A stretch of DNA of 64,000 nt from Psychroflexus planctonicus (GTDB lineage Bacteria > Bacteroidota > Bacteroidia > Flavobacteriales > Flavobacteriaceae): NCBI RefSeq assembly GCF_014640195.1, contig NZ_BMGM01000003.1, positions 1 through 64,000 of the forward strand, read 5' to 3'. The notes under the pieces were generated by a model that was not told the origin of the DNA, ran no database searches, and worked only from the letters and a program-made list of their open reading frames with translations. Positions 1 through 64,000 of this stretch are shown in pieces (the first letter of the stretch is position 1; each line of letters starts with the position of its first letter). The translations under genes were made by a program, and so were the position numbers.

Positions 1-2
1 AT

Positions 3-116
3 ATTGACTATCTAGAAAAGATGATAGAGTTAGCTAAACAGGAATATGATATCGACATCAAAAAAAACTCAAACACCCCACACTCTGGTGGTTCCAAGAC
101 CACAAAGAAGAACTAA
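3..116 (+). CDS. IS3 OrfA, C-terminal part only
   Basis: This frame is open from the window edge to TAA at 114-116 and gives the last 37 residues of an IS3 OrfA. The full protein would be an HTH DNA-binding protein that recognises the element ends. The run of eight A at 60-67 followed by C lies in this frame as A AAA AAC (62-68), a classic -1 slippery heptamer. The gene is partial because the window begins inside it. Confidence 0.75.
   Translation: MDYLEKMIELAKQEYDIDIKKNSNTPHSGGSKTTKKN
62..68 (+). promoter_or_regulatory. Programmed -1 frameshift heptamer A AAA AAC
   Basis: The heptamer is in the orfA zero frame (codons AAA at 63-65 and AAC at 66-68). Slipping back one base enters the orfB frame, which is open from 68 to 1048, while orfA stops at 116. 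IS3 elements are known to make the OrfAB transposase this way. A downstream stimulatory structure was not modelled. Confidence 0.65.
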
Positions 117-1048
117 ATTATAGTCTGAATGCACTTTATCGTTGTTTGAATATTAGTAAGCAAGCTGTTTATCAAGCAAGACAAAGACAACTAAATTTTG
201 ACACCGAACTTATGGAATCAATTAGTCAAGCAGATATAATGCGAAAAGATCACCCAGGTTGTGGGGTAGAGAAAATGTACAAAACACTCAAACCTAAATA
301 TATGGGTAGAGATAAGTTTTGCGAGATTTTTATGGACTTAGGTTATCGTATACGAACTATTAAAAACTACAGGAGAACAACTACACCAACACATTTAAAG
401 TATCCAAACTTAATTGAAGGAATGATGGTTACAAGACCCAGTCAAGTAATTCAAAGTGACATTACTTATTTTGATATTGAAGATGAATTTTATTATATAG
501 TCTTTATAATAGATGTCTACACTAGAGAGATAATAGGCTATAATGTAAGCAATAACATGCGTAAAGAGAGTAACATAAAAGCTTTGAAGATGGCTTTAAA
601 ACAGATAAACCCTTCTGATAGAAGGAACATGATTCATCACTCAGACCGTGGTTCTCAAAATGGAAGTGATGCTTACAAAAAAATGCTTAAAAATGCTGGT
701 ATAAAACTAAGTATGGGATTAATAGCTCAAGATAATGCCTTTGCAGAGCGAGTGAATGGCACTATAAAAAACGAGTATTTAAAACTATGGCATATCAATA
801 ACCTTAAAACTTTAAAAGCTAAAACAAAGAAAGCAGTAGAACACTACAATACCAAAAGACAGCATGATAGTTTAAAAGGAAAAACACCAAAAGAGTTTAA
901 AAATTATTTTTTAAGTTTGAATACCCAAAAAAGACCGATGGTGATTATTTATGCCGATGGTAATTATAAAGTCAAGGTGGCATTGAGCCACCAAGACTTT
1001 AACCCAAAAGAAGAGCCTCAGGCTCATAATTGTCCGATAGAATTATGA
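68..1048 (+). CDS. IS3-family transposase OrfB (made by -1 frameshift from OrfA)
   Basis: This is the catalytic half of an IS3 transposase with an rve-type integrase core. Counted from the first internal start (TTG at 146), the catalytic triad is D105 in QSDITYFD, D167 in HHSDRGSQ and E201 in AERVNGTIKNE, the spacing expected for DD(34-35)E enzymes. No good ATG precedes the conserved region. The -1 frame is open without a stop from the slippery heptamer at 62-68, so OrfB is most likely translated as an OrfAB fusion. The reading frame looks intact to the TGA stop. Confidence 0.85.
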   Translation, partial: LKHPTLWWFQDHKEELNYSLNALYRCLNISKQAVYQARQRQLNFDTELMESISQADIMRKDHPGCGVEKMYKTLKPKYMGRDKFCEIFMDLGYRIRTIKNYRRTTTPTHLKYPNLIEGMMVTRPSQVIQSDITYFDIEDEFYYIVFIIDVYTREIIGYNVSNNMRKESNIKALKMALKQINPSDRRNMIHHSDRGSQNGSDAYKKMLKNAGIKLSMGLIAQDNAFAERVNGTIKNEYLKLWHINNLKTLKAKTKKAVEHYNTKRQHDSLKGKTPKEFKNYFLSLNTQKRPMVIIYADGNYKVKVALSHQDFNPKEEPQAHNCPIEL

Positions 1049-1142
1049 AAAAAGTAAATTAGAATATTAACCAAAACGGTCAACCCTATTTAGGGAAGTT
1101 CAAAAAACTACCAACTAAGAACTAAAAGCTACCAACTCATTT

Positions 1143-1499
1143 TCAAACCGCCCAATTTTTTAATTCTTCCATTGTAACATAATCCAAAACTTTTTCATGG
1201 CAAGATTCCAATTTAATGAGTAATCCGTGTCCAGCTTCTTTGCTCTTTAACCAAACACCCATACAAATACACCACCAGTCGCCGTCTTTTAAACCCGGAA
1301 AATTCCATTCTGGTTTTGGCGTAATTAAATCGTTACCGCGTGCTTTATTCCATTCTAAGAAACCTTGTGTTACTCTAGCAGCCACAATATGCAAGCCATT
1401 GTCTTGCGGTAGATAACTACAAAAACCATCACGCATAACGCCCGTCATAGGATCGGTTGAACAAGATTGTAATTTTTCGCCTAATACATTTTTCTGCAT
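1143..1499 (-). CDS. DUF2237 family protein
   Basis: This small soluble protein of 118 residues matches the DUF2237 pattern along its whole length: NVLGEKLQSCS near the start, then DPMTGVMRDGFC, the block RVTQGFLEWNKARGNDLITP, FPGLKDGDWWCIC, and a C-terminal ESCHEKVLDYV segment. Several conserved Cys and Trp residues are kept. The family has no established biochemical function. It stands alone between the IS element and the divergent pdxH operon. Length is normal and there is no signal peptide. Confidence 0.85.
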   Translation of the reverse strand: MQKNVLGEKLQSCSTDPMTGVMRDGFCSYLPQDNGLHIVAARVTQGFLEWNKARGNDLITPKPEWNFPGLKDGDWWCICMGVWLKSKEAGHGLLIKLESCHEKVLDYVTMEELKNWAV

Positions 1500-1678
1500 C
1501 TTTTTTTGTACAAAGTAAAATTAAACTTAGTTCTTAGGTGAGATTTTAAGAATAATTTTTCAGCTTCATTTTCAAAAATAAACCGACTTATAAATCATGA
1601 AAATTAGTTTATTATAATATGTAGTATTTTCACAAAAGCTTAGAAGTAAAATTTAATTTTTCTTTTAAATTGCAGGAT

Positions 1679-2326
1679 ATGAAACAGAACTTACACAACT
1701 ACCGAAAATCTTATGAAAAGGCTGCTTTGGTGAGAGAAAACCTAGACGAAAATCCCTTACAACAATTTCGAAAATGGTTCTATGAAGTAGATCAAGCTGA
1801 TGGAGTAGACGAAGCCAACGCCATGAGTATTTCAACTATTGGTGAAGATGGTTTTCCTAAAACAAGAGTGGTTTTATTGAAATCTTACGACGAAAATGGT
1901 TTTGTATTTTATACCAATTACGAAAGTGAGAAAGGAAAAGCCATTTTAGCCAACCCAAAAGTGTGTTTATCTTTTTTTTGGCCCAGCTTAGAAAGGCAAG
2001 TAATTATTAAGGGGAAAGCCGAAAAAGTACCAGAAAACATATCTGATAATTATTTTTCATCTAGGCCTTTAGGCAGCCAATTGGGCGCAATGGCTTCAGA
2101 CCAAAGTAGAGTTATTGAAGATCGTGAAGTCTTAGAAAACAAATTGAAATCATTAGAAAATAAATACAAAGAACAAAAGCCAGAACGCCCCAAAAACTGG
2201 GGAGGATTTGTAGTAAAACCCGAATCTATTGAATTTTGGCAAGGTAGACCCAATCGTTTACACGATCGTTTTTTATTTAGTTTACAAAACGGTTTAGACT
2301 GGAAAATTGAACGCCTAGCACCCTAA
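1679..2326 (+). CDS. pdxH: Pyridoxamine 5'-phosphate oxidase
   Basis: FMN-dependent oxidase that turns pyridoxamine or pyridoxine phosphate into pyridoxal phosphate in the cytoplasm. The family signature is visible near the C-terminus: EFWQGRPNRLHDRF. The substrate-loop segment SRPLGSQLGAMASDQS and the NWGGF block are also intact. I chose the ATG at 1679, which gives 215 residues, the usual length; a TTG three codons upstream (1670) is possible but unneeded. It is followed after 3 bases by the sixA-like gene and so probably heads the polyphosphate operon. Confidence 0.93.
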   Translation: MKQNLHNYRKSYEKAALVRENLDENPLQQFRKWFYEVDQADGVDEANAMSISTIGEDGFPKTRVVLLKSYDENGFVFYTNYESEKGKAILANPKVCLSFFWPSLERQVIIKGKAEKVPENISDNYFSSRPLGSQLGAMASDQSRVIEDREVLENKLKSLENKYKEQKPERPKNWGGFVVKPESIEFWQGRPNRLHDRFLFSLQNGLDWKIERLAP

Positions 2327-2329
2327 TTT

Positions 2330-2818
2330 ATGAAACGACTAATTTTATTACGACACGGAAAATCTTCATGGGAAAACAATGTTTTAGACGAAGATAGACC
2401 ATTGCAGAAAATTGCTTATGATGATGCAGAATTGGTAGCCGAAACATTTGGTAGAGAAGCAAATTACAATTTTACAATTTGGTCTAGTAAAGCTAATCGA
2501 GCTAAAACAACAGCTCAATTAATTGTTGAAAAATTAGAAGATCAAGTAGACGATTTTAGAATAAAAGATGAATTTTACACTTTTAATGCAGCAGAGCTAT
2601 TGAAGCTTATTTTTAAATTACCAGACCTAATAGATAACATGATGTTAGTTGGCCATAATCCTGCATTCACACAACTAGTAAATTATTTTTGTGAAACAGC
2701 AGAACTGGGTAATTTGCCAACTACAGGCTTGGTTGAAATGGAATTTAAGTCTGACAATTGGAGCAGCATTAGAGAAGCAAAAATAAACTTGCTTTTATTT
2801 CCCAAAAATCTACGTTAA
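2330..2818 (+). CDS. sixA: SixA-like histidine phosphatase
   Basis: Histidine phosphatase of the branch typified by SixA, which dephosphorylates phosphohistidine. The catalytic RHG motif is at residues 8-10 and the second conserved His lies in MLVGHNPAF. At 162 residues it is the small SixA size rather than a phosphoglycerate mutase. It sits 3 bases after pdxH and 2 bases before ppk1. PPK1 works through a phosphohistidine intermediate, so a link with polyphosphate turnover is an inference from position only. Confidence 0.85.
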   Translation: MKRLILLRHGKSSWENNVLDEDRPLQKIAYDDAELVAETFGREANYNFTIWSSKANRAKTTAQLIVEKLEDQVDDFRIKDEFYTFNAAELLKLIFKLPDLIDNMMLVGHNPAFTQLVNYFCETAELGNLPTTGLVEMEFKSDNWSSIREAKINLLLFPKNLR

Positions 2819-2820
2819 TT

Positions 2821-4881
2821 ATGAATAAACAAAATAAATACATCAACAGAGAACTCAGTTGGCTGCAATTTAATGAACGTGTTTTGCAAGAAGCTGAAGA
2901 TGTTAGTGTACCGTTAATTGAAAGACTTCGTTTCTTAGGTATATTTTCAAATAATTTAGATGAATTTTTTCGTGTTCGATATGCAGCTATCAAACGCATT
3001 GAAAATAGTGCAGATGGTAAAGGTAGACGACTCTTGGGAGGCATCAGTCCAAGTAGATTGCTCAAAGAAATCACACAAATTGTGATCAAGCAACAAGCGG
3101 ATAGCTTAGAAATATTGAGTAAAATTCAAGAGAAACTTAAAGAACATGACATTTACATTATTCGAGAAGATGAAGTAGATGAAAATCAAGCCAAGTTTTT
3201 AAAAGATTTTTTCTTGCAAAAAGTAAGTCCAGCATTGGTTACTATTATGTTGAATGATCTAGATGATGTCCCTAAATTAAAAGACTCTGCTGCGTATTTG
3301 AGTGTAAAAATGATTCAAAAGAAAGGCAAAAAGTTTGAAAATAGATACATTTTAATTGAAATTCCATCGAGCGTAAATCGTTTTGTGGTTATTCCTTCCG
3401 AAAATTCAAAAAAGTACGTTATTCTGCTAGACGATTTAATCCGTTTTAATTTAGATAGCATTTTCAATATTTTTGATTATGAATCCATTTCTGCGCATAT
3501 GGTTAAAATAACTCGTGATGCGCAATTGGATTTAGAAGGCGATTTCAATAAAAGTTATATTGAAAAAATTATGGAAGGCGTTAAAGATCGTGTAGACGGC
3601 GATCCAGTTCGTTTTGTGTACGATAGCTCGATAGACCAAGATACATTGGATTTTATGCTGGATAAAATGCAAATTGACAATGAAGATAGCATTATTCCTG
3701 GTGGGCGTTACCACAATCGAAGAGATTATATGAAATTCCCCGATTTGGGTTCTAAACATTTGCTGTACGATAAAATTGAACCTTTGCCTATCGCTGGACT
3801 TAGCTTACAAGGTAGTTTGCTAAGAAGCATCGAAAAACAAGATTATTTGCTGTATGCGCCATATCAAACCTTTTCTTATGTTGTGAAGTTTTTACGTGAA
3901 GCTGCCTTGGATCCAAAAGTGAAATTTATAGGCATCACTATTTATCGCTTAGCGGAAGTATCGCACATTGCCAGTTCGTTAATCAATGCGGCTAAAAACG
4001 GAAAAAAAGTTACTGTTTCTATAGAACTGCAAGCACGTTTTGATGAAGCTAACAACATTAAATATGCTGAACGAATGCAGCGAGAAGGTATTCACCTAAT
4101 TTTTGGAGTAACTGGATTAAAAGTTCATGCCAAAGCCTGTTATATCGAACGTTTAGAAAATGAAAAAGTAAAACGTTACGGATTTATAAGTACAGGAAAC
4201 TTCAATGAAAATACAGCCAAAATTTACACTGATTATACCTTGTTTACGGCAGACCAAGGAATTTTAAAAGACATTAAAAAAGTATTTGAATTTTTTGAAG
4301 TAAACTACAAAGTAAAAAAATACAAACACTTGATTGTAAGTCCGCATTACACTAGAGAACGTTTTGAAGAAATGATTGATCAAGAAATTGAGAATCATAA
4401 AAAAGGAAAGCCAGCTGGCATAAAATTCAAAGTCAATTCACTTTCAGATTATTTAATGATTGATAAATTATATGAAGCAAGTAGAGCCGGTTTACCCATT
4501 CAATTGATTATTCGCGGTATCAATTGTCTGGTTCCCGGTGTTAAAGGAATGAGTGAGAATATTGAAGCTATAAGCGTAGTAGATAAGTTTTTAGAACATC
4601 CAAGATTATACATATTTGAAAATGCAGGAGATCCTAAAATTTACATTTCTTCTGCCGATTTAATGACTCGGAATTTAGACCATAGAGTAGAAATTAGTTG
4701 TCCCATTTATGATGATGAACTGAAGAATCAACTTTTAGATACCTTTGATATTTGCTGGAAAGAAAATGTAAAAGCAAGAGATTTTTCAAAGCCCAAAAAT
4801 GCATACCGAAAAACCAAAGGAGAAAAGGTGAGAAGTCAGTTTGCTACTTATAACTATTATTTGAATAAATATAATGCTTAA
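2821..4881 (+). CDS. ppk1: Polyphosphate kinase 1
   Basis: Reversibly polymerises the gamma-phosphate of ATP into inorganic polyphosphate. The 686-residue length and the N-terminal block NRELSWLQFNERVLQEA are typical of PPK1. The likely autophosphorylated histidine is H436 in GLKVHAKACY, followed by FISTGNFNENTAKIYTDYT. The gene starts with ATG 2 bases after sixA and is followed 11 bases later by ppx, so synthesis and breakdown of polyphosphate are probably co-transcribed. All regions look intact. Confidence 0.96.
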   Translation: MNKQNKYINRELSWLQFNERVLQEAEDVSVPLIERLRFLGIFSNNLDEFFRVRYAAIKRIENSADGKGRRLLGGISPSRLLKEITQIVIKQQADSLEILSKIQEKLKEHDIYIIREDEVDENQAKFLKDFFLQKVSPALVTIMLNDLDDVPKLKDSAAYLSVKMIQKKGKKFENRYILIEIPSSVNRFVVIPSENSKKYVILLDDLIRFNLDSIFNIFDYESISAHMVKITRDAQLDLEGDFNKSYIEKIMEGVKDRVDGDPVRFVYDSSIDQDTLDFMLDKMQIDNEDSIIPGGRYHNRRDYMKFPDLGSKHLLYDKIEPLPIAGLSLQGSLLRSIEKQDYLLYAPYQTFSYVVKFLREAALDPKVKFIGITIYRLAEVSHIASSLINAAKNGKKVTVSIELQARFDEANNIKYAERMQREGIHLIFGVTGLKVHAKACYIERLENEKVKRYGFISTGNFNENTAKIYTDYTLFTADQGILKDIKKVFEFFEVNYKVKKYKHLIVSPHYTRERFEEMIDQEIENHKKGKPAGIKFKVNSLSDYLMIDKLYEASRAGLPIQLIIRGINCLVPGVKGMSENIEAISVVDKFLEHPRLYIFENAGDPKIYISSADLMTRNLDHRVEISCPIYDDELKNQLLDTFDICWKENVKARDFSKPKNAYRKTKGEKVRSQFATYNYYLNKYNA

Positions 4882-4892
4882 ATTAAACACGT

Positions 4893-5786
4893 GTGCTAAA
4901 AATTGAAAAATACGCTGCCATTGATATTGGTTCCAATGCCATAAGATTGCTAATTTCTACGGTTACTACACCAGAAAACAAGCCTACGCATTTTAAAAAA
5001 ACATCTTTAATTCGTGTTCCTATTCGCTTAGGATCAGATGTGTTTGTTAATAAACGAATTTCAGAAGCAAATTACCAACGCATGTTGAAGGCAATGGAAT
5101 CCTACAAATTGCTAATGGAATTGCATCAAATTAGTAAATATCGGGCTTGTGCGACATCAGCAATGCGCGATGCAGAAAATGGAGACGAACTAGCTAAAGA
5201 AATTCTTCAAAATACAGGAATTAACATTGAAATTATAAACGGTGACGACGAAGCAGCGATTATTGCAGCAACAGATCTTCAGGATTTAATCAGTTCAGAT
5301 TCAACTTATTTGTACGTAGATGTGGGTGGTGGAAGTACCGAATTAACCATTTACCACGAAGGAAAAACCGTCGCTTCAAAATCTTTTCAAATTGGTACTG
5401 TACGTCTATTAAATGAATTGGTTTCAGATGAAGATTGGCGAAATTTTGAAACTTGGATAAAAACCAATACACGCGATTTTTCAAAAGTAAAATTGATAGG
5501 ATCAGGTGGAAATATCAACAATATTTTTAAAAATAGCGGTAAGAAAATAGGAAAACCCTTGTCTTTTTTCTATATGAGTTCCTATTACCAACTCTTGAAT
5601 TCTTTAACTTATGAAGAACGTATTGTGCAATTGGGTTTAAATCAAGATCGTGCCGATGTTATTATTCCTGCTACAAAAATCTATTTAACGGCTATGAAAT
5701 TCAGCAAAGCTAAAAACGTGTATGTTCCTAAAATTGGGTTAGTTGACGGAATTGTAAAATCCCTATATCAAGCAGATTCCAATTAG
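4893..5786 (+). CDS. ppx: Exopolyphosphatase of the Ppx/GppA family
   Basis: Member of the Ppx/GppA phosphatase family, which removes terminal phosphate from polyphosphate or pppGpp. The ASKHA nucleotide-binding signatures are present: AAIDIGSNAIRLLI near the N-terminus and YVDVGGGSTEL in the middle. At 297 residues it is the short single-core form that lacks the C-terminal HD-like domain of E. coli Ppx. Translation starts at GTG, since no ATG precedes the conserved AIDIGSN region. It is the last gene of the pdxH-sixA-ppk1 run. Confidence 0.92.
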   Translation: MLKIEKYAAIDIGSNAIRLLISTVTTPENKPTHFKKTSLIRVPIRLGSDVFVNKRISEANYQRMLKAMESYKLLMELHQISKYRACATSAMRDAENGDELAKEILQNTGINIEIINGDDEAAIIAATDLQDLISSDSTYLYVDVGGGSTELTIYHEGKTVASKSFQIGTVRLLNELVSDEDWRNFETWIKTNTRDFSKVKLIGSGGNINNIFKNSGKKIGKPLSFFYMSSYYQLLNSLTYEERIVQLGLNQDRADVIIPATKIYLTAMKFSKAKNVYVPKIGLVDGIVKSLYQADSN

Positions 5787-5816
5787 TTACTTGGTTAAAA
5801 CTTTATATTTTTTAAT

Positions 5817-5884
5817 AGCCACGAATGCACGAGTGTTTTTTGTTTTGCAAAATCCTGCGCTCTGCGAAGTCTCCTGACTTCGCA
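5817..5884. repeat. Intergenic repeat copy 1 with 9-bp hairpin
   Basis: It begins with CCACGAATGCAC and continues through TTTTTTGTTTTGCAAAAT to a perfect hairpin, TGCGAAGTC-TCCT-GACTTCGCA, at 5863-5884. A second copy follows at 5953-6017. The hairpin lies about 80 bases after ppx and may also act in transcript 3'-end formation, though no T tract follows it. Confidence 0.8.
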
Positions 5885-5952
5885 TCATTATTAATAAAGA
5901 CTTCTAAATACCTCGAATACATACTTAGTTTATAAATCTAAAAAATTAGCAA

Positions 5953-6017
5953 CCACGAATGCACTAATGCTTTTTGTTTTGCAAAATTTCGCTCTGCGAA
6001 GTCTCCTGACTTCGCAG
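5953..6017. repeat. Intergenic repeat copy 2 with 10-bp hairpin
   Basis: It repeats copy 1 nearly base for base: CCACGAATGCAC, TTTTTGTTTTGCAAAAT, then the same TCCT-loop hairpin at 5994-6017 with one more base pair. The 320-base gap 5787-6106 contains these two copies and no credible gene. Confidence 0.8.
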
Positions 6018-6106
6018 CATTGTTTCGCAGCATCACACTAACTAAAAACTTACCAAACAAAACATTCTAGCTGAAATTCTATACTGAAAAAGCATGCACA
6101 TTATTA

Positions 6107-6997
6107 TCAAGCAACAATTAAATCTGAAGTAAAATAAATCAAGGCTATACTGGCTACGGCAACACCGATGCCAATCCAATTTTTACTTGTCAGTTTCTCT
6201 TTAAACAAAACAATACCAAGTAAAGTTGAAAGCACTACGATGCTTACATTATTCAGTACAAATAAAAGTGAAGAAGGAAAAACTTCGCTTTTTAAAGCAG
6301 ATATAAAAAAGTAAATGGAATAAAAATTAGGAATTCCTAATGCAATTCCACCTAAGATTTCCTTCAACTGAAAACGGGAATCCGATTTAGATTTGATACG
6401 TTTTAAAAACCAAAATAGCAAACCAAAACAAGCGGCAAAGAAAAAGATTACGAGCGAGAAATTTCCAACATCAGTATTGCTAACGTAATCTTGTTCTAAA
6501 AACTTAATGCTGGTTTCAATTATTCCGCTGCCAAAAAAAACTAAGAATGGAAGTAAAATACTAAACAAACCTAGCTTTACACTGGTTTTCTTTTTTATTG
6601 AAACCAATAAGACGGCAACTAGCGCCAAAGCAATTCCTATAACTTTATACAAGCCAAGGGGTTCATTATAATACCAAATTACAAAAATCACAGGAATGGC
6701 AACACTCATTTTGCTGGCTACGGAAACTACCGACATGCCTAATTCTTGTGTGGTTTTTACCATTAAACTAAAAACCAAAATAAAAAGAAAGCCCAGGATT
6801 ACACTTCCTAAAAACCACTGTTTTTCAAATATATTCGCAATTTGAAATTGATTAGAGTGTGTGCCTAAGCCAATTAAAAAAGCAGTGATGTAATTAAAAA
6901 TCAGTGCATGTAAGGTTTTTACTTGAAACTTGCCAAGGAGCTTAAAAACAATATAAATTAAGCTAGAAGAAAGGATGCTTAAGGCTAAGTAAATCAA
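6107..6997 (-). CDS. EamA/DMT-superfamily permease
   Basis: Inner-membrane protein of 296 residues with about ten hydrophobic segments arranged as two EamA repeats. A typical second-half motif GIALALVAVLLVS is near residue 130 and a matching GIGVAVASIALIY is near the C-terminus. The superfamily exports or exchanges small metabolites such as amino acids and nucleotide sugars, but the substrate cannot be read from sequence. Its start overlaps the HAD gene by 4 bases, so it is translated as the last gene of a ribD-HAD-EamA operon. Confidence 0.85.
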   Translation of the reverse strand: MIYLALSILSSSLIYIVFKLLGKFQVKTLHALIFNYITAFLIGLGTHSNQFQIANIFEKQWFLGSVILGFLFILVFSLMVKTTQELGMSVVSVASKMSVAIPVIFVIWYYNEPLGLYKVIGIALALVAVLLVSIKKKTSVKLGLFSILLPFLVFFGSGIIETSIKFLEQDYVSNTDVGNFSLVIFFFAACFGLLFWFLKRIKSKSDSRFQLKEILGGIALGIPNFYSIYFFISALKSEVFPSSLLFVLNNVSIVVLSTLLGIVLFKEKLTSKNWIGIGVAVASIALIYFTSDLIVA

Positions 6998-7602
6998 ATT
7001 AAAAAGCGATTAACGTTAAATAAATCTACTACATCTTCATTACCCGCTTTTAAATTCCATGTTTTCAAACCTAATTTATCGGCTGCATCGGTGTTTTCTT
7101 TGGTATCGTCTATAAACAAAATCTCTTCCGGTTTACGCGAATGATTGTCTAATATAAATTTGAAAACATCGGCATTTGGTTTTCTCAATTCAATTTCGTG
7201 CGATAGATAAAAGGCATCAAAACAAGCTTTGAACTCTGAATAAATTGCAATATTTTCTTCAACCCATTGTATGTGTAAATCGTTTGTATTGCTCAATAAA
7301 ATTAATTGAAACTGCTTATCGGCTGCTAGGTTTTTCAAAAAATCCAACTTGTGTTTTGGAAAATCGATTAAAATGGAATTCCATGCATGAATAAAATCCA
7401 ATTCACTTAATTGTGGAAATTTTTCAGTATAGTAAGAAATAAAATCTTTTGTAGGAATCAAACCCATTTCATAAGCTTGATTCTTGATGAGCATTTCCTT
7501 GTTAAATTCTGTTATTCCGAAGCGTTTTAGATGGGTTTGTGTAGCAGATTTATCTAAGGTTAAAAAAACATCTCCAAAATCGAACAATAAGGTTTTAATC
7601 AT
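6994..7602 (-). CDS. HAD-superfamily hydrolase, YihX-like
   Basis: Haloacid-dehalogenase fold hydrolase of 202 residues, probably a small-molecule phosphatase. Motif I is LLFDFGDVF with nucleophile D8 and Gly in place of the second Asp, as in the YihX-like branch. Motif II is LLSNTND, motif III has Lys in LRKPNAD, and motif IV is LFIDDTKENTDAA. It overlaps ribD by 8 bases upstream and the EamA gene by 4 bases downstream. A role as the missing riboflavin-pathway phosphatase is tempting because of ribD, but is only inference. Confidence 0.82.
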   Translation of the reverse strand: MIKTLLFDFGDVFLTLDKSATQTHLKRFGITEFNKEMLIKNQAYEMGLIPTKDFISYYTEKFPQLSELDFIHAWNSILIDFPKHKLDFLKNLAADKQFQLILLSNTNDLHIQWVEENIAIYSEFKACFDAFYLSHEIELRKPNADVFKFILDNHSRKPEEILFIDDTKENTDAADKLGLKTWNLKAGNEDVVDLFNVNRFLI

Positions 7603-8653
7603 TTCTGTATATTTTTAATTGGTCTATATCAATAATTTTTTCTTCTCTAATTTTTTCTTTGGGCAAAGTAGGAGCGGGAGTTCCTTTTTTAAAAATACTT
7701 TTTCCTGTAAACACCCGAGCTTCGTCCCATAAATTGGCTTGGATAAATTGATTTAAGGTAAAAGCGCCACCTTCTACAATAAGCGATTGTATTTCATGTT
7801 TATACAAAATTTGCATCAATTTGCTTAAGCTATCTTCAGCAAATTGCATTGGTTCAGAAACGCTTAAACTATGATTTTTATTTTGTATTTTTTCATCATG
7901 AATCCAAATGCTTTTGGTTTCACTATTAAAGACTTTTGCTTCTGCTGTTAGTGTTAAATCGGGATCTAAAATTACGCGTGTTGGATTTTTTCCTTTCCAT
8001 AATCGCGTAGTTAAACTCGGTTGATCGGCTAAAACGGTATTTGCACCCACCAAGATGGCTTGTTCCTGACTTCTCCACAAATGAACAAGTTGCTTAGATT
8101 GACTTCCTGTAATCCAAACAGGCGCTGGATTTTTTGGTATTTCTGGAAATAGAAAAGGACTTAAATATCCATCTTGTGAAGCCGCCCATTTTAAAATAAT
8201 ATAAGGTCTTTTTTGCAAGTGATAAGTCAAAAAACGTTGGTTAAGTGCTTTGCACTGATCTTCTAAAACACCAACTTGAACTTGGCAACCCGCATCCATT
8301 AATTTTTTGATGCCGCGACCAGCTACTTTTTCAAATGGATCGAGCATGCCGATGACCACTTTTTTAATGCCTTTTGCAATAATTAAATCGCTACACGGTG
8401 GTGTTTTACCAAAGTGACTGCAAGGCTCCAAATTCACATAAATCGTAGATTGCTTCAAAAGCGATTCATCTTTTACTTGCGCAATGGCATTCACTTCAGC
8501 GTGGGGTTTTCCAGCTTCGTGATGCCAACCTTCACCAATAATTTTATTTTCGTGAACAACAACTGCGCCCACCAACGGATTTGGGTAGGTGTTACCCAGT
8601 CCATTTTCGGCTAATTCTAAACAGCGTTTTATGTATTTTTCGTTTATATTCAC
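7595..8653 (-). CDS. ribD: Bifunctional riboflavin deaminase/reductase RibD
   Basis: Carries out deamination and side-chain reduction of the pyrimidine intermediate in riboflavin synthesis. The N-terminal deaminase zinc site is H51-A-E53 with PCSHFGKTPPC supplying C78 and C87. The C-terminal reductase domain begins near residue 150 (RPYIILKWAASQDG) and has IVEGGAFTLNQF near residue 292. At 352 residues the two-domain length is normal. It opens a three-gene operon and is divergent from a GNAT gene with only 27 bases between the starts. Confidence 0.95.
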   Translation of the reverse strand: MNINEKYIKRCLELAENGLGNTYPNPLVGAVVVHENKIIGEGWHHEAGKPHAEVNAIAQVKDESLLKQSTIYVNLEPCSHFGKTPPCSDLIIAKGIKKVVIGMLDPFEKVAGRGIKKLMDAGCQVQVGVLEDQCKALNQRFLTYHLQKRPYIILKWAASQDGYLSPFLFPEIPKNPAPVWITGSQSKQLVHLWRSQEQAILVGANTVLADQPSLTTRLWKGKNPTRVILDPDLTLTAEAKVFNSETKSIWIHDEKIQNKNHSLSVSEPMQFAEDSLSKLMQILYKHEIQSLIVEGGAFTLNQFIQANLWDEARVFTGKSIFKKGTPAPTLPKEKIREEKIIDIDQLKIYRND

Positions 8654-8658
8654 GCCCG

Positions 8659-8666
8659 CAAAAATA
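8659..8666 (-). promoter_or_regulatory. Candidate -7 box TATTTTTG for ribD
   Basis: On the minus strand TATTTTTG matches the Bacteroidota -7 consensus TAnnTTTG and ends 5 bases before the ribD ATG, predicting a nearly leaderless transcript. No clear -33 TTG at the expected distance was found. Confidence 0.4.
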
Positions 8667-8680
8667 GCATTATAAAATAA

Positions 8681-9166
8681 ATGAATTCCATAAAAATCCG
8701 TTCAATTCAAGCAAAAGACAATCCTGAAATTGCTAAGGTAATTCGTGAAGTTTTAATTGGTTTAGGTGTTCCTAAAGTAGGTACTGCTTACGCCGATCCG
8801 AGTTTAGATAGCTTACATGAAGATTATCAAGATCCTAGGAGTAACTATTTTGTATTTGAAGGTGATCAGAAAATACTTGGCGGTGCAGGAATTGCTCCCT
8901 TGTCCGGTGAAAATGATTCGATTTGCGAATTACAAAAAATGTATTTTTTAGATCAAGCACGAGGAAAAGGCTGGGGGCAAATGATGATGGATAAGTGCCT
9001 AACTTTTGCCCAAGAAAACAACTTTAAAGAAGTATATATTGAAACCTTACCCAGTATGAAAGCTGCACAAAATTTATATCTAAAAAATGGATTCGAATAT
9101 ATTGATAAACGCTTAGGAAACACGGGACATTTTTCTTGTACAGTCTGGATGTTGAAGAAATTTTGA
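8681..9166 (+). CDS. GNAT-family N-acetyltransferase
   Basis: A 161-residue acetyl-CoA-dependent transferase of the GNAT fold. The acetyl-CoA binding segment appears as MYFLDQARGKGWGQMMMD near residues 87-104, followed by a helix and the typical C-terminal NLYLKNGFEYI strand-helix motif. Substrate is unknown. It stands alone on the plus strand, divergent from ribD. Start ATG at 8681 gives the usual N-terminus (IRSIQAKDNPEIAKVI). Confidence 0.87.
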   Translation: MNSIKIRSIQAKDNPEIAKVIREVLIGLGVPKVGTAYADPSLDSLHEDYQDPRSNYFVFEGDQKILGGAGIAPLSGENDSICELQKMYFLDQARGKGWGQMMMDKCLTFAQENNFKEVYIETLPSMKAAQNLYLKNGFEYIDKRLGNTGHFSCTVWMLKKF

Positions 9167-9227
9167 GAATAGACCTGTAACATTTTTACAACTTATTCTA
9201 CTAATTAATCGAATAAATACGTTTATC

Positions 9228-9584
9228 ATGCATACAACACATCAAGTACAACGAGAAGATAACCAATTACTTATTATAACACACGTATTACAATTATTAA
9301 CCTTTATAACTGGTTTTGGTGGTTTAATTGTGCCGCTAATTATTTGGTTGACCAAAAAAGATGAAATAATTGACATGGACGAACACGGTAAAAGCATTGT
9401 TAATTTTCAATTGAGTTTAATTTTGTACGGTATTATTGCCATACCGCTTTTATTTATATTGGTTGGCTTTGTTGTTTACTTTGCCATTCTTGTTTTAGCT
9501 TTGGTTTTTCCAATTGTAAATGCAGTTAATGCAAGCAATAACAAGCCAATTTATTACCCTTTGACTATTCCTTTTATACGATGA
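9228..9584 (+). CDS. DUF4870 (Tic20-like) small membrane protein
   Basis: A 118-residue inner-membrane protein with about three hydrophobic segments. It shows the DUF4870 pattern: an N-terminal helix (ITHVLQLLTFI), GGLIVPLIIWLTKKDE, the short hydrophilic DEHGKSIVNFQLS segment, then paired transmembrane helices and a YYPLTIPFIR end. Function is unknown. It is monocistronic with a 61-base gap to the GNAT gene and is followed by a 10-bp hairpin. Confidence 0.83.
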   Translation: MHTTHQVQREDNQLLIITHVLQLLTFITGFGGLIVPLIIWLTKKDEIIDMDEHGKSIVNFQLSLILYGIIAIPLLFILVGFVVYFAILVLALVFPIVNAVNASNNKPIYYPLTIPFIR

Positions 9585-9604
9585 TTTTAATGCTTTAAAA
9601 AACA

Positions 9605-9662
9605 AATCCAGCCTGATTATATAAATTACTCATAGCGGAATAATTCGTATAAAGGCTGGATT
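9605..9662. terminator. Long-loop hairpin after the DUF4870 gene
   Basis: AATCCAGCCT (9605-9614) pairs perfectly with AGGCTGGATT (9653-9662) across a 38-base AT-rich loop. No T tract follows, so it is either a weak terminator or a repeat-type structure. Confidence 0.4.
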
Positions 9663-9733
9663 CTCATCAACCAAAACAATCCATCATGAAAAAAGTCGAC
9701 TAGCGTATTCCTTATTTTTCTTTTTCTTATAAC

Positions 9734-10291
9734 TTAATTTTTTTCCCATTTAAAATCTGAAAAAGCATCATCCACAATGGTCTCATTCATGTGATTGAAA
9801 TAATTACTCATACTTTTTAAAGCAATTCCAGTAAGCACTCCTAAATATTGCTCATCTAAGTAGCCTTGATTTTTAAATTCATCTAAACTTTCTTGTGACG
9901 GATAAGCTTTAGTCTTTACAATTTCTTTAGTGAGAACTTGTAAAGCAGCCAGTTTTTTATCTTTAATTTCTTTTCCTTCGCGAAGACTTTTTACCACTTC
10001 TTCAGGAACATTAGATTGGTTTTTAGCAATAAAACTATGTGCTGCCACGCAGTAAGTACATTCATTTTCAATTGAAACACTCAATAAAATCACTTCCTGT
10101 TCAACACTAGAAAATCCAGCATGTTCTCTAAAGTTTTTTTCAGTCTCTAAGTAGGATTTCAATAAGGCTGGATTATTAGCCATATAGGCAAACATATTTG
10201 GAATCATTCCCATTTTAGATTTTACATTTTCTAAAATGTCTTTTGCAATTCCTGTTGAATTTTTTTCGTCTAATTTTTTAAGTTTCATCAT
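9734..10291 (-). CDS. Carboxymuconolactone decarboxylase/AhpD-like protein
   Basis: Single AhpD-like domain protein of 185 residues. The redox motif is ENECTYCVAAH, giving the CxxC pair C78 and C81 and the proton-relay H85. Proteins of this family act as alkylhydroperoxidase or thiol-dependent peroxidases. It stands alone. Two adjacent ATG codons (10291 and 10288) are possible starts. No partner such as ahpC is nearby, so its physiological reductant is not evident. Confidence 0.85.
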   Translation of the reverse strand: MMKLKKLDEKNSTGIAKDILENVKSKMGMIPNMFAYMANNPALLKSYLETEKNFREHAGFSSVEQEVILLSVSIENECTYCVAAHSFIAKNQSNVPEEVVKSLREGKEIKDKKLAALQVLTKEIVKTKAYPSQESLDEFKNQGYLDEQYLGVLTGIALKSMSNYFNHMNETIVDDAFSDFKWEKN

Positions 10292-10494
10292 CAGTTTTTT
10301 TCTGTTACTGTTTAATCTGTCGATTTGTTGCTGAATAACTTACAGCATCAGTTAAATATCTTCTATTCTTTAAGATAAGTGATAGCGGCATTACTAAAAA
10401 TAACAGAATGATATCTTAAAAATGTTATTTATATGGTAGGATTTTTAATAACTAAGTTGTTTTATTATTAAATTGCTAATCAAAAACCAAAAAA

Positions 10495-13400
10495 ATGTCT
10501 AGAAATCTACACATTAGAAATTCAATCTTAGCTTTATTTCTTTTTTTTAACCTAACGCTCTTTGCCAACATCAACATTGGTAATCCTGTTAACATCACCG
10601 AATGCTTTCAAAGCACAACTGAAGGATTTGATTTAACCCTTAACAATAGTAACGTTCTTGATGGACTAGACCCAAATTTATACAGCGTTTATTATTTCGA
10701 TAACCAAGCAGATTCCAACAACAATACGATTAGTAATGCTATTTCCAATCCTGCAAATTATTCCACAGGAACTTTTGGTTTAGCGCAAGTTTGGGTAAAT
10801 GTTGTGGAAGATGCAGATGAAACTAATTTTGATAATTCTACTTTTTTATTGATTAGTAATCAGCAGCCCATCGCTAATGAACCTTTAAATGCAAATACAA
10901 ATACTTTTTTCCAGCCCGATGTATTTTTTATTGGGATAGATGATATAGAAAATAATATTTATGACCTTACAGAAATCAATTCAAAAATTATACAATCTCA
11001 GTCAGGATCTTTTAGTATTCAGTATTTTGAAAATATAAATGATGCGAATAATAATGTCAATCCTATTCAAAATCCTGAAAACTTTTTTATAGACCCTGAT
11101 GATGGTCCACAACACATCATTAATATGTCCGCAAGAATAGAGTTTGCCAATTCTGACACCTGTTTTGATACGGTTAATTTTGATATTTATGTTTTTAACC
11201 CACAAGAAGATGAGTTTAACACCAATGATTTTAGCGTATGTGCCAACCCTAATGGGACTACTTCGGTAAATATTGAAGAGCAGGTGTTAGTTGATATAAG
11301 TGAGATTACTTTTCAAGTGGGAGTTAATTTTGCAATAGTTGATGAAGATGGAACTTCAATAGCTATTTTCGAAAATGAAATTGAAGGACTTGAACCTGTT
11401 AACATTGGTATTTCCTATAGATTAGTTTATCCAGGTGTTACAATTATAGACTTAAGTGATGGTTCAATAGGAATTAATCAAAATAGCCTCAATCAATTAA
11501 CTATTTTTCCAATAGCTTCGCCAGTTATAGAAGACATTGAAAATATTACATCTTGTTCTTCCGGTGACGAAGAAATTACCTTTGATCTTACGCAAAACGA
11601 TGCTTTAGCTTTAGGTAGTCAAACTGGAAATTTTGATATTTCCTATCATTTTACCTTGCCTGAAGCCAATTCAGGAACCAATTCTGTAACCGATTTAGGT
11701 TTTGATCCAACAGCCTTAAGCTTAGACAATTTTCAGCAATTCATGTTTTTAAGGATTGAAAATGCTGATAATCCTGAATGTTTTGCGGTAGAGTTTTTCA
11801 CTTTAGTCGATGCTGGAAACATCACCGCCAATGCACCCGAAAACACCGAATTCTGCTCTATTTCTGGAGAAACTAATACAATTGTTGATTTAACAACGCT
11901 TGATGCCCAAATTAAAGGAGACCAAACTAGTTCAAATTTTATAATTGAATACTTCGAAAATGACACTTTTATTGATGAGCCATCTAACTACAGCTTAGAT
12001 AATGAAACAACTACAATTACTGCGGTCTTGTCTTTGTCTAATGTAGATGACTGCTCAGATGAAGTCGAATTTGATATTACATTAAAACAGACTCCAGAAA
12101 TCCAAAATTTAAATGACTTGGAAGCTTGTAGCGATTTCGATTTGAATACCACTTTCAATTTAACGGAAAATACCTCAGAAGCTATAGGTACCCAAGACCC
12201 AAACGAAGTTGAAGTAGCTTATTTTACATCTTTACAAGATGCAGAAGATAATGTAAATTCATTGGAAAGTCAAGGAATTGATTTGCTCAATTACACTGCT
12301 TCATCTGAAAACGAAACTATTTTCATTCGTTTACAAGGTTCAGATTCAGCTGATTGTTTTGTGGTCGATTCATTTGAATTAACCAGTTTTCCTGTGGAAA
12401 TTAATCAAGTAGACAATTTAGTAAATTGTACAGAATCAGGAGAAACTTCTGCTTTTTTCGATTTATCGCAAGTTGAAGCTGAGTTGCTTCCAACAACAGC
12501 CAATTCAACTGATTTTACCATTGCTTACTTCGATGAAAATGATGTAGAAATCAGTAATCCTGAAAATTACCAAGCTACAAGTAATGAAATTATAACCATT
12601 GAAGTAGCCAATGTAAACAACCCAACTTGTGTTGAAACAACAAGTTTTAGTCTATTAATTGAAGTTACTCCCGAAATCCAAAATCTAAACGACTTGGAAG
12701 CTTGTAGCGATTTCGATTTGAATGCTACTTTCAATTTAACCGAAAACACCTCAGTAGCTTTAGGTACGCAAGATTCTAACGAAGTTGAAGTAGCTTATTT
12801 TACATCTTTACAAGATGCAGAAGACAATGTAAATTCATTGGAAAGTCAAGGTACTGATTTGCTTAATTACACGGCTTCATCTTTAAACGAAACTATTTTT
12901 ATTCGTTTGCAAAATACAAATTCAGCAAATTGTTTTGTCGTAGATTCATTTGAATTAACCAGTTTTCCTGTGGAAATTAACGAAGTAGACGAAATTGAAG
13001 AATGTATTGATGCAGAAAGTCAAACAGCAAGCTTTAATTTAACTGATCTTGAAACAACATTATTCGGCAGTAACCAAAATTCAACTACACATGCCATTGC
13101 GTTTTTTGATGAAAATGGAAACGAAATTACTTCTTCTAATGATTTTTCAATAACAAGCTCTCAAAGCATTTCAGCTCAAATTAGTAATTTACTAAATCCA
13201 ACTTGTTTTGAAACCACTAGCATTAATTTAATTGCTTTAGCTGAAGACGATCCAGATTGTACCTTAAGTATAAACGAAGAAGCAGCATTTGAATTTAAAA
13301 CCTATCCCAATCCAGTTACTTCACAGTTAATTATCGAATCAAATGAACCCATTTCAAAAATCGAAGTTTTTGATATCAAAGGAAAAAAACTAACTACTCG

Positions 13401-13512
13401 AAAAGGGACGCAAATTGAACATGTTGATTTTTCAAATTTTCCAACGGGTGTTTATCTCTTGAAATTAGAAGTCGGTAACCGATCTCAAATGGCAAAAATC
13501 ATCAAGAAATAG
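10495..13512 (+). CDS. Secreted T9SS type A protein with duplicated modules
   Basis: A 1005-residue exported protein with a signal peptide (SILALFLFFNLTLFA) and a C-terminal type A T9SS sorting domain: FKTYPNPVTSQLIIES, IEVFDIKGKKL, PTGVYLLKLEVG and a final KIIKK. Between them lie repeated Asp/Asn/Glu-rich beta modules of about 95-100 residues, each with a conserved Cys near the start (LEACSDFDLN), a FNLTEN helix-like turn and a later Cys before VVDSFEL. Two modules recur with nearly identical DNA at 12091-12414 and 12667-12990. Likely role is a cell-surface adhesin or structural protein; no enzymatic motif was seen. Confidence 0.85.
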   Translation: MSRNLHIRNSILALFLFFNLTLFANINIGNPVNITECFQSTTEGFDLTLNNSNVLDGLDPNLYSVYYFDNQADSNNNTISNAISNPANYSTGTFGLAQVWVNVVEDADETNFDNSTFLLISNQQPIANEPLNANTNTFFQPDVFFIGIDDIENNIYDLTEINSKIIQSQSGSFSIQYFENINDANNNVNPIQNPENFFIDPDDGPQHIINMSARIEFANSDTCFDTVNFDIYVFNPQEDEFNTNDFSVCANPNGTTSVNIEEQVLVDISEITFQVGVNFAIVDEDGTSIAIFENEIEGLEPVNIGISYRLVYPGVTIIDLSDGSIGINQNSLNQLTIFPIASPVIEDIENITSCSSGDEEITFDLTQNDALALGSQTGNFDISYHFTLPEANSGTNSVTDLGFDPTALSLDNFQQFMFLRIENADNPECFAVEFFTLVDAGNITANAPENTEFCSISGETNTIVDLTTLDAQIKGDQTSSNFIIEYFENDTFIDEPSNYSLDNETTTITAVLSLSNVDDCSDEVEFDITLKQTPEIQNLNDLEACSDFDLNTTFNLTENTSEAIGTQDPNEVEVAYFTSLQDAEDNVNSLESQGIDLLNYTASSENETIFIRLQGSDSADCFVVDSFELTSFPVEINQVDNLVNCTESGETSAFFDLSQVEAELLPTTANSTDFTIAYFDENDVEISNPENYQATSNEIITIEVANVNNPTCVETTSFSLLIEVTPEIQNLNDLEACSDFDLNATFNLTENTSVALGTQDSNEVEVAYFTSLQDAEDNVNSLESQGTDLLNYTASSLNETIFIRLQNTNSANCFVVDSFELTSFPVEINEVDEIEECIDAESQTASFNLTDLETTLFGSNQNSTTHAIAFFDENGNEITSSNDFSITSSQSISAQISNLLNPTCFETTSINLIALAEDDPDCTLSINEEAAFEFKTYPNPVTSQLIIESNEPISKIEVFDIKGKKLTTRKGTQIEHVDFSNFPTGVYLLKLEVGNRSQMAKIIKK
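12091..12414 (+). repeat. Internal direct repeat, copy 1 (inside the T9SS gene)
   Basis: This 324-base stretch recurs at an offset of exactly 576 bases (192 codons) with only scattered, largely silent differences, from ACTCC(A/C)GAAATCCAAAAT to the GTAGAC end. It points to a recent in-frame duplication or gene conversion of a two-module unit. Confidence 0.85.
12667..12990 (+). repeat. Internal direct repeat, copy 2 (inside the T9SS gene)
   Basis: Second copy of the unit at 12091-12414. The longest identical stretches run through the codons for LEACSDFDLN and for EVEVAYFTSLQDAEDNVNSL. The module between the two copies is related but clearly diverged. Confidence 0.85.
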
Positions 13513-13517
13513 GCTAA

Positions 13518-14165
13518 CTAAGATTCAGCTATTTGCTTCAAAATAGCTGAATTTACTTCGTGTTTGCCTTTAAATTCATACACTTTCAATTGATTTGGAA
13601 ATAAAGTTTTAGCAAAATTCAATTGATTAGTCAATTTTTCATCATTGATGTATTGATCTTTGTTACCATAGATTAAATGAACATTGATGTTTCGGTGTTC
13701 ATCAAAATCAGTCGACTTCAATTCTTTAGGAATACTTCCCGAATGAATAACCAAGTCATCACATTTGATGTTTCGCTTGCTCATCCAACGCATAACCACA
13801 GAAACACCTTGCGAATACCCCATTAAAATAATGCGTTTTTCAGCAAAAGTAGATTTTTCATTTTGGTATAAAGCATCGAGGTAATTCAGCACATTTTCGG
13901 TTTCCAAAACCGTATTTTCTTTAGTTAGCCAAGATGCACCCACATACCTAAAATCACTTCCTTGGTAGTATTTGGAAGGCGCTTGCGGACAAATAACATA
14001 ATTTTCTTCCTTTACAAGTGGTGTAAAATACCGCGTAAAATATTTGCTTAAATAGCCTAAACCATGGCAAGCAATCCATACGTTTTTAGTTTGAGCAGTA
14101 ATGGTATTTAAAGTAGAGTAGGTGTTGGTTGTTTTGTAAGAAATTGTGTTTTCTTTTGCAGGCAT
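13518..14165 (-). CDS. Alpha/beta-fold esterase (phospholipase/carboxylesterase type)
   Basis: Cytoplasmic alpha/beta hydrolase of 215 residues. The nucleophile elbow is GYSQG with S118; a later Asp in YGNKDQYI and His in KGKHEVN complete a plausible Ser-Asp-His triad. The oxyanion region is ACHGLGYLSKYF. The overall pattern fits the small carboxylesterase/phospholipase family. It ends 5 bases from the convergent T9SS gene and is divergent from the thioesterase gene, with 46 bases between the starts. Confidence 0.82.
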   Translation of the reverse strand: MPAKENTISYKTTNTYSTLNTITAQTKNVWIACHGLGYLSKYFTRYFTPLVKEENYVICPQAPSKYYQGSDFRYVGASWLTKENTVLETENVLNYLDALYQNEKSTFAEKRIILMGYSQGVSVVMRWMSKRNIKCDDLVIHSGSIPKELKSTDFDEHRNINVHLIYGNKDQYINDEKLTNQLNFAKTLFPNQLKVYEFKGKHEVNSAILKQIAES

Positions 14166-14211
14166 ACAAGGCTATTTTCGTAAATTTACGCTGCAAATAA
14201 ACGCTTTTTTA

Positions 14212-14634
14212 ATGAAATTATCCAAAGCCGAAATCCTTGAACGATGTAACGCAGTCGTACCAAATACTTTAATGCAAACCCTAGATATTAGTTACGTAGA
14301 TGTAGGCGAAGGTTTTCTGGTTGCCGAAATGCCGGTAAGCCCAAAAGTGCATCAACCCGATGGAATTTTACATGGTGGAGCCATGGTTGCTTTAGCAGAA
14401 AGTGTGGGTAGTGCTGCTTGTTTTGTGTTTTTAGATACTGATAATTTTTCCATTCGTGGACTGGAAATTAACGCCAATCACGTAAGGAGCGTAAAAGATG
14501 GAAAGGTGTTTGCCAAAGCTAGCTTTATCCACAAAGGAAGAACAACTCAAGTTTGGCAAATCGAAATTACCAACCAAGCGCAACAACTTATTTCCATGTG
14601 TAAATTAACCACCATCGCTTTACCAAAGCAATAA
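14212..14634 (+). CDS. Hotdog-fold thioesterase, candidate DHNA-CoA thioesterase
   Basis: PaaI/YdiI-type hotdog thioesterase of 140 residues. The active-site helix reads HGGAMVALAES, with the HGG turn and the catalytic Glu typical of acyl-CoA thioesterases of this type. I chose ATG at 14212 because the open frame upstream runs into the divergent esterase gene and lacks conserved sequence. It lies 4 bases before menF, followed by menD, so it may well be MenI, the enzyme that hydrolyses 1,4-dihydroxy-2-naphthoyl-CoA in menaquinone synthesis. Family assignment is firm; the substrate is inferred from context. Confidence 0.85.
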   Translation: MKLSKAEILERCNAVVPNTLMQTLDISYVDVGEGFLVAEMPVSPKVHQPDGILHGGAMVALAESVGSAACFVFLDTDNFSIRGLEINANHVRSVKDGKVFAKASFIHKGRTTQVWQIEITNQAQQLISMCKLTTIALPKQ

Positions 14635-14638
14635 TTCA

Positions 14639-15751
14639 ATGAAGGATTTCTTTCAAAAAGCAAGTGCGCAACTCCAAAATCAACTTCCATTTGTGTTGTA
14701 TAGACAGCCTAAATCGGATATTCTTCAATCCTTTTTTATGGCTGATTCCAAAGTGGTTTCAACTGAATTTACACGTTCGGGTTTTACGTTCTTTCCATTT
14801 GACAATAGACAACAAAATTATTTTTTTGACCTAGAAAAATCAACTTACAATGAAATAGAAATAATTGAAAATGAAATATTTGAATCTATTAATCAAAGTA
14901 AAACTTCAATTGAAGAAGATGAAGATCAAAAACGAATTTACATTCAATTGTTAGCCGAAAGTATTCATTTATTGAAGCAAGGTGAATACCAAAAAATTGT
15001 GCTATCCAGGCCTATTCAGTTTCAATTGAAAAACCATAATGTTTTTGAAACTTTTCAAAAGCTTCTTAAACTGTACACCAATGCAATGGTTTATGTATGG
15101 TACCATCCCAACGAAGGAATTTGGCTTGGCGCTACACCCGAAACTTTGGTAAACTATTCACAATCTCAATTAAAAACCATGGCTTTAGCCGGAACACGTG
15201 TTTTTCAAGAAAATTCTTCACCCGAATGGAGAGAAAAGGAAATTGAAGAGCAAGGATTGGTTTCAAGGTACATTCAAACTAAACTTGGTAAGTATTCAAA
15301 ACAAGTAAAAGCTTCTGCAACTTATGATAAACAAGCAGGAAATTTGGTGCATTTAAATACAGATATTTCAGCGAGAATTCAACAAAAAGATTTGCAACAC
15401 GTAATTTTAGATTTGCATCCAACACCTGCGGTTTGTGGACTTCCAACGGAAGATGCAAAGTCCTATATCATAGAAAATGAAAAGTACAATCGTGAATTTT
15501 ATGCTGGTTTTTTAGGCGAAATTAATCTACCGAAAGTAAAAACACGCTCGCGCTCTAATCGAAACCAAGAAACCTTAGCCATTAAACAACGAAGAGCAGA
15601 AACCAATTTATACGTGAATTTACGTTGTATGAAAATTAAAGAAAACAAAGCCCAATTATTTGTTGGTGGCGGAGTTACGGCTTCGAGCAATGCAACAGAA
15701 GAATGGAAGGAAACCCGCGATAAATCGCAAACCTTGTTAAAAGTGCTTTAA
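14639..15751 (+). CDS. menF: Isochorismate synthase (chorismate-binding enzyme)
   Basis: Converts chorismate into isochorismate, the first step towards menaquinone. At 370 residues it has the chorismate-binding domain alone. Recognisable blocks are KIVLSRPIQ, WYHPNEGIWLGATPETLV, LHPTPAVCGLPTEDA, FYAGFLGE and, near the end, GGGVTASSNATEEWKET. It is placed between the thioesterase gene (4 bases) and menD (49 bases to its chosen start), which favours MenF over EntC. No siderophore genes are nearby. Confidence 0.93.
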   Translation: MKDFFQKASAQLQNQLPFVLYRQPKSDILQSFFMADSKVVSTEFTRSGFTFFPFDNRQQNYFFDLEKSTYNEIEIIENEIFESINQSKTSIEEDEDQKRIYIQLLAESIHLLKQGEYQKIVLSRPIQFQLKNHNVFETFQKLLKLYTNAMVYVWYHPNEGIWLGATPETLVNYSQSQLKTMALAGTRVFQENSSPEWREKEIEEQGLVSRYIQTKLGKYSKQVKASATYDKQAGNLVHLNTDISARIQQKDLQHVILDLHPTPAVCGLPTEDAKSYIIENEKYNREFYAGFLGEINLPKVKTRSRSNRNQETLAIKQRRAETNLYVNLRCMKIKENKAQLFVGGGVTASSNATEEWKETRDKSQTLLKVL

Positions 15752-15788
15752 GAACTAAGGCTTTGAATTTTTATTGAATGGCAAATCG

Positions 15789-15796
15789 TATTTTTG
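15789..15796 (+). promoter_or_regulatory. Candidate -7 box TATTTTTG before menD
   Basis: TATTTTTG matches TAnnTTTG and ends 4 bases before the menD ATG. A TTG at 15763-15765 is 23 bases upstream, slightly longer than the usual spacing. It could give menD its own transcript besides read-through from menF. Confidence 0.4.
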
Positions 15797-15800
15797 TAAA

Positions 15801-17504
15801 ATGAATCAGATTTATTCGGCTATACCTTTAGCACAAACCATCGTAGAAAGTTGTGTAATTTCCGGAATTGAACATGTGGTTATTTCGCCAGGAAGTAGAA
15901 ATGCGCCACTTACCATCGGGTTTTCCAATCACCCAAAAGTTAAGACTTACAGCATTGTAGACGAGCGTTGTGCTGCTTTTTTTGCGCTTGGCATCGCTCA
16001 ACAGACCCAAAAGCCAACCGCTGTAGTTTGCACATCTGGTTCAGCTTTATTAAATTATTATCCTGCGGTTTCCGAAGCTTTTTACAGCGATATTCCCTTG
16101 GTGGTAATTTCTGCCGATCGCCCCGCTTATCTCATTGATATTGGCGATGGCCAAACCATTCGGCAAGAAAACGCCATGGAAAAGCACATGTTGTATTCCG
16201 CTTGTTTAAGAAGCGATGAAAATCAACCTGAATCTGCTATTCAAAATTACAATGAAATTGAATTAGCTAAGGCTTTACGCATCAGTTTACAGCAGCAAGG
16301 TCCGGTTCACATCAATGCGCCTTTTCAAGAACCTTTGTATGGAAAAACAGAAACTTTATCGATTTCAATGCAAAATTCATTCAGTTTTGCTCAACCTGAA
16401 ATTAAAGCTTTTCAATTAGAAAATTTAATTGAAGACTGGAATGCAGCCGAAAAACGAATGATTGTAGTGGGTGTAAATTATCCGAATACTATTGACCAAT
16501 CCTTTCTTGATTTTTTTGCTGAAGATGAAGCTACCTTGGTTTTTACAGAAGCCACATCAAATATTCATCATCCAAAATTCTTTTCCAGTATAGATGGCAT
16601 TATTGCACCCATTGAAACCCAAGAAGATGCAAATGAATTGTTTGAAGCGCTTCAACCAGATATTTTACTCACTTTTGGTGGAATGATTGTTTCTAAGAAA
16701 ATCAAATCCTTTTTGCGTAAGTTCTCTCCAAAAGCACATTATCACATCGATTCTAAAAAAGCTTACGATACCTTTTTTTGTTTGAAGGAACACATCAAAG
16801 CAGAACCCAATCCCGTTTTTGAGCAATTAGTACCTAAGTTGAATACAAAAAGTACTACTTATTTTGAAACTTGGAATGCGCTGCACATCAAACAAATAGA
16901 AAGAAGAAAAGCTTATGTTGAAGAAATTCCATTTACCGATTTTTGGGTGTTTAATGCTATTATTGAAGCCTTTCCAGAAAATGAACACTTGCAATTTGGG
17001 AATAGCTCAACTATTCGGTATGCCAATTTATTCGATTTAGCGCCGTCCAATCCCGCATTTTGTAACCGCGGAACCAGCGGAATTGATGGAAGTACTTCTA
17101 CAGCCATTGGTGCAAGTACAATCCATCAGCATCCAACTACTTTTGTAACAGGCGATTTGAGTTTTTTCTACGATAGCAATGCATTGTGGAATAATTACGT
17201 TCCCAAAGATTTTAAAATCATTATTATTAACAATTCGGGTGGTGGAATTTTTAGAATTCTTCCCGGTGAAAAAGAAAAGGAATATTACCAAACTTATTTT
17301 GAAACTACCCACGACTTAAATGCTTCCCATTTAGCTAAAATGTACAATTGGGGTTATACTTCGGCTAATGATAAATCAAGTAGTTTAGAAGCTTTAAAGT
17401 CTCTCTTTTCAACTCAACACGACAAGCCACAAATTTTAGAAATTTTTACACCAAGAACATTGAATGATCAGGTTTTATTGGATTATTTTAAGTTTATCGA
17501 CTAA
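15801..17504 (+). CDS. menD: SEPHCHC synthase MenD
   Basis: Thiamine-diphosphate enzyme that joins isochorismate and 2-oxoglutarate in menaquinone synthesis. N-terminal pyrimidine-binding motifs are visible (VISPGSRNAPLTIGF, VDERCAAFFALG, VVCTSGSALLNYYPAVSEA). The C-terminal cofactor-binding domain has NRGTSGIDGSTSTAIGAS and GDLSFFYDSNALWN with the later NNSGGGIF block. I chose ATG at 15801 (567 residues); an in-frame TTG nine codons upstream is less likely because homologs begin at the QIYSAIPLAQ region. Confidence 0.95.
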   Translation: MNQIYSAIPLAQTIVESCVISGIEHVVISPGSRNAPLTIGFSNHPKVKTYSIVDERCAAFFALGIAQQTQKPTAVVCTSGSALLNYYPAVSEAFYSDIPLVVISADRPAYLIDIGDGQTIRQENAMEKHMLYSACLRSDENQPESAIQNYNEIELAKALRISLQQQGPVHINAPFQEPLYGKTETLSISMQNSFSFAQPEIKAFQLENLIEDWNAAEKRMIVVGVNYPNTIDQSFLDFFAEDEATLVFTEATSNIHHPKFFSSIDGIIAPIETQEDANELFEALQPDILLTFGGMIVSKKIKSFLRKFSPKAHYHIDSKKAYDTFFCLKEHIKAEPNPVFEQLVPKLNTKSTTYFETWNALHIKQIERRKAYVEEIPFTDFWVFNAIIEAFPENEHLQFGNSSTIRYANLFDLAPSNPAFCNRGTSGIDGSTSTAIGASTIHQHPTTFVTGDLSFFYDSNALWNNYVPKDFKIIIINNSGGGIFRILPGEKEKEYYQTYFETTHDLNASHLAKMYNWGYTSANDKSSSLEALKSLFSTQHDKPQILEIFTPRTLNDQVLLDYFKFID

Positions 17505-17527
17505 TTTTTAATTAGTTGAAAATAAAT

Positions 17528-17535
17528 TACATTTG
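17528..17535 (+). promoter_or_regulatory. Candidate -7 box TACATTTG
   Basis: TACATTTG matches the TAnnTTTG consensus 21 bases before the ATG of the plug-like gene. A convincing -33 TTG was not found. Confidence 0.35.
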
Positions 17536-17556
17536 TCACTTCAAAACTAAATCATC

Positions 17557-17931
17557 ATGAAAAAATTACTTTTAATTTTCATCCTAACATTGTCTTGCTC
17601 AATTTTTTCTTACAGTCAAACTAGTGATTCCATTAAAGACACAAAAGTTACAAAGATCAGAATAAATTGTAGTAATGAAGCAGAAAGAAATCCATTATAT
17701 GTAATAAAGATTAAGGGTAAAACCACACAAGATAGACCTAAAAGTAAAAATTTTGAAGAAAGTTTCTTGAAAGAAATTCAACCAAAGTGGATTGAGTCGA
17801 CTAAAGTTCTAAGAGCTTCAGAAGGTCTTGAAGAATATGGTTCTCTTGCCAAAGATGGAGTCATTTTAGTAATACTGAAAAATGATTCATGGGAAAAGAT
17901 GTCACTTGAGCTGCAAAACAGATTTGAATGA
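17557..17931 (+). CDS. Small secreted protein resembling an isolated TonB-receptor plug segment
   Basis: A 124-residue protein with a clear signal peptide (LLLIFILTLSCSIFSYSQ). The remaining sequence follows the end of a TonB-dependent receptor plug: NPLYVIKIKGK (compare the common PLYVIDG), then FLKEIQPKWIESTKVLRA, then LEEYGSLAKDGVILVILK (compare the common YGSRGANGVILITTK). No barrel follows, so it is a stand-alone periplasmic plug-like domain. The resemblance is from memory of the family pattern. It follows menD by 52 bases but has no evident link to menaquinone. Confidence 0.6.
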   Translation: MKKLLLIFILTLSCSIFSYSQTSDSIKDTKVTKIRINCSNEAERNPLYVIKIKGKTTQDRPKSKNFEESFLKEIQPKWIESTKVLRASEGLEEYGSLAKDGVILVILKNDSWEKMSLELQNRFE

Positions 17932-18084
17932 ATTTATTGAAAAAACTATTGTAAACCCTTCACGCAGTTTATGACTAATGCTTAGGTCAGAGCAAATTTT
18001 ATTCTGTTTGTAGAAAAATTAATCATCAACTGAAAAACATCTTTGTAAATCATCGCATCAAACCATATGCTTAAACCGATAAGC

Positions 18085-19461
18085 TTATGTCAACCATCCC
18101 TTAACTCGCTTCAATAAAGCTAGTTTATTCTCATAAGGCGGATAGCGAAACGGCAAATCAATCCATGTTTTTCGATGTAAAACTGGTTTTTTACGCGTAA
18201 AGGTTTCAAAGGAATGTTTGCCGTGATATTGGCCAACACCAGAATTACCAACTCCACCAAATGGCAAGCGATCATTGACGAAATGAACAATGGTATCGTT
18301 AATAATGCCACCACCAAATTTAAATTGCTTCATCCATTGTTTAGCTCGACTTGTATTTTCAGAAAAAATAAATAGCGATAGCGGATGTGGGTAATGATGA
18401 ATAATTTGTTCTGCTTCATCAAAATCGGTGTAACTTAAAATAGGTAAAATCGGACCAAAAATTTCATCTTTCATAGAAGCACTTTCTAACTTAGGTTCAT
18501 CGATTAATGTTGGAGAAATATACAAGTCTCTTTCGTTGATGTCGCCACCGTAGAGCAATTGTTCAGCGGAAAGCATTTTGGCCAAGCGTTCAAAATTCTT
18601 TTCATTGACTATTCTAGGATAATCTGGAGATTGGTCAACATGTTTGGTGTAAGATGCTTCAATTTCTTGAATAAGCAACTTGACTAATTTCTCCTTTACC
18701 TTTTTTTGAACTAAAATATAATCCGGAGCAATACAAGTTTGCCCGGCATTGATGAGTTTTCCCCAAACAATTCGTTTGGCAGCGATTTCTATATCAGCCG
18801 TTTCATCAACTATACATGGATTTTTTCCACCTAATTCCAAGGTAGTCGGCGTTAGATGCTCAGCCGCAGCTTTGGCCACAATTTTCCCAACCGGAACGCT
18901 TCCCGTAAAAAAGATGTAATCCCATTTTTGTTCTAACAAATAAGTAGACGTATCAACGCCACCTTGAATGACATAAGCTATTTCCTTAGGAAAAACGGCA
19001 TGAACAACTTGTTCAAGTATTTTTGCCGTATGTGGGGTTAATTCGGATGGTTTTAAAATAACGGAATTACCACAAGCAATAGCCGCTAAAACAGGATTAA
19101 TCGCCAATTGAAAAGGATAATTCCATGGAGCAATAACCAGAACTTGCCCCCAAGCTTGATGGTAAATATAATCTGAAGACGGAAAATTAAATAGAGTAGG
19201 AGTTACTTTTTTCGGTTTACTCCATTTCTTCAATTTCTTGATGAATAAGTTTATTTCTTTGTAAGTCACCAACAACTCTGTAGCATAACCTTCAAAATGC
19301 GATTTTTTGAAATCGGCATACAACGCATCTAAAATTTCTTTCTCGTGTGCTTCAATGTAAGATTTCAATTTTTTCAGTAATTCAATACGATCTTGTATTG
19401 AATTACTTTCTTTTGAAGCAATATAGTTTTTTTGTTGCGTAAGAATTTTGGAATGGTCCAT
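18085..19461 (-). CDS. Aldehyde dehydrogenase (class 3-like)
   Basis: NAD(P)-dependent aldehyde dehydrogenase of 458 residues, the short class 3/fatty-aldehyde type. The catalytic residues are visible as E209 in TLELGGKNP and C243 in GQTCIAPD, with the NAD-binding FFTGSVPVGK segment near residues 184-193 and APWNYPF near 111. The C-terminal LPFGGVGNSGVGQYHG block is typical. It oxidises aldehydes of unknown identity. It is monocistronic and lies just beyond the 3' end of the hsd operon. Confidence 0.92.
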   Translation of the reverse strand: MDHSKILTQQKNYIASKESNSIQDRIELLKKLKSYIEAHEKEILDALYADFKKSHFEGYATELLVTYKEINLFIKKLKKWSKPKKVTPTLFNFPSSDYIYHQAWGQVLVIAPWNYPFQLAINPVLAAIACGNSVILKPSELTPHTAKILEQVVHAVFPKEIAYVIQGGVDTSTYLLEQKWDYIFFTGSVPVGKIVAKAAAEHLTPTTLELGGKNPCIVDETADIEIAAKRIVWGKLINAGQTCIAPDYILVQKKVKEKLVKLLIQEIEASYTKHVDQSPDYPRIVNEKNFERLAKMLSAEQLLYGGDINERDLYISPTLIDEPKLESASMKDEIFGPILPILSYTDFDEAEQIIHHYPHPLSLFIFSENTSRAKQWMKQFKFGGGIINDTIVHFVNDRLPFGGVGNSGVGQYHGKHSFETFTRKKPVLHRKTWIDLPFRYPPYENKLALLKRVKGWLT

Positions 19462-19736
19462 GTTAACAAGTATTATAATAGTATGCTTAAAGTTAAAGCA
19501 TTAAAATAGTCTAAAGAAAATGAATGATTCTAAATTTAAGCATAAAAATTAAATTTTTTATTATGGCTTAATTTAGATTTTTCAGTCCAAAACATGTAGT
19601 ATTAGTTTCATCAGGAAACTAAAATCCTTCGCCAGTATTGTATTTTATAATTCACAATTTATGTTGAAAATAGAAGTAGAGAGTTACATTTCTTGAGTAA
19701 ATTTAAATGTTTTTCGCTTTTATAAGCAATTATATT

Positions 19737-22700
19737 CTAAGCCCGAAATTTTTTATAATTCTCTGCTTGATCAAAAATTTCTTGATACACTTCGTCTCTT
19801 TCAACTGGAGGGTAACCGTGTTCGTCTAACAGTAATATTAAACCTACCTTTAAAGCTGATTTGATATCATCACGTTTGCTCCAGTCTGGAAATTTTGCTT
19901 GGCTATCTACCAAGTCTTTTACTGCTTTTGCTAGGTTTATGAGTTTATCTTCTGGATAAGAAAAGTCATATTTTTTACATAAGTCAAATAGAATATCGTA
20001 AAAGGCTTTTTCTTCAAATCCAATTCCTAAATCATTTCCGGAATTCATTTCTTCATACACTTGCCAAATCATATCCGTCAGCTGGTCTGCCATCTCTTCG
20101 TAAACTTCGCCAATGAGTTTATCGTTTGCACTACGATCATTGTATTTGCTAACCAAAGACTCCATTTTCTTTGAAAAATCAACTCCTTTTACTTTATTCA
20201 CTTGCTTAATTTGGTCAATTGCTCTAGCTAATAGCTTTTGTAAAATCTTAATCTTTGTGTTGGGCAATTTGATTTTATTGATTTTAGCCAAATAATCTTC
20301 ATCAAATAAATCTTGTTCGTTTACTCCATCTTCGCCCATTTTGAAAATTTCTTCTACTCCTTGACTTTGTAGAGCTTGAGCAATCATTTCTCTTACTTTA
20401 GCATTCATTTGAGCGGTGTCAGGTGCATTACCCTTTGTAAGTTTGGCAATGATAGAGCGAACCGCTAAATAAAAGTGCGTTTCATCTCTTTGGACTTGGG
20501 TAAGCTTTTCACTTCCCGTACAAATATCGTAAGCGGCTTTTAATCGCTTGACTAAGCCCATGAATCTTGTTTCCATTTCTTTGCTTTGTTGCACATGCTC
20601 AACGGTAAGATTTAAGGTGTTGAGTTGGGCAAGCTCATTTCCAGAAAAATAGTTTGTACTATCAAACTTGTGAAACAACTTCGCTAGTAAATCCAAATGA
20701 TTTTTGACAATTACCAAGGAATGCTCGATATCTTCAAAGTTTTTGGCATCGTTATTTGAAAACATAGCTAAGGCTAAATTCATCTGATTCTTAATGCCGA
20801 TATAATCAACAACCAAACCTTTGTCTTTTCCTTTAAATTTTCGGTTAACTCTAGAAATCGTTTGTATTAAGCTGTGTTTCTGAATAGGCTTATCTATATA
20901 AATGGTATCTAAAAATGGAACATCAAAACCTGTGAGCCACATATCGACAACAATCGCAATTTTAAAATTTGATTTTTCGTTTTTAAATTGTCGATCTAAT
21001 TCTTTTTTATAGTCTTTGCTACCTAGTAGTTCATACATTTCTTTAGGATCATCCTGATTTCTGGTCATGATTAATTTAACCCTTTCCATAGGTTTAATTT
21101 CCTTTTTATCTTTCTCAGTTAATTCTGCACCTTTCTCAGCAGACAAAACTTCACCCCATTCAGGTCTAAGTTCAAGTAAATTCAGATAAAATTGATAAGC
21201 AATTTCTCTAGAGCTACAAACAAACATGGCTTTGCCTTTTACGGTAGATCCTTCATTTACTCTGTTTTCATAATGCTTTACAAAGTCTTCTGCCAAGGCT
21301 TTTAAGCGATCTGGGTCGCCTAAAATGGTATTTAAATTGGCAGACTGCTTTTTGCTTTTCTCAATTTGATATTCGTTAGCGCCATCTTCTTCTGCTACTT
21401 TGTAGTAATCTTCAATTTTTTGGAGTTCGCTATTTTCTAAAGCCACTTTTGCTGCTCGTCCTTCGTAAACAATGCGAACGGTAATTTCATCTTTTACCGA
21501 TTCAGTCATGGTATAGGCATCTACAACCTTACCAAATACATCTAAGGTAGCATCAATTGGTGTTCCTGTAAAGCCAACAAAAGTTGCATTAGGCAATGAA
21601 TCATGCAGGTACTTTGCAAAACCATAGGTCTTTTTAACGCCTTTATCGGTAATTCTAATTTTTTGGTCTAGGTTAGTTTGACTTCTATGTGCTTCATCTG
21701 AAATACAGATTACATTATTCCGATGTGTTAAGAGCTCAATGTCTTCCGTAAATTTATGGATGGTAGTTAAAAAGACACCGCCACTAGCTCGGTTTTGTAG
21801 TAATTCCCTTAATTCAGAACGGCTTTCTACGCTTTGAATGTTATCATCACCAATAAAGGTTTTAGCATTGGTAAATTGACTTGAAAGTTGCTCGTCTAAA
21901 TCTGTACGATCGGTAATTAGAACTAATGTTGGATTTTCAAAGAAATCACTCTTCATGAGTAATTTCGATAAATACAGCATAGTAAAACTTTTTCCACTAC
22001 CCGTTGCTCCGAAATAAGTTCCACCTTTGCCATCGCCTTTGGGTTTTTGGGCTGTTTTTATGCTTTCAAATAAAGCTCGAACGGCATAATATTGTGGATA
22101 GCGACAAACTATTTTTTCATCTTTTTTAGACGAATCGGGCACATAAACAAAGTTCTGAGCAATATCTACCAGTCTTTTGGGATCTAACATGCCTTGTATA
22201 AGTGAATGTAAGCTATTGATGCCATCCACATCTTTAGATTGCAAACTCACTCTTCGCCAAGCATAGAAAAACTCATAAGGTGCAAAAAATGATCCTGCTT
22301 TGTTATTTACGCCGTCGCTGATGATGCAAAATGAATTGTATTTAAATAATTGCGGAATATCCCTTTTATACCGATTGGTTAATTGTTTGTAGGCGTTATG
22401 AATAGTAGTATTTTCTTCTATGGCTGTTTTAAATTCAAACACCACTAAAGGGAAACCATTGATGTAAATGATGCCATCGGGAATGCGTTTGTGATTTCCT
22501 GCAATTTCTAGTTGAGTAACAAATTTGAAGTTATTATTTTCAATATTTTCAAAATCGACTAAGTAGATCCAGATGTCTTTTTGATTTCTATCTTCTCTTT
22601 TTAAACTAAAGCCATCGGAAAGTAAACGGGTAAAGGCTGTATTGCTTTCGTAAATATCAGAATTAGGCAAACTCTTTATTTGCCTAATAATTTGTTGAAT

Positions 22701-22877
22701 CTCTTGGGTGGTAATGCCTTGCGATTGGTATTGATGGTTAAGAAATTTGTGAATGTCAGCTTCAATTAAAACTTCATCTTCACTACGTAAAATGCTTGCA
22801 CCCAATATATGCGGATAGCCTTGCTGTTTAAGTAGGTCTGCAATAGCTTGTTCTAATTTTGCTTCGGTGAATTTCAT
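19737..22877 (-). CDS. hsdR: Type I restriction endonuclease, R subunit
   Basis: ATP-dependent translocating nuclease subunit of a type I restriction system. The N-terminal PD-(D/E)XK nuclease site is D134 with E148-F-K150. The helicase core follows with Walker A GATGSGKS at 290-297, DEAH at 394-397, FTGTPID after that, and a second RecA lobe containing QTISRVNRKFKGK. The C-terminal part is predicted helical and would bind the methylase core. Length of 1046 residues is normal. It is the last gene of the minus-strand operon, 21 bases behind the PD-(D/E)XK gene. Confidence 0.95.
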   Translation of the reverse strand: MKFTEAKLEQAIADLLKQQGYPHILGASILRSEDEVLIEADIHKFLNHQYQSQGITTQEIQQIIRQIKSLPNSDIYESNTAFTRLLSDGFSLKREDRNQKDIWIYLVDFENIENNNFKFVTQLEIAGNHKRIPDGIIYINGFPLVVFEFKTAIEENTTIHNAYKQLTNRYKRDIPQLFKYNSFCIISDGVNNKAGSFFAPYEFFYAWRRVSLQSKDVDGINSLHSLIQGMLDPKRLVDIAQNFVYVPDSSKKDEKIVCRYPQYYAVRALFESIKTAQKPKGDGKGGTYFGATGSGKSFTMLYLSKLLMKSDFFENPTLVLITDRTDLDEQLSSQFTNAKTFIGDDNIQSVESRSELRELLQNRASGGVFLTTIHKFTEDIELLTHRNNVICISDEAHRSQTNLDQKIRITDKGVKKTYGFAKYLHDSLPNATFVGFTGTPIDATLDVFGKVVDAYTMTESVKDEITVRIVYEGRAAKVALENSELQKIEDYYKVAEEDGANEYQIEKSKKQSANLNTILGDPDRLKALAEDFVKHYENRVNEGSTVKGKAMFVCSSREIAYQFYLNLLELRPEWGEVLSAEKGAELTEKDKKEIKPMERVKLIMTRNQDDPKEMYELLGSKDYKKELDRQFKNEKSNFKIAIVVDMWLTGFDVPFLDTIYIDKPIQKHSLIQTISRVNRKFKGKDKGLVVDYIGIKNQMNLALAMFSNNDAKNFEDIEHSLVIVKNHLDLLAKLFHKFDSTNYFSGNELAQLNTLNLTVEHVQQSKEMETRFMGLVKRLKAAYDICTGSEKLTQVQRDETHFYLAVRSIIAKLTKGNAPDTAQMNAKVREMIAQALQSQGVEEIFKMGEDGVNEQDLFDEDYLAKINKIKLPNTKIKILQKLLARAIDQIKQVNKVKGVDFSKKMESLVSKYNDRSANDKLIGEVYEEMADQLTDMIWQVYEEMNSGNDLGIGFEEKAFYDILFDLCKKYDFSYPEDKLINLAKAVKDLVDSQAKFPDWSKRDDIKSALKVGLILLLDEHGYPPVERDEVYQEIFDQAENYKKFRA

Positions 22878-22898
22878 AATATTAAGCTTTGCTAGGCA

Positions 22899-24014
22899 TT
22901 ATAAAGAATAAAGCTTTTCGTTAATACGTTTAAATGCCTCGTAAATCTTCAATTTATCGATATGTTCAACGATGACTTCGCTTAAGTTTGAAATATCATC
23001 AGCATCTAATATTAAGCTGTGCTCATATAAATTATACCATTTATCAGAAGTATTTTTTAATCCATGATCAAGCTGAAAACCATCTGGTAATTCCATAATT
23101 ATCTCATCAAAATGTTCCTTTACTTTTTTTAATATAGAGCCACTAGCTTCAATGTAAAGTTTTATCTCCTGGTCATTAGTGAACAAACGGCTAAAAGCAA
23201 CTTTTATGCTTAATTTTGAAAATCTATTAGAATTATATCTTCTATAATGGTTTTCTTTCTCAGAGTTTTTTCTTGTTTGTTCCAACTTGAGGTCGTCAAA
23301 GGCCAAAACAACTTTCTCTACTTCATCCTTGATGTTTTTTCTGTATTTATTATCAAGCTTAACAATATCACTGATTTCTTTTTGATTCTTTAAGTAAAAC
23401 GCTAAATCTTGTTCATTCATTTTCTTTTCGCTTAAATTGATGATGTTTTGGTAAAAGTCTTTTAAAAAGGTGATGTATTTCTCAGATGCATCGAGCACAT
23501 ATTCGCCTAAGTTTAGAAAAACCTTATTAAGCAGCTCTTTATGTGTCAAGCTAACAAAATTTTCTTCTTCAGGATAGAACTCTTTTAAGCCTAAGACTAG
23601 TCCATAAACTGCATCTTTGTTGGCAATTTTATTTTCAACATAACCTGAATACTCTCGCAGACCATTATTCAGGTGATGATAAATTTTATTTTCAATGATA
23701 ATAGCAGAGTCATCATTTATTAGGAGAATGTCTATTCTGCCTTTTTGGGTTGAGTATTCTGTATGAATTTCGAAATCTGTAAAGTCTTCAATCCAGTCGT
23801 TACCACGTTTTTTATTTAGGCAATTCACTAAGCTATTGATGAATAAATCGCCTAAGCCATGTTCTTCTGTTGGATCTAAATAAAACGCATAAATGTTACT
23901 AATTACATTTTCGTAATGCGGTTGCCTTGCAATTTCTAAAAAGGTTTTAGGCTTTGTTTTAAACTCTGGAATTTGAGCTGTGTCTAAAAAGTCTTGCAAT
24001 TCATCTAATTTCAT
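22899..24014 (-). CDS. PD-(D/E)XK nuclease family protein
   Basis: A 371-residue protein with an N-terminal nuclease core: an early Glu/Asn segment (YENVISNIYAFYLDPTEEHG), then D95 in GRIDILLI and E108-N-K110 in IIIENKI. This matches the PD-(D/E)XK nuclease families found in defence loci. The C-terminal half is charged and has no motif I recognise. It lies 13 bases behind DUF262-HNH and 21 bases ahead of hsdR. A role in DNA or nucleotide cleavage during phage defence is inferred from fold and position. Confidence 0.78.
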   Translation of the reverse strand: MKLDELQDFLDTAQIPEFKTKPKTFLEIARQPHYENVISNIYAFYLDPTEEHGLGDLFINSLVNCLNKKRGNDWIEDFTDFEIHTEYSTQKGRIDILLINDDSAIIIENKIYHHLNNGLREYSGYVENKIANKDAVYGLVLGLKEFYPEEENFVSLTHKELLNKVFLNLGEYVLDASEKYITFLKDFYQNIINLSEKKMNEQDLAFYLKNQKEISDIVKLDNKYRKNIKDEVEKVVLAFDDLKLEQTRKNSEKENHYRRYNSNRFSKLSIKVAFSRLFTNDQEIKLYIEASGSILKKVKEHFDEIIMELPDGFQLDHGLKNTSDKWYNLYEHSLILDADDISNLSEVIVEHIDKLKIYEAFKRINEKLYSL

Positions 24015-24027
24015 AAAACCAAGGATA

Positions 24028-25818
24028 TTATAATTTTTGATAATAAGATTTGATTCTCTTTGCCATGAGTTTTCGCCTCTCAGCTAGGAAGTTTTCGTAA
24101 TCTTCAAATGTTGAATGCGACAGACTTCTTGGTATGTCATTCTGTTTGAAATTTTTATCTAGCTCTTCTAATGAGGTTATACTTGTAAGATTGACTTTAT
24201 TTTCTCCAATTTCTTCCTTAACCCTTTCCATATATTTTTCAGGCGGTTGTTTTCCAACTTTTATATTGATAGACTGCTCAGTGAAAACAAAATTTGCAAC
24301 TTGATTATATTGTTTAGGTTTGAAATTATTTGAGCTTAAATATTTTTTGGGGAATATGTGATGCACATCACCTCGTTGTTCCAGCAAATTCTTAATTGTA
24401 TGAGATTTAGACAAGAATGCATTCGAGTTACTGTTACATTGTGCAGCTAAATAAACATTATAAGCATTGTTGTTGGTGCTTGAAGTTTCTAAATCATTCA
24501 CTAAACCAAACTCCCAAAAACCTTCACCTAAATGAGTTTCCTCCATTTGCTCTAGATACTTTCTAACTCCTTTCTCCTGAACTTGCTTTATATCCTCATC
24601 AATCATAGATTCTGATGATCCAGAATAGCGACCTATTAGCAAGGACATGATCAGCCATTTTTTTACATAACCCTGGGCTTCCGTTTCCTGTAAACCATCT
24701 TTTCTTAATTTTAGATATAAGGCATAGGAAAAATTGAGACTATTCTTTGATGAAATTAATTTATTACTGATTAGGCCAGTAGACTTTACAACCATCAAAA
24801 AGCGTTGATAATTAGTTTTGTTTGAAAAATCCAAAACACCTTCTGCTAATAACTTGTAACTGCGTTCGACGATTTCATCTTCATAAGTTCGAGTTTCAAA
24901 ATTTCTTCCTGAAAGCAAAGCAACTAAGTCACTAAACTTACCACGATTGAACTTGTAGGTAAATGCTACTCGCAGAAAATCTATATAATCTGGAACGTAA
25001 AGATCATCAGAAGCATTTGCCATCCAGCTTATATGTTTATAATAATCGTGAGAAACAAATACCTTATCGTTATCCAAGATGTGCTTATTGAAATCTTTAT
25101 CAACAATTAAGCGACAAAAATAGTCCACCAATTTACGCATCTTGTTTCCTCCATGTAGTTCATCTGAAGCTATCTTAGACATCACAAAATCTGCATTGCT
25201 GAGCTTTGCACCTTTCTGATTGATTCTGATAAAAATCTCGGTTACTACATCAATGTTTAATGAATGGTCTAGCTCAATGATACCGACTTGTTTGTTTTTA
25301 ATTTTTTTAAGCTCCTCAATTTTTCTTTCAATCTTGATTTCCTCCACATCTGGATTTAGTTCCATATATGATCGCCTAGCTTCACTTATGGTAATTTCAT
25401 CATTGATGATCGGATTTATGTTATTGATCCACTTTGAGTTATTTTGAATAGCTTTATTTAAAACATCAAATTTCTCTTCCAAAGGATTAAAAGCTATACG
25501 TATATTTTTCTCCTTGTAGTTTTTATCCAACACACGTTGACCTACTATGGCAGCTGTTAATGCTGTTATACGTTGCTGGCCATCGATTAAGATTTTTTTG
25601 CCTGTTGAAACTTCACCGTTTTTGAGTTTTACATTTGGGTTTTGCCAGGTGATGATATAGCCTACTGGGTAGCCATGATATAAAGAATCTATTAAATCCC
25701 TTACTTTTGATGCTTTCCAAACAAAAGGCCTTTGTATTTCTGGTATGGCTATCTCACCAGATTTTATCCAGCTTAATAAAGTTTCTACAGGTTGTTGGTG
25801 TACGGAGTATTTTGGCAT
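24028..25818 (-). CDS. DUF262 protein with C-terminal HNH-like domain (GmrSD-like)
   Basis: A 596-residue protein with the DUF262 (ParB-like NTPase fold) signatures IPEIQRPFVW at 25-34 and DGQQRIT at 79-85, and a C-terminal HNH-type block with H486-H487 in HHIFPKKYL followed by conserved Asn residues. This architecture is shared with GmrSD-type modification-dependent nucleases, in which DUF262 hydrolyses nucleotide and the HNH part cuts modified DNA. The DUF1524 form of the nuclease domain is not certain. It is embedded between the OLD-like gene (42 bases) and the PD-(D/E)XK gene in the hsd operon. Confidence 0.83.
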   Translation of the reverse strand: MPKYSVHQQPVETLLSWIKSGEIAIPEIQRPFVWKASKVRDLIDSLYHGYPVGYIITWQNPNVKLKNGEVSTGKKILIDGQQRITALTAAIVGQRVLDKNYKEKNIRIAFNPLEEKFDVLNKAIQNNSKWINNINPIINDEITISEARRSYMELNPDVEEIKIERKIEELKKIKNKQVGIIELDHSLNIDVVTEIFIRINQKGAKLSNADFVMSKIASDELHGGNKMRKLVDYFCRLIVDKDFNKHILDNDKVFVSHDYYKHISWMANASDDLYVPDYIDFLRVAFTYKFNRGKFSDLVALLSGRNFETRTYEDEIVERSYKLLAEGVLDFSNKTNYQRFLMVVKSTGLISNKLISSKNSLNFSYALYLKLRKDGLQETEAQGYVKKWLIMSLLIGRYSGSSESMIDEDIKQVQEKGVRKYLEQMEETHLGEGFWEFGLVNDLETSSTNNNAYNVYLAAQCNSNSNAFLSKSHTIKNLLEQRGDVHHIFPKKYLSSNNFKPKQYNQVANFVFTEQSINIKVGKQPPEKYMERVKEEIGENKVNLTSITSLEELDKNFKQNDIPRSLSHSTFEDYENFLAERRKLMAKRIKSYYQKL

Positions 25819-25860
25819 ACGTAATTTATTTTCTTTCTACTTTTTATTAATTTCAAATAA

Positions 25861-27768
25861 TTACACTTTTAATTTATCAAAAGCTTCTTTTATTTTTGAG
25901 GGTATTTTATCAACGTGATTAATGTGATTTAGAAGCAATTCTGAAGAGTCTATTCCTTTTGATGGCAGCCTAACCAAGGTATCATATTCTAAACCAAGAT
26001 TTTGGCATTTTTCTCGAATTTTTCTTTTCAAAATAGAATAAAACTTTTGATTATTATTACATTTTACATTTGGAATTTCAGTTTTCCACTCTTCAACTTC
26101 TTTATAAGAAAATTCAAAATCACCATGGTAAAAATCGTTGAGAATATTTGACCAGACTTCATTCTCAATTGAATCTTCTATATCTTGAATACCAACAAAA
26201 AACATGTTGTCTTTTATTGCTTCAGCTCCAATTTCAAATTTCATGTCATTATCAAAAAGATATACTAATTGTTCTTCTGTTTTTTTAAAACCAGCCATAA
26301 CCTTATCTAAAAGAGTTTTATTTATGAGCCATTTATCTTTCCCCTGAACATTTATTAGTTGGATATTATCTTTAATTATGGTCCTTCCAGTATACAATTC
26401 GTATAATTTTGGAATCAAGTACTGTTCGGTATCACCTTCTACTATCAAAAATTTATCATGAAATAGAAAGTCGCTATTCTTTACATTAAGTGAAGAATAA
26501 ATTGCCTCAACGTCTGAGCAACCGTTTAATACAGAATAACCATCTTCTTCTTGTATAACACTATTAATTTTATCAAGATTAGATTTATCAATAAATATTG
26601 TGGAATGGGTACTGATTAAAGTCTGCACATTTCCTGTTGAAACTTTATTAAGAATATCAAAAAACTCCCTTTGAGCTCTCGGGTATAAATGGGTTTCTGG
26701 TTCATCAAATGCCCAAATAAATTTGTTGATACTATCCTCACCTGTATTTGCTTTTGCTTTGATTAATGAAAACCAAATCTGTCTCTTTAGCCCTTCACCT
26801 TGATTTTCTAAATGGATAGGACCGTCACTATTTGTTTTAGTAAGCATAACATCAGAAATCTTTTCTTTTACATTAAAGTAAACCTTGGAATTAATTCCTT
26901 CAACATCCTTTGCCACTTCCCTTATTGTCTCACTTAGTTCTCCAAATTTTCTATTAATTGCTTTTTCCGCTAACTTGGCTTTATCTTCAGCTAATATTTT
27001 AATTGGTTTTAAATGATCATCAATTTCATCTTTCATAATAGCTTCTGCCGTGGCAATAATTTCGTCTAAACTTGTGTTCCAATCAAACAAACTGTAGTCA
27101 GGGAATATATCCTTATCATTTTTGGCAAATTTGTATTCTGCCCAACGCGGTCCTGAATCTATTTTAGAATAAATTGCTCTTATTTTTTCAAAATTTGAAA
27201 ACCTACCTTTTCCATTTTCATTTTCAATGTCATCAGCAGTTATCTTTAATTCTTTTATTTTTTTATCAATAGATCTTACAGCAAGATTCCACAATTCTAA
27301 AGAATCATTTGATTCATTCATCAAAACATAAGTCTTATCTAAAGAACCATTCAATTTTCTCACAAGCCAAAATATTCCTTCCTCATTTGAATCTAAAGAC
27401 CATTTTAAAGGCGTTGATAAATTCATGTCAACATATTCAGATCCTTCTTCTTCTTCTTGATATTTAAACTTACCAACAATAAAAGTTGAAGTAGCATCAT
27501 CTGGAAATTCTGGCAAATCTTTCTCAACGAGCAAATGATTTAATTTATCAGTTTCATCAGGTGTATTGGATAAATCATTCTTATAGCTGCCTTCTCCTAA
27601 AGAATTGTATTTAGATTTAGAATTAAGCAGTAAGTCTAATGCTTGTAAAATAGTTGATTTACCACTATCATTTAAACCAATGTAAATATTAGGATTACCT
27701 TCAGATAACTTTAGGCTAACTGTTTTACAACTTCGATAATTGAAAATTATTACTTCATCTAAATACAT
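25861..27768 (-). CDS. OLD-family ATPase with TOPRIM nuclease domain
   Basis: A 635-residue ABC-type ATPase fused to a TOPRIM domain. Walker A is GLNDSGKST at 31-39, the ABC signature is ENQGEG at 321-326, Walker B is IWAFDEPE at 351-358 and the H-loop is STH at 386-388. The TOPRIM part has E444 in LIVEGDTEQ and D506-N-D508 in YLFDNDM, the metal-binding acidic residues of OLD nucleases. No UvrD-like helicase partner (as in Gabija) is adjacent. It is preceded by the KTSC gene with 2 bases between, suggesting coupled translation. Likely an abortive or DNA-degrading defence effector. Confidence 0.85.
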   Translation of the reverse strand: MYLDEVIIFNYRSCKTVSLKLSEGNPNIYIGLNDSGKSTILQALDLLLNSKSKYNSLGEGSYKNDLSNTPDETDKLNHLLVEKDLPEFPDDATSTFIVGKFKYQEEEEGSEYVDMNLSTPLKWSLDSNEEGIFWLVRKLNGSLDKTYVLMNESNDSLELWNLAVRSIDKKIKELKITADDIENENGKGRFSNFEKIRAIYSKIDSGPRWAEYKFAKNDKDIFPDYSLFDWNTSLDEIIATAEAIMKDEIDDHLKPIKILAEDKAKLAEKAINRKFGELSETIREVAKDVEGINSKVYFNVKEKISDVMLTKTNSDGPIHLENQGEGLKRQIWFSLIKAKANTGEDSINKFIWAFDEPETHLYPRAQREFFDILNKVSTGNVQTLISTHSTIFIDKSNLDKINSVIQEEDGYSVLNGCSDVEAIYSSLNVKNSDFLFHDKFLIVEGDTEQYLIPKLYELYTGRTIIKDNIQLINVQGKDKWLINKTLLDKVMAGFKKTEEQLVYLFDNDMKFEIGAEAIKDNMFFVGIQDIEDSIENEVWSNILNDFYHGDFEFSYKEVEEWKTEIPNVKCNNNQKFYSILKRKIREKCQNLGLEYDTLVRLPSKGIDSSELLLNHINHVDKIPSKIKEAFDKLKV

Positions 27769-27770
27769 TC

Positions 27771-27980
27771 TTACTGTTTTTTAAATTTGTAATTGTCTCT
27801 AATGTTTTTTGAAAAATAAATGCCATGTGAGGAAGCACTCCTAAGAGAATCATATTCATCTTTTGGCACATCAAAATATTGATAAACTGATCCGTCCTTA
27901 AATTCTGCTTCTAAAATTTCTGAATTGGAATCATAACCTACAGATACTATATTTGATGACCTTACTGGTTGTCTTTCCAT
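27771..27980 (-). CDS. KTSC-domain small protein
   Basis: A 69-residue protein consisting of one KTSC domain, a small fold named for its likeness to the C-terminal part of lysyl-tRNA synthetase. The pattern is S-NIVSVGYDSNSEILEAEF, then VYQYFDVP and a Gly-Ile-Tyr-Phe turn near the end. Such domains are thought to bind nucleic acid, but this is not proven here. It is translated 2 bases before the OLD-like gene, so it may be an accessory to it. It follows hsdS by 37 bases. Confidence 0.8.
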   Translation of the reverse strand: MERQPVRSSNIVSVGYDSNSEILEAEFKDGSVYQYFDVPKDEYDSLRSASSHGIYFSKNIRDNYKFKKQ

Positions 27981-28017
27981 AATTAATTTTTAAATTTTTT
28001 ATTTCCGTTTTATCTTC

Positions 28018-29229
28018 TTAAGCCTTACTCATCTTTGAAAGAATTATGTCTTTCATATCAGAAAATTTATTGTTTGTAAGTTTATTGGACATTATTTTAT
28101 TTAAAATATTCTCAAAATGAAAATTAAATTTTGCAAAATTATCTTTTGGATAACAAACATACGAGTTGTCAAGATGTTCTCTTTTAATATGACCCATTGA
28201 AGTTTTATTACCTTCTGCTATTCTTATAAATTCTTCGATGTAATATTGTGTACTCAAATAGTAATACCATTTTGGAAATTTTTTAGATGATAACTTAAAT
28301 AGATGTTGATTAAGCCCTGCTAAACCTCCTGTCCAAATATCTATTGTTAAAGTCCCAGACCAAGAAAAAATAATATCCCCATCATAAATCTTATACTTTT
28401 CAGGTATATTCATTGAAGCTCTATCACTTTTGTCGTCAGAGAACCCCAAATTTAACTCTCTAATTTTAAGCACAGGTACGTATTTAGAATTGTCTGTAGA
28501 TGGGTATTTTTGCATAGCTGTACCATTTAGATAAGTAGCTATTGCTGACAAACCTTGAACCTCCCACCCCTCAGGAATCTCCTTATCCAATTCTTCGTTA
28601 TACACTAGTTTACCACCAGAAGATTTATAGGGCATCTCGACTCCGCTCGATGTGACATAAGGATACTCAAAGTCCACAAACCAATGTTTATAAATCGCCT
28701 GGGCGGTTTCTTCGAGCTTTTGGTTGAGTTGTTCGTTGATGCGGATGCGGTTGTCCACGGCATTGTATTCGGCTACAATTTGGTGTTGTTTTTCTATGGG
28801 TGGGATGGGAAGTTCTGTTTCACACATCTCGTCCCAATCAAAGGTTTCTCTGGCAGAGCCGTGCGATTTATACCTCGCATAGCGATCAAACTCAGGTCGC
28901 CTAAACCACATCATTAAGTATTCAGGGTCTAATTCTTCCGTATTTATAATTTCAAAAACAGTATAGGCTTGTGATACGATTGCTTGTTTATATTCCTGAA
29001 GTAAAGCTACTGAGATTTTTTCTCCATTTCTGGAAGTTACAGGGCCATAAGCAAATTGTTTTTTATTGATGATTTTATAGCTCTTCATATTGGTGCCAAC
29101 TGTATTAGCTATAGATGGCATCAATACTTTTCTAATGCTTACCCCTAAAAGTCGTTCTACTTTTAAGTCAGTATTTCGCTCATTAACCTGTTGGATATAA
29201 GGACCTAGTTGTTTATAGTTATTTCTCAT
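28018..29229 (-). CDS. hsdS: Type I restriction specificity subunit
   Basis: Determines the target sequence for both modification and restriction. It has two target-recognition domains separated by the typical central conserved helix (PPIEKQHQIVAEYNAVDNRI, around residues 140-160) and a second conserved helix at the end. Length of 403 residues is normal. In the linker after that helix the DNA at 28633-28656 is a palindromic repeat-like sequence read in frame as VTSSGVEM. It overlaps the mini KilA-N gene by 4 bases and precedes KTSC by 37. Confidence 0.92.
   Translation of the reverse strand: MRNNYKQLGPYIQQVNERNTDLKVERLLGVSIRKVLMPSIANTVGTNMKSYKIINKKQFAYGPVTSRNGEKISVALLQEYKQAIVSQAYTVFEIINTEELDPEYLMMWFRRPEFDRYARYKSHGSARETFDWDEMCETELPIPPIEKQHQIVAEYNAVDNRIRINEQLNQKLEETAQAIYKHWFVDFEYPYVTSSGVEMPYKSSGGKLVYNEELDKEIPEGWEVQGLSAIATYLNGTAMQKYPSTDNSKYVPVLKIRELNLGFSDDKSDRASMNIPEKYKIYDGDIIFSWSGTLTIDIWTGGLAGLNQHLFKLSSKKFPKWYYYLSTQYYIEEFIRIAEGNKTSMGHIKREHLDNSYVCYPKDNFAKFNFHFENILNKIMSNKLTNNKFSDMKDIILSKMSKA
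28633..28656. repeat. REP-like palindromic element inside hsdS
   Basis: The 24-base stretch CATCTCGACT..TCGATGTGAC has an inner TCGA-CTCCGC-TCGA hairpin. It resembles a palindromic intergenic repeat I know from many Flavobacteriia genomes, here within coding DNA and keeping the frame (VTSSGVEM). The identification is from memory and only one copy was seen in this window. Confidence 0.5.
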
Positions 29230-29576
29230 CGCCCTAATTTTTTGATGCTTACATCATTTTCAAGTAACACTTGCATTTGATGTATAGCAATTTGGTTGAG
29301 TTTGATTAAGCGTTCGCTTTGTGCTAAACCGGCATTCATTTTAAAGTGGTCAAATTCGACCACTTTAAAATTGGGATTATATAATTGTTCCCAAGTACCA
29401 ATAAACTCAATAGTGGTTCTGTTTCTAATCCAGTTTTTTATGACATCGGCAGCTCTGGAATCATTTTCTTTTGTTTTTGCAATATCAGTTAGCGAAATGA
29501 AATCACTTTCTTGAGAGTGCAGTACTGAAATAGTGATACCCTTTACTTCAATGGTGTCGTTTTTCTTTTTAGTCAT
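29226..29576 (-). CDS. Shortened KilA-N domain protein in the hsd operon
   Basis: A 116-residue protein. Residues 1-75 give a KilA-N DNA-binding domain (ISLTDIAKTKENDSRAADVI, NWIRNRTTIEFIGTWE). From about residue 80 the sequence changes to LAQSERLIKLNQIAIHQM, which I know as the extreme C-terminus of the roughly 280-residue KilA-N proteins often found in hsd operons. The middle part is absent, so this looks like an in-frame internal deletion. It overlaps hsdM by 4 bases upstream and hsdS by 4 bases downstream. Function is unknown. Confidence 0.7.
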   Translation of the reverse strand: MTKKKNDTIEVKGITISVLHSQESDFISLTDIAKTKENDSRAADVIKNWIRNRTTIEFIGTWEQLYNPNFKVVEFDHFKMNAGLAQSERLIKLNQIAIHQMQVLLENDVSIKKLGR

Positions 29577-31135
29577 AACTCGTAGCCTAAATTTTTAAAC
29601 ACCATTTCTAATTCTTTTTTAGATTCCGCTTCTTGTTCGAGTAAATCAGCAATTTCAGTTTGCAATACCTTCATTTTATCATCAAAATCAATATTTTCAT
29701 CCCTATTGATAAACTCAATATACTTGGAGGGCACTAAGGAGTAGTCTTTTTTTTCTATTTCTGCTTTGCTTGCGGCGTAACAAAATTCGGGAACGTCTTT
29801 ATAGGTGTTATTTTGTTCCTGCCAATCATGAAAAGTAGAAACAATGTTTTCAATTTGTTCTCCAGAAAATTGAGTGAATTTCTTTTCAAATGGAATACCT
29901 ATTTGGCGTAAATCCATAAAAAGGGTTTCACTTTCTCTATTTCTAAATGCTTTCGTTTTATCTGGTAATTCTAGTTTACGCTCCTTTTTGTTTTTGTTTA
30001 AAATCCAAAGGGTTACACTAATATCCGTCGTATAAAACATATTCCGTGGCAAAATCACAATGGCTTCCACTAGGTCATTTTCGATGAGTTTTTTACGGAT
30101 TTTATATTCTTCGCCACCACCTGACAAAGCGCCGTTAGCCAAGATAAATCCAGCCACACCATCTTCAGAGAGTTTGGCTACAATATTCAAAATCCAAGCA
30201 TAATTGGCATTGCTTACAGGCGGTATATCATAGCCTTGCCAACGTGGGTCGTCATTGAGTTCGTCTTTGCCTCGCCAAGCCTTTTGGTTAAACGGCGGAT
30301 TGGCCATGATAAAGTCGGCTTTTAAATCTTTATGCTGGTCGTTGCCAAAAGTATCGGCGGCTTTATCGCCTAAATTGGCATTGATTCCTCGAATGGCGAG
30401 ATTCATTTTTGCCAGTTTATAGGTCGTATTGGTGTATTCTTGTCCGTAAATAGACACTTCTTTTTTATTGCCATGATGACTTTCTATAAACTTGATGGAT
30501 TGCACAAACATACCACCCGAACCGCAGGCAGGATCATAAATAATACCTCGATAAGGTTCTATCATTTCCGCAATCAGGTTTACGATGCTTTTGGGGGTGT
30601 AAAACTCTCCTTTCCCTTTGCCTTCTTTTAAGGCAAATTTGGATAGGAAGTATTCATAAACACGTCCAACAATATCTTGGTCGGCATCTTTAAGTGTATC
30701 AATATCATTGATGTTGTCGAGTAGTGCGGCTAGCTTAGATTTATCCAAACCTAAACGTGAAAAATAGTTGTCAGGCAAGGCACCACGTAAGGATGGATTG
30801 TTTTTTTCAATATCGTGTAGGGCAGTGTCAATTTTTATAGCAATATCGTCTTGCTTCGCATTTTTGATGATGTAGGACCAACGGGATTTTTCATTCAGGA
30901 AGAATACATTTTTCATGTTGTAGAATTCCTTCATTTCTACATATTTTTCTTGACCTTCATCAATCAACTCTTGTTTGCGTTTTTCAAATTTGTCGCTGGT
31001 GAATTTCAAAAAAATGAGCCCAAGGACAACGTGTTTATATTCAGATGGTTCAATAGAACCCCTTAATTTATCGCAGGACTGCCATAAACTTTCTTCAATA
31101 GATTTGGTTTTTTGTTGCTTTTTGGTTTTTGCCAT
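29573..31135 (-). CDS. hsdM: Type I restriction-modification methyltransferase subunit
   Basis: Adenine-N6 methyltransferase subunit that with HsdS methylates host DNA. The AdoMet site is D201-P-A-C-G-S-G-G and the catalytic NPPF motif is at 279-282. An N-terminal helical domain (residues 1-150) and a C-terminal helical tail complete the 520-residue protein. It is the first gene of the eight-gene minus-strand operon, so methylation is encoded ahead of restriction. A 648-base gap separates it from the divergent HU-like gene. Confidence 0.95.
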   Translation of the reverse strand: MAKTKKQQKTKSIEESLWQSCDKLRGSIEPSEYKHVVLGLIFLKFTSDKFEKRKQELIDEGQEKYVEMKEFYNMKNVFFLNEKSRWSYIIKNAKQDDIAIKIDTALHDIEKNNPSLRGALPDNYFSRLGLDKSKLAALLDNINDIDTLKDADQDIVGRVYEYFLSKFALKEGKGKGEFYTPKSIVNLIAEMIEPYRGIIYDPACGSGGMFVQSIKFIESHHGNKKEVSIYGQEYTNTTYKLAKMNLAIRGINANLGDKAADTFGNDQHKDLKADFIMANPPFNQKAWRGKDELNDDPRWQGYDIPPVSNANYAWILNIVAKLSEDGVAGFILANGALSGGGEEYKIRKKLIENDLVEAIVILPRNMFYTTDISVTLWILNKNKKERKLELPDKTKAFRNRESETLFMDLRQIGIPFEKKFTQFSGEQIENIVSTFHDWQEQNNTYKDVPEFCYAASKAEIEKKDYSLVPSKYIEFINRDENIDFDDKMKVLQTEIADLLEQEAESKKELEMVFKNLGYEL

Positions 31136-31783
31136 TGGATGTTAGGTTTTAATAATCCTTAAAAATAGCAAAAAGAATGAAATAATAAATAGAACAAGCA
31201 ATACAACTAAAAACTAAAAGGATAAATACTAAATTTGTACTTCTAAATCAAACCGTAAAGACATTAAAGAATTAGCACCTTATAATGTAAGGATCAAAAC
31301 ATCTTCGCCTATTTTTTTTGGCTTAATTGTAATGTATTTTTAATGAAAACACCTTATAAAACAATCAATCTTGAAGGCCTAAGCGCGTTGTGGAAATAGC
31401 AAACAACCCCTAATCCTTCCTATAGATGCAAGGCGATAGATATCGCCGAAGTATCAGGGATATCGAACATTATTGTGGAACGACTGATTGTGATGTAAAG
31501 TAGGTGGAAGAACTAGTATCAAATTGAAGGTAAATTAAGAAAATGTAGGACTAAAAGAAATATTTAGATTGAAAGTTTTCGTGTTTTATAGTACGAATTT
31601 TTAACATGTAAAAATTTACACAAATTACTGATTTACATAAGCTTAGTGTTTATAGGCATTTCCACGTTGTTGAAAACTATGTTGAAAACCTTTGGTTATT
31701 TTTGCAATAACACTTTTAACAATGCTCTATTTTTGTTAATGCATAAGCAATAGTGCATATGCGTAACTTAAATATTTTGTATT
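31136..31783. other. 648-base intergenic gap between hsdM and the HU-like gene
   Basis: Divergent promoter region without a credible ORF. It has a relatively GC-rich core at about 31374-31480 containing the quasi-palindrome GGCGATAGATATCGCC (31432-31447) and a nearby second GATATCG. Just before the HU-like gene lies an imperfect inverted repeat, GTTAATGCATA / TATGCGTAAC (about 31735-31766), a possible operator. No exact TAnnTTTG box was identified. Confidence 0.4.
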
Positions 31784-32164
31784 ATGGTCAATTTAAAACC
31801 ATTAAGAAGGAGTAATCCACGGGACGTGGAAGCTCCAGACAAGTACTACGCAAAGGCCGTAGGAAGTGGCGTAACCGACTTACGTAGGTTAGCGCATTTA
31901 ATCTCTAACCAGTCCACCGTTCGGAAGGCTGATTGTTTAGCTGTATTGGAAGCATTGCAGCACAATATTTCTGACGAGCTAGGGCAGGGGAGAATTGTTA
32001 AATTAGGTGACTTTGGAACTTTTCAAGTCGGGGTGCGCTCCAATGGAGCAGACACCGAAGAAGAAGTGAGTCAAAACCTGGTTAAAAGTGCACATCTCAA
32101 CTTTAGACCGGGCAGAGATTTTAAAAGTTTGCTTAAAACTTTGTCGTACAAGTTAGTCGGTTAG
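31784..32164 (+). CDS. Bacteroidota-type HU-like DNA-binding protein
   Basis: A 126-residue histone-like protein of the HU/IHF superfamily found in Bacteroidota, with an extended N-terminus (NPRDVEAPDKYYAKAVGSG) and the HU core LGQGRIVKLGDFGTFQVGVRSNG followed by the LNFRPGRDFKSLLKTL end. It probably binds DNA as a dimer and bends it; any role beyond nucleoid structure is not visible. It is monocistronic, faces away from the hsd operon, and ends at a strong terminator. ATG at 31784 is the only sensible start. Confidence 0.88.
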   Translation: MVNLKPLRRSNPRDVEAPDKYYAKAVGSGVTDLRRLAHLISNQSTVRKADCLAVLEALQHNISDELGQGRIVKLGDFGTFQVGVRSNGADTEEEVSQNLVKSAHLNFRPGRDFKSLLKTLSYKLVG

Positions 32165-32192
32165 TGAATCGTAATTTTGTACTTTATACGTG
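32158..32192 (+). repeat. 35-base motif, copy 1 (overlaps the HU-like stop codon)
   Basis: CGGTTAGTGAATCGT, nine variable bases, then CTTTATACGTG. Both blocks recur identically at 32416-32451 with a ten-base variable middle. Here the first block covers the last codons and stop of the HU-like gene. Confidence 0.75.
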
Positions 32193-32225
32193 CTTTTATC
32201 TTCTATTAAAAGCACGTATTTTTTT
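32186..32225 (+). terminator. Terminator of the HU-like gene
   Basis: ATACGTGCTTTTA (32186-32198) pairs perfectly with TAAAAGCACGTAT (32207-32219) over an 8-base loop, followed by seven T. This 13-bp stem with a T tract is a standard intrinsic terminator 22 bases after the stop codon. Confidence 0.85.
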
Positions 32226-32401
32226 GCAATCTATTCCACAAAATCCTTCCAATTCATCTATATCAATCCATTAATTCATTCTATTAAATACATAAATTTA
32301 TATGCATAAATCCTTCAACTTATCCTATAAATTAAAAATTTATACGCATAAATTTTGCAGTTCAGCATTTGAACTAAATATGTAGAAAAAAGACATAAAA
32401 A

Positions 32402-32444
32402 AAAGCTCAAAAGTGCGGTTAGTGAATCGTCTTTTTTGAGCTTT
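32402..32444 (-). terminator. Candidate terminator of the kynurenine operon
   Basis: AAAGCTCAAAA (32402-32412) pairs with TTTTGAGCTTT (32434-32444). On the minus strand it is followed by a T tract (A run 32397-32404 on the plus strand), so it can end transcripts running out of the RidA gene. The 457-base gap 32165-32621 holds this, the HU-like terminator and the two repeat copies, and otherwise AT-rich sequence without a gene. Confidence 0.55.
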
Positions 32445-32451
32445 ATACGTG
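32416..32451 (+). repeat. 35-base motif, copy 2
   Basis: Identical 15-base and 11-base blocks to copy 1 at 32158-32192. Here the first block sits in the loop of the minus-strand hairpin, whereas in copy 1 it lies outside the hairpin, so the conservation does not follow RNA structure. Confidence 0.75.
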
Positions 32452-32621
32452 TTAATTTGATTAGCCTAATGCCTTCTATCTCATTAAACTGCAACAAATA
32501 TATAAAACAATTGTTGTGTATTTAAATATATGCTTATAAATAATTATAAACAATTTGTGTCTTTTTGTGGATAAATGTTGCTCGATAAAACTGTACTGTA
32601 AATCATACACAACAAGTTATA

Positions 32622-33035
32622 CTACAATCTTTTATAAGCAATCGCCTTAATTTCAATCAATAAATGCGGATGCGGTAATTGATGTACGGCTACAGTCGTA
32701 CGCGTTGGTCCCGTTTCGTAATCAAAATATTGAGCGTAAGTTTCGTTGTAGCCTTTAAAGTCATTCATGTTGACTAAAAACGAAGTGATGTCCACTACAT
32801 CTGCTAAACTGGCTCCTTCGGTTTTCAATACATCGTTGATGTTTTCTAACACAGCAGCGGTTTGTTTTTTAATGTCCAAATTTGTGGTACCCATTTCGTC
32901 CACTTCCACACCTTCAAAGGTATTGTCTGGTCTTCTGGAACTCGTGCCTGATACATAAATAAAATCACCAACACGCTTTACGTGTGGGAATTTACCGCGG
33001 GGTTTTGCTTTTCCTTTTACTACTTTTCCTTTCAT
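32622..33035 (-). CDS. RidA-family protein, probable 2-aminomuconate deaminase
   Basis: Rid/YjgF-fold protein of 137 residues. Typical segments are [16 protein letters not shown], the central [31 protein letters not shown] stretch in pieces, and the C-terminal [23 protein letters not shown]. The 2-aminomuconate deaminases of kynurenine degradation belong to this family, and the gene lies at the end of a kynurenine operon, so deamination of 2-aminomuconate to 4-oxalocrotonate is the likely reaction. A 114-base gap with a nested repeat separates it from the upstream gene. Confidence 0.83.
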
Positions 33036-33092
33036 TGTTAATTTAAATTATTTTTTTGTGCGCATAGTGCCTTTGTGTTTTTATATGTTTCC

Positions 33093-33140
33093 ACCGCAAA
33101 CCTGTCTCCCGATAGGTAGAGGCGCAAAGTTCGCAGAGTT
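33093..33140. repeat. Nested intergenic repeat
   Basis: ACCGCAAA (33093-33100) and GGCGCAAAGTTCGCAGAGTT (33121-33140) read as one common flavobacterial repeat split by the 20-base insert CCTGTCTCCCGATAGGTAGA, which folds as CCTGTC-TCCC-GATAGG. It lies in the 114-base gap between the RidA and decarboxylase genes. Confidence 0.55.
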
Positions 33141-33149
33141 TATAAATTT

Positions 33150-33911
33150 TTATTTCACTTTAAAACTCACTTCACCAACATCTTCAAGCTGCGCTTGTAT
33201 GTTTGTGTTTTTTTGCATCCATTCGGCTGCGGTGGCTGCTCCCGCTAAAATTACATAACCTGCTTTAATTTGCAAACCTGCTTCGGTGGCTAAGCGACTC
33301 AATTCTACTACCGATTGATATGGGTTTTCTAAAATGGCTTTGGTATTGCCTTGCTGAACTACTTTTTCATCAAATTTCAATTGAATGGGCAGATCTTTAA
33401 TCGAAGCTTTTGCATCTTGCCATTCGCCAATGCAATAGCCAATGGAAGAACAATTATCGGCCACAACATCTTCTAATGAAAATTTGAAGTTTTCGTAACG
33501 GGAGTCAATCACTTCAATAGCTGCTGCCATTTTGCTGATGTAGTTGGGGATTTCTTCTAAAGAAATTTCTTTATCAATGGGCTTGTCTACTAAAAAAGCT
33601 ACTTCGGGCTCAGCTCGTGGGTGAATGTAATTGTTTAATGAAATTTCACCATCGTCTTCAATCTGCATGGCATCGGTTAAAACGCCCCAAATTAAATCGT
33701 GAACGCCCATTTGTTCCATTTTGGCTTTGCTGGTAAAACCCAATTTAAAACCGGTAATTTTTTCTCCACGTTCAATTCTTCGTTGAATGGACGTTAATTG
33801 AATTTTATAGGCTTCATCTAAGCTATAGCCTTCTTGTTCTGCCATTTGTGCAATAGGTTTGGCTTCGCGAGCGGCTTGGTCTAAACGTTGAGCTATGTGT
33901 ATGTGATTCAT
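33150..33911 (-). CDS. 4-oxalocrotonate decarboxylase / 2-oxopentenoate hydratase-like enzyme
   Basis: Member of the fumarylacetoacetate-hydrolase superfamily, hydratase/decarboxylase branch, 253 residues. The metal-binding region is HPRAEPEVAFLVD near residues 98-110, followed by AAAIEVIDSRYENFKF and DNCSSIGYCIG, which are typical of this branch. Between the aminomuconate deaminase and kynurenine 3-monooxygenase genes, it most likely decarboxylates 4-oxalocrotonate to 2-oxopent-4-enoate. Hydratase activity cannot be excluded. It follows KMO by 9 bases. Confidence 0.82.
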   Translation of the reverse strand: MNHIHIAQRLDQAAREAKPIAQMAEQEGYSLDEAYKIQLTSIQRRIERGEKITGFKLGFTSKAKMEQMGVHDLIWGVLTDAMQIEDDGEISLNNYIHPRAEPEVAFLVDKPIDKEISLEEIPNYISKMAAAIEVIDSRYENFKFSLEDVVADNCSSIGYCIGEWQDAKASIKDLPIQLKFDEKVVQQGNTKAILENPYQSVVELSRLATEAGLQIKAGYVILAGAATAAEWMQKNTNIQAQLEDVGEVSFKVK

Positions 33912-33920
33912 TTTTTCAAT

Positions 33921-35303
33921 TTAAAGTAATTCTTGTTCTTCTAAAATAACTTTGGTCTCTTCCTGAACTTGTTGAAGTTGTGTTGCTAAAGTTTCATCTT
34001 TTTTAAGTTGATTATTTTTTAGCAAACGCAAAATAGCATGGTCTTGTGCTCTTCCTTTTTGAAGCGCTTCATCATACGAAATGCCTTCTTCAAAAGTAAC
34101 CAAGGAATATTTAGATGAATATTCGTCAGGGAATTCCGTTTCAAAAGCAATTTCCAGTTTTCGTTTTTTTAAGAATAAATCGTTAGCTGTATGCGATTTC
34201 ATTTCATGGAAATTATCCAAAGCCAAATCGGCTATGGCATCTGCATCTTTTTTGCGGCTTTTGCTAAATTGTTGAAAAGCTTCTGTAAAGTCGAAGTCTT
34301 GTGCTTGTAAAATTTGGTCAAATTCTACTACATCTTCAAAGGAAGCATTCATGCCTTGACCATAAAAAGGCACGATGGCATGGGCTGCATCGCCCATAAT
34401 TAAGGCATTGCGATATGTCCAAGGAGAACAACGTACCGTTCCTAATGGAGCAGTAGGATTTTCAAAATATTCGGTGGCTAAATCTGGCATCAAAGCCAAG
34501 GCATCTGGATATTCTTTTTGAAAATATTCTTTTACCATCTCCGGATGGGTCAAATTATTGAAATTATAATCGCCGCCTTCGTAGGCTAAAAACAAGGTTA
34601 CGGTAAAGGTTTTGTCTAAATTGGGTAAGGCAATCAGCATGTTTTCGCCACGTGGCCAAATGTGTAATGCGCCGGCATCTGCTGCGTATGAATTGTCTTT
34701 GGTGGCAGGAAAACTCAATTCTTTATAACCATGGGTGAGAAAGTTTTGCGAAAAGCTAAATAAAAAATCACGCTGTTGCATCATGCTTTTTCTCACTACA
34801 GAACCTGCTCCATCGGTACCGAAAATGTAATCAGCCTTCAATGTGATTTCTTCTCCATTTTCGTTGGTGAAAACTGCTTTGGTTTCTTTTAAATCGACTT
34901 CCTTACAGGATAAATTGAAATGCAGTTGTACATTTTCAAATTGTTCTATTTCATCCAGTAACAATGCATTTAAACCTCCTCGCGAAATGGAATTGATGTA
35001 TTCGTGGTCTCTACCGCTGTATTTAGAAAGTTTCGTGTTTCCCTCTCGGTCGTGCAACATTCTACCGTACATGGGAATACATAATTCAGTCACTTTTTCT
35101 TCTAAACCCACTAGTTTCATTCCTTTCATTCCACGATCGGAAAAGGCTAAATTGATGGATCTTCCTGCAGAAATATCCGCTTTTCGCAAGTCGGGTCTTT
35201 TTTCTACCAAGTCGATGCTGTAACCCTGTTGTGCCATGCGTAAAGCCAATAAACTTCCGCAAAGTCCAGCGCCGATAATGAGAATGTGTTCTTTTTTTTG
35301 CAT
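33921..35303 (-). CDS. kmo: Kynurenine 3-monooxygenase
   Basis: FAD- and NADPH-dependent hydroxylase that converts kynurenine into 3-hydroxykynurenine. The N-terminal Rossmann motif is ILIIGAGLCGSLLALRMAQ, the second FAD motif is MGDAAHAIVPFYGQGMNASFEDV near residue 308, and a DG motif (FGTDGAGSVVR) lies between. Length of 460 residues is normal. Its ATG overlaps the kynU stop as TAATG, so the two are translationally coupled. The pathway order kynU-kmo fits breakdown of tryptophan via 3-hydroxyanthranilate. Confidence 0.93.
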   Translation of the reverse strand: MQKKEHILIIGAGLCGSLLALRMAQQGYSIDLVEKRPDLRKADISAGRSINLAFSDRGMKGMKLVGLEEKVTELCIPMYGRMLHDREGNTKLSKYSGRDHEYINSISRGGLNALLLDEIEQFENVQLHFNLSCKEVDLKETKAVFTNENGEEITLKADYIFGTDGAGSVVRKSMMQQRDFLFSFSQNFLTHGYKELSFPATKDNSYAADAGALHIWPRGENMLIALPNLDKTFTVTLFLAYEGGDYNFNNLTHPEMVKEYFQKEYPDALALMPDLATEYFENPTAPLGTVRCSPWTYRNALIMGDAAHAIVPFYGQGMNASFEDVVEFDQILQAQDFDFTEAFQQFSKSRKKDADAIADLALDNFHEMKSHTANDLFLKKRKLEIAFETEFPDEYSSKYSLVTFEEGISYDEALQKGRAQDHAILRLLKNNQLKKDETLATQLQQVQEETKVILEEQELL

Positions 35304-36571
35304 TACAATAGTGATTTTAAGATTTCAACAAAGTTGAAAACATCTTGATATGAATTATAGAGTGGAGCAGGAGCAACGCGAATTACATCGGGTTCGCGCC
35401 AATCGGCAATCACTCCTTTTTGGGTTAATGCATCAAATAAAGCTTTGTCTGCATCTTTTACTTGAATAGAAAGTTGGCAACCTCGTTCTGATGGATTTCT
35501 AGGCGTAATGATGTGTATTTTATCATTGTTGATTTCGTCGATCAAATATTCCAGATAACCTGTAATTTGTTCAGATTTGGCTCTGATGTTTTCAAATCCA
35601 GCATCTTCAAAAACCGCTAATGAAGCTCGAATAGCCGCCATGGACAAAATGGGTGGATTGCTCAATTGCCAACCTTCTGCACCGGGAATCGGGTCAAATT
35701 CTTGACGCATATTAAAGCGCGTATCTTTGTTGTGTCCCCACCAACCTACAAAGCGTTTCAGGTTTTTGTTGTGGGCATGGCGTTCATGCACAAAGCAACC
35801 GCCTAAACTTCCTGGACCAGAATTGAGATATTTATAGGTACACCAAACGGCAAAATCAGCCCCTACATCATGTAGATTCGGCTGAATGTTTCCTGCGCCA
35901 TGCGCTAAATCGAACCCTACAACAATGCCATTTTCATGTCCTAATTGGGTTATTTTTTCCATGTCGTAAAACTGACCTGAATAATAATTGGTGTTTCCAA
36001 TCATCAGCAAAGCAATTTCATCGCCTTGGTCTTGTATGATTTTTTCTAAATCTGCTAAATGGCAGAGATTATCTTCTGCTCGGGGTTTCCATAAAATCAA
36101 TCCGTCTTTTGGATCGATGTTATGAAACTTTAATTGCGATTCTACTGCATATTTATCAGAAGGAAATGCATCCGCTTCAATAACAATTTTATAGCGTTTT
36201 GCAGTAGGCTGAAAAAACGAAACCATCATTAAATGAAGGTTAGTAGTCAAAGTGTTCATTACCACAACTTCTTGTGGTTTGGCACCAACAATTTTTGCCA
36301 TGGCTTCGCTTAAAAACTCATGGTAAGGCATCCAAGGATGTTTGGCATCGGTATGTCCTTCTACGCCTAGATTTGCCCAATCCGTGAGTTCTTGCTGAAT
36401 GTATTCTTGGGTTAATTTAGGCTGTAATCCTAATGAATTTCCGCATAAATAAATGTGTTCATCTCCATTTTTTTGAAGTGGAATATGAAATGCTTGTCGG
36501 TATTTTTGTAGTGAATCTTTTGCATCTAATTCTTTTGCAAATTCACGGGTATTTTGAAAAGTTGCTATCAT
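35303..36571 (-). CDS. kynU: Kynureninase
   Basis: PLP-dependent hydrolase that cleaves kynurenine or 3-hydroxykynurenine into (3-hydroxy)anthranilate and alanine. The PLP lysine is in WCTYKYLNSGPGSLGG, with VVGFDLAHGAGN before it and the WWGHN segment after it. Other typical parts are YLCGNSLGLQPK near residue 41 and the NPPIL block. At 422 residues the length is normal. It starts 4 bases inside the end of the lipoprotein gene and is coupled to KMO by TAATG. Confidence 0.95.
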   Translation of the reverse strand: MIATFQNTREFAKELDAKDSLQKYRQAFHIPLQKNGDEHIYLCGNSLGLQPKLTQEYIQQELTDWANLGVEGHTDAKHPWMPYHEFLSEAMAKIVGAKPQEVVVMNTLTTNLHLMMVSFFQPTAKRYKIVIEADAFPSDKYAVESQLKFHNIDPKDGLILWKPRAEDNLCHLADLEKIIQDQGDEIALLMIGNTNYYSGQFYDMEKITQLGHENGIVVGFDLAHGAGNIQPNLHDVGADFAVWCTYKYLNSGPGSLGGCFVHERHAHNKNLKRFVGWWGHNKDTRFNMRQEFDPIPGAEGWQLSNPPILSMAAIRASLAVFEDAGFENIRAKSEQITGYLEYLIDEINNDKIHIITPRNPSERGCQLSIQVKDADKALFDALTQKGVIADWREPDVIRVAPAPLYNSYQDVFNFVEILKSLL

Positions 36572-37245
36572 TTTTTAATCGCTATATCGGTAAAATAAAT
36601 TCGGAAGCTGCCGTCTTGGTTTCGTCTATCTGTGCTAATTTTAATTCCTTCGTAAGTTTTGTAATTGTCCCAAACGTTGATGATTCTTGGCTCTTCACTG
36701 CCTGAAGGGAAAAAGCTCCATTCTTCAATTTTGAAATCATCGTTGAAATATAATTTGTAAGTGTCTCCAGGCGTGTAACCACCTTCTTCTTTAAAATTAA
36801 TAACCAATTCGGTGAGTTCTTTTTCATGGAAAGGAGAAATGGTTTTTTCATTGATTTCGTGGTCGTAACCATCCGTCCACATCAGTTGAAAAGGAAACAA
36901 TAACCAATACGAATCATTGATGAAAGCTTGGTGAATTTGTTGGTCAGGATTGTTATTGATGTTGGTGCCAACTTCTTCACCTTCTACTTTCATGTACACC
37001 ATATCATCTTTTACTTGCCAACGCCATTCGCGTTTAAATTCTTTTCCTTGGTTGTTTACATTGAAGGTGAATTCGATTTCTTTTACGTCATTCCAATTCT
37101 CAAAGCCATTGGCATTGGCTAATTTTTCGATGTAGGTAAGCTCAGCTTCTTCTTGGCTCGTATGGTTTTTCTCTTCTGAAGTATTCGTGTTTTTATTGCA
37201 ACTGAGCAGTAGAGAGAAAAACAATAAGTAACAAAAGGCTTTCAT
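36568..37245 (-). CDS. Lipoprotein of unknown function heading the kynurenine operon
   Basis: A 225-residue exported lipoprotein: signal peptide with lipobox LLLSCNK (C16 would be lipidated), then a Ser/Thr/Glu-rich linker. The mature part, rich in Trp, Tyr and acidic residues, reads like an extended beta-sheet protein, with KEIEFTFNVN, EWRWQVKDDMVYM and TDGYDHEI among the segments. I do not recognise a family with certainty. It overlaps kynU by 4 bases (ATGA), so it is probably the first gene of the operon. No catalytic motif was seen. Confidence 0.75.
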   Translation of the reverse strand: MKAFCYLLFFSLLLSCNKNTNTSEEKNHTSQEEAELTYIEKLANANGFENWNDVKEIEFTFNVNNQGKEFKREWRWQVKDDMVYMKVEGEEVGTNINNNPDQQIHQAFINDSYWLLFPFQLMWTDGYDHEINEKTISPFHEKELTELVINFKEEGGYTPGDTYKLYFNDDFKIEEWSFFPSGSEEPRIINVWDNYKTYEGIKISTDRRNQDGSFRIYFTDIAIKK

Positions 37246-37330
37246 GCTATTTTTGTTGTAAAGATACCTTAAATTATAAAGCCTTACAAGCTTTAAGGTA
37301 TTTTGAAATGATGCTGACTGATGACTATTT

Positions 37331-38323
37331 TCAATCTTCAGTTCGAATAAAATCGGATACTAGAAAACTGATGGATTTTCCGATTAGCGTATATTCATGT
37401 GGTGCAGCTTCACAAATGTGCAAATAATGAATTTCGTGCTTTCTAATCAATTTCATTAAGGATCGAATTACGTTAAGTGAAAATCCAGAAGGAGTAACTG
37501 CACTTGAATTGAAATTTTGTATAACATCACAATCCAATTCTACACCAAATTTTCCTTTTAAAAAATCTAATGAAGACTTCATTTTAATAAGCTTATCTAA
37601 GCTAGTAAGGTGTAAACAGTCTTCAAAAAAATGATATTTTATTTTCTTATTGGCATCCATGCTATCAAAAATAGCTTGTGGAGTATAATTTTTATGTAAA
37701 CCAAAAATACTGTAGCGGTCTAAGTAATTTTCAGCTATGGCATAGCTAAATCCGTTGCCGCTATGTCTAAAACCCATTGGTCTTAAATCGGTATGTGCAT
37801 CGATATTAGCTACATGAATAGGTTTATCCATAGCCATTGAACAGCCTTTTATAATACCATAAGCATTGTTGTGTCCGCCACCAATTACGATGGGTATTTT
37901 GCCTGCTTTTACTATTACCTCGACAACTTCCGCTACTGCTTGATCAATTTTACTGACAATATCACCCAATTTCTGGTAGTAATTTTCATCAGATAGCGGA
38001 ATGCTGTTGGCTTTTTGCATCCAAGATTTGCAGTCTATTTCTCCTAATAAAAGCAATTGATTTGGATTATTGTATGCATTGGCTTGTATATTCAAAAAGG
38101 CATTTAAAAAAACATCCCAAGTTTTTGCAGCTCCTGGTTTCCCGCGATTTGCACGTATACCAATATCTTCAGGAATTCCTAATAAAACATATTTAGCCGA
38201 TGAATTTTGTAATTCATCTAAATAAGAAATCAACTGAATTTTTTCACCAAATTTAGTTTCTTCAGGTCTTTTGTGAACATATTGATTTAACTGCTCTTGT
38301 TGGTATAGGTTTAGGTTAATCAT
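37331..38323 (-). CDS. hutG: Formimidoylglutamase, arginase superfamily
   Basis: Arginase-fold manganese hydrolase of 330 residues. The metal ligands are H151 in IGGGHNNAYG and D175, H177 and D179 in NIDAHTDLRP, with later acidic ligands in ELDCDV. Its operon partner hutI makes N-formimidoyl-L-glutamate, so hydrolysis of that compound to glutamate and formamide is the likely reaction. hutI overlaps it by 4 bases. hutH and hutU are not in the window. Confidence 0.87.
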   Translation of the reverse strand: MINLNLYQQEQLNQYVHKRPEETKFGEKIQLISYLDELQNSSAKYVLLGIPEDIGIRANRGKPGAAKTWDVFLNAFLNIQANAYNNPNQLLLLGEIDCKSWMQKANSIPLSDENYYQKLGDIVSKIDQAVAEVVEVIVKAGKIPIVIGGGHNNAYGIIKGCSMAMDKPIHVANIDAHTDLRPMGFRHSGNGFSYAIAENYLDRYSIFGLHKNYTPQAIFDSMDANKKIKYHFFEDCLHLTSLDKLIKMKSSLDFLKGKFGVELDCDVIQNFNSSAVTPSGFSLNVIRSLMKLIRKHEIHYLHICEAAPHEYTLIGKSISFLVSDFIRTED

Positions 38324-39567
38324 GCTTTGTGGATTTGTGGTTGACCTTTTATGTATACTTCTTCAATGTGATTACATCCAAATGAATAGGGGAGAAATGC
38401 GTAAGAATGAATGGGTTCGGTAATTATCAAGTTAGCTAATTTTCCTTTGGTGATGCTGCCTACTTTATTTTCAACTTGCATAGCAAATGCAGCATTAATG
38501 GTTGCTGCGTTAATGGCTTCTTCAGGCGTCATTTTCATTTTGATGCAAGCTAAGGAAACTACAAAATTCATATTCCCGCTTGGTGTGCTTCCTGGGTTGT
38601 AATCGCTAGCTAAAACTATGGGTAAATTGTTTTCAATTAATTTTCGAGCTGGCGTGTAAGGGATTTCTAAATAAAATGAACAGGAAGGCAAAGCGACTGG
38701 CAGCGTAGAAGATGCTTTTAAATGCTGAATATCTTCTTCGGTTAAAACTTCTAAATGGTCTACACTAAGCACATTATTTTCGGCACAAAGCTGTAATCCA
38801 CCAAAGGAAGTAAATTGGTTAACATGAACCTTTGCGGGTAAATTGTATTTTTTTCCAGCATCAATTTTGCGTTGGGTGTCTTCTATTTCGAAGTAGTTTT
38901 TCTCACAAAAAATATCGATAAAGTCGGCTAAATCTTCTTCTACAATTTTAGGAAGCATTTCATCGATTACTTCATCTATATAGGCAGAAGTATTTCCATT
39001 GAAACTTTTAGGTAATGCGTGCGCTCCGAGAAAAGTTGTTTTAATGGGTAAATCGAATTCTTTTTGAAGCCGTTTGGCCACGCGAAGCATTTTCATTTCG
39101 GCTTCTGCCGTTAAACCATAACCGGATTTAATTTCAATGGCACCCGTTCCCATGGCAATCACTTCTTGTAAACGTATTTTCGATTGTTGGTATAAATCTG
39201 CTTCTGAAGTTTGTTGAAGTTTTTCAGCAGAATTGATTATTCCACCGCCTTTGGCTGCAATTTCCGCATAGGTTAAACCTTTAATGCGATCTACAAATTC
39301 ACTTTCTCTATTTCCTGCGTATACCAGGTGTGTATGCGAATCTACCCAAGTAGGCAACACAATTTTGCCTGTACAATCAATGATTTTGAAGTTAGCATGA
39401 TTTTCAAAAGTGTCCATAGCACCATAATCGCTTATGATTCCATCTTCTACTTTTAACCAAGCATTTTTTAAGGTAGGTAGGTGTTGAAGTTCTTTTCCTT
39501 TTACAACTTGAGTTTGATTTTCTCTAACTTGAAGGAGTTCTTTGATATTGATTAAAATAAAATTCAT
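38320..39567 (-). CDS. hutI: Imidazolonepropionase
   Basis: Amidohydrolase-superfamily enzyme that opens 4-imidazolone-5-propionate to formimidoylglutamate in histidine breakdown. The metal-binding HxH is in VDSHTHLVYAGNRESEF, with KSGYGLTAEAEMKML, FLGAHALP and VDHLEVL further on, and DYNPGSTPSGNM near the end. I chose the ATG at 39567, giving 415 residues; an ATG eight codons upstream (39591) is also open. It is co-transcribed with hutG through a 4-base overlap. Confidence 0.93.
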   Translation of the reverse strand: MNFILINIKELLQVRENQTQVVKGKELQHLPTLKNAWLKVEDGIISDYGAMDTFENHANFKIIDCTGKIVLPTWVDSHTHLVYAGNRESEFVDRIKGLTYAEIAAKGGGIINSAEKLQQTSEADLYQQSKIRLQEVIAMGTGAIEIKSGYGLTAEAEMKMLRVAKRLQKEFDLPIKTTFLGAHALPKSFNGNTSAYIDEVIDEMLPKIVEEDLADFIDIFCEKNYFEIEDTQRKIDAGKKYNLPAKVHVNQFTSFGGLQLCAENNVLSVDHLEVLTEEDIQHLKASSTLPVALPSCSFYLEIPYTPARKLIENNLPIVLASDYNPGSTPSGNMNFVVSLACIKMKMTPEEAINAATINAAFAMQVENKVGSITKGKLANLIITEPIHSYAFLPYSFGCNHIEEVYIKGQPQIHKA

Positions 39568-39705
39568 AGTTGGGTTTGGTTGGAGATTCAATTTTAGTCA
39601 AAATAAGTGAAATATAAAAATGTAGGATTTTGAGTATTGAATTTTAGTATGTAAAAATGATGTAAAGAAGTTATTTCGATAGTCTAAACTTAATAAGTAT
39701 AAAAC

Positions 39706-39737
39706 AAAAAAGCTTCGAAATACATTCCGAAGCTTTT
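39706..39737 (-). terminator. Terminator after the OmpA-like gene
   Basis: AAAAGCTTCG (39708-39717) pairs with CGAAGCTTTT (39728-39737). Read on the minus strand the 10-bp stem is followed by TTTTTTG, making an intrinsic terminator 24 bases after the OmpA-like stop codon. Confidence 0.8.
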
Positions 39738-39761
39738 GGTGAAAATTTTGTTTTACTATCT

Positions 39762-40649
39762 TTATTCTTCCATTAAAGCCATGAATTTTTCAACATTTGG
39801 CATTAGTGTAATGGTTGTTCTTCTGTTTTTTGCTCTTCCTTCAGCCGTTTCATTATCTGCAATTGGTTTGTGGAAACTTCTACTAGAAGCAATTAATTGA
39901 GCTCCATCTACTTCAAATTTATCTTCCATTAAACGCACAACAGAAATTGCTCTTTTTGAAGCTAACACCCAGTTGTCTTCTAAATACGAATCTGGAACAA
40001 CTTTTTGTGCATCGGCGTGTCCTTCTACTAAAACTTCCATATTGGGTTCAGACTTGATTAAATCTGCTAATTCACTTATTAAATTATGGGCTGAGGCATT
40101 TACCCAAGCGCTTCCACTTTTAAATAAAACAGAATTATTAATGGTTATTTTAACTACAGGATGACTCACATCTACGCTTAAACCTTCCATAGAAGTAGCA
40201 TGGGTTTCAACTTCATCGGATTCAACAGATTCTACATCTGCATTTCCACTAAAAGCCGCTTTCATTTTTTGCTCCATGTTATAGGCAATTGCTACATTCA
40301 AAGAATCAGTTAGCGTTTTGGCATTGGCTAATTTAGTTGAATCTACATTTTGCAGGGTTCTGCGCATACTTTCTTTGGCTTTTGGGCTAGCTATAGAGCC
40401 ATCTTCACCAAGCGCAATTTTATTTTTGTTATCCTGCTGAAGACTGTTAATTTTTTGATTGTATGCAGCAACTGTTGCTGCTAGGTCTTCAGACTCTGCT
40501 TTACATTCTTTTGCTTCATTTTGCGCTTTACTCAATTCACTTTCTGTAGACATCAGTTTATTTTCTGCTTGGCTAAGTTTCTTTTTTGAAACACAAGCTG
40601 TTAAACTAATTAGAATAGTAATTGATGCTAAATAAATTATTTTTTTCAT
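39762..40649 (-). CDS. OmpA-family outer-membrane lipoprotein
   Basis: A 295-residue exported protein with a signal peptide and lipobox LTAC (C19). Residues 25-80 form a predicted coiled coil (SQAENKLMSTESELSKAQN). The C-terminal OmpA domain binds peptidoglycan: VLFKSGSAWVNASAHNLI, EVLVEGHADAQK and ASKRAISVVRLMED are recognisable. It would anchor the outer membrane to the cell wall. It is monocistronic with its own terminator. Confidence 0.88.
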   Translation of the reverse strand: MKKIIYLASITILISLTACVSKKKLSQAENKLMSTESELSKAQNEAKECKAESEDLAATVAAYNQKINSLQQDNKNKIALGEDGSIASPKAKESMRRTLQNVDSTKLANAKTLTDSLNVAIAYNMEQKMKAAFSGNADVESVESDEVETHATSMEGLSVDVSHPVVKITINNSVLFKSGSAWVNASAHNLISELADLIKSEPNMEVLVEGHADAQKVVPDSYLEDNWVLASKRAISVVRLMEDKFEVDGAQLIASSRSFHKPIADNETAEGRAKNRRTTITLMPNVEKFMALMEE

Positions 40650-40716
40650 TGATATTGTTTTAAAGAAAGCGCTAATATATTGAAAAAAATAAAAGCGAAA
40701 TTAAATTTTGGCGATT

Positions 40717-41370
40717 TTACAACTTTTCTCCGTAGGCTAAGTCGCCAGCATCACCTAATCCGGGTATAATATAGGATTTTTTATCTAAGCCTTGATCTAT
40801 TTTAGCAATCCAGAGATGTGTATTTTCAGGAAGTTTATTTTTCAGTAATTCAATTCCTTCAGGGGCTGCAACTACGGCAAAAATATGAATTTCTTTAGGA
40901 GTTGAATTTTTGGTTAGTGTTTCAAACACGTGCCATATAGAATTGCCAGAAGCTAACATCGGGTCGGCAATAATTAAAATACGATCTTTTATTTCTGGAG
41001 TGGATAAATATTCGACTTCAATGCTAAAGTCAATTCCATTTTTATGCATTTTTCGATAAGCCGAAATAAAGGCATTATCTGCTTGATCTAGGTAACTTAA
41101 AATTCCGTTATGTAAAGCAATTCCAGCTCGTAGAATAGAACAAATAACCGGTTGTTCTGTAAATTTAAAAGCTTTAGTTGAAGCTAAAGGCGTTTCTATA
41201 TTAACCGGTTTATAGTTGGTTGTTTTACTAAATTCATAAGCAAGAATTTCACCAATACGTTCCATGTTTTTTCTAAAACGCATACTATCTTTTTGAACTT
41301 TTTTATCTCTTAATTCATCTACAAAAACCTGTAAGAGTGAATTTTCATTGCCTAAGTGATGTACAATCAT
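40717..41370 (-). CDS. upp: Uracil phosphoribosyltransferase
   Basis: Salvage enzyme that joins uracil with PRPP to make UMP. The PRPP-binding loop is ILIIADPMLASGNSIW, and the uracil-binding C-terminal block YIIPGLGDAGDLAYG is intact. An RAGI segment (ILRAGIALHNG) is also typical. Length of 217 residues is normal. It follows the SLC13-family gene by 12 bases and may share its transcript. Confidence 0.95.
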   Translation of the reverse strand: MIVHHLGNENSLLQVFVDELRDKKVQKDSMRFRKNMERIGEILAYEFSKTTNYKPVNIETPLASTKAFKFTEQPVICSILRAGIALHNGILSYLDQADNAFISAYRKMHKNGIDFSIEVEYLSTPEIKDRILIIADPMLASGNSIWHVFETLTKNSTPKEIHIFAVVAAPEGIELLKNKLPENTHLWIAKIDQGLDKKSYIIPGLGDAGDLAYGEKL

Positions 41371-41382
41371 ATTTAATTTCTT

Positions 41383-42852
41383 TTAACGTATTAGTGGTGC
41401 GGTTGCCAACACAAACAAAATTACAAGAATTGGTCCTAAAATACCTAACAAAATTCCACCATATCTAAATTCTTTTTGTTCTAACATTCCTGTACTAAAT
41501 GCAATGGCATTTGGTGGAGTAGAAACCGGCAAAAGTAAAGCACAAGATGCACTTAACGCAATGATGAAAACCATTACAGATGGTGCACCCAATTGATTCA
41601 TCTGTATTAACGAAATACTAATCGGAATCATGATGGTTGCGGTTGCGGTGTTACTCATGATGTTTGATAAAATTACTGTAATTAAACCAAAAACAAGATA
41701 TAGCAGGAAGATATTTATATTTTCAAAAGCTACAAGGCTAATAAAATAATCGGCTAAACCATATTGTTGAACAGCTAATCCCAAAGCAAGCCCACCAGCA
41801 ACCAGCATTAAAGTATCCCAAGGTAATTGTCTAACATCATCTGCATCAATTATACCTAACATGGTTAAACCTACAATGGGAATACCCGAAACCGCTGCTA
41901 CAGGAATGCCTGTCCATTGTGAAGAAAGCCAAAAAATTAAAGTAATTACCAAGACCACTAACATAATGCGTTGTTGCGTTTTGTTAACTTCGGTTTCACT
42001 TTCACCATCTTCATCGGTATCATCAATTTTGGTTTGCTCGTTGGTTAGAAAATCCAAAGAAAGCCGTTTAGCTTTGAATTTGTATTTCATTAAAAGCGCT
42101 TTCCAAAAAATAAGAATCAATAATAACGAAACTGGAATACCAATTATCATCCATTCAATAAAACTGATGCTAATTCCAACTCCTTCTAAAGCGCCGACAG
42201 CAATAGCATTAGGAGCAGAACCAATAATAGTTCCCATTCCGCCAATAGCTGCTGCAGTAGGAATACCAATTAGTAAAGATTTAGTTATAGGAGCATTTTT
42301 GCCAAATTGGGTTAAAATTGGCGCAATGGTGGCAATCATCATAGCTGTTGTTGCCGTGTTGCTCATTAACATAGAAAGCACGCCGGTAATCATCATCAAT
42401 CCCAATAAGATGTATTTAGATTGATTCCCCAATTTAGGAACAGTAACTTTCAATAAGGCAGCATCTAATTTGGTTTTCTTCATTCCTTCAGCTAGAAAAA
42501 ATCCACCTAAGAATAACCAAATCACCGAGTCAGACCAAGTATTTACGTATTGTTTTACGTCTTCTGCTTCTTGATAACCCATGCTAAAAACCAGAAACCC
42601 AATAATTAAAATCCCCACCGCAAAAGGTGGAATAGCTTCCGTAACCCAAAGCGCAATGGCAAAAAATAAGATGAACATTACATTGGTTTGTGGGTCGGTA
42701 AAACTATCGTCTTTTAAAAAGTATACACCAGCAAAGCCAATTAATAAGGACAATACAAATAAGGTTATCCTGCTTTGCCAATTGATGCGTTTGTATATCT
42801 TCTTGTTTAATTTTACAAGTAACTTGAGCGAATAACTTCTAGAATCTGGCAT
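41383..42852 (-). CDS. SLC13/DASS-family anion transporter
   Basis: Inner-membrane symporter of 489 residues with about twelve hydrophobic segments. The duplicated SNTA signatures (MSNTATTAMM near residue 163 and MSNTATATIM near 394) are the substrate and sodium-binding motifs of the divalent-anion:sodium symporter family. Other marks are LWVTEAIPPF and GSAPNAIAVG. Probable substrates are dicarboxylates, or sulfate or phosphate. Its link with upp is by position only. Confidence 0.88.
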   Translation of the reverse strand: MPDSRSYSLKLLVKLNKKIYKRINWQSRITLFVLSLLIGFAGVYFLKDDSFTDPQTNVMFILFFAIALWVTEAIPPFAVGILIIGFLVFSMGYQEAEDVKQYVNTWSDSVIWLFLGGFFLAEGMKKTKLDAALLKVTVPKLGNQSKYILLGLMMITGVLSMLMSNTATTAMMIATIAPILTQFGKNAPITKSLLIGIPTAAAIGGMGTIIGSAPNAIAVGALEGVGISISFIEWMIIGIPVSLLLILIFWKALLMKYKFKAKRLSLDFLTNEQTKIDDTDEDGESETEVNKTQQRIMLVVLVITLIFWLSSQWTGIPVAAVSGIPIVGLTMLGIIDADDVRQLPWDTLMLVAGGLALGLAVQQYGLADYFISLVAFENINIFLLYLVFGLITVILSNIMSNTATATIMIPISISLIQMNQLGAPSVMVFIIALSASCALLLPVSTPPNAIAFSTGMLEQKEFRYGGILLGILGPILVILFVLATAPLIR

Positions 42853-43001
42853 AAGACAAAATTCGGATTTTTAGTTGTTTCTAAAAATGACGATTATCAC
42901 TCAGCTAATTTATTGAATATATTGCTTATTTAAAACTAAATTAAATTAGATTATTCGTAGTTATTTGTAGTTTCTTTACGAAAAAAAAGCTTTTCATTCT
43001 T

Positions 43002-43025
43002 TAATTTTGCAAAATATTAATTTTG
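43002..43025 (+). promoter_or_regulatory. Two candidate -7 boxes before the ornithine aminotransferase gene
   Basis: TAATTTTG occurs at 43002-43009 and again at 43018-43025, each preceded by T and each matching TAnnTTTG; the ATG is at 43039. The start-proximal copy leaves a 13-base leader. No matching -33 TTG was found at the ideal distance for either. Confidence 0.4.
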
Positions 43026-43038
43026 ATAAAATAGTTAT

Positions 43039-44319
43039 ATGAAAGTTGAAGATATAAAAAGTTCTGAGCAGGCAATTGCATTAGAAGACAAACATGGAGC
43101 CCACAATTATCATCCGCTTCCTGCGGTTTTAAAGAAAGGGAAAGGTGTTTATGTTTGGGATGTGGAAGGAAAAAAATATTACGATTTTCTTTCTGCTTAT
43201 TCTGCTGTAAACCAAGGTCATTGCCATCCAAGAATTATAAAAGCCATGACAAAGCAGTCTGAAACCATCACGCTTACTTCACGTGCTTTCCATAACAATG
43301 TATTAGGTGTTTTTGAAAAATATGCTACAGAATATTTCAACTTCGACAAATTGTTACCTATGAATACAGGTGCTGAAGCGGTTGAAACGGCTATCAAAAT
43401 CTGTAGAAAATGGGCTTATGAGAAAAAAGGAATTGCAGAAACAGAAGCACAAATCGTTGTTTTTGAAAATAACTTCCACGGAAGAACAACAACTATAATT
43501 TCGTTTAGTAACGATGAAGGTGCGCGTAAAAACTTTGGTCCTTACACGCCAGGATTCATCAAGGTAGCTTATGATGATTCAGCTTCTTTAGAAAAAGTAT
43601 TAAAAGAAAACAAAAATATTGCAGGTGTTTTAATTGAACCTATTCAAGGTGAAGCAGGTGTTTACACGCCAGCTGATTCGTTTATTCCCAAAGTAAAAGA
43701 AATGTGTAATGAACACAATGTGTTGTTCATGGCAGACGAAATTCAAACCGGAATTGCTAGAACAGGTTCATTATTAGCTGTTTGTGGAAAATGTAATTGC
43801 CAAGGTCATTGTGAACGTCAAGAAACCTATTCAAGACCAGATTTGTTGATTTTAGGTAAAGCTTTATCTGGTGGGGCTTATCCTGTTTCAGCCGTTTTAG
43901 CCGATGATGAAATCATGAATGTTATTCAGCCTGGTCAACACGGTTCAACTTTTGGTGGAAATCCTGTTGCTGCTGCCGTAGCCATGGAAGCTTTAGAAGT
44001 GGTTCGTGATGAAAAACTGGCTCAAAACGCAAGAAGCTTAGGCGATTTATTTAGAAGCGAATTGAATAAATACATTGAAAATTCTAACATTGTAAATCTT
44101 GTTCGTGGACGTGGCTTATTAAATGCTATAGTTATTAACGATTCTGAAGACAGCTCAACAGCTTGGAATATTTGTGTTGCCTTGAAAGAAAATGGTTTAT
44201 TAGCGAAGCCAACTCACGGTAACATTATTCGTTTTGCGCCACCTTTAGTTATTAATGAAGAGCAAATTTTAGACTGTGTAAAAATCATCACAGACACCTT
44301 AAAGCAGTTTGAGAAGTAA
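43039..44319 (+). CDS. rocD: Ornithine--oxo-acid aminotransferase with Cys-rich loop
   Basis: PLP-dependent class III aminotransferase of 426 residues that converts ornithine into glutamate semialdehyde. The PLP lysine is K274 in LLILGKALSGG; PMNTGAEAVETAIK, FHGRT and ADEIQTGIARTG are all typical. Between residues 245 and 266 lies an extra loop with C249, C252, C254 and C258 (VCGKCNCQGHCERQE), where usual enzymes have a short turn. This loop could bind a metal or sense redox state; its function is unknown. The gene is monocistronic with a strong terminator. Confidence 0.9.
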   Translation: MKVEDIKSSEQAIALEDKHGAHNYHPLPAVLKKGKGVYVWDVEGKKYYDFLSAYSAVNQGHCHPRIIKAMTKQSETITLTSRAFHNNVLGVFEKYATEYFNFDKLLPMNTGAEAVETAIKICRKWAYEKKGIAETEAQIVVFENNFHGRTTTIISFSNDEGARKNFGPYTPGFIKVAYDDSASLEKVLKENKNIAGVLIEPIQGEAGVYTPADSFIPKVKEMCNEHNVLFMADEIQTGIARTGSLLAVCGKCNCQGHCERQETYSRPDLLILGKALSGGAYPVSAVLADDEIMNVIQPGQHGSTFGGNPVAAAVAMEALEVVRDEKLAQNARSLGDLFRSELNKYIENSNIVNLVRGRGLLNAIVINDSEDSSTAWNICVALKENGLLAKPTHGNIIRFAPPLVINEEQILDCVKIITDTLKQFEK

Positions 44320-44342
44320 AATACAGTAAATATTTTTATATC

Positions 44343-44377
44343 AACCGTTTACATTTTTTAATGTGAGCGGTTTTTTT
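44343..44377 (+). terminator. Terminator of rocD
   Basis: AACCGTTTACATT pairs with AATGTGAGCGGTT (13 bp with two G-U pairs) over a TTTT loop and is followed by a T tract to 44377. It lies 23 bases after the rocD stop. Confidence 0.85.
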
Positions 44378-44447
44378 ATTGGTCTCAAGTTTAGTTAAAA
44401 CTATGCAGTTTGGTGCATCCGCTTTGCCTTCTAAAAACTTATTAAAC

Positions 44448-44505
44448 GCCACGAATACACAAATACATATGGTTTGTACTTTAAAATCATTATTGTATTC
44501 GTGGC
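44448..44505. repeat. Inverted repeat with the CCACGAAT motif
   Basis: GCCACGAATACA (44448-44459) and TGTATTCGTGGC (44494-44505) are perfectly complementary arms of 12 bases around an AT-rich 34-base spacer. The arm shares CCACGAAT.CA with the repeats at 5817 and 5953. Confidence 0.75.
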
Positions 44506-44594
44506 AAAACAAACTTTCGGTCTACAAACAAACCTACAATAGTAATTTTTATAATTAATTGAATTCAGATTAAAATTTAATGATGGCTCTAAAT

Positions 44595-45854
44595 CTATAA
44601 AACACTAATAATCTCATTAATATTGGTTGTGTAGCGTTGCGATAAATGTTCTTGCCGCATCTTCCAAGTTCGCTTTAAATCTTGACAAGCAAACTTTATT
44701 TTTTGATTGCCCAAGCTTTTATTAATTGCATCAATCTGTTTCATTAAACCGCTGTGTTTTGGATTTTCTTGATTGAATAAAGCCAACTGCCGATTTTCTT
44801 CTGGAATTAATCCCATTACAATAACACCTGCTTTTTTGTACTGATAGCCTTTTTTATAAATTTTGTCGAATCCTTGAATGGCATATTTCACTAAATCGAT
44901 GCTGGAATTGGTTGGGTAAGGTGTTTTTATAGTAATGCTTTTTCCGTATTGGGCTGCATTGTGTTGAAACTTATTGGTTTTCAAAAAAACCGAAATTACT
45001 TGACAACAACTATTTTGTTTCCGCATTTTTTCGCCACAAGAAATGGCAAAAGTACTTATGCGTTCTTTGATGTACTGGTAATCTTCATATTGCGTGTCAA
45101 AAGATCGAGTAGTGGCAATGGCTTTTTTATTGGCTACTTCTTCTAAGCTAAGGCTAGGTTTTCCTTCCAATTCCTTTTTTAATCGTAAACCCACTACCGT
45201 CATGTGTTTTCTAACCCAATCGTCAGGCAATTGTGTAAAGTCAAAAGCAGTATTGATGTTGTGTTTTTGCAAACGAATGGCATGTTGTCTTCCAATTCCC
45301 CAAACATCATTAATTTTTAACCATTTTAAAGCTTTAAAGCGTTGTTTTTCAGTTTGTAAGACATAGATTCCATTTGTTTGTTGTGCAAATTTTTTGGCTA
45401 TTCGGTTGGCTACTTTGGCCAAGGCTTTGGTAGGAGCAAAGCCAATACTAATCGGGATTCCCGTGCCTTTTTCTACACGCTGTTTCATTTGTTCGCCTAT
45501 TTTTTGCAAATCGAAATGAGTTTCATATCCTACAAATTGCAAAAAAGCTTCGTCGATACTGTAAATTTCCATATCGGGCGTAAATTCACTGAGTAAATTC
45601 ATTACCCGTGCACTCATATCGCCATACAAAGCATAATTAGAAGAAAATACATGAATGTGGTTTCGCTCAAATATTTTTTGGTATTTAAAAGCAGGCGCAC
45701 CCATCGGAATTCCTAATGCTTTAGCTTCATTGCTTCGAGCAATTACGCAACCATCGTTATTAGACAAAATGGCAACAGGCTGATTGTTTAACTTTGGATT
45801 AAAAACCCGTTCGCAAGAAGCATAAAAATTATTACAATCTACTAAAGCAAACAT
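44595..45854 (-). CDS. umuC: Y-family DNA polymerase (UmuC-like)
   Basis: Translesion DNA polymerase of 419 residues. The N-terminal DCNNFYASCERVFNP block and the SNNDGCVIARSNEAKALG motif are typical, and the catalytic SIDEAF is near residue 100. A helix-hairpin-helix and little-finger region follow. It lies 2 bases behind umuD and forms a two-gene umuDC operon. The protein would associate with processed UmuD to copy damaged DNA; no truncation was seen. Confidence 0.93.
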   Translation of the reverse strand: MFALVDCNNFYASCERVFNPKLNNQPVAILSNNDGCVIARSNEAKALGIPMGAPAFKYQKIFERNHIHVFSSNYALYGDMSARVMNLLSEFTPDMEIYSIDEAFLQFVGYETHFDLQKIGEQMKQRVEKGTGIPISIGFAPTKALAKVANRIAKKFAQQTNGIYVLQTEKQRFKALKWLKINDVWGIGRQHAIRLQKHNINTAFDFTQLPDDWVRKHMTVVGLRLKKELEGKPSLSLEEVANKKAIATTRSFDTQYEDYQYIKERISTFAISCGEKMRKQNSCCQVISVFLKTNKFQHNAAQYGKSITIKTPYPTNSSIDLVKYAIQGFDKIYKKGYQYKKAGVIVMGLIPEENRQLALFNQENPKHSGLMKQIDAINKSLGNQKIKFACQDLKRTWKMRQEHLSQRYTTNINEIISVL

Positions 45855-45856
45855 TA

Positions 45857-46300
45857 CTACGAAACATTTTTAATTACCGTGGTTACAATTCCCCAAATAA
45901 TAAAGTCGTTGTCTTCTGTAACTAAAATAGGACTGTATTTTTTGTTCTCGGCTATCAGCCAAATTTTATCTTTTTCTATAGCGATGCGTTTTACGGTAAA
46001 TTCTCCATCTACAAAGCAAACTGCTATTTTTCTATTTGTCGGTTCTAAGCTTTTGTCTATAATAAGCAAATCGCCATCGTTTAAGCCTGCATTAATCATG
46101 CTATCGCCACGAACTCTACCATAAAAAGTAGTGCTAGGATGTTTGATTAATTCTTGATTTAAATCAATACTCAAGTCTAAAAAATCATCTGCTGGGCTAG
46201 GAAAACCAGCGCTAATTCCTTCTTTTACAAAGGGCAAAACAGTCGGCTTTTCAAACCGAGGCTGAAAAATAACAAGCGTTTTTTGATCTATTTGATTCAT
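45857..46300 (-). CDS. umuD: UmuD-like S24 autoproteolytic protein
   Basis: LexA/UmuD-type S24 peptidase of 147 residues. The presumed self-cleavage site is A31-G32 in SAGFPSPADD, the Ser-Lys dyad is S67 in RGDSMINAG and K104 in FTVKRI. There is no N-terminal helix-turn-helix, so it is UmuD and not LexA. It precedes umuC by 2 bases. A 10-base palindrome 18 bases before the ATG may be its damage-response operator. Confidence 0.92.
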   Translation of the reverse strand: MNQIDQKTLVIFQPRFEKPTVLPFVKEGISAGFPSPADDFLDLSIDLNQELIKHPSTTFYGRVRGDSMINAGLNDGDLLIIDKSLEPTNRKIAVCFVDGEFTVKRIAIEKDKIWLIAENKKYSPILVTEDNDFIIWGIVTTVIKNVS

Positions 46301-46318
46301 GATGATTTCTGTATTTTG

Positions 46319-46328
46319 TTGTATACAA
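46319..46328. promoter_or_regulatory. Candidate operator palindrome TTGTATACAA before umuDC
   Basis: TTGTATACAA is a perfect 10-base palindrome starting 18 bases before the umuD ATG, within TTTTGTTGTATACAAAAATA. Its position suits a repressor such as LexA. The Bacteroidota LexA box is not well enough known to me to call it firmly. Confidence 0.45.
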
Positions 46329-46365
46329 AAATAGGATTATTTCCAAATAAAAGGAAATAATCCTA
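46327..46365 (-). terminator. Terminator of ovoA
   Basis: TAGGATTATTTCC (46332-46344) pairs perfectly with GGAAATAATCCTA (46353-46365) over 8 bases; on the minus strand it is followed by TTTTTG. The T tract overlaps the umuDC operator palindrome by two bases. Confidence 0.85.
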
Positions 46366-46434
46366 CAAATTAACTTTTGTTCAAAAAACAGAAAATTAAG
46401 ATACCTTTACATATTGAATCCTAGTCTTATACAA

Positions 46435-48540
46435 CTACTTTTTACGCCAAATACTTACTTCTGAATGCATCACTTCAAAATTGCGGCTCGATTTTCTTGC
46501 AATGTGTTTCAAATCAAAAGGCGTTGAGACCAAAGTAAATTGAGTTGATAATATATCATTTATCCCTTCCATTGATTTTACTGGTTCGCCATATTTTTTG
46601 AAGCCGCCTAACCAATTTTCTTTTGGCGTAATGGCTTCTTTCCATTGGTAAGTTGAGCCTAAAATGAATATGCCATCTTGGTTGATGCGTTTATGGATTT
46701 CGTTTAAGAATACACTTGGATTCTGCAATTCTTCTAACAAATTGAAAGCCACAACAGCATCAAAATTTCGGTAGCGTTCCTTTAGCTTCATCGCGTCATC
46801 TTGCATAAATTGTATGCGATTGGTGTTTTTGTTCAATTTTAAATCATTCAACACCACATCCTTAAATAATTGTAAATCGCCTTCATCTTGAATCACGTAA
46901 CGTAGTAATCCATTTTTTTGTAATTCAATTGCTGGGCGAATAAAACGCGCAGAAGCATCGATTGCTGTAATTTCTTTAAAAATAGTGGAAGCTTCAAATG
47001 CCAAACGACCGGTATTGCAATTTAAATCAAGGAGTTTTTTTTCAGAAGGATTTTTAATCTGTTTTTCTAGTATTTCAACTAATTGAAGTGGATATTTTTT
47101 AATTCCTAAGTAATCATCTCCATAGTTTTCTTCACAAGAAATGGCTACTTCCTCATCGGTTTCGTAACTATCAATCCTAATATTGGGTTCATGTTCAGCT
47201 TCAACATACCTAAAACCTGCATGTTGATAAAAATGTCTTCGGAAGGCATAACGCGCATGTAATGTAGCTTCATTGCCAGTAGAAATCCATGAGCCGCCTT
47301 TAATCAAGTTATGTTTCCCATCGAAAGTAGGAGTTGAAAAATCATCGTATAACGGATGAACTTTAAAGCCAGGATAGCCGGTAATCGGGCTTTCTGTCCA
47401 TTGCCAAACATTACCAATAACATCAAAGAAATCTCCAAATGAAAATTGATTCACTGGGCAAGGCGAAGTAAAATGTTCTAAATTGATATTTCCTGGAGCT
47501 GTTTCCCATTCCGTAGCATCTTGTACTTGGCAATGATTTACCAATCTATACCATTCTGCTTCAGTTGGCAAACGCAATTTTTTTCCTGTTTTAGCTGATT
47601 TCCAATTGCAAAAGGCTTTGGCTTCTAGGTAATTGATTTCTACAGGAAAACTCCATTTCATCGGAACTATGCTTGTCATTAAACGAAGTTGATAAGACTC
47701 CGCGTCTTTTTCCCAAAACAACGGATGCTCAGCTTTTTTGTAAGTTCGCCAAGACCAGCCTTCTTCAGTCCACCATTTTTCATTGTGGTAACCTTGATCT
47801 TCTACAAATGCTAAAAATTCAGCATTGGAAACCAAGTACTTTGAAGCTTTAAAATCCTGAACCTGTTCTTCGAAATTTCCATATTCTAAATCCCAACCAT
47901 AAAGATGATGATGATGGGGCTTTCCCAATTGCATTTCTGTACCTTCAATAGTGATTAATTCATTTTGAACGGGTTGTTCATCTGAATCGCAAATAGCATT
48001 AAAGCTTGCATTTTGAAGCAATTCAACAGGCAATTGTCGTATTAAAACCGATGAAGTTTCAATATGTATATTTTGGTGTTCAATTCCCATAATAATGGGC
48101 CAAAAAGGATTTTTCCACTCAATAGGAAGCCTTAAAGGCAATTCCTTGATGAGTTTAATGATGGTTGATTTAACGGTATTTCGGTAATTTCTAACTTCAT
48201 CTACGCTCGGCCAATTGTAATTTTTATCATTCAAATCATCCCAAGACATTTCATCTACGCCAATGGCAAACATCGATTCAAAAACGGGATTGATGTGCGC
48301 AGGTAAAAGTCCCGCTAAAACCAACTTATTTACATAAAAACAAGAAGTATGTCCGTAATAAAAAATAAGTGGATGGCGAAGCTGGTCTGCCCGCATATAA
48401 AAGGCTTTTTCATCTTTTAGCGTTTCATATAGTTTGTCGTCAAGATCAAAAGTTCTGTTGAAATACGCAAGGATTTCTTGGCGTTTTTGTTCAGCTTCTC
48501 CTTCCGCTAGGTTAGGAGTTTTAAGATTAAATTCTTTCAT
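46435..48540 (-). CDS. ovoA: 5-histidylcysteine sulfoxide synthase / methyltransferase OvoA
   Basis: Ovothiol biosynthesis enzyme of 701 residues. The N-terminal DinB-like domain carries the iron ligands H64 (YYGHTS) and H155/H159 in IEHQNIHIE. A formylglycine-generating-enzyme-like sulfoxide synthase domain follows (KLRLPTEAEWYRL, GNVWQWTES, ARYAFRRHFYQHAGFR). The C-terminal third is an AdoMet methyltransferase with LLDLNCNTGRLAFEAS near 499. It joins cysteine and histidine and methylates the product. It follows a GNAT gene by 7 bases and has its own terminator. Confidence 0.93.
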   Translation of the reverse strand: MKEFNLKTPNLAEGEAEQKRQEILAYFNRTFDLDDKLYETLKDEKAFYMRADQLRHPLIFYYGHTSCFYVNKLVLAGLLPAHINPVFESMFAIGVDEMSWDDLNDKNYNWPSVDEVRNYRNTVKSTIIKLIKELPLRLPIEWKNPFWPIIMGIEHQNIHIETSSVLIRQLPVELLQNASFNAICDSDEQPVQNELITIEGTEMQLGKPHHHHLYGWDLEYGNFEEQVQDFKASKYLVSNAEFLAFVEDQGYHNEKWWTEEGWSWRTYKKAEHPLFWEKDAESYQLRLMTSIVPMKWSFPVEINYLEAKAFCNWKSAKTGKKLRLPTEAEWYRLVNHCQVQDATEWETAPGNINLEHFTSPCPVNQFSFGDFFDVIGNVWQWTESPITGYPGFKVHPLYDDFSTPTFDGKHNLIKGGSWISTGNEATLHARYAFRRHFYQHAGFRYVEAEHEPNIRIDSYETDEEVAISCEENYGDDYLGIKKYPLQLVEILEKQIKNPSEKKLLDLNCNTGRLAFEASTIFKEITAIDASARFIRPAIELQKNGLLRYVIQDEGDLQLFKDVVLNDLKLNKNTNRIQFMQDDAMKLKERYRNFDAVVAFNLLEELQNPSVFLNEIHKRINQDGIFILGSTYQWKEAITPKENWLGGFKKYGEPVKSMEGINDILSTQFTLVSTPFDLKHIARKSSRNFEVMHSEVSIWRKK

Positions 48541-48547
48541 AATCGGC

Positions 48548-49081
48548 TTAATAGGTCTTTACCATATAATTTTTGTGCATCACGAATTTTTCATTTGAAT
48601 TGGGTTTCCGCTTTTCTTGGGTGATGTGTCCACAGACTTCGAATCCTGATTTTTTATATAAAGCAACAGCTGCTTCATTTTTATCCCAAACGCGGAGTAA
48701 AACCTGTTTTATTTGTTTACTTAAATGATTTTCAAAATCTTGCATCAATTTTTTCCCTAAGCCCATTCCACGAAAATTGTTGTCAACTAAAACTTCTGCT
48801 ATGTATTCAGATTCTTCTTTATTATATTTTTGTTGAATATTTTCAGGGCATTCGGAATCTAAGTGCAACGGAATGGAAATCAATGCTGCGATGAGTTGAT
48901 TATCAGAAAAACCGAAAACACCGTAGCCTTTTTTGAATAATTCATTTAAATAAGAATCAGCTTCATCAATGGTGATGTGCTGAGCCGAAATTCCTTTGGT
49001 GAATGCTTCTATATAAAGACGTTCAAGCGTTGGCTTGAATTCTAAATACAATGGGTAATCTGCTTTTATAAATCTTATCAT
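48548..49081 (-). CDS. GNAT-family N-acetyltransferase
   Basis: A 177-residue GNAT-fold acetyltransferase. The acetyl-CoA-binding segment is VLVDNNFRGMGLGKKLM near residues 96-112, and KNEAAVALYKKSGFEV marks the end of the fold. Substrate is unknown. It lies 7 bases upstream of ovoA, so the two are probably co-transcribed; a link with ovothiol chemistry is possible but unproven. Confidence 0.85.
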   Translation of the reverse strand: MIRFIKADYPLYLEFKPTLERLYIEAFTKGISAQHITIDEADSYLNELFKKGYGVFGFSDNQLIAALISIPLHLDSECPENIQQKYNKEESEYIAEVLVDNNFRGMGLGKKLMQDFENHLSKQIKQVLLRVWDKNEAAVALYKKSGFEVCGHITQEKRKPNSNEKFVMHKNYMVKTY

Positions 49082-49312
49082 CTAGCGGCAAAAGTATTAT
49101 TAATTCCCATTAAATTTGTTTCCACTTTTATTAAAGATTCATTAATTAAAAATGGACCTTTCATTTAATTTTAGTTTGACTGAAATAAACTTGGTCTTTT
49201 TTAATACCATTTCGCGGATTACAAACTTGTTAGCACGCTTGACTTTTTAGTGCATTTTAACTGGATTTAGCTTTTTTTTGCTTGCTGATTTGCTTCTAAA
49301 TGTACTGTCTAT

Positions 49313-49993
49313 TTATTTTGAAGTGGAATTTTCTTTCAATTGAAATGATCTTAACACCAAATTGGCATCATCTTTATAATCCTTAAAATTATATAGATTT
49401 GCTTTATAAGTTATGTTGTAAACATCACCAGAATGAGTACTGTATAAGTAAGATTTATATGAAAAAATTGTTGGGTTATTATTATTTGACTTTTCAGTTT
49501 CATCATATTTGAAATTCATAATGTATACTGAATCTGTTATTCTATTTGTTGTAAACTCAAAATTCCCGATTTCTTTGGCTTTGTTTTGTATGTATTGTAT
49601 CTCGGATTCTAAATCAGTGTTCTTCGTTTTTAAAATGTAGATTTCAGCGTAAGAATTCTTGGTATTGTATTCTACTATTTTATTTCTCACCGACTCAAAT
49701 TTTTCTTCATTAGCTCTGTTGCCTATCATTGTAACTGGCTCACCTTCGATGGTATCTTTATAAACGTAAGAATCAAAGAGCTCTTTTTTAGGGCTAATTC
49801 TGAATATGCTGTCTTTATGATTTCCGATTACAGTAGATTGGAAAGTCACCCATGACTCGGGATAATGCACTTTAAATTCATCATTTTCAAACACTTTTAT
49901 ATGTTTATCTGAAACTGAATCATAAACTAAATTTGAAGTGGAATTGCACGAAAACAAAACCAATAATACAACACAGGATAAAAGTAATTTCAT
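49313..49993 (-). CDS. Lipoprotein of unknown function
   Basis: An exported lipoprotein of 226 residues. I chose the ATG at 49993 because it begins a standard signal peptide (MKLLLSCVVLLVLFSCNSTS) with lipobox; the 57 residues open upstream are not signal-like. The mature part includes VKVHYPESWVTF-like start (EFKVHYPESWVTF) and a YNITYKANLYNFKDYKDDANLVLRSF-type end in pieces, which resembles the PsbP/MOG1-like fold seen in many surface lipoproteins; this is only a resemblance. It is monocistronic. Confidence 0.7.
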   Translation of the reverse strand: MKLLLSCVVLLVLFSCNSTSNLVYDSVSDKHIKVFENDEFKVHYPESWVTFQSTVIGNHKDSIFRISPKKELFDSYVYKDTIEGEPVTMIGNRANEEKFESVRNKIVEYNTKNSYAEIYILKTKNTDLESEIQYIQNKAKEIGNFEFTTNRITDSVYIMNFKYDETEKSNNNNPTIFSYKSYLYSTHSGDVYNITYKANLYNFKDYKDDANLVLRSFQLKENSTSK

Positions 49994-50304
49994 AGGAAGT
50001 ATTAGTTTTTCTTGGGTTATGAGTGGTTTATAGCACCAGCAAAAATTTAAACAACTAAGGTAATAATTTTTAGGAATTATTGATAATAAACTGACCAAAT
50101 AAAAAACGTTTTTGTGAATTTCAAGAAATTTGATTGATGAAGTAAATGAATGAAATATACTCAATAAATTGAAGCCTTATATTTTTCAATTCTGACAAAA
50201 TGATTTCTTTTGGATGTAGTAATTTGTCATGCATAACCATTTTATAAACCCATTAAGGTTTCACAGGTTGTAAGTCGACAAACTTATTTTCTCTTCTAAA
50301 AAAG
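49994..50304. other. 311-base gap between the lipoprotein gene and uvrB
   Basis: AT-rich region that contains the promoter area of the lipoprotein gene and the 3' side of uvrB. I see no gene. There is a weak AACC...GGTT arrangement at 50236-50261 but no convincing terminator or exact TAnnTTTG box. Confidence 0.4.
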
Positions 50305-52305
50305 TTACTCTAACTCCGCCTTTTTTTCTTCCAACATTTTCAATTGATCTCGGTATTTAGCAGCTTCCATAAAGTCTAAGTCCTTTGCTGCTTTTTCCAT
50401 GGCTTTTCGGATTTTTCGAATTTGCGAATCGAAATCTTTTTTGCTATAATCTTCGGCAGCTTCCTCAGCTGCAGCTAAATTAGGTGTGACTTCAATCTTG
50501 TAAGGCTCTGGTTTTTTGTTGAAAGTGGAAGAAATGGATTTGTTAAGCGCAGTAGGCGTGATGTTGTTCGCTTTGTTGTAGTCCATTTGTTTGTTCCTGC
50601 GGTATTCGGTTTCATCAATGGTTTTCTGCATGCTATCGGTGATTTTATCAGCGTACAAAATTGCTTTCCCTTCTATATTTCTAGCCGCTCGACCAATGGT
50701 TTGTGTCAAGGTTCGGTTGCTTCTCAAAAATCCTTCTTTGTCTGCATCTAAAATAGCTACCAACGAAACTTCAGGTAAATCTAATCCTTCACGTAATAAA
50801 TTGACGCCCACCAGCACATCAAATAAACCTTTTCGTAAATCGGTCATGATTTCTACCCGTTCTAAGGTATCGATATCACTATGGATGTAGCGTGTGCGAA
50901 TGTTAATTCGCGATAAATATTTGGTCAATTCTTCTGCCATTCGTTTGGTCAAGGTGGTGACCAAAATCCGTTGGTCTTTTTTCACTCGAATGTCGATTTC
51001 TTCAATTAAATCGTCTATTTGGTTTTGACTGGGTTTTACTTCAATTACTGGATCTAATAAGCCGGTTGGTCGAATTACTTGTTCGATGTAAACGCCTTCA
51101 GTTTTGCGTAATTCATAATCAGCTGGGGTAGCACTTACGTAAATTACTTGATTTTGTAGCGCTTCAAACTCTTCTAATTTTAAAGGGCGATTATCCATAG
51201 CTGCGGGTAATCGAAAACCGTATTCCACCAGATTTTCTTTTCTGGAGCGGTCGCCACCATACATCGCACCCACTTGCGAAATGGTAACGTGACTTTCGTC
51301 TACAATCATCAGGTAATCATCTGGAAAATAATCTAATAAGCAGAATGGGCGAGTGCCGGGTTTTCTTCCATCTAAGTAGCGCGAATAATTTTCAATTCCG
51401 CTGCAATAACCCAATTCCTTGATCATTTCTAAATCGAAGTTGGTGCGTTCTTCAATTCGTTTGGCTTCCAATGGTTTGCCAATTTCTTTGAAGTATTCAA
51501 TTTGTTTTCCTAAATCCAATGCGATTTGGTCGATAGCTTGATTCAACACATCCGGTGAAGTCACAAAAATGTTGGCTGGATAAATATTGAGTTTATCGTA
51601 TTTAGCACGTATTTCATTGGTTTGCGGATCAAAAGCTTCAATTTCTTCAATTTCATCACCAAAAAAATGAATTCGGTAAGCATGGTCGGCATAACCCGGA
51701 AAAACATCTAAAGTATCGCCTTTAATTCTGAAGTTTCCATGATTGAATTGTGCTTCAGTTCTGGAATACAAACTTTGTACAAGTCTTCTTAGAAGTTGTG
51801 TGCGGGAAATTTCTTGTTCAACTTCAATGTTGATTACATTTTTTTGAAATTCCGCTGGATTTCCGATACCATACAAGCAACTCACGGAAGCGACCACCAA
51901 AACATCGCGCCTTCCCGAAAGTAGGGAAGAAGTGGTGCTTAATCGAAGCTTTTCAATTTCTTCGTTGATGGAAAGGTCTTTTTCAATATAAGTTCCGCTA
52001 GATGGAATGTAAGCTTCGGGTTGGTAATAGTCGTAATACGAAACAAAATATTCTACAGCATTTTCAGGAAAAAAAGCTTTGAATTCTGCATACAACTGTG
52101 CTGCTAAAGTTTTGTTGTGCGCCAATACCAAAGTCGGTTTTTGAACTTCTTGAACTACGTTGGCCACGGTAAAGGTTTTTCCTGAACCAGTTACGCCCAA
52201 TAAAGTTTGATATCGCTCTTTGCTCTGAATTCCATCAACCAGTTTTTTGATAGCTTTTGGCTGATCTCCAGTAGGTTTGTAATCCGATTTTAAGTCAAAT
52301 TTCAT
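50305..52305 (-). CDS. uvrB: Excinuclease ABC subunit B
   Basis: Damage-verifying helicase of nucleotide excision repair, 666 residues. Walker A is LLGVTGSGKTFT at about 38-50, the beta-hairpin region is VSYYDYYQPEAYIP, the DEAD-like motif is MIVDESHV, and the later QTIGRAARN motif VI is present. The C-terminal UVR motif (residues 626-660) that binds UvrC is complete. Only 3 bases separate it from the T9SS gene upstream, so it has no room for its own promoter there. Confidence 0.97.
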   Translation of the reverse strand: MKFDLKSDYKPTGDQPKAIKKLVDGIQSKERYQTLLGVTGSGKTFTVANVVQEVQKPTLVLAHNKTLAAQLYAEFKAFFPENAVEYFVSYYDYYQPEAYIPSSGTYIEKDLSINEEIEKLRLSTTSSLLSGRRDVLVVASVSCLYGIGNPAEFQKNVINIEVEQEISRTQLLRRLVQSLYSRTEAQFNHGNFRIKGDTLDVFPGYADHAYRIHFFGDEIEEIEAFDPQTNEIRAKYDKLNIYPANIFVTSPDVLNQAIDQIALDLGKQIEYFKEIGKPLEAKRIEERTNFDLEMIKELGYCSGIENYSRYLDGRKPGTRPFCLLDYFPDDYLMIVDESHVTISQVGAMYGGDRSRKENLVEYGFRLPAAMDNRPLKLEEFEALQNQVIYVSATPADYELRKTEGVYIEQVIRPTGLLDPVIEVKPSQNQIDDLIEEIDIRVKKDQRILVTTLTKRMAEELTKYLSRINIRTRYIHSDIDTLERVEIMTDLRKGLFDVLVGVNLLREGLDLPEVSLVAILDADKEGFLRSNRTLTQTIGRAARNIEGKAILYADKITDSMQKTIDETEYRRNKQMDYNKANNITPTALNKSISSTFNKKPEPYKIEVTPNLAAAEEAAEDYSKKDFDSQIRKIRKAMEKAAKDLDFMEAAKYRDQLKMLEEKKAELE

Positions 52306-52308
52306 TGC

Positions 52309-54669
52309 TTAGCGTTTTAAAGTAATATTGCCCGTAAAAACTCTTCCACCAGAAAGACTTACTTTATACCAATAATCATTAGGTGGCATTGGTTTTCCAT
52401 TGTATGTTCCATCCCATTTGCCGCCAGGTCCAAAACTAATCATTAGCTTTCCAAAACGATCGAATATTTGCACGCGTTTAAGATTTATTGATTCGTTGCG
52501 AATTCCACGCGGTCGCCAAGCATCGTTGATGCCGTCATTATTTGGTGTAAAAAATTCAGGAAAATCGATTACTGTAAATGACCGTGCTACAATACCACAA
52601 CCTTCTAAATCCTGGATGTAAATTACATTTTCAACTTCATTGAGTTCAAATACATTATTGCTTTGAAATTGACTTGTAGAATTTAAAGAATATCTATAAT
52701 TTCCTTCTGGAAATGCTTCAATTATAGCCGATTGTGTTTGGTTTGGTTGACCGATGATTTGAATGCCAAGGCTTTCAATTCCAGATACGTCTACGTTAAA
52801 TTCAATTTCATTACTGCAGGAAATTACTTCACCATCTTCTTGTGAAGTCTGAGAAGCTGTTAGTGAATATGTTCCAGCTTCTGAAACTTCAATTGTTGGT
52901 GTAGTTTCTCCGGTATTCCAAAGATATTCAATGTTTTCATTTTCAGATGTAATCTGTGGGTCGAGTACTAAAAATTCATCTTGTCTACATAAAGTTAAGT
53001 CTGTTTGTACATTACCAAATTCAGGTCGTTCTACTAAATTGAACTCAATAGGAACCAAACCTTCACATTCAGATGAATTTTGTAATCTGGCATAATAGGT
53101 TACAGGAAAATCGGTGATATCAATAGAAAAATTGTCTGATAGAATGCGATTGGTATCTTGCAGTGCATCAAAATTTGACGGATAAATATTTACCTGTTCA
53201 ACTTGTTCACTGATTAAATTTAAAATTGCATTTCGAATTTGATTGGTATTGTATGAAAGCGATTCTTCACTTGGGTTTGGACATTCTGTAAAGCTTAGGG
53301 CATCAAATTGAAATGCATTATTTTGCAAAATAACAGGAACAATTAATTGGCAACCACCAATGTTTTCAAGACGAACAAAAACATCATTGTTTTGCGCATT
53401 GGGTGAAAACGTCTCTGGATTTGGTATGGAATTGTTTTGGTTGATTGCATTTTCTTCTGTTAAATAGAATTCTTGGATACTAAAATTATTCTGTAAGTTA
53501 TCGACATCACTTTCAATTTCCGTTAAATTATAGGCTAGGTTGGTATCGTTTGCATCACCGCAAGTAACCAAACTAAATGGTTCAGGTTGGTTGTTGCTTT
53601 GAAAATCCATGATAATTTCGTCAGTAGCAATACAACCGTTTTCTAAAGTAACTTCAACAGCATAAGTTCCTGCTCCATAATTATTTTCTGAAACGCTAAG
53701 TGTATTCTGGTTTTGTTCAACTAAGTTCCCATTATAAAACCAATTTACGGCAGTAGGGTTGTCTTCGCTAACGTCTAAAATAGCTTCTTCTCCTTCGCAG
53801 ATAGCGCGATCATCAATTCGGTCTAAACCTAAATTTACGCCTACTTCAAAACTACCACCGTTAATGAAAACGGCAGAATCATATCGATAATTTGCTTCGT
53901 CTGCTATAACTAATTTTACTTCGTAAACTTGGTCTGGTTCCACATTGGCAATGGCTGTTAAAACTTCGGTTTGACCGTTGAAGTTGGTCGGCGAAACTGC
54001 GTCTGCTCCGTTGGATTGATTGAATTGCCCAAACCATTCTTCATTTTCTGCAGGGCAAGCATTGGGAATTTCGGGTCTTACTGTGGTTACTTTTACAGGA
54101 ATTGTAGTTTCTGGGACTACAGCAATGTTTTCGTAATCCTGACTTCCTTGCGGACGAATTAAAAATGCGAATACATCTGAAAAAACACAAGTATTGGAAT
54201 TGTTTTCTTGGTATTCTTCTGAAGCAAAAATGTATTGAAAACTTAGCTGACTTGCCTTAGGTGTAAAATTGAAACTGATGCTTGTAGCATTGGTCAACAA
54301 TTCGTTATCAGGAATATTTAAAGCATCTCTTAAATCTTGATCGCCACCCCAATTTTCAGCATCATCATCGCTAAGAGAATTGTTTGGTCCTTCTGTATTA
54401 TCAAGTCTTCCTGTACTTAAAACTAATCCATTTTGAAAAGGGAAACTAGAATTAGATGGTGCTGTAAAATATCCATAACTTTTCATACCATCTGGAAATT
54501 CACCACTCACAGTGTTGGTAATCAGGATATCTTCTACACAATCTGAATTGTCGAATAAGACTTCTTCAATAAGCAATTGATCTGAAAAGGCCAGATGGTC
54601 TGCTTCAATAAACTGTGCATTTATCCAAGTACAATAAAATAAAAAACTAAATAAAAAATATTGCTTCAA
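52309..54669 (-). CDS. T9SS type B protein with choice-of-anchor L domain
   Basis: A 786-residue secreted protein. After a signal peptide (YFLFSFLFYCTWINA) comes a choice-of-anchor L domain (GLVLSTGR, SFNFTPKASQLSFQYIFASEEY), then Cys-containing Ig-like modules, and a C-terminal type B sorting domain (EFFTPNNDGINDAWRPRG, VQIFDRFGKLM, WDGTYNGKPMPPNDYWY, GNITLKR). It starts at TTG (54669): no ATG gives the signal peptide. Likely attached to the cell surface by T9SS. It precedes uvrB by 3 bases. Confidence 0.87.
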   Translation of the reverse strand: MKQYFLFSFLFYCTWINAQFIEADHLAFSDQLLIEEVLFDNSDCVEDILITNTVSGEFPDGMKSYGYFTAPSNSSFPFQNGLVLSTGRLDNTEGPNNSLSDDDAENWGGDQDLRDALNIPDNELLTNATSISFNFTPKASQLSFQYIFASEEYQENNSNTCVFSDVFAFLIRPQGSQDYENIAVVPETTIPVKVTTVRPEIPNACPAENEEWFGQFNQSNGADAVSPTNFNGQTEVLTAIANVEPDQVYEVKLVIADEANYRYDSAVFINGGSFEVGVNLGLDRIDDRAICEGEEAILDVSEDNPTAVNWFYNGNLVEQNQNTLSVSENNYGAGTYAVEVTLENGCIATDEIIMDFQSNNQPEPFSLVTCGDANDTNLAYNLTEIESDVDNLQNNFSIQEFYLTEENAINQNNSIPNPETFSPNAQNNDVFVRLENIGGCQLIVPVILQNNAFQFDALSFTECPNPSEESLSYNTNQIRNAILNLISEQVEQVNIYPSNFDALQDTNRILSDNFSIDITDFPVTYYARLQNSSECEGLVPIEFNLVERPEFGNVQTDLTLCRQDEFLVLDPQITSENENIEYLWNTGETTPTIEVSEAGTYSLTASQTSQEDGEVISCSNEIEFNVDVSGIESLGIQIIGQPNQTQSAIIEAFPEGNYRYSLNSTSQFQSNNVFELNEVENVIYIQDLEGCGIVARSFTVIDFPEFFTPNNDGINDAWRPRGIRNESINLKRVQIFDRFGKLMISFGPGGKWDGTYNGKPMPPNDYWYKVSLSGGRVFTGNITLKR

Positions 54670-54689
54670 AGCTAAGTTAATTAGGGGTA

Positions 54690-54697
54690 CAAAAATA
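54690..54697 (-). promoter_or_regulatory. Candidate -7 box TATTTTTG for the choice-of-anchor L gene
   Basis: On the minus strand TATTTTTG matches TAnnTTTG and ends 20 bases before the TTG start at 54669. Confidence 0.45.
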
Positions 54698-54759
54698 TAA
54701 CCTTACGGTGCATGTGACTTAAAGATTAACAAATGGTTTAAGGAAATGAGAGTAAGATT

Positions 54760-57639
54760 TTAACGCTTTAACGTAAAGTTTCCTTTCAGCGTTCTGCCAT
54801 CGTCTAACTCAACTAGATACCAATAATCATTATTGGGCATCAATTTGCCATTGTATGTGCCATCCCAGCCTTTGTAATTTTGTGCCTTAAATGAAACCAA
54901 TAGTTTTCCAAATCGATCGAAAACACGGACTTGAGCATTTTTGTTAGCAGGTAGACCTACAACATTCCACGAATCGTTTATTCCATCATTGTTTGGAGTG
55001 AAAAATTGCATGACGCCAACTAAGCCAACGGTTCTTTTAGCTATGCCACAGCCATTTTTATCGCGTGCAAAAACATCGTAAAAGCCAGGTGGTAAATCTT
55101 CAAAAACAGGAGATTCTTGATAAGCTCCAGCTGGATCTTCAATTGCAAATTCGTAATTTCCTAAACTGTTGGGTTGGTCTACTATAATTTCCAAACTGTT
55201 GGAAGTTTCGCTACCATCATTTAGATCTACTTGAAAACTTGCTAAATTGGAGTTATTTACCACAATGTTTTGAACAGAACTACATCCTGTTGCAATTTCA
55301 GTTACCAAGACTTCATACGTTCCAGCTTCGTTAACCTCTGTAGAAAATGTTTCTTCGTTGTTAAAAGGCCAAAAATACTGATAGTTATTAATTCTATTTT
55401 CGGGTACACTAGGTGAAATTGAAATGGTTTCTGGACTATCTTCTAAACAATAAAACACTTCTTGGTCTTCGAATTGAAAGGGTAAATTATTAAATCTTAA
55501 ATTGAGAACACCTAAAATTCCACAACCAAAATCTTGTTCTGTTCTAAAGTAGATGGTTTGTTGATAAGCTTCAGTATTGTTAAAACTTTCGGGATTGGAA
55601 ATTCTATTTTCGTCTTGTAGGGCATCATTAATACTTCTGTAAAAATAAGTAGGAGTGAAGCTGGTTTCATTGGAAGTCAATTCTAAATTAAAAGATTGAA
55701 AGCCATCAAGATTATCATCACAGGCAAACAAGTCTACTTCTTCGGTACCTTCAATGTCATCTACAACCAATTGAATTGTTGCAGTATTTTTACAACGGGT
55801 TTCACTATTGGTTACTTCAGCAATAATGCTTTGCGGATTGTTTAAGTTTTGATAGTTTGTTTCATTTTCAATGCTAATTTCATTTTCAAGATCTTCTAGA
55901 GTTTCAAAAAACTGAAATTCAAAATCTTGGACTGATAAGTTTGTGGCTTCAATTAAACCTGCTCTTGCGTTGGTAAGATTAAAGTTAGCCGTTTCGGTTT
56001 CAAAATCAGTTACGCATTGCACAAGGCTAGTATCGTTAATGATAGGATTTTCGCCAAAAATTACATTTGCAATCCCGCTTAATTTACATTCACCGGTTTC
56101 AGGGAAAATATCCAGTGTATAGGCTGTGCTGTATGGAGCTTCTTCGTTTTCAGGTAAATTAATTTCTAAGAAAGGAGTTGTTTCACCTTCGATTTCTTCT
56201 CCATTTTCAAACCATTGGTAGGTTGCGCTAGTCTCATATTCAGCTCCTAAAACATAGCTTTCACCATCACAAATACTAATTTCAGTTTCGATGTTAAAAT
56301 TATTTTCTTCCGGATTTTCGCCACTAATAATATCAACTCTTGACGTAAAAATAGATTGAATAAAAGGAGGTAAGCCAAAAGTGGTAATATTTCCCTGAAG
56401 ACTTATGGCTCCTGCATTGGTGAAATTACTGTAATCCATATCTACTCCATATTCATTTGGATTATTAATAGCGGTTAGCAATGTACCATTAAATAAAGGC
56501 ATGTAAATTTTTCCGTTGGGACCTAATTGAAGTGCAGCTGCTTGTTGAGAATTGGTTTCTTGTACATATAATGAATTATTGGGATTGATACCCGGTTCTA
56601 TATTCCATTGATAAATTACGGCTGAAGATCCAGGAGTTGAAGCTGAAGCAAAGGCTTTATTAGAATCTGGAGAAAATTCAACACCGTAGGGACTAATATT
56701 AGCTAAAAGTTGAATAGAATTGCTAACTTCTCCTGTGGTATTATCAAAATCATATAAATGAATATTTCCATTTGCTGATGTAGAGTTAAATGTTTGTGCG
56801 TTAGCCATGATTAATTTTTCTCCACTAGGAGAAGCTTTTAAGTAGCCAATAGCATTTCTTCTATAGGATCCTAAACCAATTATGGGGGTTGTTTGCGAAA
56901 CTATTGGATTCGGGTCAACTCCATTTTCATTGATTAAAAAAGCATAAAATTTATCTATAAAATGCGTAATTACCCAAATAGAATTACAATCTGAACCAGC
57001 AACTGCAGTTATTTTTTCTGAACATTGATACTTGATTTGTTCAGTATTATTTTCATCATAAGTAACTAAATGATTGTTTCTTTCATCTTCAAGGACATCG
57101 CCTAGTCCATTTCTTAAAGACATATCTACAATACTGTAATTAAAACCATTATTAAAACCATCATCTTCTTCAGGAATTGTATATTGACTACCTTCTTGAT
57201 AATTTGCTATTGGATTTCCATTGTCATCGGCTGGTCCTTGGTTAGGATAAGCATTTGCGTTTTGATGATGCGGTTCATCTACTGTAAAAACGTAATAAAT
57301 ATCTGGTATTGTAGGATGTGGAACAATTAAACCACTCTGCGTACTTGAAGGATCACCATGTAAACCAGTTCCACCAAAATAATCGGCGTTAGGCATAATA
57401 TTATGGTTTTTGTCCCAAATGGTTCTTCCGTCTGTGTAAAAAAGTAAGTTACCACCTGTGTCTGAAATAGAAGAACAACCTTCAGTTGTATTGAGTTCTC
57501 CATTGTTTAATGCTGAAGGTGGATTGGTGTTAAAAGTGATACCAGCATTTCTTCCAAAATACCAATTGTTTGCTTCACCTTGCGCTAGTAACTGTGATGA
57601 AATTAATAGCGTTAAAAGTAATAATAAAGGGGTTTTCAA
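54760..57639 (-). CDS. T9SS type B surface protein, tandem paralog 1
   Basis: A 959-residue secreted protein. Signal peptide, then a domain of about 420 residues that begins QGEANNWYFGRNAGITFNTN and has propeller-like GCSSISDTGGNLLFYTDG repeats, then a SYVLGAEYETSATYQWFENG Ig-like unit, Cys modules (LFACDDNLDGFQSFNLEL) and the type B sorting domain ending GNFTLKR. It is a close paralog of the two next genes. Translation starts at TTG: an in-frame TGA lies four codons upstream and no ATG precedes the signal peptide. Confidence 0.87.
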   Translation of the reverse strand: MKTPLLLLLTLLISSQLLAQGEANNWYFGRNAGITFNTNPPSALNNGELNTTEGCSSISDTGGNLLFYTDGRTIWDKNHNIMPNADYFGGTGLHGDPSSTQSGLIVPHPTIPDIYYVFTVDEPHHQNANAYPNQGPADDNGNPIANYQEGSQYTIPEEDDGFNNGFNYSIVDMSLRNGLGDVLEDERNNHLVTYDENNTEQIKYQCSEKITAVAGSDCNSIWVITHFIDKFYAFLINENGVDPNPIVSQTTPIIGLGSYRRNAIGYLKASPSGEKLIMANAQTFNSTSANGNIHLYDFDNTTGEVSNSIQLLANISPYGVEFSPDSNKAFASASTPGSSAVIYQWNIEPGINPNNSLYVQETNSQQAAALQLGPNGKIYMPLFNGTLLTAINNPNEYGVDMDYSNFTNAGAISLQGNITTFGLPPFIQSIFTSRVDIISGENPEENNFNIETEISICDGESYVLGAEYETSATYQWFENGEEIEGETTPFLEINLPENEEAPYSTAYTLDIFPETGECKLSGIANVIFGENPIINDTSLVQCVTDFETETANFNLTNARAGLIEATNLSVQDFEFQFFETLEDLENEISIENETNYQNLNNPQSIIAEVTNSETRCKNTATIQLVVDDIEGTEEVDLFACDDNLDGFQSFNLELTSNETSFTPTYFYRSINDALQDENRISNPESFNNTEAYQQTIYFRTEQDFGCGILGVLNLRFNNLPFQFEDQEVFYCLEDSPETISISPSVPENRINNYQYFWPFNNEETFSTEVNEAGTYEVLVTEIATGCSSVQNIVVNNSNLASFQVDLNDGSETSNSLEIIVDQPNSLGNYEFAIEDPAGAYQESPVFEDLPPGFYDVFARDKNGCGIAKRTVGLVGVMQFFTPNNDGINDSWNVVGLPANKNAQVRVFDRFGKLLVSFKAQNYKGWDGTYNGKLMPNNDYWYLVELDDGRTLKGNFTLKR

Positions 57640-57649
57640 CTTTTTTATT

Positions 57650-57657
57650 CAAAAATA
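57650..57657 (-). promoter_or_regulatory. Candidate -7 box TATTTTTG for paralog 1
   Basis: On the minus strand TATTTTTG ends exactly 10 bases before the TTG start at 57639. The same box and distance recur for paralog 3. Confidence 0.5.
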
Positions 57658-57742
57658 CTATAATTCGAAAAATAGCTTAGTCTAAGTACAATTTTAACAA
57701 TTAATAATTTAATGTAGAAGCCTAAAATAGGTAATCTAAATA

Positions 57743-60583
57743 TTACCGTTTAAGCGTGAAATTTCCGGTTAGTATTCTACCATCATCCAATTTAGCCTGA
57801 TACCAATAATCGTTATTTGGCATTAGTTTTCCGTTATAGGTGCCATCCCAACCTGGATTTCCTCTAGCTTTAAATTCAACAAGTAACTTTCCAAATCGAT
57901 CAAAAACTTGCACGTTTGCATTTTGGTTATTCGCTAATCCAACTAAATTCCAAACATCATTAATTCCATCATTATTTGGGGTGAAAAATTGCATAGCACC
58001 AACAATTTTAATTGTGCGTTTTGCTATACCACATCGATATTTGTTTCTAACAAAAACTTCGTAAACATCTGGAGATAAATTATAGAAATTTGGAGAATCT
58101 TGATAAGGACCAGATGGATTATTTAGCGCATATTCATAATTCGCTAAATTATCAATTTGATCAACTATAATTTCAATACTGTTTGATGTTTCGCTACCAT
58201 CATTTATATTTACTTGAAAACTTGCTGTACTTGTATTTTTAACTGCAATGTTTTGAATAGCTTCACAGCCAGTAGCTTTTTCTGCGACAAGAACCTGATA
58301 AATGGCAGGTTGATTAACTTCAATTGAATAAGCTTCTACATTAGAAGCTGTCCAAAAATATTCATAATCATCAATAGCATTTTCAGGTACACTTGGAGCT
58401 ATTGTAATCGGTTCTGGACTATCTTCAACACAATAAAAAACTTCTTTGTCTTCAAATAGAAAAGGTAAATCATTTACCCTTAGGTTTAAAACACCAAGAA
58501 CACTACAACTTCCATTTATTAATGTTCTAAAATAAATAGTTTGCGAATATGCTTCAGTGTTACTAAATTCAGTTGTATTGGTAATTCTGTCTCTATCTTC
58601 TAGCGCATCTTTAATTTTGGTATAAAAATTAGTAGGAGTAAAGCTAGTTAGTTCTGCTGCTAGCTCTAAATTAAACTCCTGAAAACCATCAAGATTAGTA
58701 TCACACTCTGTTAACTCTACTTCAATGGTTTCTTCAATTTCATCATCTATAACTTCTAATTGTACATTAGCGGTGTTTTTACAACGCGTTTCTTTGCTAG
58801 TTACTTCTACTAGTATATTCTGATGATTACTATTATTTTGGAAAGATGTTCTATTTTGAATAGGATTATTGTTAATTAATTCTTCAGTGTTTTCGTAGAA
58901 TTCGAATTCAAAGTCTTCTGCTTCCAATCCAGTAGACATGACTAGGTCTTCTCTAGCTCTTTCTAAATTAAAAAATGCGAATCCTGAAGAGCATTGACTT
59001 AAAGTAGCATCATTAAGTGTTGGTTTTTCTCCAAAAATGGCATTTGCTAAACCACTTAGTTTACATTCATCTGAGTCGGGAAAAATATCTAAAGTGTAAG
59101 CAGTAGAGAAGGGAGCTTCCTCGTCAGGAGGTAGGCTTATTTCTAAAAAAGGATTGGTTTCACCTGGTAAAATTTCTCCATTTTCATACCATTGATAGGT
59201 TGCGCCGCTTTCGTATTCAAAGCCTAAAGTGTATGATACTCCATCACATACGCTAATTACTGTTTCAATTTTAAAATCGCCGGATTGTTCTTCACCATTA
59301 ATAATATCTACTCTTGAATTAAAGATGGATTGTACAAAAGCTGGTAATCCTTGTGCAGTGCCATTGCCTTCTAAATCTATTGCTCCAGAAAGTATTGAGT
59401 TTGTGAAATCAATATTTTCTCCATATTCAGTTGGATTATTTATGACATTTAAATCGCTTCCTCCCGATATATAAATTTTACCGTCTGGTCCAAATTGTAA
59501 AGCTGCTTGAAATGTTCCCATGTTAAGGATGAATTCTGATTCAGAAATATTATCTGCTTCCAAATCCCATTGATACAAGTTATTGCTCATAGTTGCAAAA
59601 GCTTTTTTAGAATCAGGAGAAAATTCTATGCCATAAGGTCTTACAGCATCAGCAAGCACTAAAGGGTTACTAACTTGTCCAGTTAACTTATCAAAATCAT
59701 ATAAATATACATTTCCAGAAATTGCTAATGGAGGAACAGTTTGCGTATTAGCTATTAATAATTTTTCAGCATCGGGAGATGCCTTTAAGTACCCAGAAGC
59801 ATTTCCTCCATAAAAATCTAACCCAATTTGTGGTGGAACCTTAGATATTATGGGTTCTTCATTAATTCCGTCTTCATCTATTAAAAAAGCATAATAACTA
59901 TCTACAAAATGAGATATTACCCAGATAGAATTACAATCAGGACCCGCTACCGCAGTTAATTTTTCAGAACTTTTGTATTTTATTTGTTCAGGTTTACTTT
60001 CATCATAAGTTATAAGGTGATTGTTTTTATTGTTTTCTACAACATCACCTAATCCATTTCTTAGAGTCATGTCTACAATGCTATAATTTACCCCATTGTT
60101 ATAACCATCGTCTACTTCGGGTACAGTTGCCCCAGGTCTTTGATCATAAACTTGTAGAGGGAAACCATTTTCATCTGCTGGACCTTGATTGGGTTGAGCG
60201 TTTGCATTTTGATGATGTGGTTCATCTACGGTAAAAATAAAATACAAGTCAGGTTGATTTGGAAAAGGAACTATTAAAGCGCTTGTAGTACTTGAAGGAT
60301 CACCTAAAAGTCCAGTACCGCCAAAATAATCTGCATTAGGCATGATGTTATGTTCTCTATCCCAAACGGTTCTACCGTCTGTATAAAATAAAAGCTTTCC
60401 TGACGAGTCTGAAATAGTAGAGCAACCTTCAATAGTGGACAATTGTCCGTCTGTTAAAGCAGTTGGTGGATTTGTATCGAAATTAACCCCTGCAAATTGT
60501 CCAAAATACCAATTGTTCGCTTCACCTTGTGAAAAAAGCAAGAACGGGAATATAGTACATAAAATGAATAGGAAATATTTCAA
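57743..60583 (-). CDS. T9SS type B surface protein, tandem paralog 2
   Basis: Second member of the tandem trio, with the same order: signal peptide, QGEANNWYFGQFAGVNFDTN domain, LFYTDGRTVWDREHNIMPNA, a YTLGFEYESGATYQWYENG Ig-like unit, Cys modules and type B sorting domain (FFTPNNDGINDVWNLVG, WDGTYNGKLMPNNDYWY). I chose TTG at 60583, aligned with the starts of the paralogs; TTG at 60595 and GTG at 60592 in the same frame are alternatives, but the former overlaps the promoter box. Confidence 0.87.
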   Translation of the reverse strand: MKYFLFILCTIFPFLLFSQGEANNWYFGQFAGVNFDTNPPTALTDGQLSTIEGCSTISDSSGKLLFYTDGRTVWDREHNIMPNADYFGGTGLLGDPSSTTSALIVPFPNQPDLYFIFTVDEPHHQNANAQPNQGPADENGFPLQVYDQRPGATVPEVDDGYNNGVNYSIVDMTLRNGLGDVVENNKNNHLITYDESKPEQIKYKSSEKLTAVAGPDCNSIWVISHFVDSYYAFLIDEDGINEEPIISKVPPQIGLDFYGGNASGYLKASPDAEKLLIANTQTVPPLAISGNVYLYDFDKLTGQVSNPLVLADAVRPYGIEFSPDSKKAFATMSNNLYQWDLEADNISESEFILNMGTFQAALQFGPDGKIYISGGSDLNVINNPTEYGENIDFTNSILSGAIDLEGNGTAQGLPAFVQSIFNSRVDIINGEEQSGDFKIETVISVCDGVSYTLGFEYESGATYQWYENGEILPGETNPFLEISLPPDEEAPFSTAYTLDIFPDSDECKLSGLANAIFGEKPTLNDATLSQCSSGFAFFNLERAREDLVMSTGLEAEDFEFEFYENTEELINNNPIQNRTSFQNNSNHQNILVEVTSKETRCKNTANVQLEVIDDEIEETIEVELTECDTNLDGFQEFNLELAAELTSFTPTNFYTKIKDALEDRDRITNTTEFSNTEAYSQTIYFRTLINGSCSVLGVLNLRVNDLPFLFEDKEVFYCVEDSPEPITIAPSVPENAIDDYEYFWTASNVEAYSIEVNQPAIYQVLVAEKATGCEAIQNIAVKNTSTASFQVNINDGSETSNSIEIIVDQIDNLANYEYALNNPSGPYQDSPNFYNLSPDVYEVFVRNKYRCGIAKRTIKIVGAMQFFTPNNDGINDVWNLVGLANNQNANVQVFDRFGKLLVEFKARGNPGWDGTYNGKLMPNNDYWYQAKLDDGRILTGNFTLKR

Positions 60584-60592
60584 CTTTTTCAC

Positions 60593-60600
60593 CAAAAATA
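60593..60600 (-). promoter_or_regulatory. Candidate -7 box TATTTTTG for paralog 2
   Basis: On the minus strand TATTTTTG ends 9 bases before the chosen TTG start at 60583, nearly the same geometry as in the two paralogs. Confidence 0.5.
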
Positions 60601-60697
60601 TTACTTAAGCCTTAATAAATAAGAAAAATATTGAATTTAACATTCGCTTGTCAATTCAATGAAATTGTATTAAAACTAATATTACCAGTAGAGATTT

Positions 60698-63529
60698 CTA
60701 ACGTTTTAAAGTGAAATTTCCACGAAGAATTCGACCATCATCCAAGTGAATTGCATACCAATAATCATTGTTAAGCATTGGTTTCCCATGATAGTTTCCA
60801 TCCCAACCTTGGTTAGCTTCGTCAAATTGAAAAAGCAATTTTCCAAAACGATCGAAAATATAAATATCAGCAATTATGTTCTTATCTAATCGTATTATTT
60901 TCCAATAATCGTTAATACCATCGTTGTTAGGAGTAAAAAACTGCATAATTCCTAAAAGAGCAACTTCTCTTTTTACAACTCCACAGCCATTTTTGTCTCT
61001 TACAAAAACGGTATAAAAACCTGGCGTTAAATTTTCAAAAAGCGGCGAGTCTTGATACGGGCCGTGTGGGCTATCTAATGCAAACTCGTAATCGCCTAAA
61101 CTATTATCGTCTATAATAACTTGAATGTAATTGTCAAATCGAGTAGCATCTTGAGTTATAAGACTAAATGTTGCTAAATTGGTTGCTGTAACTTCAATTT
61201 CTTGAATAGCTTCACAACCTGTTTCAATTTCGGTGACAAGAACCTGGTAAGTGCCGACTTCATTTATATTTATACTATATGTAGTTTGGTTGGTGTTTGG
61301 CCAAAAATACTCGTATAAATCATCTTCATTTTCAGGAATACTTGGCTGAATCCGAATAGTTTCAGGATAGTTATTTAAACAATACATATAGTTTAATGTA
61401 TTTGAAAGCATTGGTAAATTCTGCACTATTAATTCTACTTTTCCAATCGTTCCACAATTATCGTTATCTATTCGATAAAATACTTCATCAACATAAGTTT
61501 GCGTGTTCGGAAAGCTTTCTAGGTTTGCTATTTGGTTGGTCTGAGTAAGCGCATTGTTGATACTGGTATAAAAGCCTGAAATTTGATTCAGAAAGCTAGC
61601 ATCAATTTCAGTTAAATCGAAATCTTGAATACCATTGAGTTCATCATCACATCTAATTAAGCTTAAAGATGCACCTGTTTGATAATCGCTTATCTGCAAT
61701 TCAATTTCTGTAATTGAATAACATGCAGATTCAATATTTTCTACTCTAGCATAAATTACTTGATCCGTTGTTGCAGTTAAGTTATTTTCATTTGGAATAG
61801 GATTTTCGTTATTTTCTGCTTCTTCTTCTGAAAAGAAATAGGAAAAGTTATAATCTTGAACTGATGTACCATCATTTATCATATTGGCTTCATTTTCAGT
61901 AAGATTAAATTCTGAAGAGAAATCATTTATATTGTTAATACACTCAGAAATAGTTGTATTTTGAAGTTTTGGCAGAGCGTTTAAGTCAATATTTGCAATC
62001 CCTGAGAGTTTACAATCTCCATTTTCTGGAAAAACATCTAAAGTGTAATTTAGATTTTCAGTAAAATCTGTATTAAAAGGGATTTCTAATGAAGAAGAGT
62101 TTTCCCCATCTAATAATTCACCATTTTCGTACCATTGATAAGTTGCAGGCGTTTCGTGTTCATAACTTAAAATGAAGGTTTCATCTTCGCAAAGTCTTAT
62201 TTGGGTTTCAATTTGTGTGTCTTCAGTTTCTTCAATAATTCCTATTCTGGATGTAAAAATAGATTGTATAAAAGGCGGTAAACCAACCATAGCCGAGTTT
62301 CCTTCTAGGTAAATAGCTCCATTTTCTATGCTGGTTGAAAGTCCCATATTTTCGCCTAAATTATTAGGAAAATTAATTACATTAAGCATTTGGGTTTGTT
62401 GTTGCGGAAAATATATTTTTCCATCTGGTGCTAATTGAATTGCTACTCCCATACCGGTAACATTTTCAATCGTATACTCCGTACTTTGGATATCTTCAAC
62501 TTCTAAATTCCATTGCACTAAATCTGCTGAAGAAGTGGCATAAGCAACTTTGGAGTTAGGAGAAAATTCAACTCCGTAAGCTAAAATATTCTCCTTTAAT
62601 AATATAGGATTTTCTACTTCACCAGTTGCGTTATTAAAATCGTACAAGTACACATTTCCTGTATTTAAGCTCGAGTATTTATCTTGCAAATTGGCAGTTA
62701 GTAATTTATTTCCTTCTGGTGAAGCTTTTAAATAGCCTAAAGCACCACGGCGATAAGAATCCAGCGGAATAGTTGGGCCAATTTCTGTAACTACCGGGTT
62801 AGGGTCAACACCATTTTCATCGATACTAAATGCATAAAAACGATTGACAAAATGTGTTATCACCCAAATGGAATTGCAATTATCATTTACAACAGCTGTA
62901 ATTTTTTCGGCACATTTATACTTGATTTCTTCTGGGTCATCTTCGTCGTAGGTGACTAAGTGAATATTTTGCTGGTCTTCAACAATATTGCCTAAACCAT
63001 TGCGCAAATTCATATCAACTAAACTGTAATTAAACCCATTATTGAAACCGTCATCTTCTTGTGGAATTGCATAATCTGGACCTTCATCGTAATACGGTAA
63101 AGGATTGCCAAATTGATCTGCAGGACCTTGATTAGGATAAGCATTTGCATTATCCTGATGTGGTTCATCTACAGTAAAAATATAATATAAATTTGGCTCC
63201 GATGGATGCGGAACAATTAAGCCACTCGATGTACTCGAAGGATCGCCCATGAGTCCAGTTCCACCGAAATAATCTGCGTTGGGCATAATATTATGCTCTT
63301 TGTCCCAAACGGTTCTTCCATCTGTATAAAAAAGTAAATTTCCTGAAGTATCTGATATAGATGAACAACCTTCTAAAGTAGATAATTGTCCATCTGAAAG
63401 GGAAGACGGCGGATTTGTATTGAAAGTTATTCCTGCAAATTCTCCAAAATACCAATTATTAGCTTCACCTTGGGCAGTTAATTGCAATGAACAAAGCAAA
63501 ATAAAAATGAATAGGAATAAAGCTTTCAA
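60698..63529 (-). CDS. T9SS type B surface protein, tandem paralog 3
   Basis: Third member of the trio, 943 residues: signal peptide, QGEANNWYFGEFAGITFNTN domain, LFYTDGRTVWDKEHNIMPNA, an FILSYEHETPATYQWYENG Ig-like unit, Cys modules (LIRCDDELNGIQDFDLTE) and the type B sorting domain (FFTPNNDGINDYWKIIRL, WDGNYHGKPMLNNDYWY, GNFTLKR). It starts at TTG with an in-frame TAA three codons upstream. The central modules are the most diverged part among the three. Role is unknown; surface structure or adhesion is likely. Confidence 0.87.
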   Translation of the reverse strand: MKALFLFIFILLCSLQLTAQGEANNWYFGEFAGITFNTNPPSSLSDGQLSTLEGCSSISDTSGNLLFYTDGRTVWDKEHNIMPNADYFGGTGLMGDPSSTSSGLIVPHPSEPNLYYIFTVDEPHQDNANAYPNQGPADQFGNPLPYYDEGPDYAIPQEDDGFNNGFNYSLVDMNLRNGLGNIVEDQQNIHLVTYDEDDPEEIKYKCAEKITAVVNDNCNSIWVITHFVNRFYAFSIDENGVDPNPVVTEIGPTIPLDSYRRGALGYLKASPEGNKLLTANLQDKYSSLNTGNVYLYDFNNATGEVENPILLKENILAYGVEFSPNSKVAYATSSADLVQWNLEVEDIQSTEYTIENVTGMGVAIQLAPDGKIYFPQQQTQMLNVINFPNNLGENMGLSTSIENGAIYLEGNSAMVGLPPFIQSIFTSRIGIIEETEDTQIETQIRLCEDETFILSYEHETPATYQWYENGELLDGENSSSLEIPFNTDFTENLNYTLDVFPENGDCKLSGIANIDLNALPKLQNTTISECINNINDFSSEFNLTENEANMINDGTSVQDYNFSYFFSEEEAENNENPIPNENNLTATTDQVIYARVENIESACYSITEIELQISDYQTGASLSLIRCDDELNGIQDFDLTEIDASFLNQISGFYTSINNALTQTNQIANLESFPNTQTYVDEVFYRIDNDNCGTIGKVELIVQNLPMLSNTLNYMYCLNNYPETIRIQPSIPENEDDLYEYFWPNTNQTTYSININEVGTYQVLVTEIETGCEAIQEIEVTATNLATFSLITQDATRFDNYIQVIIDDNSLGDYEFALDSPHGPYQDSPLFENLTPGFYTVFVRDKNGCGVVKREVALLGIMQFFTPNNDGINDYWKIIRLDKNIIADIYIFDRFGKLLFQFDEANQGWDGNYHGKPMLNNDYWYAIHLDDGRILRGNFTLKR

Positions 63530-63539
63530 CTTTTTTTAA

Positions 63540-63547
63540 CAAAAGTA
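63540..63547 (-). promoter_or_regulatory. Candidate -7 box TACTTTTG for paralog 3
   Basis: On the minus strand TACTTTTG ends exactly 10 bases before the TTG start at 63529, with a TTG 21 bases upstream of the box that suits a -33 element. Confidence 0.55.
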
Positions 63548-63629
63548 AAATATTTGCTTAACTGAATACAAAATTCAATGCATTTAACATTTAGAATTAA
63601 AAGAAACGAGTATTTAAAATTGAATAAAA

Positions 63630-64000
63630 CTACAAATCACGTTTTTTAAGTAAATTTAAACTTCCCCAAACAAAAATAAATGTCCAAACAACAGGAATAA
63701 CAAGTGTTGTAAAATGAACCTTATAATCTTTTACAAAATCAGGATTAATTTGTGAAGTTGCTGTTTTTACAATATTTAATCTAGTAAGTGGTTCTACAAT
63801 TAAATTGCTCATCGAGTTTAACGGAAAATAATCTGCTATAAAAAGTAATTCTTCAGCTTGAAAGCGAAAAATACCACCTAAAATAGATTCAGCTAAGTAA
63901 ATCAAGAATACAAAACCTAAAGTAAAAGCAGATTTTCTAACCAAAACTGCTAGAAACATACACAAAGAGAAAAAGCTGACTAACTTGATGAAATACGCTA
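63630..64000 (-). CDS. ABC transporter permease, C-terminal part
   Basis: The frame is open to the right window edge and encodes the last 123 residues of a membrane protein. It shows hydrophobic segments (YFIKLVSFFSLCMFLAVLV, TLGFVFLIYLAESILGG, TTLVIPVVWTFIFVWGSLNLL) and ends with LKKRDL, as ABC-2 type permeases often do. A TTG at 63965 could be mistaken for a start but is internal. The matching ATPase gene would lie outside the window. Confidence 0.7.
   Translation of the reverse strand, partial: AYFIKLVSFFSLCMFLAVLVRKSAFTLGFVFLIYLAESILGGIFRFQAEELLFIADYFPLNSMSNLIVEPLTRLNIVKTATSQINPDFVKDYKVHFTTLVIPVVWTFIFVWGSLNLLKKRDL

Follow-up and report, generated by a model that had tools for sequence, protein, structure and literature searches.

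The window analyzed here is the whole stretch of 64,000 nucleotides at the start of contig NZ_BMGM01000003.1 of Psychroflexus planctonicus, whose genome comprises 3.11 Mb in 34 contigs. On the minus strand of the window, positions 19737 to 31135 are occupied by eight co-directional open reading frames (ORFs) in the order hsdM, KilA-N, hsdS, KTSC, OLD, DUF262, PD-(D/E)XK, and hsdR, with intergenic gaps from hsdM to hsdR of -4, -4, 37, 2, 42, 13, and 21 nucleotides. A first-pass annotation had reported the same genes, order, coordinates, and gaps, all of which were recovered on rereading the ORF list, and Pfam concurred with its family names (HsdM_N and N6_Mtase, KilA-N, Methylase_S, KTSC, AAA_15 and OLD-like_TOPRIM, GmrSD_N/DUF262, PDDEXK_4, and HSDR_N/SWI2_SNF2/T1RH-like_C). 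Its description of a type I hsd operon holding defense-family cargo with operon-like spacing was borne out by the coordinates, Pfam, and PADLOC, and the foreign defense-family genes lie within the hsd operon on its own strand. Catalytic motifs were found in all five large enzymes inspected, namely, HsdM, HsdR, and the OLD, DUF262, and PD-(D/E)XK proteins.

The backbone has the complete gene set of a type I restriction-modification system, with hsdM, hsdS, and hsdR all present and with methylase and ATPase/nuclease motifs. The hsdM gene (29573..31135) encodes the N6-adenine methyltransferase subunit of 520 residues, with DPACGSG and NPPF motifs, and hsdS (28018..29229) encodes a specificity subunit of 403 residues that is matched by Methylase_S in two stretches and is a variable part of the backbone. 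The restriction/translocation subunit encoded by hsdR (19737..22877; 1,046 residues) is matched by hsdR TIGR00348 of NCBIfam, carries D134...EFK, GSGKS, and DEAH motifs, and matches EcoR124I-type HsdR in the PDB. Residues 1 to 115 of HsdR are less conserved than the remainder in all full-length relatives whose alignment covers them.

Between hsdM and hsdS lies a truncated KilA-N gene (29226..29576; 116 residues) with a partial Pfam match (positions 9 to 59 of 107) and a match to the PADLOC family PDC-S22. The protein aligns with residues 3 to 81 of a 280-residue homologue, L054_8, at 59% identity, and its C-terminal stretch aligns with about residues 239 to 265 of that homologue. Because the alignment covers only the two ends of L054_8, approximately 160 middle residues are absent from the window protein. 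The "mini KilA-N" of the first-pass annotation is therefore a member of the KilA-N family, as named, but an internally deleted form of a longer protein. The gap between hsdM and hsdS holds a gene in 2 of the 27 other complete loci described below (L048 and L054), and the window KilA-N gene is probably a decaying leftover.

The interval between hsdS and hsdR (S-R interval; 22878..28017, minus strand) begins on the hsdS side with a gene for a 69-residue KTSC-domain protein (27771..27980; Pfam E value, 2.5e-23). Among the solved structures closest to this protein are 7x8c and residues 628 to 695 of 8wiv, at the C terminus of a HerA chain, and its predicted fold matches chains of the SIR2/HerA complex (model pLDDT, 72.6). 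The adjoining gene (25861..27768) encodes an OLD-family protein of 635 residues in which an ABC-type ATPase (AAA_15) is joined to a TOPRIM domain (OLD-like_TOPRIM); it has GLNDSGKS, DEPE, EGDTE, and DND motifs, matches OLD in the PDB (6p74; E value, 1.2e-7), and is recognized by the Old, AriA, and GajA models of PADLOC. Gabija was rejected as an identity for this gene, since the Old and AriA models outscored GajA and no UvrD-type (GajB) protein is encoded among the eight genes. PARIS was also rejected, since the TOPRIM domain and the ATPase belong to a single polypeptide and PADLOC found no AriB match among the eight genes. Counting its own genome, 4 of 299 family genomes have a close homologue of the OLD protein, which in one case is divided between two contigs; at 60 to 78% identity, the close homologues lie beside a different nuclease in G231 and outside any recognized hsd locus in G285. 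Across the phylum, a match at an E value of ≤1e-80 was found in 1 of 395 genomes, which is the genome of origin.

The next gene (24028..25818) encodes a DUF262/GmrSD-like protein of 596 residues, for which GmrSD_N in Pfam and HEC-05 in PADLOC are the nearest models. It carries the GmrS-type DUF262 domain with DGQQR at position 79, has HHIFP at position 486, and matches a DUF262 protein in the PDB over residues 11 to 59 (7p9k; E value, 3.1e-7). The label "DUF262-HNH" given at first pass holds for the DUF262 part; however, Pfam detected no HNH or GmrSD_C domain in this protein even at an E value of ≤1, and the HNH part goes back to the HHIFP motif and to a relative in L025 (75% identical) with a weak GmrSD_C match in the HHIFP region (E value, 0.0037), which is below the curated cutoff. 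The last cargo gene (22899..24014) encodes a PD-(D/E)XK protein of 371 residues that is matched by PDDEXK_4 in Pfam and PDC-S26 in PADLOC and had no match in the PDB at an E value of ≤0.1.

Promoter-like sites were as frequent as in shuffled sequence (54 versus 52.5 ± 7.1), as were terminator-like sites (7 versus 6.8 ± 2.1). Two of the latter are on the minus strand, within hsdM and within hsdR. Bacteroidota-type promoters follow the pattern TTG, 17 to 23 nucleotides, TAnnTTTG. This consensus had a single minus-strand match, within hsdM, and neither it nor the general scan recognized a promoter upstream of hsdM. From the sequence, it is plausible that the eight genes are on one transcript, and the S-R cargo is probably cotranscribed with hsd.

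Related hsd loci were collected by an HsdR search of 299 family genomes, 25 of which had a match at an E value of ≤1e-200 (the window's own genome included), and by a scan of named genome contigs, which contributed 8 loci, including 6 that the search had not found. This yielded 30 distinct other loci, of which 27 have full hsdM, hsdS, and hsdR genes and three are cut off by the edge of their contig. Left out of the counts were loci on contigs that stop short of a complete hsdS (L014, L043, and L044), duplicates (L029, L031, and L037), and loci without an HsdR of the window's family (L028 and L030). The 27 other complete loci comprise 26 from Flavobacteriaceae searches or genera and one record assigned to Candidatus Thioglobus (L057), a lineage outside the Flavobacteriaceae; L049 is a distant member (HsdR, 40%). 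Named loci include those of Psychroflexus montanilacus (L051), Lutibacter litoralis (L052), and Mangrovimonas aestuarii (L058). The nearest relative is L051, with identities to the window of 94% for HsdM, 85% for HsdR, and 37% for HsdS.

At least one ORF of ≥100 residues separates hsdS from hsdR in 24 of the 27 other complete loci; the interval is empty in two (L039 and L057) and holds a 62-residue ORF alone in L036. The content of the interval is variable: it differs from that of the window in all 25 other nonempty loci, and clustering of 95 proteins gave 26 distinct gene strings for 26 nonempty loci, the window included. The gene order of the window, which the first-pass annotation had proposed to look for in Bacteroidota genomes, and its cargo set were found in none of the 27. 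In L051, the interval encodes Shedu, Abi_C, and SLFN_AlbA_2 proteins unrelated to the window cargo, and at the DNA level the two loci align nowhere but in hsdM (90.7%), hsdR (76.4%), and a portion of hsdS (73.0%), the first two alignments stopping at the gene edges. The DUF262 gene is intact between hsdS and hsdR in five other loci (L025, L026, L027, L053, and L055) with differing companions, some of which are other AAA_15/OLD-type ATPases, and L050 retains an N-terminal piece of it; 7 of 299 family genomes have a match, two of these being N-terminal pieces. In two same-genus genomes, the flanking ALDH gene is just 56% identical, too divergent for the empty site on the chromosome to be located.

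The cargo of the other loci was surveyed by running Pfam and PADLOC on selected proteins, so that the identities given here are putative assignments by profile match. L048 encodes a CBASS effector, cyclase, E1-E2, and JAB proteins; L034 encodes SIR2 and HerA; L047 encodes DRT4 and an AbiU-like protein; L032 encodes a reverse transcriptase (RT) of group UG39; and L053 encodes AbiEii with DUF6088 (AbiE). KwaB is present in L035 beside an unnamed 172-residue protein, and L055 has two ThsB-type (Thoeris-like) TIR proteins and a SLOG protein. Gabija-like genes occur in L056 (GajA) and L058 (GajB), with partners assigned by clustering or Pfam alone. L038, L045, and L055 share a three-gene TIR module that is followed in each by a different gene. 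For many cargo clusters, neither Pfam nor PADLOC gave a name, and about a dozen of the scanned proteins had no informative match.

Small KTSC genes were also found beyond these loci. In 100 family genomes, KTSC had 34 matches among those listed, six of them in short ORFs (open frames of 71 to 89 residues); five of these six adjoin OLD genes (the window and G074) or HerA-type genes (G083, G012, and G003), and the sixth, in G019, does not. Separately, a 343-residue PDDEXK_15 protein without a PADLOC match is present in 7 of 299 family genomes. In L014, L032, and L063, its gene lies close to KTSC. A WYL-matching or related gene accompanies it in L026 and L061, and small genes without a firm class do so in L015 and L062. 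The large partner is OLD, OLD with RT, an AAA_13-type protein, SIR2-HerA, or an unnamed pair. This protein is absent from the window, although KTSC-OLD is present there. Among the small genes, the 82-residue gene of L026 matches WYL (E value, 6.4e-10), the 96-residue gene of L015 was not accepted as WYL (E value, just 0.084), and the 72-residue genes of L061, L062, and L016, suspected by eye to be KTSC homologues, were left unclassified after profile comparison (probability, 0.2%).

These observations suggest that the locus is, with good likelihood, a type I operon with an exchangeable bay for self-contained antiphage modules in its S-R interval. HsdM, HsdS, and HsdR would be the constant machine, which as a type I enzyme would cut unmodified foreign DNA, and the S-R genes would move as units from one related hsd locus to another. 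The exchange may occur by recombination in the conserved hsd genes, the closest pair in the sample having HsdR proteins 85% identical. The OLD protein and KTSC, its small partner that binds DNA, would form a nuclease unit triggered by DNA; the DUF262 protein, as a GmrSD/BrxU-like type IV enzyme, would cut DNA that evades the type I enzyme through its modified bases; and the PD-(D/E)XK protein and the OLD-KTSC pair would add further triggers. The cargo modules most likely each work alone.

The first-pass annotation had instead suggested that the operon may be a layered system whose extra nucleases act when restriction is blocked. In one integrated system of this kind, the five cargo genes and hsd would be mutually dependent. 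Tight, operon-like gaps and the presence of nucleases from three different families would suit such a design; however, none of the 27 other loci has the set, the nearest hsd relative carries unrelated cargo, and the members recur separately in other contexts, so that we regard an integrated system as most improbable. The picture that the annotation itself had named as speaking against it, an order restricted to one genome and scattered cargo genes, is largely what was observed among the genomes searched, but the direct hsdS-hsdR adjacency that it also named occurs in just 2 of the 27 loci. A different dependence would exist if the type I enzyme silenced the cargo and a phage block of restriction set it off. 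PrrC with EcoPrrI is an example of such guarding. The PrrC precedent, as described in the available part of PMC12707154, and a related locus (L040) with an AAA_13 protein matched by PDC-S06 in PADLOC speak for this model, yet the window has no AAA_13/PrrC-type gene, and TgvAB works without HsdR restriction activity according to the accessible text of PMC11411939. Moreover, unrelated modules occupy the same bay, which makes a common trigger by inhibition of HsdR or HsdM unlikely, and we consider guarding quite unlikely for this operon.

It is also rather unlikely that the S-R gap is a neutral landing site, tolerant of insertions, where cargo with its own promoters gains no benefit from hsd. Long S-R intervals are shared by other hsd lineages, which such a site would lead one to expect: among 44 other-lineage HsdR genes with hsdS upstream, the interval was ≥1.5 kb in 30, 0.4 to 1.5 kb in 10, and <0.4 kb in 4. 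This control drew on 149 family genomes, with coordinates transcribed by hand for 89 strong HSDR_N matches among those listed and for the Methylase_S matches judged by eye to lie on the same contigs; Methylase_S matches with one TRD may inflate the distance by some hundred bases. The second type I locus of the same genome, on contig 11, has an S-R interval of approximately 2.6 kb. Promoter-like matches do lie inside the cargo, at chance level. Against a neutral site, all 78 cargo ORFs of ≥100 residues are oriented with hsd, compared with 148 of 219 flanking ORFs (Fisher test, 1.6e-11); 96 of 111 junctions are ≤50 nucleotides, with a median gap of 5 nucleotides; and the named cargo is of defense type and not mixed.

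The order of genes within the bay was not random. The gene proximal to hsdR encodes SLFN_AlbA_2, DUF262, or AbiEii in 16 of the 23 loci with at least two cargo genes, the window included, compared with a mean of 5.7 in within-locus shuffles, none of 20,000 of which reached 16; the three classes were picked after the data had been seen, the loci are related, and one of the 16 cases is an 85-residue fragment (L048). The window is an exception to the pattern, with its PD-(D/E)XK gene last. With ORFs of ≥150 residues, the count was 14 of 22, reached by none of 20,000 shuffles, or by 1 of 20,000 when multigene systems were collapsed. In a class-free test, 9 distinct families were last and 17 first, a difference reached by 74 of 20,000 shuffles; polarity was weaker in two filtered sets, since 899 and 1,054 of 20,000 shuffles reached the difference. 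We tentatively raise the possibility, itself doubtful, that the bay is a polar docking platform in which position matters and content does not. The hsdR-proximal SLFN_AlbA_2, DUF262, and AbiE genes would be retained, perhaps to control or guard hsdR, and the hsdS-proximal modules would turn over faster. A small KTSC or WYL gene and its PD-(D/E)XK partner would be a mobile accessory unit attaching to OLD, SIR2-HerA, and other cores.

Embedding of genes between hsdS and hsdR is itself already in print. In Campylobacter jejuni, the available parts of PMC4619093 and PMC11411939 describe extra genes in this interval, including the DUF262 gene rloF; the likeness to the window lies in that arrangement, whereas the phylum and the other cargo differ, the rlo genes being compared here by description. 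TgvAB, within the type I locus of VPI-2 in Vibrio cholerae, is a GmrSD-family type IV enzyme in a type I cluster and is proposed to complement type I restriction (PMC11411939, accessible text), but it consists of two proteins as the sole embedded unit, unlike the single DUF262 protein with KTSC-OLD and PD-(D/E)XK in the window. DarTG2 lies between hsdS and hsdR in the RRDM island (RptR, type I RM, DarTG2, and M48), and the authors describe the site as a potential recombination hot spot in the portion available of PMC12255303; the window shares the placement of a defense module but not the DarTG2 cargo, and no rptR-like small ORF was identified in it. PDC families are described as embedded candidates in the available part of PMC12988326, and by PADLOC the window has members or near matches of such guilt-by-embedding families in its KilA-N (PDC-S22), PD-(D/E)XK (PDC-S26), and DUF262 (nearest HEC-05 models) proteins. 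A HerA protein with a DNA-binding KTSC protein and an endo-DNase is mentioned as unpublished observations in PMC9503650. In 8wiv, a single chain combines HerA and KTSC, and the two lie side by side in L063, L067, and L068; the window KTSC gene differs in adjoining an OLD gene. The KTSC-OLD pairing was not found in the available parts of the literature searched on the KTSC domain and HerA, which is not to say that it is absent from print. No paper dedicated to S-R embedding in Flavobacteriaceae, or with Gabija or CBASS, was found in a search outside of subscription papers and preprints. In the literature searched, the extent of embedding within one family, the nonrandom order, and the pairing of KTSC with OLD are apparently unreported.

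Read as the content of a bay, the window cargo is to be judged gene by gene and not as a single system. The bay yields several unnamed recurrent proteins, such as the 343-residue PDDEXK_15 protein. If the S-R interval is a general immune bay, the unnamed genes found there would become ranked candidates for new defense systems, and the order of the modules would offer a testable rule for how bacterial defenses are stacked.

The HsdR protein of the window (1046 aa, positions 19737 to 22877, minus strand) was compared with its relatives, which fall into two length classes, one near 1046 aa and the other near 1070 aa. Conservation between the window's protein and these relatives is much lower over the N-terminal ~115 residues (mostly 46 to 61%) than along the remainder of the chain (mostly 66 to 80%). 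An hsdM-hsdS-hsdR set of the same hsd lineage, with an HsdR at 65% and an empty S-R junction, was also observed in a record titled Candidatus Thioglobus (locus L057), and its presence there may reflect transfer or mis-binning.

The KilA-N gene between hsdM and hsdS (29226 to 29576, minus strand) encodes 116 aa, and the equivalent position in locus L054 holds a KilA-N gene of 280 aa. From the sequences, the shorter gene appears to be a version of the L054 type that has lost an internal stretch while keeping the reading frame.

In three genomes of Flavobacteriaceae (loci L063, L067, and L068), a short KTSC gene lies immediately next to a gene for a HerA-type ATPase. Loci L070 and L071 encode proteins of ~150 aa, a common ORF length among the 34 KTSC matches listed, with KTSC at the C terminus and a front part that by eye resembles a J domain.

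Remnants of the DUF262 gene, at 80 to 88% identity, were detected in an hsd bay of genome G153 (L050 and its duplicate, L029) and in genome G159 (L030). At these sites only the first ~100 residues persist, followed by other genes, which suggests breakpoints inside the DUF262 gene. In locus L028, a DUF262 relative at 51% lies between hsdS and an EcoEI-type hsdR; therefore, the DUF262 family also occurs in a different type I lineage.
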